Source: a virus. From it: a DNA stretch of 29,049 bases. The DNA lies in IMG/VR virus record IMGVR_UViG_3300011113_000748, positions 1 through 29,049 of that record; one strand, written 5' to 3'. Below the pieces are notes generated by a model, which worked only from the letters and a program-made list of their open reading frames with translations, was not told the DNA's origin and ran no database searches. Position 1 is the stretch's first letter. Every line of letters starts with the position of its first letter. The position numbers and the translations under genes are program-made. Positions 1-29,049 of the stretch are shown piece after piece.

Positions 1-1
1 A

Positions 2-286
2 AAAGATGATAAAAAATTGCTTAAAAAATTAAATAAGCATTTTAAAAACGCTATTGATTCTGGTCACGATATTGAATTGTCTGCAATTATGGCAATTATG
101 GCAAATGGATCTACGTTAAGTCCTGGGCAGCTAGATATAGCAGAAACATTTGACCCTGATTTCCCCGAACAAGATCCTCCCTTCATAAGGTCAATCATAG
201 GAATTCATTTGGGGACTAAGGCGCCAGGTCAGGCTACTCCTGATGGAGCCACAGGAGCTCCACCACCGCCTCCTCCAGGTCTATAA
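2..286 (+). CDS. C-terminal part of a phage protein of unknown function (5' end outside window)
   Basis: The reading frame is open from the first bases of the window and stops with TAA at 284-286, so the gene very likely begins upstream. A TTG at 17 is the first start-like codon but has no clear ribosome binding site. The visible 95 codons begin with a lysine-rich helix, continue through an Ala/Ile/Met stretch and end in a disordered Gly/Pro/Ala tail with six consecutive prolines. I do not recognise the family. The stop lies one base before the ATG of the superoxide dismutase gene, so the two are probably co-transcribed. Proline-rich tails also occur in the low-complexity proteins at 15755-18602, but I see no real sequence similarity to them. 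Confidence 0.6.
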   Translation, partial: KDDKKLLKKLNKHFKNAIDSGHDIELSAIMAIMANGSTLSPGQLDIAETFDPDFPEQDPPFIRSIIGIHLGTKAPGQATPDGATGAPPPPPPGL

Positions 287-287
287 A

Positions 288-920
288 ATGGAAAAGTATC
301 CATTTAGTTTACCAGAACTTAAGTATGAATACAGTTTTCTCGAGCCGGAAATATCTCGAGAGACTATGAAGTTGCACCATAGTAAGCATCACAAGTCTTA
401 TGTTGAAAAACTTAATGAATTTGTTAATGGTAACGATTTTTTAATGGAATTACCCATAGACCAATTAATAAGTAAAAAAACTTTAGATGAACTTGATGAT
501 GATTTAGCTCAAAAGATTAGAGACTTTGGTGGTGGTCACATGAACCATATCATGTACTTTAATATGTTTGAAGGCGGTCATAAAAAAGTAGGAAAAATGC
601 TAGAATCTCTTATTAAGAGAGACTTTGGAGATTTTAAAACTTTTGAAAAAGAGTTTAAGCAAAAATCTCAAGACCACTTTGGATCTGGATGGTGCTGGCT
701 TATTTTAAACAAACATGGTCTTAAAATAAAGACAACAACCAATCAAGACAGTCCATTAAATACAGAAGTATGCAAAGTCATCATGGGTGTAGATCTGTGG
801 GAGCACAGTTACTATGTTGATTTTAGAAATAGAAAAAAGGAATATATAGACAAAATTTGGGAAAAGATAAATTGGAGAGACCTAGATAACATAATTTTGG
901 AGGCAGAATATGTCAAATGA
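288..920 (+). CDS. sodA: Superoxide dismutase, Fe/Mn family, Mn-type residue pattern
   Basis: The product (210 aa) converts superoxide to hydrogen peroxide and oxygen; it should be cytoplasmic, as no signal peptide is seen. The length matches bacterial SodA/SodB. The four metal ligands are present: His30 (LHHSKHHKSYV), His87 (GGGHMNH), Asp169 and His173 (DLWEH). Tyr38 is the conserved active-site tyrosine. The outer-sphere glutamine is Q153 in NQDSPL, and the position that holds Gln in iron enzymes is glycine (GGGH); both follow the Mn-type pattern. I chose ATG 288 because the longer frame from 243 lies inside the upstream gene. The end overlaps the next start by 11 bases. Metal use is inferred from residues, and a cambialistic enzyme is possible. 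Confidence 0.95.
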   Translation: MEKYPFSLPELKYEYSFLEPEISRETMKLHHSKHHKSYVEKLNEFVNGNDFLMELPIDQLISKKTLDELDDDLAQKIRDFGGGHMNHIMYFNMFEGGHKKVGKMLESLIKRDFGDFKTFEKEFKQKSQDHFGSGWCWLILNKHGLKIKTTTNQDSPLNTEVCKVIMGVDLWEHSYYVDFRNRKKEYIDKIWEKINWRDLDNIILEAEYVK

Positions 921-1203
921 AGATGATGCACAAAACTGGTACTTAAGATCTTTGCAGAATATTGCTGACAGCATAGGTCAAGCAAGAATGACAAAATCTG
1001 CTTCTCTCAAAAAAGCTATATCTGAATCATTTGATGTTTCTATATCAACTGATCAAGCAAAAGATATGATGAAACTTATGTCTGAAAATTACAAATCAAA
1101 AGACAGAGTAAGTTACATGTCTTCTAAGCTTGTAGAAATTCTTAAGATAGAAGAATCAGATTGCAAAAAAATTGCATCGTTTTTATCTAACTTCAAGAAG
1201 TAA
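910..1203 (+). CDS. Small helical protein of unknown function
   Basis: A 97-residue hydrophilic, probably all-helical protein rich in Ser, Lys and Asp, with no membrane segment or recognised motif. A strong ribosome binding site (GGAGG at 899-903) lies six bases before the ATG, so it is a genuine gene even though it starts inside the end of the SOD gene. Its stop overlaps the end of the minus-strand gene 1193-2191 by 11 bases in a convergent arrangement with no room for an intrinsic terminator. A link to SOD function is suggested only by the overlap. Confidence 0.75.
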   Translation: MSNEDDAQNWYLRSLQNIADSIGQARMTKSASLKKAISESFDVSISTDQAKDMMKLMSENYKSKDRVSYMSSKLVEILKIEESDCKKIASFLSNFKK

Positions 1204-2191
1204 GTTTAGTCACAAAAAAATAGGGAAATTGAATTAGACTTAACAACCTTAGGTCAACATTTGGCAATATTTCTTTGCCACAGTTAAAACATGGATCATC
1301 GCTATCATTAAAGGGATGTCCAGGATACCCACCCTCTCCACCTACAGCATATAATATTGGATTATATGTTTTAAATTCATATACAGTAGGTGTCGTAGTA
1401 ATGTCTAATCTATCAAAATTTGTAAAGTACATAGGATAATTGCTTATGTCAGTTGGCAATATATTAGCCACTGAAGAGTATCCGCTGTCTGATCCCTCAA
1501 ACTCTCTAACTTTTCTGATGCTACCATCTATATTGGCGTTTATTCCCTCTTTGCAAGAAATGATAAGAATAAAAGAAAGAGACGACCATGGATGTTTCAT
1601 TCCCTCAAATGTATTTTGTTGAGTAAGTATTAATCCACTATTGTAGCGTATTCTTCCGTCGCTTCCTACTTCATTTGGGTCGGGGGATAGCGAATAAACA
1701 TTTTCGTCAAGATATGTTATTGGGTTTACTTTACTTCCATCAACCAAGTAATACTTAACTCCTCCATATCTACGAAGCCAATATCCTTTAAGCTTTGAAG
1801 TACCGTCTAAATTGTCATTAAAATACTTACTGTTAACTGCTAATTTAAGGCTAAAGCTGTCATCTACCAAATGTATTCTAGCACCACTGTAATAGTCTAA
1901 ATCAATCGTAAACTGCCAGTCTGCAATATTTATAAGATTGGGACTAGTACTATTTGGAAAACTTAAATCTCTTTTTATCAGAGATGATGAGCATCCATTG
2001 TGTATAAAGTTATCTAAATAGCCTCTTCTAGAATTAATGCTTACTTTTGAATTAGATAGAGATATTCCAGTATCATAACCGTTTCCGTCACATATATTTC
2101 TTTCTGCTGAAGTTATACCACTGTTAGAGCCAGCTATATTCAGCACGGACTTATGTATTTCTGAAACTTTTTTGTTAGTTAAATTTGGCAT
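1193..2191 (-). CDS. Putative virion fibre or structural protein
   Basis: A 332-aa protein rich in Ser, Asn, Gly, Asp and Tyr, a composition typical of beta-rich phage surface proteins. Near the N-terminus the segment NGYDTGISLSNSKVSI matches a repeat in the neighbouring gene 2195-3460 (NNSLISLSNSEVSI), which in turn resembles the LSxxxVxI repeats of large-phage fibre proteins. The rest is not recognised. A single CxxC (CFNC) lies near the C-terminus. It starts three bases after the upstream gene stops and has only a weak ribosome binding site, suggesting translational coupling in a three-gene minus-strand operon. A structural role is inferred from composition and the shared motif. Confidence 0.7.
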   Translation of the reverse strand: MPNLTNKKVSEIHKSVLNIAGSNSGITSAERNICDGNGYDTGISLSNSKVSINSRRGYLDNFIHNGCSSSLIKRDLSFPNSTSPNLINIADWQFTIDLDYYSGARIHLVDDSFSLKLAVNSKYFNDNLDGTSKLKGYWLRRYGGVKYYLVDGSKVNPITYLDENVYSLSPDPNEVGSDGRIRYNSGLILTQQNTFEGMKHPWSSLSFILIISCKEGINANIDGSIRKVREFEGSDSGYSSVANILPTDISNYPMYFTNFDRLDITTTPTVYEFKTYNPILYAVGGEGGYPGHPFNDSDDPCFNCGKEILPNVDLRLLSLIQFPYFFVTKLTS

Positions 2192-2194
2192 ATG

Positions 2195-3460
2195 TTAATA
2201 GGCAAAAACTTCTTCTATAGATGTGTTATACAAAACAATATAATTGTTTATTGAATTAAATGTAGATAGTCCTGCAGTTATGATTTTTTCATTATAAATA
2301 CTTTGACTATTTGTATTGATAAATCTAACGTTTAATTTAAAGTTACTTACAGTATCGTGTACTGTGCTAATTTTACAATTAAATACATTTGTTTCTAAAG
2401 AATTAGAGGCTTCTTGATAAGGAACATTTGATATATCAATATTGATATAAAAAGTTTTTACTTCAGCTGAAGAGGATGTATATTTTATTATGATGTGATC
2501 TTTAATGTTTTCTTTAATAGTATATGTATCATTAGAGTCGTTAATTGAAAGCAAAAAAGGAGATATAGATGAAGAACCAAAAATTCCATCATTTATGAAT
2601 CCTCCATTTGAGCTTATACTCACTTCACTGTTGGAAAGACTTATAAGAGAATTATTACCAGCCCCATCTTGCAATTGTTCAAGTGCGGTATCAAGTCCCG
2701 AACCATTATTGTTCAAGTATAATAAGTCTCTGTACGACCCCCCAGGAGATGCTTTAGACAAGGGAACTGCAGACTTAGAAGATTTTCCCAGCCTTACGTA
2801 GTCTCCGTACAAGTTAGTTGAGTCCTCACATAAAGATTTTAGTCTTGTAAGGTCTGGTTGTCCACCAGATTTAAAAAAGTCTTCGCTTTCTAATGAAACA
2901 AAAAACTCTCCACCTAGTCCTATATTTTCACTAAAAAACTCTACCTTAATAACAGAAACACTTTTATTTGTTTGTTTAAAATAAGAGGTCAGGCCATTAA
3001 TCACATATCCATCTGAAGATGTAAAAACAACATTAGAGTCTACTCCTGCGTTGCTATATAGTATTTTGGTTACTGCATAAATTGGTGATGAAGAGAATTT
3101 ATCAACAAAAGAAGGGGGCAACAAGTTTACGGTTAACTCGTAATCTTCAGATACATATGGATCAGAATAATATGTAATTAAAGCAACTTCAGCTGGATTG
3201 CCAATACGAATTGTATGATAGCCAGACCATGAAGATCTAATAAGATCAAATTTATAACATGCAGAATTAAACCTGTACGATGTAAGTTCTCCTCCGTTAA
3301 AATTTATATCAATACTGTGTTTGGAACACTTGATATTCGTATTATTGCCAAGTCCATCAGTAACAAACTCCATAGTGGCTGAAAGGCCATTATAGAGATC
3401 TCCTATTACTAGGATATCACCATATGATTCTGATGGAGTTTTACCTTTTAATCCGCTCAT
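2195..3460 (-). CDS. Putative virion fibre protein with internal repeats
   Basis: A 421-aa Ser/Asn/Gly/Asp-rich protein. Two internal copies of one module are visible: an N-terminal one around residues 20-60 (DGLGNNTNIKCSKHSIDI) and one in the middle around residues 245-300 (DGAGNNSLISLSNSEVSI, followed by NGGF). Both share DGxGNN-(S/T)xI plus an alternating S-x-I/V beta pattern. Each copy is preceded by a GDxY or YRD-LYL-type segment (SYGDILVIGDLYNGL; SYRDLLYLNNNGSGL). This layout fits repeated beta domains of a fibre or decoration protein. The start overlaps the stop of the gene upstream (ATGA at 3457-3460). I cannot say which virion part it belongs to. Confidence 0.7.
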   Translation of the reverse strand: MSGLKGKTPSESYGDILVIGDLYNGLSATMEFVTDGLGNNTNIKCSKHSIDINFNGGELTSYRFNSACYKFDLIRSSWSGYHTIRIGNPAEVALITYYSDPYVSEDYELTVNLLPPSFVDKFSSSPIYAVTKILYSNAGVDSNVVFTSSDGYVINGLTSYFKQTNKSVSVIKVEFFSENIGLGGEFFVSLESEDFFKSGGQPDLTRLKSLCEDSTNLYGDYVRLGKSSKSAVPLSKASPGGSYRDLLYLNNNGSGLDTALEQLQDGAGNNSLISLSNSEVSISSNGGFINDGIFGSSSISPFLLSINDSNDTYTIKENIKDHIIIKYTSSSAEVKTFYINIDISNVPYQEASNSLETNVFNCKISTVHDTVSNFKLNVRFINTNSQSIYNEKIITAGLSTFNSINNYIVLYNTSIEEVFAY

Positions 3461-3894
3461 ACATTCATTTCTGAACCAACAAACGATATGTTGCTGATGT
3501 CATTGACTCTGATAAAATCTTCTGCCGGATTAAAAACTCCAGAAAAACCTAAATACAAGATTGTTTTCCATTCATGATTGATTAAAGAATCATCTGGACT
3601 AGAAGTAAGCACCTGTTTTAAAAGAGCAAAGTGTTTAGGTATAGATGTGCAAGCTATTTTGGCTTTAGGCTTTATTCTAACTTTCACTGTATATTTAGAC
3701 TTTGGATTTTCTTTGTATAGCTTAATAAAACCTGTTTTTTTAATTTGGTCTTCTGCTTGTTTAAAAAACTTATTTACGTTTCCAGATTCGGCATCAAAAG
3801 AGACGAAATAGACCTTGTCCTGGTCTCTAGAAATGGTTCTACCAAGAGCATCTTTCACTATTTGCTTTGTTTGCTTATCATTTTGAGGTTCCAT
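3457..3894 (-). CDS. Protein of unknown function, first gene of the minus-strand fibre operon
   Basis: A 145-aa mixed-charge protein with a lysine-rich middle and no membrane segment. I recognise no domain. It is the promoter-proximal gene of the minus-strand trio ending at 1193, and its ATGA overlap with the next gene suggests coupled translation. Its start faces thyX with only 45 bases between the two ATGs, so any promoters for both operons must sit in that gap or inside the opposite gene. A role with the fibre-like products downstream is inferred only from the operon. Confidence 0.7.
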   Translation of the reverse strand: MEPQNDKQTKQIVKDALGRTISRDQDKVYFVSFDAESGNVNKFFKQAEDQIKKTGFIKLYKENPKSKYTVKVRIKPKAKIACTSIPKHFALLKQVLTSSPDDSLINHEWKTILYLGFSGVFNPAEDFIRVNDISNISFVGSEMNV

Positions 3895-3939
3895 ATGGAT
3901 ATTTACCCAATACGTACTCTGTAACCTTTTGGAGGCATT

Positions 3940-4785
3940 ATGAATTCATCGACTAATAAATATGAAAGAAAAGTACTAGATCATGGTCTAGTTAGACTGG
4001 TAGATACCATGCCAAACGCAAGCGGAGACAGTCCGTTTGAGACTGCTGTTGTACAGATGGCTAGAGTAAGTTATGGAAGCGGCACAAAGTCTTTTAGAGA
4101 AGATCTTGGCCTGGTCAAGTATTTATTAGAAAACGACCATACCAGTCCTTTTGAGGGAGTAACACTTAAATTTCACATTAAGATGCCCATATTTGTTGCA
4201 AGACAGTGGATTAGGCATCGAACTGCAAGTGTAAATGAGTATTCGGCTAGATATTCTGTTGTTGAAGATGTTTTTTACATTCCAGATCCAACCAGATTGA
4301 CCACTCAAAGCTTATCCAATAAGCAAAGTTCTTCTGACACCATGATTGAAAATGCGGAGCAGGTATCTGCAAAAATTGCCGCACATTCAAAAGAATGCTA
4401 TGAGCTTTACGAAAGTTTACTTTCTCAAGGACTATCAAGAGAACTTGCAAGAATGGTTATACCTGTAAACGTGTATACAGAAATGTATTGGGTAATGAAT
4501 TTGCACAATTTGCTTAAGTTTTTGAGACTAAGAATGGATCATCACGCTCAGTATGAAATTCGTGTATTTGCAGACGCAATTTTTGATATTGTAAATGAAA
4601 TAGCGCCCAACATTATGGAAGTATGGAAGTCTTCTCAACTAGAATCTGTAAGATTTACTGGGGAAGAACTAGAGGTTATTAAAAGCATAATTTCTGTTGG
4701 GTGTGAACCAGCGATTCCAGAATCATGGAGCAAAAGAAGAAAAGACGCTTTTACTGAAAAACTAAGCGTTTTTAGTCAAGAGTAG
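3940..4785 (+). CDS. thyX: Flavin-dependent thymidylate synthase ThyX
   Basis: ThyX methylates dUMP to dTMP using methylenetetrahydrofolate, FAD and NADPH. The diagnostic motif RHRxxSxNxxSxRY is intact at residues 92-105 (RHRTASVNEYSARY), and the C-terminal segment DHHAQYEIRVFA matches the conserved helix with the substrate-binding glutamine and arginine. At 281 aa it is slightly longer than many bacterial ThyX proteins. GGAGG lies just upstream of ATG 3940. It opens the plus-strand block that also carries nrdJ and dut, so the phage encodes steps on both sides of dUMP. Use of ThyX rather than ThyA is common in large phages. Confidence 0.97.
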   Translation: MNSSTNKYERKVLDHGLVRLVDTMPNASGDSPFETAVVQMARVSYGSGTKSFREDLGLVKYLLENDHTSPFEGVTLKFHIKMPIFVARQWIRHRTASVNEYSARYSVVEDVFYIPDPTRLTTQSLSNKQSSSDTMIENAEQVSAKIAAHSKECYELYESLLSQGLSRELARMVIPVNVYTEMYWVMNLHNLLKFLRLRMDHHAQYEIRVFADAIFDIVNEIAPNIMEVWKSSQLESVRFTGEELEVIKSIISVGCEPAIPESWSKRRKDAFTEKLSVFSQE

Positions 4786-4808
4786 GATTTTTCTACAACT
4801 TGGCATAA

Positions 4809-4826
4809 TATACCGGGAGAGGTATA
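4809..4826 (+). promoter_or_regulatory. Hairpin presenting the ribosome binding site of the gene at 4829
   Basis: TATACC at 4809-4814 and GGTATA at 4821-4826 form a perfect six-base-pair stem, leaving GGGAGA as the loop. The purine-rich Shine-Dalgarno stretch GGGAGAGG (4815-4822) thus sits in the loop and the first stem pairs, and the ATG at 4829 follows two bases later. This resembles the translational operators of T4-like phages in architecture only. It could also be chance in AT-rich DNA. Confidence 0.4.
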
Positions 4827-4828
4827 CT

Positions 4829-5164
4829 ATGTTCAATATAAATTCAGATGACAAAATGGACTTGCTACAAGAATCTGAAAAGATAGTTGATCAAATTACT
4901 GCAGCATGGCTTAATCCTAAAAAATCTATATCAGGAGATGCTGCTAGAATATGGGACGCCATGCAATCTTGGAATATAGACCAAGACGGCAAACTGATGA
5001 AAAAAGAAAACAGAGGATACTTTATATCTTTGGTTGCCATGTTTTTGAATGTTGAAAAAGAAACTATAAAAATGTGCTTGAGCACCATTTCCAAAACAAA
5101 CCGTAAAGGGTCTAAGTGGGAAAAAGTTGTCTCAAAGTTTTCGAAACCATCTTCCCAAATATAG
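4829..5164 (+). CDS. Protein of unknown function, 111 aa
   Basis: A helical, charged protein without recognised motif. The ribosome binding site GGGAGAGG precedes ATG 4829 and lies in the loop of a six-base-pair hairpin (4809-4826), which may control its translation. The end overlaps the GTG start of the next gene by 49 bases in another frame. Its middle has an Ile/Ala-Ala-Trp segment and two tryptophans that may form a small helical core. No function is proposed. Confidence 0.75.
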   Translation: MFNINSDDKMDLLQESEKIVDQITAAWLNPKKSISGDAARIWDAMQSWNIDQDGKLMKKENRGYFISLVAMFLNVEKETIKMCLSTISKTNRKGSKWEKVVSKFSKPSSQI

Positions 5165-5373
5165 TTCAAAAGAGGGAAGTAATCTTTTACGGTGGCCTAG
5201 ATAAAAAAGGCTATAATGTAAGCCACAAGCTTTACACACTAAAGATTAATCATCAATTCGTTCTTGATGAAGAACTAATTTACCTTCAAATAGTTGACTT
5301 AAAAACAATAAAAGGTTTTGATCCTATCGTTGACTATTTGGATAACTACCGATACTTTCTGGATATATATTAG
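5116..5373 (+). CDS. Small protein of unknown function, GTG start
   Basis: An 85-aa protein starting at GTG 5116 inside the 3' end of the preceding gene. AAGGG at 5105-5109 is a plausible ribosome binding site, and no other ATG, GTG or TTG follows in frame until close to the end, so the overlap must be real if the gene is. The sequence is rich in Tyr, Ile, Leu and Asp with regular beta-type alternation (YGGLDKKGYNVSHKLYTLKI), consistent with a small beta-rich fold. It stops one base before the next gene. The family is not recognised. Confidence 0.6.
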   Translation: MGKSCLKVFETIFPNIVQKREVIFYGGLDKKGYNVSHKLYTLKINHQFVLDEELIYLQIVDLKTIKGFDPIVDYLDNYRYFLDIY

Positions 5374-5374
5374 T

Positions 5375-5689
5375 ATGTTAGAACAATTTATTCTCTCCAC
5401 TATAGGTGGTATTGGAATGGCTACTCTAATTGTAGAAAAGGGCGATGACTTTCCAATTAAACCTTTTAAAAACATCGCTCACACAATAGTTAAAAAGTTG
5501 CTAGGCGACTCATGGGCAAAGGTATTTGAATGCACTGTATGCATGTCTTTTTGGACGGCATTGCTATGTGAAGCTTTTTTGTTTATGTTTTCAAAGACTT
5601 TCACATGGCCAGTAAGCGGGTTTGCTGCTGCAGGTATTTCATTTTATCTAATTGATTTTTTGAACACCATAGACAATAGAAAAGGATGA
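5375..5689 (+). CDS. Small membrane protein with a CxxCxxFW motif
   Basis: A 104-aa protein with a hydrophobic N-terminal segment (FILSTIGGIGMATLIV), a central CTVCMSFW motif leading into a second hydrophobic helix (TALLCEAFLFMF) and a third hydrophobic stretch near the C-terminus (VSGFAAAGISFYLIDFL). CPxC-x2-FW followed by a membrane helix is a pattern I know from small DUF1360-like phage and bacterial membrane proteins, though the proline is missing here. I chose ATG 5375 over the frame start at 5318 because 5375 directly follows the upstream stop. No good ribosome binding site is visible, so translation may be coupled. The function is unknown, and the cysteines could bind a metal or a disulfide. 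Confidence 0.7.
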   Translation: MLEQFILSTIGGIGMATLIVEKGDDFPIKPFKNIAHTIVKKLLGDSWAKVFECTVCMSFWTALLCEAFLFMFSKTFTWPVSGFAAAGISFYLIDFLNTIDNRKG

Positions 5690-6519
5690 ACAACATGAAG
5701 AAAATTAAGAAAGAAAAAGTAAAAAAGCACAAGATAAAGCAAGATCCCGAGCTGTGGAAAAAACTTGATGATCTAAGAAATGCTGTTAAAGATTTTCACA
5801 ACAGTGAGCCATATAAGAGAGTAAGAGCTCAGCTAGCAGAGCTCAATTACCCAATAGTTATTAAGTTAGCTGATTTACTTCATCATAAGTATCCAGAAAC
5901 TGATAGAGATGATCTTCAGGGCTTTGGAAGCATAGGTCTTCTAGATGCCATAGATAAATTTGATCCATACAAAGATATTCAATTTGAAACATTTGCAACT
6001 TATCGCATATTTGGATCTATGTACGATGAAATGAGAAAACTTGATTGGGTTCCCAGATTAACTCGCCAGCGGCATTCTAAGGTTGAAAAAATACGTGACA
6101 AATTTATTGCAGAAAATGGAAGAGTGCCAACTAATGAGGAAATGATGGACATGGTTTCAGGAAGTTCTGTAACAGAAAAACAAAAAACTATAGACGACAG
6201 TATAATCAAGATGTCCTACTCTATTAATAAGTTGCCGTTTGAAGATGAAGAAGATGATTTTTCTAGCATGCATGTTGATAAAAAACCTTGTCAAATAAAA
6301 GAGCTAGAAAGAAAAGAATTTTTTGCTAATAAAATTGCACCAGGATTAAACGATCTTGAAACAAGATTTGTGTACTTAGTGTATTACGAAGGAAGATCTT
6401 TAAAAGAGGCTGCACAAATACTACAAATTAAAGAAAGTAGAAGTTCTTCTGTTCACGAAGCTGCTCTGAAAAAGCTAAAGGAAATTTTTAAGGAAAAAGA
6501 TGAATTGATTGTGAGATAA
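5686..6519 (+). CDS. Sigma-70 family RNA polymerase sigma factor, FliA/WhiG-like
   Basis: The product probably directs host RNA polymerase to phage promoters. Region 2 is clear around residues 60-125: DRDDLQGFGSIGLLDAIDKF, then FETFATYRIFGSMYDEMRKL and DWVPR, which is the FliA/WhiG-type region 2.2-2.4 and linker. A region 3-like helix follows (GRVPTNEEMM). The C-terminal helix-turn-helix is region 4 (LNDLETRFVYLVYYEGRSLK, then EAAQIL). At 277 aa it is larger than T4 gp55. The first ATG (5686) overlaps the previous stop; ATG 5695 has AAGGA eight bases upstream and may be the true start. The lysine-rich N-terminus has no assigned role. The promoters it reads are not identified. Confidence 0.9.
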   Translation: MNNMKKIKKEKVKKHKIKQDPELWKKLDDLRNAVKDFHNSEPYKRVRAQLAELNYPIVIKLADLLHHKYPETDRDDLQGFGSIGLLDAIDKFDPYKDIQFETFATYRIFGSMYDEMRKLDWVPRLTRQRHSKVEKIRDKFIAENGRVPTNEEMMDMVSGSSVTEKQKTIDDSIIKMSYSINKLPFEDEEDDFSSMHVDKKPCQIKELERKEFFANKIAPGLNDLETRFVYLVYYEGRSLKEAAQILQIKESRSSSVHEAALKKLKEIFKEKDELIVR

Positions 6520-6521
6520 GT

Positions 6522-7097
6522 ATGGATTCTAGAATTTGCCTAGTTCTTAATAAACACTGGAAGCCTGTCAGCTTTTGTTCTGCATATCATGGAATTTCCA
6601 AGATGATGAATGAAAGAGCTCTGATGATTGCCATGCCAGATTTCAGGCTTATAGACGGAAAAGAATGGATGGATATGGCAACTGATGACAGCAATGATGG
6701 CATTCTCACAACAAGAGGATATCTTCCTGCTCCAGAAGTGATAGTCGCTAAATTTTTTGAAAAAGTGTTTTATAGACATCCATCATGTAATAGGAAGAAC
6801 TTACTAAAAAGAGATGGGCTACGCTGTCAATACACGGGAAGACTACTTGAAAGACATGATGCTACCATAGATCATTTGCTGCCACGATCTCGTGGAGGAA
6901 AAACAGAATGGAATAATTGTGTTGTGACCAGTTTTAATTTTAATAATAAAAAAGGAGCTAGAACTCCAGAAGAAATTAATCACAAGCCAATATGCAATCC
7001 TTCAAAGCCAGTATGGGGACTTATTGATTATCTTCCAGAAAACATAGTCATTCCAGAGTCTTGGAAGCACTTTATAAAATTAAGAAATCATGAATAA
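6522..7097 (+). CDS. HNH endonuclease family protein
   Basis: A 191-aa protein whose residues about 95-150 carry an HNH nuclease core: RDGLRCQYTG, then DHLLPRSRGGKTEWNNCV and NFNNKKGARTP. The DH, NN and N-x-K-K positions of the metal-binding and catalytic core are present. The usual zinc knuckle C-x2-C is only half kept (CQYT instead of CxYC), so structural zinc binding may be lost. The N-terminal 90 residues (VLNKHWKPV) match the front part seen in many phage HNH proteins of the 'restriction endonuclease-like' annotation. It starts two bases after the sigma factor stop. It could be a packaging-associated or free-standing homing nuclease, and I cannot tell which. Confidence 0.85.
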   Translation: MDSRICLVLNKHWKPVSFCSAYHGISKMMNERALMIAMPDFRLIDGKEWMDMATDDSNDGILTTRGYLPAPEVIVAKFFEKVFYRHPSCNRKNLLKRDGLRCQYTGRLLERHDATIDHLLPRSRGGKTEWNNCVVTSFNFNNKKGARTPEEINHKPICNPSKPVWGLIDYLPENIVIPESWKHFIKLRNHE

Positions 7098-7728
7098 TAA
7101 CTTGATTTCAAGATGGAAAGATAGACTTCAAGGTCATCCATGTTTTGTTGTTGGGAATAGTCCAACACTAAATCATGTAGATATAAACTCTATTAAGAAT
7201 TTTTTCTCCATAGGAATTAATAGAGCTTTTTTTAAATTTGATCCAACTATACTTTTTTGGCAAGACAAAGAATTATGGATGTCTGAAAAAAATAAATTGC
7301 TTTCGTCAAAAAGTATTAGAGTTTGTCATCCTAAGGGTGATCCCTTAAAAAGATTTCATCATTTTGATATAAAAGGTTCAGGATTTAAAAGAGCTGAAAA
7401 ACCATCTGTTTTGCATGGAAGAGGAAGTTCTGGACCTCTTGCGGTTCAATTTGCTCATGCGCTAGGGTGCGCCCCTATATTTTTACTAGGCATGGATTGT
7501 AAAACCGATGGTATAAATACAGATTTTTTTGGAGTAAATAAAACTTGGAAACCTCATACTATTTCTTTATGTCAACATGGCTTAGATTGGATACTGTCAG
7601 AATATGGAAGAGAAGAAGTAATAAATATAAGTGGCTCACCTCAAGAAGTAAGCACTATTGCCGACAAATTTAGAATACAAGCAAAAGGTTTAGAATTTTA
7701 TAAAAAGCTTCTTTTAGGTCAGAATTGA
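7090..7728 (+). CDS. DUF115/MptE-like Rossmann-fold protein
   Basis: A 212-aa protein with FVVGNSPTLN near the N-terminus, GINRAFF shortly after, and SSGPLAVQFAHALGCAPIFL followed by LGMDC in the C-terminal half. The nucleotide-binding-type loop GNSPTLN, the GxNRAF element and a SGxxAxxxAxxLGxxPIxLxGxD segment are the layout of the 6-hydroxymethylpterin pyrophosphokinase MptE-like (DUF115) fold, often found in glycosylation loci and in phages. A pterin kinase role would fit beside folate-using ThyX, while a sugar-related role is equally possible. It overlaps the HNH gene by eight bases. Family assignment is moderate and the reaction is unproven. Confidence 0.7.
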   Translation: MNNNLISRWKDRLQGHPCFVVGNSPTLNHVDINSIKNFFSIGINRAFFKFDPTILFWQDKELWMSEKNKLLSSKSIRVCHPKGDPLKRFHHFDIKGSGFKRAEKPSVLHGRGSSGPLAVQFAHALGCAPIFLLGMDCKTDGINTDFFGVNKTWKPHTISLCQHGLDWILSEYGREEVINISGSPQEVSTIADKFRIQAKGLEFYKKLLLGQN

Positions 7729-7790
7729 CGTAGTAGGAAGTATCAAGTGTTCGTTGTAATTGTTAGAACAAATATCACAAGGAGAAGTAT

Positions 7791-10340
7791 ATGACCAAAA
7801 TTGCACCAACTGTCTCAGAGACAGACATTGTAAGCGTTGTTAGTGAAATTAAGCAGGTAGTTTATACCTATGATGAGGCTATAGAAGCTAGCTCTAAATA
7901 TTTTAATGGAGATGAGCTTGCTGCTAAAGTGTTTGTAGACAAGTATGCCTTAAGAAATCAGAATCAGCAGATCGTTGAAAAAGATCCTGATGACATGCAC
8001 AGAAGAATTGCAAGAGAATTCGCAAGAATAGAAAAAAGCAAATTCAAGAATCCGCTAACTGAAGATTTTATATATGAAACTTTAAAGAACTTTAGTAGAA
8101 TTGTTGCTCAGGGGTCTCCAATGTATGGCATTGGCAATAAGCATCAATTTATATCTTTGAGCAACTGCTATGTTGTTGCCTCTCCCTTGGATGCTTACGG
8201 TTCAATCATGGAGGCTGATGAAAACTTAGTCCAAATTAGTAAGCGTCGCGGTGGTGTAGGAATTGACATATCTCATCTAAGACCTGCTGGAGCTCCAACA
8301 AAGAATGCAGCAAGAACAAGCACTGGCGTTGTCTCATTTGCAGAGCGTTATTCTAACTCTATTAGAGAAGTTGGGCAAGCAGGCCGTCGTGGTGCTCTCA
8401 TGATTACTCTTGACGTGCACCATCCAGACATCTTAGAGTTCGCAAAGGTTAAAAGAGATTTATCAAAAGTAACTGGAGCAAATATATCTATTCGTCTCAC
8501 AGATGAGTTTTTAAAGGCTGTTGACGCAGATCAAGATTATGAACAGCGTTGGCCAGTTGATTCAAAAAATCCATCTATTTCAAAGAAAATTAATGCAAGA
8601 TCTGTTTGGCAGGTAATTGTTGAAAATGCCCATCACATGGCTGAGCCTGGACTGCTTTTTTGGGACAACATAATTAATGAAAGTCCAGCAGACTGCTATG
8701 CGGAGCTTGGGTTTAAGACTATAAGTACAAATCCATGTTCTGAGATTCCACTATCGGCTTTTGATAGTTGCAGACTTATGTTATTAAATGCATTTGGCTA
8801 TGTTGAGAAGCCATTTACAAAACAAGCTACATTTAACTTTGATAAATTCAATGCTGATGCCGAAGTTTGTCAAAGACTAATGGATGATTTGGTAGACTTA
8901 GAAGTCGAGTGCATTGAAAGAATTCTTTCTAAGATCACAAGTGATCCCGAGAATAGCGAAGTTAAGGCAAGAGAAGTTAAGCTGTGGAATAATATTAAAA
9001 TTGCTGCTATTAATGGTCGCAGAACCGGTACAGGAGCGACTGCTATTGGAGATGCTCTAGCAGCACTGGGGCTTGCTTACACAAGTGAAAAAGGCATAGA
9101 AATGACAGAAAAGATTTACAAAAATCTTAAGCTTTCTGCCTATAGAAGCAGTGTAAATATGGCAAAAGAAATTGGAGCATTCCCAATATGGAATCCTGAT
9201 CTTGAAAAGAACAATCCATTCTTGAATAGAATTAAAGATGAAGATCCAAAGCTTTATCAAGATATGCAAAAGTATGGTCGTAGAAATATTGCGTTACTAA
9301 CTACTGCGCCAGCAGGATCAGTTTCCATACTAACCCAAACATCAAGCGGGATAGAGCCTCAATTTATGATTGAACCATATGTCCGTCGCAAGAAGGGCAA
9401 TCCTGGAGATAGTGGTTTTAGAAGTGACTTTGTAGATCAAAATGGTGATCACTGGATGGAATTTAAAGTTTATCCACCAAAGGTTAAAATGTGGATGGAG
9501 GTCACTGGAGAAAGCGATCTAAACAAGAGTCCATGGAAGGGCTCAACTGCTCCTGAACTTGACTGGAGAAAGCGCGTATATCTCCAATCTGCAGCGCAGA
9601 AGCATCTTGACCACGCAATATCAAGTACGCTGAACCTTCCAAATGATGTGTCTGTAGAGTCAGTGGATGAAATCTACAGAACTGCATGGAAGAGCGGATG
9701 TAAGGGCATTACAATCTATCGTGACGGTTGCAGAACGGGTGTTCTTGTGGCAGAAACAAAGAAGAAAGACAATAATGATGAGATCGTTATCACAAAAGCA
9801 CCAAAGCGACCAGAAACACTAGAGTGTGATGTTCATCACTGCTCTGTCAAGAATAGTCCATATTTCGTGATCGTAGGTAAACTAAAAGGGAAGCCATATG
9901 AAGTTTTTGCAAGTATGAATCATATTTCTGAAAATGAAGATGATATGCTTATTACCAAGAATTTCAATGATGGAACTTTGACAAAAGAAGCCAGAGGGCA
10001 CTATCGTGCAGATCTACAGGATAAGCACGGCAATAAGATGACAATAAAGAAAATTGGAGATAAGCTCTCTGAAGAAGAAGCTGGTCTTACCAGAATGATA
10101 TCAACTGCGCTAAGGCATGGAGCTGATGTTCAATTTATTGTTCATCAATTAGAAAAGGTTGAGGGATCTATGCATGGGTTTTCAAAGAGTGTATCTCGTG
10201 CTTTGAAAAAATATATTGCAGATGGTACAGAAGTTTCTGGTGAAACATGTGGAAATTGCAAGACTCAGGAAAAAGCAGCGCTCGTAAGGCAAGAAGGCTG
10301 CATAACCTGCAAGTCTTGTGGATGGTCAAAGTGCGGATAA
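7791..10340 (+). CDS. nrdJ: Adenosylcobalamin-dependent (class II) ribonucleotide reductase
   Basis: The enzyme reduces ribonucleotides to deoxyribonucleotides using a radical from adenosylcobalamin. In 849 aa the landmarks are Cys126 (SNCYVV) and Cys327 (DSCRLM) as the redox pair, and Asn314, Cys316 and Glu318 of NPCSEIPL as the active-site radical set. GRRTGTG and LLTTAPAGSVSIL are typical class II segments. After the barrel, residues about 665-790 look like the TSCPD domain found at NrdJ C-termini (KRPETLECDVHHC). Six cysteines follow (820, 823, 837, 840, 843, 848) in a zinc-ribbon or redox tail. AAGGAG precedes ATG 7791. dut follows after 12 bases. No cobalamin riboswitch fits in the 62-base upstream gap. 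Confidence 0.97.
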   Translation: MTKIAPTVSETDIVSVVSEIKQVVYTYDEAIEASSKYFNGDELAAKVFVDKYALRNQNQQIVEKDPDDMHRRIAREFARIEKSKFKNPLTEDFIYETLKNFSRIVAQGSPMYGIGNKHQFISLSNCYVVASPLDAYGSIMEADENLVQISKRRGGVGIDISHLRPAGAPTKNAARTSTGVVSFAERYSNSIREVGQAGRRGALMITLDVHHPDILEFAKVKRDLSKVTGANISIRLTDEFLKAVDADQDYEQRWPVDSKNPSISKKINARSVWQVIVENAHHMAEPGLLFWDNIINESPADCYAELGFKTISTNPCSEIPLSAFDSCRLMLLNAFGYVEKPFTKQATFNFDKFNADAEVCQRLMDDLVDLEVECIERILSKITSDPENSEVKAREVKLWNNIKIAAINGRRTGTGATAIGDALAALGLAYTSEKGIEMTEKIYKNLKLSAYRSSVNMAKEIGAFPIWNPDLEKNNPFLNRIKDEDPKLYQDMQKYGRRNIALLTTAPAGSVSILTQTSSGIEPQFMIEPYVRRKKGNPGDSGFRSDFVDQNGDHWMEFKVYPPKVKMWMEVTGESDLNKSPWKGSTAPELDWRKRVYLQSAAQKHLDHAISSTLNLPNDVSVESVDEIYRTAWKSGCKGITIYRDGCRTGVLVAETKKKDNNDEIVITKAPKRPETLECDVHHCSVKNSPYFVIVGKLKGKPYEVFASMNHISENEDDMLITKNFNDGTLTKEARGHYRADLQDKHGNKMTIKKIGDKLSEEEAGLTRMISTALRHGADVQFIVHQLEKVEGSMHGFSKSVSRALKKYIADGTEVSGETCGNCKTQEKAALVRQEGCITCKSCGWSKCG

Positions 10341-10352
10341 GAAAGGAACAAT

Positions 10353-10826
10353 ATGGAAATAAAGTTTCAAACACTTAATAGCGATGCTAGGTCATTAAAA
10401 AAAGCAAACCACAATGATTCTGGATGGGATCTTACTGCATCTTCTGAGCCTGTATTTGAAATTAGGACAATAGCAGGCAAGGACTATGTTGTAAATGTTA
10501 TATACGATACTGGTGTAAGAGTGGAGTTTCCAGAAGGATACTGCGGCTTTGTATATCCAAGATCTAGCATTAAAAAATATGACTTATTTTTATCAAATTC
10601 AGTCGGTGTTATAGATGAGGGATATAGAGGTTCAATTCAGGTTGCATTTAGACCTGTTGTAACAACTGAGGCAAAAGACGTAAACTCATTGAATCTTTAT
10701 AAGAAAGGTGATAGAATCGCTCAGCTCGTAATTACTAGAAGAGAAGATGTCCAAATGGTAGATGGTATTGTGGATACAAATACCGTCAGATCTACAGGAG
10801 GATTTGGATCTTCTGGAATTACATGA
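10353..10826 (+). CDS. dut: dUTP diphosphatase (trimeric dUTPase)
   Basis: The enzyme hydrolyses dUTP to dUMP and pyrophosphate, keeping uracil out of DNA and feeding ThyX. All five motifs of the trimeric family are present in 157 aa: I DSGWDL (22-27), II PRSS (69-72), III NSVGVIDEGYRG (82-93, with Asp88 and Tyr91), IV KGDRIAQLVI (118-127) and V RSTGGFGSSG (146-155). AAAGGA lies upstream of ATG 10353. The stop overlaps the start of the next gene (ATGA 10823-10826). The block around residues 34-50 is a small insertion before motif II. Confidence 0.96.
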   Translation: MEIKFQTLNSDARSLKKANHNDSGWDLTASSEPVFEIRTIAGKDYVVNVIYDTGVRVEFPEGYCGFVYPRSSIKKYDLFLSNSVGVIDEGYRGSIQVAFRPVVTTEAKDVNSLNLYKKGDRIAQLVITRREDVQMVDGIVDTNTVRSTGGFGSSGIT

Positions 10827-12649
10827 GTTTAAAATCCAACAACATAATTTATGTGTACAATTCTGGCGATGAAGACAGTGTAAAACTGGCTGAAGAGTTT
10901 GCCTATATGAGACAAGTACCGACCTCCAACATGTTGGGGGTCGATACTTTTACTACAAGTATACTTGAAAGTAGAGCGCAATTTGTAGATCAAATATTAA
11001 ATCCACTTAAAGAAAAAATCGAATCACTTGGTGGCTTTGGCGAATTGGTTCAAGGCTGTGTTTTAGGGTATAGAATACCTGCGGGTTATAATTCAGAATA
11101 TGGAGTTATATCATCATGTTCTGCAGTATCTGCGATGTTTTTGTCTGATGGTGTTCCAATTTATAATCCAGCTTATAGACAGAACACAAAAACATCTAAA
11201 ATGTATGATTTTAAAGTATTTCCAACTTGTCAGCAAGATATGCCAAACTTCAATCTAATGAAGAAAAAAATATCAGATTTTGCTCTTTTCAGAAATGGCA
11301 TTACAGTAGATGGGTCTTTCTATTTTGACAGATGGAGTTTAAAGGAAGATTTTGCATATGATGTATATGCTGCTGAATTACAAGATTTTGAAGAAAAGTT
11401 TATATCTAAATATGTTTCAAAATACTTTGTTACTTCAGAGCCAATAGATGACTTGAGGAGTGATTTTGGATTTGCCAATAATGATTCTTTCTTTTGGTCT
11501 GCAGGTTTGCAAAATTTAACGCAAAGCTATTTTAGAAACAACAACAGAGCAAATAGAGTTTTCTTTTTTAATGCAGATGAAGATTCTTTTGTAAGTTTTA
11601 GATCTAATAATGAATTTGGTCCAGCAATAGCAGCGCTTAATGCAGGATATGTGGGAGCTGCTGGAATGATGAGTGGATTTGAATCTACAATAGATATTAA
11701 TCCTTATTCTACAGATCCATATGAAATGCAGCAAGAAACGTCGGTATCGTGCTGGATTAGACCAGAGCCTTTTTTTCAAGCAATATCTCAAGGTATCACA
11801 CTGTTAGAGTCAATGTATTATGCATCGCCAATCCTATGTTGCCCTATGACATACTTTACTGACCCTATGATGACGGTGGATGTGACTGGTGCATTAGCCG
11901 TACCTGAAAAAATATCTACAAGCGACGGGTGGCTAGAGATACACTACAAGCTTAGTGAGGCTGGCGCTTTGATTAACAATAGATCAATAGCATCAAGTAG
12001 GCTTATTAGTAGAGTTGGAACTCACAATGGGCTTGACGATAAGTTGTGGGCAATAAAGAATTATGGATCGGCATTGACGGGCAATAGCATAACAACTTTA
12101 AGATCTTTAATAGATCCAGCTCTATCTGGTTGGAAAAAATATATTGAAGTTGCTTACTTTGATAAAATAACACAAACAATACCTAACTTTCTTAGATCTG
12201 TAAATGAAGTTGATTTTAAACTGACTAATGCATTTATTAATATAAATTTGAATAACGCACAGATATATGAAGAAATAGAATCAAGTAATATTGAAACAAA
12301 AGGAATGTTTATTATTGATACCTATTTACCGGAAAGAAATATTGGCACTGGATACTTTCAGGTAAAAGCAGAAGTATATGAAGATGTAGATGATGAAGAA
12401 CCATTAATAACATCATACTCATACAATGACACTTTAAATTGGAGCTTTGAAGACTTTGACAAGTCTATGAAGCCATATCCAGTGCAAGGAATTTTTAGTT
12501 CTTTAAAAAATAGAAAAATAAGATTTATAAACAGAAGATTTATACAGAATAAAAATATTGGAAATAAAGTATGGGTTGTATTTACATATATCCTGAATGA
12601 TTCTGCGGAAATAGTAAGTGACAGGAAAGAGGCGATGATAATATCATGA
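10823..12649 (+). CDS. TIGR03790-like protein with extra C-terminal beta domain
   Basis: A 608-aa protein. Residues 7-45 (NIIYVYNSGDEDSVKLAEEF, then RQVPTSNMLGV) match the start of TIGR03790-type proteins, where an N-x-(D/S)SxxLAxxYxxxRxIPxxNxL segment is the hallmark. Residues 72-115 hold the 'getVLxYGxP'-type strand (VLGYRIPAGY). Residues 264-350 hold the Gly-Ala-rich core (AALNAGYVGAAG) and the segment FFQAISQGITLLESMYYASP, which corresponds to the family's 'YAxGxTLAEAYW' region with a following GDP-like DPMM. The last 200 residues look beta-rich and are not recognised. The family's function is unknown. ATGA overlap with dut and with the next gene places it in the nucleotide operon. It lacks a signal peptide. 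Confidence 0.65.
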   Translation: MSLKSNNIIYVYNSGDEDSVKLAEEFAYMRQVPTSNMLGVDTFTTSILESRAQFVDQILNPLKEKIESLGGFGELVQGCVLGYRIPAGYNSEYGVISSCSAVSAMFLSDGVPIYNPAYRQNTKTSKMYDFKVFPTCQQDMPNFNLMKKKISDFALFRNGITVDGSFYFDRWSLKEDFAYDVYAAELQDFEEKFISKYVSKYFVTSEPIDDLRSDFGFANNDSFFWSAGLQNLTQSYFRNNNRANRVFFFNADEDSFVSFRSNNEFGPAIAALNAGYVGAAGMMSGFESTIDINPYSTDPYEMQQETSVSCWIRPEPFFQAISQGITLLESMYYASPILCCPMTYFTDPMMTVDVTGALAVPEKISTSDGWLEIHYKLSEAGALINNRSIASSRLISRVGTHNGLDDKLWAIKNYGSALTGNSITTLRSLIDPALSGWKKYIEVAYFDKITQTIPNFLRSVNEVDFKLTNAFININLNNAQIYEEIESSNIETKGMFIIDTYLPERNIGTGYFQVKAEVYEDVDDEEPLITSYSYNDTLNWSFEDFDKSMKPYPVQGIFSSLKNRKIRFINRRFIQNKNIGNKVWVVFTYILNDSAEIVSDRKEAMIIS

Positions 12650-13131
12650 TAAAACCTGGAGAATACAGATACACAATTGATCTGATCAACACAATACTTT
12701 ACTCTTCAGAAAGAGTCGCATATGTATTAGAAGATTGCAAAGACATTATAAAAAATAAAATGACAGCGCAGGTTTCAGATTATCGTTATACAGAAATGCT
12801 TGGAGGAATGAAATTATCTCAAAAAAGTTTTTGGGATAGTGCTAACATGTACTCCATATTTACAATACAGTTACTTATTGAGATGTCGGAATATGTAAAA
12901 AAGCAATATGGAATTACTTTAGATCAATTTTTAGAAGAACAATACTTAGAGTTTGACTCATACATATATTCTAAAATACCAGAATTTACTAAAATAAATA
13001 CAATAACGCATTTAGGAAATAAGCGTGCAACATGGTCAGAAATAAATGATTATATAGATCAGATTGATACAGCTAAATATTCTGGCGTCAAAATGACCTG
13101 GGACTTTATTGGTGCAAAAAATGATGATTAA
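12646..13131 (+). CDS. Protein of unknown function, 161 aa
   Basis: The start overlaps the stop of the TIGR03790-like gene (ATGATA at 12646), so the two are probably translationally coupled. The protein is helical and rich in Tyr, Ile and Asp, with no membrane helix or recognised motif. It closes the plus-strand block and meets the minus-strand gene at 13128 with a four-base overlap of stop codons and no terminator hairpin. It may be a partner of the preceding protein, judged only from coupling. Confidence 0.7.
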   Translation: MIKPGEYRYTIDLINTILYSSERVAYVLEDCKDIIKNKMTAQVSDYRYTEMLGGMKLSQKSFWDSANMYSIFTIQLLIEMSEYVKKQYGITLDQFLEEQYLEFDSYIYSKIPEFTKINTITHLGNKRATWSEINDYIDQIDTAKYSGVKMTWDFIGAKNDD

Positions 13132-13562
13132 GGTAGATTGTTAACCTTATCTTCAATACGCTTTACAACATCAGTATACTTATACCAGACATCTGGTTGA
13201 CCACTATATTGTGTGATATTGGCAGCTATGATTTTCATTAAACCCATAGCTAATCTTATATCTTTAACTGTTTCAGCAATTTTGACAATATCACTATTGT
13301 CAACTATGTTGTTTATTTTGTGCATTATCACTTTGTCTTCTGGATAATGCTTCTTAATATCTACGTTTAGCTCATCTAAATTTTTCTTAATATGAGAAAT
13401 TAAGATTTGATTACGCATAATTTCGCTTTGTAATGCCTCATTTTTGACCAGGTATTGAGTGAGAAGAGAAATTGCCTGATTAGCATTTTCTAAACTTTTT
13501 AGAACAACTGCATCTTGAGGCAAATTAATATTTGACTGACCCGATGGTTGCATTTCTTTCAT
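13128..13562 (-). CDS. Helical protein of unknown function, 144 aa
   Basis: Nearly all predicted helix, with long heptad-like stretches from about residue 20 to 130 (NQAISLLTQYLVKNEAL; IVKIAETVKDIRLAMGL) suggesting a coiled-coil or helical bundle. The N-terminus is disordered (Pro, Gln, Ser, Asn). A strong ribosome binding site (AAGGAG) precedes the ATG at 13562. A TATAAT-like hexamer on the minus strand (13588-13593), inside the end of the upstream gene, could drive it. Function not recognised. Confidence 0.72.
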   Translation of the reverse strand: MKEMQPSGQSNINLPQDAVVLKSLENANQAISLLTQYLVKNEALQSEIMRNQILISHIKKNLDELNVDIKKHYPEDKVIMHKINNIVDNSDIVKIAETVKDIRLAMGLMKIIAANITQYSGQPDVWYKYTDVVKRIEDKVNNLP

Positions 13563-13572
13563 AAAACACTCC

Positions 13573-14187
13573 TTATGTGCATATTCTATTATAGTCGCTA
13601 TCTCTCTGGAACTTACTTGCTAATTCTGCTAAAGTGACTGGAAGCCAAGAAGCAAATATCTTTTCTAATTTTTCGTCAAGCTTCTTGCCTTTTGCGGTTG
13701 GAGTTTCAAAAGCGGTTCCAGTATCTTCATAAACATCATGAAGTTCATTATAAACATATGGTATTCTTTTTATTTCTTGCATAATGCTACTAAAGTAAGG
13801 AGAGCCTGGGAACAGACTGCCATTGCTCTTCTTGTACAGGCAAAGCATTGTTTGAATTTCTTCAGGTAAATCTTTAAAATTGTTTACATTTTCTGTAGCT
13901 TGCTTAAAACTATCTTTCATTTCTTTAGAAGTTCTTTCCATAACATTAGAAGTGTCAAGGCCATGAACCTCTCCCATGCCACGTAAGCCCTTAGCAAGAG
14001 CCAAGGTTGATGTTCCACCCATTAGGTGATTAATCAGTGGGCTGTCTGTAACGCCCCTTAAAAGCCCCCATAAGGGACTTCCAGGACTTCTCTTGGTTTC
14101 TTCAGCTAGTTCCTTAGCCGTTTCTTTTAACGGACCTATAGCTTGTTTTTTCATATATATAAAATTGTCGGTTTTAAGAATTATCAT
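13573..14187 (-). CDS. Protein of unknown function, 204 aa
   Basis: A charged, mostly helical protein with a Gly-rich segment around residues 55-75 (HLMGGTSTLALAKGLRGMGE), a feature echoed in the low-complexity proteins at 16686-19392. I keep the ATG at 14187 because AAGGG sits five bases upstream; a second ATG at 14154 (MKKQAIGP) has no such site. It lies between two other minus-strand unknowns with gaps of about ten bases, so it is part of one operon. No domain recognised. Confidence 0.68.
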   Translation of the reverse strand: MIILKTDNFIYMKKQAIGPLKETAKELAEETKRSPGSPLWGLLRGVTDSPLINHLMGGTSTLALAKGLRGMGEVHGLDTSNVMERTSKEMKDSFKQATENVNNFKDLPEEIQTMLCLYKKSNGSLFPGSPYFSSIMQEIKRIPYVYNELHDVYEDTGTAFETPTAKGKKLDEKLEKIFASWLPVTLAELASKFQRDSDYNRICT

Positions 14188-14195
14188 ATTATCCC

Positions 14196-14780
14196 TTATC
14201 TTGAATATTCACCAGTTATTACATAAAGTTGCTGTATATTCTTTCCTAATGGAGGAAATACAGGTCCTATTGAGCCAAAAAGATTTTCTTGTTCTATCCA
14301 TCTGTGTATCTTTTTAGCCTGTTGCTTAAACTTGATTGGAACCTTTCCTATAACGTCTTGTATTTCATGTGGCATTACGGGGGGAAATGCACTCATGTCT
14401 AGTTTTCTTGTACCTCGAATGTTACACATTTGCTCTGGAGTCATAACTGTTCTTGCAATAGAGCTTCTAGATCTTTGATGCATAAGTTGAGTTGTTCTTG
14501 AACTTAAGAAATTTAAACCATTGATAACGGACTCAATCAGCCATACCATCTTTTGCATTTTTTCTAACTCAAATTTTTCTCTTGGAACAAGAGGTGGATT
14601 TTTTTCATCATCTTCTTGAGCTTTTTTCTCTTCAGATATAATATAATTTAATTCTACTAATTCTGATTCTAAAAACCAAATACTGCTGTCTGCCAGCATT
14701 TGTTCTGTTGGTGTAAGTGTGTATTCTGTATTTGATTCTAATTTAGAATATAAATTAGTAAGGATATTCTTAAATGGCAT
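14196..14780 (-). CDS. Protein of unknown function, 194 aa
   Basis: A helical, Glu/Lys/Gln-rich N-terminal half is followed by a basic Ser/Arg segment (MHQRSRSSIARTV) and a Pro-rich middle (FPPVMPHEI). No cysteine-rich, membrane or nucleotide-binding motif is seen. There is no recognisable ribosome binding site before the ATG at 14780. The palindromic TATAATATATTATA at 14783-14796 lies immediately upstream and could give a nearly leaderless mRNA. It is the first gene of the minus-strand set 13128-14780. Confidence 0.68.
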   Translation of the reverse strand: MPFKNILTNLYSKLESNTEYTLTPTEQMLADSSIWFLESELVELNYIISEEKKAQEDDEKNPPLVPREKFELEKMQKMVWLIESVINGLNFLSSRTTQLMHQRSRSSIARTVMTPEQMCNIRGTRKLDMSAFPPVMPHEIQDVIGKVPIKFKQQAKKIHRWIEQENLFGSIGPVFPPLGKNIQQLYVITGEYSR

Positions 14781-14782
14781 GG

Positions 14783-14796
14783 TATAATATATTATA
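14783..14796. promoter_or_regulatory. Palindromic -10-like element between divergent genes
   Basis: TATAATATATTATA is a perfect 14-base palindrome, so each strand reads a consensus TATAAT. It sits in the 45-base gap between the divergent starts at 14780 (minus) and 14826 (plus). In the plus direction it leaves a leader of about 30 bases with GAGG; in the minus direction it leaves only a few bases. No convincing -35 box is visible on either side. It could serve a bidirectional promoter or simply be AT-rich sequence. Confidence 0.4.
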
Positions 14797-14825
14797 TTTT
14801 CTAAAATTTTGAGGTTATTCCTATC

Positions 14826-15686
14826 ATGTATTCATCGAACAGTTTGCACTTTACAAGAAATAGTCAACTATTAGAAAAACTAGCACAAGCTACTCAGGGC
14901 AATCAGTATGTAGATATTAGTGGCAAGCCTTCTAAAACACCTGTTCTATATGATCACGGTGGAAGAAAATACTATTATATGTCAGACGGTAGAAGAATTG
15001 ATCAACTATCAGGTACAGTAATAGAGACAGATCAAAATGTAGCTCAAAAAGCAAAAGATTATGCCGCATCGACAGCTCAAGCAGCATCACAACAGCAAGC
15101 TCAAAAACCTGGAGTAAATCCAGCCGCAAAATTTATAGAAGTGAACGAAACAAGAAAAAAGTTTAATCTTCCTGAGTATAGATCTGTACAAGAGATGATT
15201 CAAAAAGAAAAAGATTTGAATGAAGACTATCAAGCAGCAATGCAAAATTATATAGAAAATTATGGATGGACAGCTGATCAATTCTACAAGCATTATCCAA
15301 CTGTTTATGATTTTGCAGTTGATTTGCAAAAACCAGATCTTTCATCTGGCGGTAGAAAAGATTTTAGTGATGAAAGAATATTGAAATCTATTCTTACTTT
15401 TAATGAAGATGAGTTAAACAAAATACCAACACAGGAAGCATTTAGAGTTTTAGATGCATTTATTGATAGACTAACAAATATTAATGTAAAAAATGAAACA
15501 TTTGATCAGTATGAAAGACGCTTAAGAATAGATCTACTCAAGTATCGTATGATAAATCCAAAAATGATGGAACATATCATAAAACAAAAGATGATTGATG
15601 CTCAACAGAGACTAGGAAGACAAAATCCAGCCATAGCAGCAGCATATCAAGAAAGAGCTGCTCAAAGAAGTTACCGAAATAGATAA
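14826..15686 (+). CDS. Probable structural or assembly protein of unknown family, 286 aa
   Basis: Residues 1-60 hold an RNSQLLEKLAQATQ helix and a Tyr-rich beta patch (GGRKYYYMSDGRRIDQLSG). Residues 75-105 are an Ala/Gln-rich linker (STAQAASQQQAQKP). The remaining part is helical and charged and ends in a Gln/Arg/Ala-rich tail. The beta patch resembles the C-terminal patch of the convergent neighbour at 15755-16669 (DGKKRYFKVVFDKSAKRYSY). It is the only plus-strand gene between two minus-strand clusters and ends at a strong bidirectional terminator. A virion role is inferred from composition and position. Confidence 0.68.
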   Translation: MYSSNSLHFTRNSQLLEKLAQATQGNQYVDISGKPSKTPVLYDHGGRKYYYMSDGRRIDQLSGTVIETDQNVAQKAKDYAASTAQAASQQQAQKPGVNPAAKFIEVNETRKKFNLPEYRSVQEMIQKEKDLNEDYQAAMQNYIENYGWTADQFYKHYPTVYDFAVDLQKPDLSSGGRKDFSDERILKSILTFNEDELNKIPTQEAFRVLDAFIDRLTNINVKNETFDQYERRLRIDLLKYRMINPKMMEHIIKQKMIDAQQRLGRQNPAIAAAYQERAAQRSYRNR

Positions 15687-15703
15687 TTAATTTTTATTAA
15701 TAA

Positions 15704-15740
15704 TAAAAAACAGGCATTTCTGCCTGTATTTTTATTTTAT
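15704..15740. terminator. Bidirectional intrinsic terminator
   Basis: ACAGGCA (15710-15716), loop TTTC, TGCCTGT (15721-15727) form a seven-base-pair stem. An A-run precedes it and a T-rich run (ATTTTTATTTT) follows, so each strand shows a hairpin plus U-tract. It lies between the convergent genes ending at 15686 (plus) and 15755 (minus) and should end both transcripts. Confidence 0.85.
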
Positions 15741-15754
15741 CATTTTTACTTTAA

Positions 15755-16669
15755 TTATCTATCTTCAAATTCACCCGTATAAGAATATCTCTTAGCACTC
15801 TTGTCAAATACAACTTTAAAGTATCTTTTCTTGCCGTCTGGAGCAGCATAAGGTCCATAGTAACCCTCTATATTTGCTTGCTTGCCATCTGGGAAGAAAT
15901 AATTAGGCTGACGAACATTAGATGCTGAAGAGCTAGCAGGTGGTAACTGAGTGTTACCGGGAGTTGCTGGAGTAGAGACACTAGCTTGTCCACCGCCGCC
16001 AGCTTGTCCACCGCCGCCAGCTTGAGATGGAGGCGGCTTAGAAGCTACGTCATCTTTGCCACCTCCAGTTGAACCTGGAGTTGCTCCGGGTGCGGGTGCA
16101 GGTGCGGGCTTTTTACCTTCTGGCCCAGCTCCAAGTGGAACGTTGGGATCATAAGGACTTCTTGCTTCTTGCTGTGGACCTTGTGCCTTGGGACTTCCTC
16201 CGCCGCCTTGAGAAGCTGCTGCTCCAGCTCCAGCTGCACCGCCAGCCTGTATTTTTGAGTTAATTCTACTAGCAAGTTTATCTAAAAATGCAAGACGAGA
16301 CTCAAATCCGCCTTGCATGCCAATTTCTTTTATACCTGCGGCTTCTTGTTGAGATATATCCCAAAGACCAATAAAATTCTTAGCAGCATCTTCACGATTA
16401 GGACCTTTTGTAATTCTGTCTTTCCAGTAATTAATTACTTGAAGTTTTTCTGTAGGATCTAAGCTTTCAAAATATCCACTACCAGCTCCAGCAACAGGAA
16501 GTCTATCAAAACGTCCTGCTTGCATAAAAGCAAGAGCTTTTTGCTTGTTCATTTGCTGCATAGACTCTTGTTGCATTTCTGCCAACTCAGATTGTTGAGC
16601 AATTTTCTTAAAATTACCAGAAGACTTTAGTAAAACTTTATTTGTAATTTTTTGTTTTCTGTTATTCAT
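15755..16669 (-). CDS. Low-complexity Gly/Pro/Ala-rich probable virion protein
   Basis: A 304-aa protein in three parts. Residues 1-150 form a helical domain that begins basic and Gln-rich. Residues about 150-245 are disordered Gly/Pro/Ala sequence, including a tandem GGGGQA repeat encoded by two identical 18-base units at 15989-16024. Residues 250-304 form a compact Tyr/Lys-rich beta domain (FFPDGKQANIEGYYGPYAAP). It follows gene 16686-17417 by 16 bases, with AAGGA nine bases before its ATG. Domain-linker-domain layout and neighbours suggest a virion or assembly protein. The family is not recognised. Confidence 0.7.
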   Translation of the reverse strand: MNNRKQKITNKVLLKSSGNFKKIAQQSELAEMQQESMQQMNKQKALAFMQAGRFDRLPVAGAGSGYFESLDPTEKLQVINYWKDRITKGPNREDAAKNFIGLWDISQQEAAGIKEIGMQGGFESRLAFLDKLASRINSKIQAGGAAGAGAAASQGGGGSPKAQGPQQEARSPYDPNVPLGAGPEGKKPAPAPAPGATPGSTGGGKDDVASKPPPSQAGGGGQAGGGGQASVSTPATPGNTQLPPASSSASNVRQPNYFFPDGKQANIEGYYGPYAAPDGKKRYFKVVFDKSAKRYSYTGEFEDR

Positions 16670-16685
16670 GTATATTATGTCCTTA

Positions 16686-17417
16686 TCAAATTTCGAATCT
16701 TTGCTTTAAAGCATCTGCTGTTCCTGTACCAGATGGCTTAGCTGCTGCTGCCGTTGGCGCTGGCTGTTGTGGAGGAGCAGATGGGGTTGGTGCAGGAGGA
16801 GGTTGTGTGGAGGTTGGAGCTTGAGGAAGTTGCTGGGTATTTGTTTTACCAGTGAGTGCCTCATAATTAATGGGCTCCTTTCCTGTTGCAATCAGCATAT
16901 CATTCATAAGTTCATCTTCTTCTAAAAGCTTCTTACCAGCTTCAAAAGCAGGACCAATTCCTCTTTCAGTAAGTCTTTGAGATATTGTTGCAATTCTTTC
17001 ACTTAATTTAGCATCAATATTTTTAAGATCATTATCGAGACGATCAGATATGCCACCAAGTCTTGATTTTACTTCTTGCTGGAATCTTGCTTGTGCATCT
17101 TGAAGAGCTTTTAGCATTTCTGGAGTTTCTGAACCACCAGACCACCAATCTTGTGCTGATTGCAATAAGTTAGATTTACTAAATATAGAAGCTAAAGCTC
17201 CAACTCCAGCGCCAGTTAATCCAGATCTTAGAGCAGAACCAAACAATGCGCTACCTGCTCTCCCAAGTGCTGGACCGACAGCTCTTCCAAGATTATAGGC
17301 TAACTGAGCTTCTTTATTGAGTGTGAATGTTCCATCAGCTTCAGCAGTAACGTATCCTTTTCTAATGCCTGAAGCAAGCCACTGTGTTTGAGATATTTTT
17401 ATCATTTCTTTTTTCAT
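16686..17417 (-). CDS. Member of a paralogous family with an MIKxS-WL N-terminal motif (copy 1)
   Basis: A 243-aa protein. Residues 5-24 (MIKISQTQWLASGIRKGYV) align with the N-termini of the genes at 17427-18602 and 18664-19392. Residues 43-79 are Gly/Ala-rich and hydrophobic (LGRAGSALFGSALRSGLTGA), like a glycine-zipper or amphipathic membrane-active helix. Residues 105-152 are a probable coiled coil starting GGISDRLDNDLKNI, matching the GISKxLDKxM motif of its paralogues. Residues 196-230 are a Pro/Ala/Thr-rich linker, followed by a short charged end (DALKQRFEI). Virion or ejection-related work is my inference; no known family is claimed. Confidence 0.72.
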   Translation of the reverse strand: MKKEMIKISQTQWLASGIRKGYVTAEADGTFTLNKEAQLAYNLGRAVGPALGRAGSALFGSALRSGLTGAGVGALASIFSKSNLLQSAQDWWSGGSETPEMLKALQDAQARFQQEVKSRLGGISDRLDNDLKNIDAKLSERIATISQRLTERGIGPAFEAGKKLLEEDELMNDMLIATGKEPINYEALTGKTNTQQLPQAPTSTQPPPAPTPSAPPQQPAPTAAAAKPSGTGTADALKQRFEI

Positions 17418-17426
17418 GTTAACCTC

Positions 17427-18602
17427 TTATTTTGGTAAATAATCTGGAGACTGTGGAGCAGAGGCTCCTGGTGCATATCTATTTCTTAAAGCTTCAGCTA
17501 TCTGATCTTGTTTTTTCATAGCTGGACCACGTGAAGTTGGTTGGGTTTGCTGTATTTGTCTTTGTAAATCAGCAATTGTAGCCATTGTATTTCTCATTTC
17601 CTTATCAAGCACTTTACTAATGCCTGCAATGGGCTGGAATACCATTTGTAGTGAAGCAATGCCTCGCTGGAAATCTTGAGGTCTGTAATCTTTCATTTGA
17701 TTATTACCTCTTGCTGCATCAAAAAGAGCATCAGCGCCATAATATCCGGCTAATCCACCACCAAGTGCTGCAGCACCACGGCCAAGCATTTGCCTACCAG
17801 TTAATGCTGGTGGAACTGGAGCTGGATTTGGTTGAACTGGAGCTGGATTTGGTGGAACTGGAGCTGGATTTGGTGGAACTGGAGCTGGATTTGGTGGAAC
17901 TGGAGCTGGATTTGGTGGAACTGGAGCTGTTCCACCGCCACCAGATGCACCACCACCGCCAGAAGTGCCGCCACCGCCGACTAAGCCAGCAGCAGCTCCC
18001 CCTTTGTATGGTACGGCGCTCTTAAATGCAGCTGCAAATTGTGCATTATCCATACCAGCACTCGCTGGATCAGTAACTTTTAAGTTACCCTTTCCTACCA
18101 TTTTTTCAAGGAGATTTTTGTCTTGATTGTATAACTGAATCATTTGAGAATTTCCAGTAGGGTCTGTTACTTTTAATAAAGATCTTTCCCCACCTGGAGT
18201 ACGTGCTGCAATAACGTCAAACTTGAAATTTTGTCTTTGATCTGCAGGAATAGCTTGTATCGCAGAAATGGCACTGTCTCCTTGGAATCTTACGGCTCCA
18301 AGTTGCTGCATTCTACCTTCTCTAAATTTATTCCATCGCTCTCTTAATTTTAATGCAGCTTCTGGATCTTGTGGATTTATTTTTGCTTGAGCGCGTCTTC
18401 CAGAGTCACTTTGTAGCCAATCGTCAAAAGACGGAAGTTGAGCAACAATAGAAGGGTCATATACAGTCCCCTGTGCTACTTTAATTACGCCATCACCTTC
18501 TGTGTAAAATAAGCCTTTATCTAGTCCAACCTGAAGCCACTCACGGGAGCTCATTTTAATCATGGGTTTAGACGAATTTGCTGTTTTAATAAAACGTGCC
18601 AT
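17427..18602 (-). CDS. Member of the MIKxS-WL paralogous family with a PVPPNPA repeat linker (copy 2)
   Basis: A 391-aa protein. The shared N-terminal motif is at residues 14-34 (MIKMSSREWLQVGLDKGLF), after a basic 13-residue leader. Residues 60-200 are a unique, mostly helical domain. Residues 200-225 are Gly/Ser-rich and 226-265 consist of tandem PAPVPPN heptads coded by 21-base DNA repeats. Residues 270-298 are a Gly/Ala-rich hydrophobic stretch (GRGAAALGGGLAGYYGADAL). Residues 325-350 (IAGISKVLDKEMRNTM) are shared with the gene at 18664-19392. The heptads probably act as a stiff spacer between two modules. Confidence 0.75.
   Translation of the reverse strand: MARFIKTANSSKPMIKMSSREWLQVGLDKGLFYTEGDGVIKVAQGTVYDPSIVAQLPSFDDWLQSDSGRRAQAKINPQDPEAALKLRERWNKFREGRMQQLGAVRFQGDSAISAIQAIPADQRQNFKFDVIAARTPGGERSLLKVTDPTGNSQMIQLYNQDKNLLEKMVGKGNLKVTDPASAGMDNAQFAAAFKSAVPYKGGAAAGLVGGGGTSGGGGASGGGGTAPVPPNPAPVPPNPAPVPPNPAPVPPNPAPVQPNPAPVPPALTGRQMLGRGAAALGGGLAGYYGADALFDAARGNNQMKDYRPQDFQRGIASLQMVFQPIAGISKVLDKEMRNTMATIADLQRQIQQTQPTSRGPAMKKQDQIAEALRNRYAPGASAPQSPDYLPK
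17809..17928. repeat. 21-base tandem repeat coding PAPVPPN heptads
   Basis: Five full units and a 15-base partial unit, each in plus-strand terms GGTGGAACTGGAGCTGGATT plus T, at 17809, 17830, 17851, 17872, 17893 and 17914. Unit two differs by one base (GGTTG). Read on the minus strand they code the Pro-rich heptads of the 391-aa protein. The near identity points to recent copy-number expansion, so the array could vary in length among relatives. Confidence 0.95.
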
Positions 18603-18663
18603 TATGTAATTTCCTCCAAATGCTATATGTTATTCAAAATAATATAAATGTTTTCCTCTTCAT

Positions 18664-19392
18664 TTACTTATTTTTTGCTGCGTCTAACTGTCTAATTAAG
18701 TCTAAAACAGTTGTGACGCCTTCTGCCATATTCTTGTCAAGACTTTTAGATATTCCAGCTATATCTTTAGCAATCATAGTTAATTTAAGTGCGGCTCCTT
18801 TAAATTTAGGAATACTGCCTGCTTTTTGTTCTATTACTGATGGAGATGCAACATTAAATCCTTTTCTTTGGTTTATAGTTGCATCCGCTATCCAGTCAGC
18901 AAGAAGATATCCTCCAACCCCACCGGCACCAGTAGCAAGACCTCGACCAGCAACTGTTCTTGTCTTACTTGGACCCAGAATAGAACGGATTCTACTGGGT
19001 CTTGTTGTTGACTGAAGGGCTGTCACCTGTTCTGGAGATATAACTCCACTAGATCTTAAATATTCTCGCAATCTTGCTGGATCTGCAGCAATTGCGTTTA
19101 CAACTGCAGGATCAACATTTTGTTGCCTACTTTGCATAATGCGTGAAACAAGCATTTGTGCACCAATGCTCCCAGCAACAACACCAAAAACAGAATTACC
19201 GTCTGATTGCTCCGATTCTCTTGAACGTTCTGGAGACTCATTACGTCTTGACGCTTCACCTGGATTTATAATGCCTCCAGAAGCAGAAGGAAATGGCATA
19301 TTTGTAACATCAAAAGCAACTTTGCTTCGTGTTGAAACCCAGTTGTTTTCTATGCCTATTTTTAACCAATCTGCTGAAGACAGCTTAATCAT
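18664..19392 (-). CDS. Member of the MIKxS-WL paralogous family (copy 3)
   Basis: A 242-aa protein starting at ATG 19392, which overlaps the stop of the upstream gene (ATGA 19389-19392) and puts the shared motif MIKLSSADWLKIGIENNW at its exact N-terminus; the longer frame from 19431 is therefore less likely. Residues 35-65 are polar and disordered. Residues about 149-172 are Gly/Ala-rich and hydrophobic (GRGLATGAGGVGGYLLADW). Residues 211-235 (IAGISKSLDKNMAEGVTTVL) match the C-terminal motif of the 391-aa paralogue. The shared ends with different middles suggest proteins sent to the same place with different cargo domains. Confidence 0.75.
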   Translation of the reverse strand: MIKLSSADWLKIGIENNWVSTRSKVAFDVTNMPFPSASGGIINPGEASRRNESPERSRESEQSDGNSVFGVVAGSIGAQMLVSRIMQSRQQNVDPAVVNAIAADPARLREYLRSSGVISPEQVTALQSTTRPSRIRSILGPSKTRTVAGRGLATGAGGVGGYLLADWIADATINQRKGFNVASPSVIEQKAGSIPKFKGAALKLTMIAKDIAGISKSLDKNMAEGVTTVLDLIRQLDAAKNK

Positions 19393-19724
19393 GGAAGCTT
19401 GGTATTCTTTCTCCAAGCTTTGCAACTCCAATATCTTGCACTTGTTCTGTCTTTAGCCTGATCGCACTTATGTCTAGCTAAAAAGCTCTTCTGTCTACTT
19501 GGCTTATTTCTCTTGATTGACAGTGTTTTTTCACCTTTTGCCTTGGCGCTTGAGCCACCATGACCAAAGTTAACCTTTTTTACATTTCCACTCTTTGGAT
19601 CTTTGACATATACCTTAAATTTCTTTACATCGCCCTTCATGATCTTGCCTAGTGGAACATCTTTACCGCCATGCTTTGCGGCTTCTTTACGCATTTCGTA
19701 GTTGTTTGAATTGAATTCGAGCAT
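19389..19724 (-). CDS. Small basic phage protein with an RHKCD-ARYWSCK motif
   Basis: A 111-aa, very basic protein. Residues about 33-52 (VKKFKVYVKDPKSGNVKKV) are followed by a Gly/Lys loop and then SFLARHKCD and ARYWSCKAW. I recall a small protein with this KVYVKDPKxGNxKKVxFG plus RHxCDxxxxKxxARYWSCKxW signature from many large tailed phages. Its function is not known to me. Its two cysteines (in RHKCD and YWSCK) and a nearby histidine could bind zinc. AGGAG precedes the ATG, and a terminator ends the upstream gene just before it, so it needs its own promoter or read-through. Confidence 0.78.
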   Translation of the reverse strand: MLEFNSNNYEMRKEAAKHGGKDVPLGKIMKGDVKKFKVYVKDPKSGNVKKVNFGHGGSSAKAKGEKTLSIKRNKPSRQKSFLARHKCDQAKDRTSARYWSCKAWRKNTKLP

Positions 19725-19735
19725 AGAATTCTCCT

Positions 19736-19769
19736 AAAAAAAGAACAGTACGGTTTTTACGCCGTACTG
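19736..19769 (-). terminator. Intrinsic terminator after the gene at 19812-20486
   Basis: Read on the minus strand, CAGTACGG, an eight-base loop and CCGTACTG form a perfect eight-base-pair stem (19769-19762 with 19753-19746), followed by TTCTTTTTTT. The U-tract runs into the ribosome binding site of the next gene, separating the two transcripts. Confidence 0.85.
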
Positions 19770-19811
19770 CTCCATACCCCTTTTTATTAAAATATAAATA
19801 TATGTATGAAA

Positions 19812-20486
19812 TTATGATGCGGGGTATTGATTGGGGGTGTAATCTATCATTAAACTTACTGTTATATCGTAAAAATGTTTTCTCCAAGTGGCTGATGTTA
19901 TCCACTTATAACGGATATCTTCATTTTTCTTCTTTTCAGCAATAATGTCATTTACGTCTCTACCAGTTTCTTCACATTCCTTCATGAGCTCTGCAGTCAC
20001 TGGATGTGTTTGAACCCCTTGTGGGGCTTCCTTTTTCACGACAAGAACTCTGTCGTTCTCTGGTCGATTCGTAATATCAATATCGTACACCTTTATAGTA
20101 TTAAGAGGAAAAACGTCTTTGTTGTCTTCTCCAAAAACTAATTTTCTTACATTTGATCTAAATGCTTCATTGCACAAAGATGATAACTCATTTGACAAGC
20201 TTATTCTCCATTGTTCAAAAGTATCAATATCTTCTTTTGTTGGATCTTCAGCAATAGTAAGATAGTGAAGAACTTTTTTACATTCTACGAGATCATCCGA
20301 GTCGAACTGGAACTGAGTATTCCATGGTTTTGTTGATCGCATCTTTCCGTCTTTGATGTGAAAATCAACATTGACTGCATCTTGAGAAAAGTTTGGATTA
20401 GAAATTGCGTTAAAAATCTCTTTAGCAACAGATTGCTTAAGTAATTCCGAAAAAAACTCTTGTAGCTTAACTGGAGTGTTGTTCAT
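19812..20486 (-). CDS. Protein of unknown function, 224 aa
   Basis: A charged protein with mixed helix and strand and no recognised motif. The C-terminal part contains Trp/Tyr-rich sequence (RYKWITSATWRKHFYDITVS), a pattern typical of beta-sandwich virion proteins. Its ATG and that of the ATPase gene share the palindrome CATG at 20484-20487, so the two are divergent with no intergenic space, and its promoter must lie within the ATPase gene. It is ended by its own terminator (19736-19769). Function unknown. Confidence 0.72.
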   Translation of the reverse strand: MNNTPVKLQEFFSELLKQSVAKEIFNAISNPNFSQDAVNVDFHIKDGKMRSTKPWNTQFQFDSDDLVECKKVLHYLTIAEDPTKEDIDTFEQWRISLSNELSSLCNEAFRSNVRKLVFGEDNKDVFPLNTIKVYDIDITNRPENDRVLVVKKEAPQGVQTHPVTAELMKECEETGRDVNDIIAEKKKNEDIRYKWITSATWRKHFYDITVSLMIDYTPNQYPAS

Positions 20487-21369
20487 GTATTATCTCAAAA
20501 GTATTGATTTTACAAATTTTTGTGGTTACAAAAAATTGTCTTTAGATTTCTTCAAAGACAACAAGCCTTTGCCTCTTACTGTATTTTTCGGACCAAACGG
20601 AACTGGAAAAAGTACTGTATTGAGTGGAATAAGAATGTTGTCAAATCCATATCAGTTTTTTGGAAGAGAGAATGATATGTATTTTAGAAAAATGGTGTTT
20701 CACGAAGACTACGACCCCACATACTCTGGCTTTATTAAATCAGTCAGAGATCTTAACTTAACAGCTCACTTTATTGATACAGAAAATAAAACATATAAAG
20801 TTATTTTAGATCAAAACGGAATTATAGAATCAGAGTTACCAAGATATAATTCAGATCAAGAGGGATGGAGTGTTTTTACTGATGCAGATCATCCTATGAA
20901 TATGAACAAATTTCAAATTAGAAAAGAAGCTGCAGAAAAATTTCTTGAAATAGCTTCATACGTATACGGGTTACCATTATCTTTAGGAAAAGAAATAACA
21001 ACTTATGATCTTGAAGACAGTGCTACGTTTTATCAAGATTTAATCATTACAAAGAAAGAAGTTAAAGTACACTTCAAAAGAATGAGTGATGGAGAAAAGA
21101 AAATAGCAACTTTGCTCCGTCACATATGTAATGAATCAGTTTTAAATCCTAGTAATATATATCTCATTGATAACGCAGAGATGCATATTTATTTTAAGAG
21201 ACATCCAGGTTTAGTAAAAAGATTAATATCTTGTTTTCCTGACAAACAGTTCATAACTACTTCTCACAGTTCCAATTTTATTAATGCAGTAAAGTCACAT
21301 GTGGGAGAAGAAGCATTATTTGATTTAGAAAAAGTACACGGGTTCGACTCTGTTAGTTATGACATGTGA
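20485..21369 (+). CDS. ABC/SMC-type AAA ATPase (RecF/OLD-like), altered Walker B
   Basis: A 294-aa protein in the AAA_21-like class of RecF/SMC/OLD ATPases. Residues 1-35 hold the usual start (YYLKSIDFTNFCGYKKLSLD). Walker A is GPNGTGKST (36-44), the ABC signature is MSDGEKK (200-206), Walker B is IYLIDN (225-230) and the H-loop is TTSHS with His261. The family norm is hhhhDEPExHLH; here it reads IDNAEMHIY, so the catalytic glutamate after Asp229 is Asn230. I chose ATG 20485 over the GTG at 20476 because GGAG lies nine bases upstream of 20485. No nuclease domain follows. A role in DNA transactions or defence is possible but not shown. Confidence 0.87.
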   Translation: MYYLKSIDFTNFCGYKKLSLDFFKDNKPLPLTVFFGPNGTGKSTVLSGIRMLSNPYQFFGRENDMYFRKMVFHEDYDPTYSGFIKSVRDLNLTAHFIDTENKTYKVILDQNGIIESELPRYNSDQEGWSVFTDADHPMNMNKFQIRKEAAEKFLEIASYVYGLPLSLGKEITTYDLEDSATFYQDLIITKKEVKVHFKRMSDGEKKIATLLRHICNESVLNPSNIYLIDNAEMHIYFKRHPGLVKRLISCFPDKQFITTSHSSNFINAVKSHVGEEALFDLEKVHGFDSVSYDM

Positions 21370-21382
21370 ACTTTCTACCACT

Positions 21383-21422
21383 GAACCCGAAGGGTTCTGT
21401 GCCGAGGGGCGAAGCCCCGAGG
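21383..21422. other. Two adjacent GAA-loop hairpins, the second with tandem G-A mismatches
   Basis: GAACCC-GAA-GGGTTC (21383-21397) is a six-base-pair stem with a GAA triloop. Right after it, CC-GA-GGGGC-GAA-GCCCC-GA-GG (21402-21422) is a symmetric hairpin: two outer pairs, a tandem GA/GA internal loop of the sheared type, five inner pairs and again a GAA loop. The second contains GCGAAGC, known as an unusually stable DNA mini-hairpin sequence. No U-tract follows, so these are not ordinary terminators. Confidence 0.8.
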
Positions 21423-21456
21423 AATAATTAAAGTCAATGTCGCTTCGCTCCATTTG

Positions 21457-21485
21457 TCGATGTCACTCCAAAGTCGTGACATCGA
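21457..21485. other. Ten-base-pair perfect hairpin
   Basis: TCGATGTCAC (21457-21466) pairs perfectly with GTGACATCGA (21476-21485) around a nine-base loop. With a perfect ten-base stem it is the strongest hairpin of the region. No T-run follows, so it is unlikely to be a terminator. It could be an RNA stem or a dyad bound by a protein. Confidence 0.85.
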
Positions 21486-21516
21486 ACAGTAATTGATAGT
21501 ATGTGCTTGGGTTTGT

Positions 21517-21530
21517 AATCCGTTTCTGTT
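21517..21530. repeat. 14-base direct repeat, copy 1 (copy 2 at 21626-21639)
   Basis: AATCCGTTTCTGTT occurs at 21517-21530 and again at 21626-21639, 109 bases apart. Copy 1 leads into the hairpin TCCCTG-TGAAA-CAGGGA (21530-21546). Copy 2 starts inside the closing strand of the ATTCTGAGA/TCTCAGAAT stem (21579-21587 with 21620-21628). The pair could mark a duplicated RNA element or the flanks of an inserted 109-base unit. Confidence 0.85.
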
Positions 21531-21625
21531 CCCTGTGAAACAGGGAGATATCCCCAGCGCGGTCGCCACTTTATATTAATTCTGAGACTCTTTCATATAA
21601 AGGACACTCTCCCATCTGTTCTCAG

Positions 21626-21639
21626 AATCCGTTTCTGTT
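21626..21639. repeat. 14-base direct repeat, copy 2
   Basis: Second copy of AATCCGTTTCTGTT. Its first three bases belong to the 3' arm of a nine-base-pair stem (21579-21587 with 21620-21628, 32-base loop). An AT-only stretch follows. Confidence 0.85.
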
Positions 21640-21953
21640 GTAATATGATTTAATAATTATATAATAGTTTGTAAAATAATTTTGAAAAATTTGCAAATAA
21701 CGGAGATTTGCCAGCAAACATTACAGTGTTTATTTTCTGCTGTCCAATAGTTGAGCCAGTTCCGATTCGATCTTGACGACTCTTCCACCACGCTTGGATG
21801 CGCGCTACCAAAGCAGTTTGGGACTAAATACCGCTGGCCAATTGTGCTTTGTGCCAAAAAATAACTATTCAATTTTTGCAAACACCCTGTAAGATGTTCA
21901 CATTTCGTATATCGGACAGAAAGATAAAAGCCATTTTTTAAGTAATTGTTTTT

Positions 21954-22142
21954 ATGAGCCTTTCTTTATATCCTAATGTTGTCAATAAAAAATTATTTGT
22001 ACAAGATTCAGCTCCATTGTACGCTGTAGCTGGAGACCAGTGGTTCAATACAAAAAATGGTATTTTACTAATTTATATTAGAGATGATAAGGGAGTGAGC
22101 TTCTGGGTTGAAACTGGCTCATCTCTTAGTGAGGGCAGTTAA
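21954..22142 (+). CDS. Short fibre-module protein (GDQWFNT type)
   Basis: A 62-aa protein that is essentially one copy of the module seen inside the 705-aa fibre protein downstream: AVAGDQWFNTKNG, LIYIRDD and SFWVE correspond to NAGDRWYNTTTG, YTLIDD and FWVN there. The Trp-rich beta pattern is typical of small fibre-tip or adaptor domains. No good ribosome binding site precedes the ATG. It opens the plus-strand fibre cluster and ends two bases before the next gene. It may be a stand-alone adaptor or chaperone-like partner for fibres, or a fragment that split off. Confidence 0.7.
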   Translation: MSLSLYPNVVNKKLFVQDSAPLYAVAGDQWFNTKNGILLIYIRDDKGVSFWVETGSSLSEGS

Positions 22143-22144
22143 TT

Positions 22145-22432
22145 ATGTTTCAATTTCCTGACCCAACAAAACAAACCACTTTTAGTATAAATGAAAAAAA
22201 TTGGCAATGGACTGGTTCGTACTGGGCATTAGTTAAAACAGCAGTTGTTGGTGGAGGAGTTTCTTTTTATCAGCAAGACGATGCCCCCTCTTCCGCCAGG
22301 CTTGGAGATAGATGGCTGAACACACAAAATTTGACTGAATATATTTATGTTCAAATGTCAGCAAGTCCAGATGTATTTCAGTGGATGGATTTGACTGGAG
22401 ACTATCCTGGAGACACCTTTGTTGGAGACTAA
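22145..22432 (+). CDS. Short fibre-module protein with two shared modules
   Basis: A 95-aa protein that joins two modules. Residues 1-30 (MFQFPDPTKQTTFSINEKNW, QWTGSYW) resemble the N-termini of the 705-aa and 336-aa fibre proteins (FPxxPxxGQxYxFNGxxWxWNG). Residues 47-85 (PSSARLGDRWLNTQNLTEYI, FQWMDLTGD) are a GDRWxNT module. GAGGG lies upstream of the ATG. The stop is two bases before the next ATG. Virion surface role inferred from the modules. Confidence 0.72.
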   Translation: MFQFPDPTKQTTFSINEKNWQWTGSYWALVKTAVVGGGVSFYQQDDAPSSARLGDRWLNTQNLTEYIYVQMSASPDVFQWMDLTGDYPGDTFVGD

Positions 22433-22434
22433 GT

Positions 22435-24552
22435 ATGGCAGTTAAACCTTTAGGCTTTCCAAGCAATCCAACTGATGGTCAGCAGTATACATTCAATGGT
22501 AAAAAATGGATGTACAATTCTGACATTCCAGGATGGGAAGCTCTTCAGGTTACTGATGTTAAAACAATTAAGAAAGATACCACAAGTAGTCAAGTACTGT
22601 TTGGCAATGACGATACTATTGGAAGTTCGGCTTTTACATTAGGTGATAACATCACCATGAATGCTGTAACTAAAACAATATCAGTAGCTGATGGTGCTGG
22701 TAGTGGTCTTGATGCTGACTTTTTACACTCAGTAAGTGGAAGTCGATTCACTGAAAATTTGAAGTCAGGTATTTTGTATGGCGGATCACTTTCCGTTAAT
22801 ACATCTAATAATGCAAAGTTTGATGTTGCCGCTGGTTCAGGGATAATAGTGTCAACTACTGGAGGTGGATACGGATCAACTGCAAGTCCATCCACTACAA
22901 TTACTACAATTACTTGGTCTGCTCAGTCTTCAATAACAGTAAGCAATATAGGATCATATGACACTACTTGGATTTATGTTGATGAAGACGGAATTGTTCA
23001 ACAACAAAACGGTGCATTTACTGATGAAAATTATAAACAGTATATAATACTTGGAGCACTCGTTCATCCAAATAGGACAACGATAGCATTTGTTTCAAAT
23101 CTTCCTACCGTTGTATATAATACATTAAATCAGTATGATGAATTTATAAGAAAACTTGGTCCAGCAAAAATATCTGGTCACAGAATTTCTGCAAATGGTT
23201 CAAATCTTTTACTTGATAGAAGTTCTGGAGTTTCTTATATTATAGGCGGAAATTACGTTACAGATTCTTCTCATCCAAATGTTGTTAGTGATGCAGGGAC
23301 TACTGCTGCAACAATTTATAGAATGTATTCTGACGGTGCTGGTGGCTACACGACTGTGTCAAATGCAGCAATTGATCCAAATTCATATGATAATGATTCT
23401 GGAACTTTGCAATCTGTGAGTTCTTCAGAATGGACAATACAGAGAGTTTATTATTTTCCAAAGAAAACAAACACACTTGCGATATATTATGGAAAAGTAA
23501 AATACAATTCTCTTGCAGAGGCGCTATCTGGAGTTGCAAATGAAGTGTGGACTGAATCTAATAACACAAAAGACAAAACTATATTTTGCGCGTATCTTAT
23601 AGTTAAAGGAAACGCTTCTCAGCTAAACAACAGTTCAGATGCAAAAATAATTCAAGGAAGTATATTTAGAGAAATCGTTTCATCTGGTAGTGGTGGTGGC
23701 GGTGCCGTAGAGTACATATCAGATCTTCTTGATGTTCAAACTTCTGCTCCAGTTATTGGAGAAGCTCTTATTTGGAACGGTTCAAATTGGGTAAATCAGC
23801 GTGCTATAACTTATATATCAGAGCTTGATGATGTGCAAACATCGTCTCCTACAAATGGACAGTTTCTTGTATGGAACGGTTCTAATTGGACAAATCAATC
23901 TCTCACCGGAAAAATATCTTATGTATCATCTCCCACTGCTCCAAGTACTACTTTATACAACGCAGGAGATAGATGGTATAATACAACTACTGGTATTGAA
24001 TATACATTAATAGATGATGGCAGTGATCTTTTTTGGGTCAATATATATTTGAGTCCAAATGAAGACTACATTATGAGTGAACTCACTACTTTTATGAAGT
24101 ACGTCAGTTCTAGTTCTACTCCAAGCGTTGCTTCTTATAAGGCTGGAGACAAATGGTTTAATACTTCTACCGGTGTTGAATATACGCTTGTAGATGATGG
24201 TAGTGACAAGCAGTGGGTAAACTTAAATACAAATTTTATTGCACACGTTCATCCGATCTATGAGATTACTTTTCCAACATCAACAGTTGCTTCATCTACA
24301 TACTCCGTTCAAGATACAGATTATTATGTTGGAGTAAATTACGCTGGAATTGTGACTATAACACTTCCATCAGGATCTGCTGGTAAAATATTTGTAATCA
24401 AAGATGAATCTGGAAATGCAAGTTATTTAAATCGTTACATAAAAATACAAGGATCTGGTGGTCAATTAGTAGACGGAAGTGCGTATGCTATTCTTAATAT
24501 TAATTATGGATCTTTAACTTTGATTTATAGAAATGGCTGGAGAATCATATGA
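22435..24552 (+). CDS. Modular tail-fibre protein, 705 aa
   Basis: I start it at ATG 22435, six bases after GGAGA and just past the previous stop; the longer frame from 22381 overlaps that gene. Modules in order: an N-terminal FNGxxWMYN unit (about residues 1-40); a beta-rich body with Ser/Thr/Gly; two 'ISxLxDVQTSxPxxGxxLxW' units followed by NGSNW (about 425-490); two 'AGD(R/K)W(Y/F)NT' units followed by TLxDDGSD and FWV or QWV (about 505-600); and a C-terminal beta domain (DYYVGVNYAGIVTITLPSGS, then FVIKDESGNAS) of a kind common at fibre ends. The stop overlaps the next start (ATGA). It probably binds a host surface. Confidence 0.85.
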   Translation: MAVKPLGFPSNPTDGQQYTFNGKKWMYNSDIPGWEALQVTDVKTIKKDTTSSQVLFGNDDTIGSSAFTLGDNITMNAVTKTISVADGAGSGLDADFLHSVSGSRFTENLKSGILYGGSLSVNTSNNAKFDVAAGSGIIVSTTGGGYGSTASPSTTITTITWSAQSSITVSNIGSYDTTWIYVDEDGIVQQQNGAFTDENYKQYIILGALVHPNRTTIAFVSNLPTVVYNTLNQYDEFIRKLGPAKISGHRISANGSNLLLDRSSGVSYIIGGNYVTDSSHPNVVSDAGTTAATIYRMYSDGAGGYTTVSNAAIDPNSYDNDSGTLQSVSSSEWTIQRVYYFPKKTNTLAIYYGKVKYNSLAEALSGVANEVWTESNNTKDKTIFCAYLIVKGNASQLNNSSDAKIIQGSIFREIVSSGSGGGGAVEYISDLLDVQTSAPVIGEALIWNGSNWVNQRAITYISELDDVQTSSPTNGQFLVWNGSNWTNQSLTGKISYVSSPTAPSTTLYNAGDRWYNTTTGIEYTLIDDGSDLFWVNIYLSPNEDYIMSELTTFMKYVSSSSTPSVASYKAGDKWFNTSTGVEYTLVDDGSDKQWVNLNTNFIAHVHPIYEITFPTSTVASSTYSVQDTDYYVGVNYAGIVTITLPSGSAGKIFVIKDESGNASYLNRYIKIQGSGGQLVDGSAYAILNINYGSLTLIYRNGWRII

Positions 24553-25769
24553 GTTTTTTATTCAACAATAGAGTTAGTTTTAATGGAGATGCAGTTGATG
24601 GATTTGGTAGATTAAAAGTCAGCCAGCCTTTTACTTTATTCGATTCTCAACATCGTTATCAGCAAAATGATAAATGGAACACTTTTACTACTACTGGAGG
24701 TTCTACTTTATTTAAGTCAAATGAGAGTGCTTTAAATCTTATTGTCAATACAGTTTCAGGAGCAAAAGTTTATAGAGAAACAAACAGAGTTTTTCCTTAT
24801 CAGCCTGGTAAATCATTGCTTGTTCTTAGTACATTTGTTCTGGCGAGTGGTCAAACAAATTTGCGTCAAAGAGTTGGTTATTTTGGAACACAAAATGGTG
24901 TATATCTGGAACAATATAATGGAATAAATTATTTTGTTCTTAGAACTTATGTCAATGGCGCAGCTGACGACTCAACGTATAAGGTTGCTCAAGCTGACTG
25001 GAATGGTGATAAGTTTGATGGTAGCGGACCCAGTGGTAGAACTATAGATTTTACAAAAGCAAATATACTTTGGTATGATATTGAGTGGCTTGGGGTCGGT
25101 GATGTTCGTTGTGGATTTTACGTAGATGGCAGACCAGTAATAGCTCACACTTTTCATAATGACAATGAAAACACAACTACATATATGACTACTGCTTGTC
25201 TTCCACTTAGATTTGAAATTGAAAATTTAGGTCCTACGTCAGTTTCTTCTACTGCAAAACAAATCTGCAATAGTATAATGTCTGAGGGAGGATTTGAGGG
25301 TTTTGCTCGTCGTTACAATATAACTAAAAGTGGCTCTACATTTACAACTTTGACATCTGCCGGATATCAGTACCCTGTTATATCGCTAAGAATGAATTCT
25401 AGCAGGCTCGATTCTGTTGTTATTCCTTCTAATATAAGCGCTGTGCTTGATGAGCAAACTTCTAATAAGCCTGATGTGGTTCAATATAGAATATTATTAA
25501 ACGCAACAGTTTCTGGAGGCAGTTGGACAACTCACTATAATGGAAATGTTGATTATAATATAACTGCAAGTTCTGTCACTGGAGGAACCGATATTATTGG
25601 AGGTTATGTTAGTAGCAGTGGATCTTTAGATATTTCTCAAATTAATGATTTTAATTTTCAGCTTGGTAGAACTATGACAGGGGGAAGTGATACGTTTACT
25701 TTAACATTTACTGCAGTAAATGCTGATGCTAAAATTTTATCAGACATGTCTTGGTTTGAAATAATTTAA
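24549..25769 (+). CDS. Phage virion protein with a lectin-like fold, FGRLKVSQP type
   Basis: A 406-aa protein of a family I recognise from cyanophages and other large viruses. Its signature is seen in order: DGFGRLKVSQPFTLFDS, FPYQPGKSLLVLSTFVL, LRQRVGYFGTQNGVY, VAQADWNGDKFDGSGPSGRT, ILWYDIEWLGVGDVRCGFYV, VIAHTFHN, YMTTACLPLRFEIEN and SEGGF. The conserved core ends near residue 240, and the last 150 residues are less conserved beta sequence. GGAG lies six bases upstream and the start overlaps the fibre gene stop. The family is usually annotated as a structural protein; its exact position in the virion is not known to me. Confidence 0.85.
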   Translation: MSFLFNNRVSFNGDAVDGFGRLKVSQPFTLFDSQHRYQQNDKWNTFTTTGGSTLFKSNESALNLIVNTVSGAKVYRETNRVFPYQPGKSLLVLSTFVLASGQTNLRQRVGYFGTQNGVYLEQYNGINYFVLRTYVNGAADDSTYKVAQADWNGDKFDGSGPSGRTIDFTKANILWYDIEWLGVGDVRCGFYVDGRPVIAHTFHNDNENTTTYMTTACLPLRFEIENLGPTSVSSTAKQICNSIMSEGGFEGFARRYNITKSGSTFTTLTSAGYQYPVISLRMNSSRLDSVVIPSNISAVLDEQTSNKPDVVQYRILLNATVSGGSWTTHYNGNVDYNITASSVTGGTDIIGGYVSSSGSLDISQINDFNFQLGRTMTGGSDTFTLTFTAVNADAKILSDMSWFEII

Positions 25770-25793
25770 AAATAGGATTTTGATATATTTTAT

Positions 25794-25799
25794 TATAAT
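25794..25799 (+). promoter_or_regulatory. Possible -10 element (TATAAT) for the fibre gene at 25811
   Basis: TATAAT lies in the AT-only gap before the gene at 25811, which has no ribosome binding site. Transcription starting about ten bases downstream would give an almost leaderless message. No clear -35 box is visible, so a phage-specific promoter or chance is equally possible. Confidence 0.25.
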
Positions 25800-25810
25800 T
25801 ATTAATTAAT

Positions 25811-26821
25811 ATGCCAACAATCAATTTTCCAACATCGCCGTATTCTGGACAATCGTATAATTTTAATGGCAGAACTTGGTATTGGAATGGTTACGCCTGG
25901 GATGTTTCTACATCAACTTCTGGTGGCGGAAGTGGCACTGCTGTTCAGTATCTTGATCAACTGGCTGATGTGACAATATATGATCCTTATGTTGGCCAGG
26001 CGCTTATATTCAATGGTAGTGAGTGGGTCAATGATTACGTAGATGTTCCTGCAGATGCTGTTTGGGAGAATGCTGCCACTACAACGGCCACTGATATTAA
26101 TGGAGTTCCAGCTGGTACTTCGCTAGCTGGATTAACCCCCATTCAAGTGCTAGAAGAAATATTATACGCATATCAGCCTGTGACTTTAAGTGCTTTCTCT
26201 ATTGGATTGTCATCTACTTTTGAAATCGGGCAAACTGCTGGTGGTGGATCTGCAACTGCAACTTGGTCTGCAACAAATAGTTCAAATATTGTTGCAAATG
26301 GAATGAGTATCACCTATTCAGGAGCTTCTTCAGGTACTCTTGTTACTGGGCAGCCGTATTCGGCTGGATCAGGATTATCAATAGCTCATCCTTCATATTC
26401 TAGCTCAACAGTTGGCGCTACTTTAACCTTTACTCTTAATGCAGATCAGGAGCAGGGTGCTGATGCCACGCGCACAACATCTTCTAGATGGTGGAGTAGA
26501 ATGCACTACGGAAAATCAACAAACGCATCGCTAACCACATTTATGGGTGGCACTTTATCTGGCGGTAGTAATTCTTTAATATCAAGCGCTTCTTTCCCGT
26601 CTTCATCTTTGAGTTTCAGTGCTGTTAATGGTTATGTTTATGTCTTTGTTCATAATAATTATTCTATTACTTCATTTGCAATTGGTGCTACTGATGTTTC
26701 AAGTACATTTTCCATGGTTGGTACTCAAAGTATTTCAAATGCCTACGGCGCAACAGCAACCTATAAGGTATATAGATCAAATAATCAATTAAATGGAGAT
26801 TTTACGCTAAGCGTATCATAA
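25811..26821 (+). CDS. Tail-fibre or adhesin protein, 336 aa
   Basis: The N-terminus (MPTINFPTSPYSGQSYNFNG, then RTWYWNGYAWDV) matches those of the genes at 22145 and 22435. Residues 45-75 (VQYLDQLADVTIYDPYVGQA, then LIFNGSEWVND) match the twin units of the 705-aa fibre. The rest is Ser/Thr/Gly-rich beta sequence without cysteine, including a segment (DQEQGADATRTTSSRWWSRM) unlike its neighbours. No Shine-Dalgarno sequence is present before ATG 25811; the upstream 20 bases are A and T only. It is probably a surface fibre with a shared attachment domain and its own receptor domain. Confidence 0.78.
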   Translation: MPTINFPTSPYSGQSYNFNGRTWYWNGYAWDVSTSTSGGGSGTAVQYLDQLADVTIYDPYVGQALIFNGSEWVNDYVDVPADAVWENAATTTATDINGVPAGTSLAGLTPIQVLEEILYAYQPVTLSAFSIGLSSTFEIGQTAGGGSATATWSATNSSNIVANGMSITYSGASSGTLVTGQPYSAGSGLSIAHPSYSSSTVGATLTFTLNADQEQGADATRTTSSRWWSRMHYGKSTNASLTTFMGGTLSGGSNSLISSASFPSSSLSFSAVNGYVYVFVHNNYSITSFAIGATDVSSTFSMVGTQSISNAYGATATYKVYRSNNQLNGDFTLSVS

Positions 26822-26825
26822 AAGT

Positions 26826-27227
26826 ATGCCAATATCAGGAACGGTTACAGTATCTGGAATTGTTGCTCCGACTTCAACGTCGGATACTTATCCTGTTACA
26901 GACCCAAAATATGGTCTTGGTGGGTTGCGAAGCATCACGGGAGGGGCTGGAGACGCCCTTACTGATATACCATCAGCAAGACGTGAAGAAGGCATGATGG
27001 TGTATGTTTCTAATACAAGCAAATATTATAAATTGGTTGGCGGTATAGCTGACGTGAACTGGACTGAATTTGTTCTTTTGCCCGTAGACGCTCATGGTAA
27101 CGTATACATTAATGGAAATTTAAAAGTTTCAGGATGGATCGAAACTGATACAGGAATACAGGGTAATCCCTATGATGCACCAGAATATATCCAAGATATG
27201 AACCTGGATGGAGGAACTTATTCTTAA
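26826..27227 (+). CDS. Small virion-type protein, IPSARREEG family
   Basis: A 133-aa protein. The segment YGLGGLRSI, DIPSARREEGMMVYVSNTSK and YYKLVGG is a small domain I know from large-phage tail proteins, where it precedes or follows fibre repeats. HGNVYINGNLKVSGWIETDT is a single fibre-type beta repeat. A ribosome binding site is not evident. It starts only four bases after the previous stop. It may be a fibre adaptor or tip. Confidence 0.72.
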   Translation: MPISGTVTVSGIVAPTSTSDTYPVTDPKYGLGGLRSITGGAGDALTDIPSARREEGMMVYVSNTSKYYKLVGGIADVNWTEFVLLPVDAHGNVYINGNLKVSGWIETDTGIQGNPYDAPEYIQDMNLDGGTYS

Positions 27228-27277
27228 GTTCTGTATTAAATAAAAAGTTTTATTATATAAAATAAGGAAATTTTTGA

Positions 27278-29049
27278 ATGGCAACAAACCCAACAATTCA
27301 ATTTAAGAGAAAAACAAGTGCAGCAGGGGCTCCTGCCTCTCTTGTTGCAGGTGAACCAGCATTCAATACTGTTGAAAATTTCTTATACGTTGGTAATGGA
27401 TCGAGCGTTAAATGGGTTGGTGCTGAGATTCTTGATCACACAACAACTGCATTTACAAGTACGACAAGTCTTGCTACTCGTAAAGCAATTGGAGATATTT
27501 TTGCTCCATTAAGAAGTCCAACTTTCATTGGAACAATAACAGGTGCTGACGTAGTTCTTTCTGGAGATATTGCAGTTAATGGTGGAGACATCACATCAAC
27601 TGCAACAACATTTAATTTTTTAAATACAACTGTAACTAGCTTGAATTTTGGTGGCTCTGCCGCCACTATTGTTATTGGATCAAGCGGATCTGGAACTGCA
27701 AGTATACGAAATTCCACAACTAGATTTGGTGGAACTACTGCTGGAGCAACTCTTTCAACTCAAACTACAAGCGGACTAAATCATCTTAGCATTATCCCTT
27801 CAGGAAACTTGGTTCTTTCAGCAACACGCTCAGATGTTTCTGGTTTGGGTACTCAGGGCACTATTACGATAGTGAATGGAAGCGCTGGAACTGCAACAAG
27901 TATAAGTGGTGCTCCACTTTTAATAGGTGATTATTCAGATTCAGGAGGCTCTCCTCAGCATGGCGAGCTCAGAATACTTGAGTCTGGTGGAGCTAATTAT
28001 GTTGGATTTAAAGCGCAGGCAATGTCTTCAGACAATGTATATACATTGCCGTCTGCATTCCCAGCATCATCTGGATATGTGTTGCAGTCAACAACGGTAG
28101 GCGTTTTGAGTTGGGCAGCTCCTTCTTCTTCTTCCAATGTGGGTATAACTGCTACTGGTGCATCTAGTTCTTACAACCTTGTATTCACAGATGCTTCCGC
28201 AACAAATACATCTGCATCTTTGTTTATTGATAATGGCACTAATCTTCAATATAACCCAAGTACAGATGCATTTACTGTAGGATCAACCAATGATGGTGGT
28301 ATCTTAAATGTTGGTTTTGGTGGAACTCCAGTCCAAATTACTGGATCACTAACCACAGGAAGCCCTGTATCTAATATTAAGGTAGGAAGTGTAACTTCTC
28401 CAGGATATTCAACTTTTCCCTCTCTTGTTTTGACTGGAGCTCAAGATGCAGGTGCTTCTGGCGGAAGTGTTGCAAGAATTACTATTTCCGGTTCTGCATC
28501 TGGAGTGAGTCAGCCAAATATTGTGGATATATCTGCTCAAGAAACTCTTTTATCTGGAGATCTTGTTGTTAAAGGTGGCGATGTATTTACCACTGCTACT
28601 ACTTTTAATTTTGTTACAAATACAGCTTCAACAATAAACATCGGCACTACTTCTGGAAGTACAATTAGCATTGGTAATGCTGGCGGAACAACAACAATCC
28701 GTAACGCTGGTACAAACATAAACGGCACTCTTACTGTTACTGGCGTCTCAGTACATCAAGGTGCTGGTTCATTTAACAGTACTCTTTCAGTAACAGGTGA
28801 AGCAACATTTGTAGGCAGCGTTATTGCTAATGGCGGAACTATTACTTCTTCTGCCACTACATTCAATCTTCTTAACACAACAGTTACAAACGCAAACGTA
28901 CTTGGTGCAGCAGACACAGTTGTGTTAGGTTCCGCTGGTGGTAGTACTACAATAAGAAATGCTGCTACTAGGGTTAACGGAACTCTTACTGTCACTGGTG
29001 CTACAGTTGTTCAAGGTGCACTTTCCACAAATGGAGCACTTTCAGTAAC
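27278..29049 (+). CDS. Long tail-fibre protein, 3' end beyond the window
   Basis: The frame is open from ATG 27278 (AAGGAA eight bases upstream) to the window end, at least 590 codons. Residues 1-50 (NPTIQFKRKTSAAGAPASLV, then AGEPAFNTVENFLYVGNG) are the standard start of large-phage fibres ('IQFKRgtsa...AGEpafnt'). Three copies of a repeat follow: about 27571-27740, 28570-28740 and 28833-29000. Each has a GG(D/T)-x5-ATTFN-(F/L)-(L/V) core with NT, then IG or LGSxGGSTTIRN and, in the last two, NGTLTVTG. The repeats are Gly/Ala/Thr/Ser/Asn-rich and lack cysteine. It is probably a trimeric fibre involved in host recognition. Confidence 0.87.
   Translation, partial: MATNPTIQFKRKTSAAGAPASLVAGEPAFNTVENFLYVGNGSSVKWVGAEILDHTTTAFTSTTSLATRKAIGDIFAPLRSPTFIGTITGADVVLSGDIAVNGGDITSTATTFNFLNTTVTSLNFGGSAATIVIGSSGSGTASIRNSTTRFGGTTAGATLSTQTTSGLNHLSIIPSGNLVLSATRSDVSGLGTQGTITIVNGSAGTATSISGAPLLIGDYSDSGGSPQHGELRILESGGANYVGFKAQAMSSDNVYTLPSAFPASSGYVLQSTTVGVLSWAAPSSSSNVGITATGASSSYNLVFTDASATNTSASLFIDNGTNLQYNPSTDAFTVGSTNDGGILNVGFGGTPVQITGSLTTGSPVSNIKVGSVTSPGYSTFPSLVLTGAQDAGASGGSVARITISGSASGVSQPNIVDISAQETLLSGDLVVKGGDVFTTATTFNFVTNTASTINIGTTSGSTISIGNAGGTTTIRNAGTNINGTLTVTGVSVHQGAGSFNSTLSVTGEATFVGSVIANGGTITSSATTFNLLNTTVTNANVLGAADTVVLGSAGGSTTIRNAATRVNGTLTVTGATVVQGALSTNGALSV
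27571..29000 (+). repeat. Fibre repeat array (ATTFN-IRN modules)
   Basis: Within the long fibre gene, modules starting near 27571, 28570 and 28833 share ATTFN, a hydrophobic/NT step, (I/L)G-x3-G and TIRN or SIRN, then NGTLTVTG in copies two and three. Copies two and three lie close together, while copy one is separated by about 800 bases of different beta sequence. The array probably continues past the window. Confidence 0.8.

Follow-up and report, generated by a model that had tools for sequence, protein, structure and literature searches.

A divergent Fe/Mn superoxide dismutase of a tailed-phage lineage, predicted to be active and manganese-preferring

A viral contig of 29,049 nucleotides (IMG/VR record IMGVR_UViG_3300011113_000748, positions 1 to 29,049; the whole stretch is called the window here) carries, directly behind a truncated first gene, a reading frame that resembles superoxide dismutase (SOD). 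This raises the question whether the phage possesses a working enzyme of its own, which metal that enzyme would use and how it is related to the SODs of cells. Judged from sequence, positions 288-920 quite probably encode a working tailed-phage Fe/Mn SOD, probably Mn-preferring, that would remove superoxide in the infected cell. The features on which this view is built are collected in Table 1. Scanning viral contigs with the SOD protein alone gave one relative, on the 60,251-base contig IMGVR_UViG_3300042478_002844 (the sister phage), whose SOD also has 210 aa and is 78% identical. When the ribonucleotide reductase was used to look for more members of the lineage, the sister was recovered together with two distant contigs (reductases 46% and 36% identical), and the lineage as seen here consists of two phages, window and sister.

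The features that define the Fe/Mn SOD family (SodFM) were all found in the window protein, namely the two Pfam domains (Sod_Fe_C, E 1.1e-32; Sod_Fe_N, E 2.3e-22), each scoring above its gathering threshold, the metal ligands (three His, one Asp), and a predicted SOD fold. No PHROG family matched it at E 1e-3. A phmmer search against solved structures returned 151 distinct sequences at E ≤1e-20, the best at 9e-52. The AlphaFold2 model, calculated from an alignment of 49 sequences, reached a mean pLDDT of 92.2, and its best Foldseek match was the B. subtilis SOD 2rcv (TM 0.91/0.95, 39% identity). The mechanical list of reading frames opens this one at 243; a start at 288 is preferred because the upstream gene stops at 286 and because the sister SOD, with the same N-terminus, has the same length. 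The protein then begins with MEKYPFSLP, directly at the SOD fold, and the sister SOD does likewise.

In the alignment, H30, H87, D169, H173 and Gln153 fall in columns that we take to be those of H26, H81, D167, H171 and Q146 of E. coli SodA. The gateway residues H34 and Y38 as well as Gln153, Glu172 and Tyr176, to which we assign the roles presumed from E. coli SOD, are all kept in the window SOD, and the ligands, the gateway residues and Gln153 are intact in the sister SOD too. With the exception of the Trp85 column, all ligands and all second-sphere residues that were checked are kept in both phage proteins. The original prediction of an SOD with four metal ligands and an Mn-type Gln153 is thus borne out by the alignment, both Pfam domains and the model. 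Its further statement that the gene is probably functional is well supported by the sequence, through the intact active site and the purifying selection described below.

The one departure lies in the usual Phe84-Trp85 pair, which is Tyr90-Phe91 in the window SOD, so that a near-invariant Trp of the active-site shell is replaced by Phe. Phe occupies this column in the window and sister SODs, in 5 of the 79 other viral rows (L024, L060, L076, L078, L082) and in the phage records L004, L005 and L014 (not in L003), and in none of the 85 rows of the cellular group, which takes in four plasmid records and one Listeria-labelled phage record. Either common ancestry or convergence may lie behind this distribution among phage SODs. 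The change could affect turnover of the window enzyme.

Table 1. Positions of the features discussed (window coordinates unless a locus label is given)
Feature	Position	Strand	Remark
Upstream gene, truncated by the window start	2..286	+	151 aa in the sister phage
Fe/Mn superoxide dismutase gene, SodFM1-like, predicted Mn-preferring	288..920	+	210 aa
Metal ligand H30 codon	375..377	+	
Metal ligand H87 codon	546..548	+	
Tyr90-Phe91 codons, replacing the usual Phe84-Trp85	555..560	+	alignment
Gln153 codon, C-terminal water-coordinating Gln	744..746	+	alignment; rule from a passage of PMC10172142
Gly167 codon, XD-2 metal-preference position	786..788	+	alignment; rule from a passage of PMC10172142
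Metal ligand D169 codon	792..794	+	
Metal ligand H173 codon	804..806	+	
GGAGG, probable ribosome-binding site of the 97-aa gene, within the end of the SOD coding region	899..903	+	kept in the sister
97-aa gene, no family match	910..1203	+	11-base overlap with SOD (910-920)
NrdJ-type B12-dependent ribonucleotide reductase	7791..10340	+	TIGR02504, 460.5 bits (cut-off 399.95)
Virion structural protein	24549..25769	+	phrog_1645, E 1.8e-106
SODs with T4-like capsid-targeting leaders	L060:5733-6311; L078:10001-10588		MIKMSDILLE; MKLSKLILE

In both phage SODs the C-terminal position holds Gln, and Gly lies two residues ahead of the Asp ligand. A passage of PMC10172142 reports that 21 of 27 tested enzymes with a C-terminal Gln preferred Mn and 6 did not, and that Gly or Ala at XD-2 accompanies Mn preference, with exceptions. 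Under this rule the combination of Q153 with the small XD-2 residue G167 makes Mn preference of the window SOD a good prediction, and as a prediction the earlier Mn-type call stands. The E. coli-type SodA equivalog (NCBIfam PRK10925) gave the protein 166.7 bits, below its cut-off of 363. It is rather unlikely that the enzyme is instead cambialistic or Fe-preferring: such signatures name the correct metal in 21 of 27 cases according to that passage, XD-1 is Val in the window and Leu in the sister, and Trp85 has become Phe, but the two phage proteins agree in having both the C-terminal Gln and the Gly at XD-2.

Mn preference being the favored reading, a second question is where in the infection cycle the protein acts, and here the SODs of other phages have to be considered. 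Among the 79 other viral SOD loci, a long C-terminal extension is seen in 58 and a long N-terminal one in 7, while 8 encode SOD alone and 6 lie at a contig end. The C-terminal fusions comprise 48 distinct sequences, or about 25 clusters at 90% identity; in these 58 the SOD is followed by a C-terminal domain of ~270 aa, and one such fusion gene (L032:9902-11443) adjoins a head-tail adaptor gene. Modelled alone from 25 rows, the C-terminal domain reached a pLDDT of 91.0, and its last part resembles PD-(D/E)XK nucleases. Its best VIA-align match was archaeal Hjc (102 residues, rmsd 3.4) with a Z of 9.1, modestly above the level that unmatched models reach, and Foldseek against the PDB gave nothing at E ≤0.001. 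The domain is matched at E 2.6e-26 by A0A6J5L953, a viral UniProt entry of 501 aa named superoxide dismutase; SOD fusions of this type are therefore already in databases.

The 25 fusions that were aligned, a choice from the 58, all have the motif (L/I/V)xE before the SOD domain and (I/L/M)xE after it. A looser pattern recovered the first site in 56 of the 58 fusions (L023 and L059 lacking it) and the second in all 58; the latter pattern is short enough for chance hits. Among the unfused SODs, that of L060 starts MIKMSDILLEAKG and that of L078 MKLSKLILENK, and L076 and L082 have two such leader-like segments each. Internal proteins of T4 are described in a section of PMC9026906 as bearing capsid-targeting propeptides of 10-19 residues that gp21 removes, and the proteases of T4 and giant phages cleave after Glu according to a passage of PMC5694885. 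Four of 14 phage records, the L060 record included, contain a Peptidase_S77 prohead protease, and the same four contain a Gp23 capsid protein; neither family was found in the other 10 of the 14, the sister among them, and these records may be fragments. Prohead-protease-like sites flanking SOD suggest head packaging in T4-like phages, and for these phages packaging is a reasonable hypothesis.

The window SOD might likewise be packed in the virion, enter with the DNA, and act early or guard the packaged genome. The xE sites around SOD in other phage lineages, the short T4-like leaders of L060 and L078 and the four records with a T4-type prohead protease and gp23 would be in line with this. However, no T4-type leader ending in (L/I)xE precedes the fold in the window SOD, the sister SOD has no leader either, and neither T4-type family was found on the 60-kb sister contig (a fragment), so that for the window SOD such packing is quite unlikely. 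The wider proposition, in which several virus-specific SOD branches are carried in the particle and delivered with the DNA, the window SOD being an independent lineage without a T4-type leader, appears improbable to us. If it were true, a delivered SOD would give the infected cell a superoxide defence ahead of phage gene expression. The preferred reading remains an SOD that acts within the infected cell.

How far this enzyme stands from other SODs was seen in database searches. SOD matches were found in 28 of 50,697 named phage records; annotated neighbourhoods were inspected for three of them (H10, H14, H20) and two unannotated ones were fetched. Several of these hits look like bacterial DNA by name; in H10 (MW462191) the neighbouring genes appear bacterial, and the Gln of its SOD is in the N-terminal position. 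In IMG/VR, a scan with a six-row SodFM1 alignment gave at least 599 stretches, 582 of which encode a relative (hence at least 582 loci), phage hallmarks having been checked for part of the loci only; among the best 80 of these relatives none but the sister exceeds 42% identity to the window SOD. The earlier remark that SOD is uncommon in tailed phages consequently applies to named records and fails for uncultivated ones. The matching scan of genomes gave at least 589 relatives (589 of 589 stretches), the best 80 of which have identities of up to 44% (45% for the same match in a second comparison). In the phylum of the genome that holds a locus titled uncultured Pirellula, 206 of 294 genomes had a match, the best at 45%. 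Among the matches listed and the genomes sampled, the closest cellular SOD is about 45% identical.

Trees were built from 170 rows (FastTree), from 73 chosen rows, and from 63 of those 73 after removal of L004, L005 and L024 (long branches), L082 (identical) and L019, L028, L043, L084, L090 and L092 (thinned); the bootstrap of the 63-row tree had not settled (correlation 0.948). In this last tree the window and sister SODs are joined at 100/100, their branch measuring about 2.06 changes per column; 12 rows, most of them fused phage SODs, group together at 100/100 on a branch of 1.23, and L060, L076 and L078 make up a three-row group at 100/100 on a branch of 1.16. The nearest row to the window SOD besides the sister varied with the tree (L024, L185, L112, L184), and only the pair was always firm. 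The cellular rows together with L024 and L049 were grouped at SH-aLRT 91 in the 73-row tree, a grouping that the 63-row tree did not resolve. The order among the three phage groups and the cells has no firm support in the trees, and long-branch effects are likely. The window SOD sits on a long branch whose place relative to the SodFM1 clade shifts between trees, the sequences of the published tree not being among the rows. The phylogenetic check proposed at the outset thus shows the gene in a phage clade of its own, well removed from all cellular SODs sampled, its exact place varying with the tree. A distinct clade, a long branch and no near cellular match among those sampled together make the gene look old in phages. 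The window SOD has the look of a viral version long separated from cellular SODs, a recent acquisition from a host being unlikely; the donor may belong to bacteria outside the sample.

The genes around SOD are closely packed. A single base separates the stop of the upstream gene from the SOD start, and the end of SOD overlaps the 97-aa gene by 11 bases, an overlap that had been noted from the sequence. Upstream of the SOD start there is a weak AGG at best, and the 97-aa gene has a GGAGG in both phages. The last eight SOD residues (I + LEAEYVK) are identical in window and sister; since their codons hold this GGAGG and the next start codon, the conservation may be explained without a role in the protein. 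Joint translation of the clustered genes is probable. The upstream gene, SOD and the 97-aa gene presumably share a transcript. In positions 1-2400 promoter-like sites were no more frequent than by chance (11 against 11.3 expected), and terminator-like sites numbered 0 against 1.1 expected.

Between window and sister the 97-aa protein shows 84% identity. It had no match among Pfam, PHROG and NCBIfam-type profiles, none in named phage records at E 1, and in a scan of viral contigs only the sister phage was found. A two-sequence HMM likewise matched nothing at E 10 in 26,319 ORFs of 184 other loci, which include the 79 other viral SOD loci. The neighbour therefore appears specific to this phage lineage. 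The idea that it forms a functional pair with SOD is weakened by this co-occurrence check, and a general role as SOD partner was rejected for the loci searched.

The same order of genes, namely the upstream gene, SOD, the 97-, 332-, 421- and 145-aa genes, ThyX, a sigma-like gene, HNH, a 212-aa gene and NrdJ, was found in window and sister. The dN/dS of SOD between the two is about 0.083. Of the 11 genes compared, eight others gave finite values between 0.032 and 0.175 and two had saturated dS; as the pS of SOD is 0.68 and its dS is near saturation, the values are rough, and they still show purifying selection. This selection, and the ligands and checked second-sphere residues that both phages keep apart from the one Trp, speak against a protein that retains the fold with its activity lost or changed, for example into a structural protein; despite the long branch in the tree and the Trp-to-Phe change, we consider such a loss highly unlikely. 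Bacterial contamination or a chimera, at which the position of SOD at the window's end and the bacterial resemblance (in name or neighbours) of several SOD matches in named phage records might hint, is extremely improbable and was rejected, given the gene order shared with another, diverged phage contig, the virion structural gene in the window and the best cellular SOD match at only about 45% in the sampled searches, the last making a recent host loan unlikely as well. A working SOD encoded by the phage itself, as originally predicted, is retained as the probable reading.

Some further genes of the two phages deserve mention. Among named phage records, NrdJ comes closest (46-47% identity) to a record of 25 kb and to unannotated records of huge uncultured phages, 635 and 462 kb long. 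The product of 22381-24552 matches a tail-fibre family; its sister counterpart (L009:1-3504, minus strand) contains long collagen-like Gly-x-x repeats, which are absent from the window protein. An AAA ATPase (20476-21369, plus strand) weakly matches the anti-phage effector ATPase PtuA (63.6 bits, cut-off 500), and a 608-aa protein (10823-12649, plus strand) has a sub-threshold TIGR03790 match (45.6 bits, cut-off 67) and had no counterpart among named phage records (E 0.01). Several otherwise different proteins, of the window (16686-17417, 17427-18602, 18664-19392, minus strand) and of L001 (1906-3180, 3199-3750), share a KMSSxEWLxxGxxxGW-like N-terminal motif, which may be a common targeting signal. 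Six sister proteins (L001:9543-9998 and five ORFs of L011), one of them encoded directly upstream of SOD, begin with M-x-WYK or MNWLK.

As to the host, a planctomycete is a guess from weak hints. In the region of L011:8588-10009 (minus strand) and L011:5351-6783 the sister encodes a subtilase with a weak dockerin-like end and two proteins with PEP-CTERM-like tails recognized by eye, the tails having no family match. At 52% identity over 328 aa, the subtilase matches one genome of the Pirellula-locus phylum, but all 8 genomes searched gave some match, and two of these belong to another phylum. Its GC-type dockerin match scores 20.9 bits, below the 29-bit cut-off. Of 119 genomes in the Pirellula-locus phylum, 6 gave a match to this dockerin family (3 over the cut-off); of 118 in the phylum to which a locus titled Prolixibacteraceae belongs, 3 did (1 over the cut-off), so that the family is not exclusive to the former.

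The following course of events is likely from what is known of the family. SOD, lying in a tight cluster, would be translated together with its neighbouring genes; the protein would most likely form the usual dimer and clear superoxide in the infected cell by Mn3+/Mn2+ cycling, which may keep host and phage enzymes active until lysis. The B12 or radical enzymes named earlier as beneficiaries are candidates only, and the window does encode such a B12-dependent reductase, NrdJ. The distinct branches suggest that some phages kept a superoxide defence long enough to have enzyme lineages of their own, instead of borrowing it occasionally from hosts. If the T4-like SODs are truly packaged, oxidative stress at the onset of infection would become a directly testable part of phage biology.

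SODs in freshwater phages and the idea of a defence against ROS were already published in 2019, as a part of PMC6802176 states, and a section of PMC12542629 (2025) lists an Fe/Mn SOD among the genes of bloom viruses; the likeness of these phage-borne SODs, with their proposed anti-ROS role, to the window SOD is one of description only. The SOD treated in the relevant passages of PMC9875498, PMC10284932 and PMC4908380 is cellular or animal, and among the open-licence PMC papers listed none bears the title of a dedicated study on a phage SOD enzyme. Among phages, the Fe/Mn SODs of the Pseudomonas jumbo phages Callisto, PA5oct and MIJ3 and of Vibrio phage 2.275.O are 24.7-29.7% identical to the window SOD; those of Callisto and 2.275.O share the Phe at the Trp85 column, whereas the gene neighbours in these phages differ from those in the window. 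The SOD domain fused to a PD-(D/E)XK-like part in T4-like uncultivated phages is of the SodFM1 type, as in the window, but these proteins differ in the extra domain, in the flanking xE sites and in their separate 100/100 clade. With the SodFM1 MnSODs of B. subtilis (2rcv) and E. coli (SodA) the window SOD has in common the ligands, the C-terminal Gln, the Gly at XD-2 and, as modelled, the fold, and it is set apart by an identity of about 39% to 2rcv and by Tyr90-Phe91 in place of Phe-Trp. The window SOD is therefore a divergent addition to a known enzyme family, of which lake-virus members are already in print.
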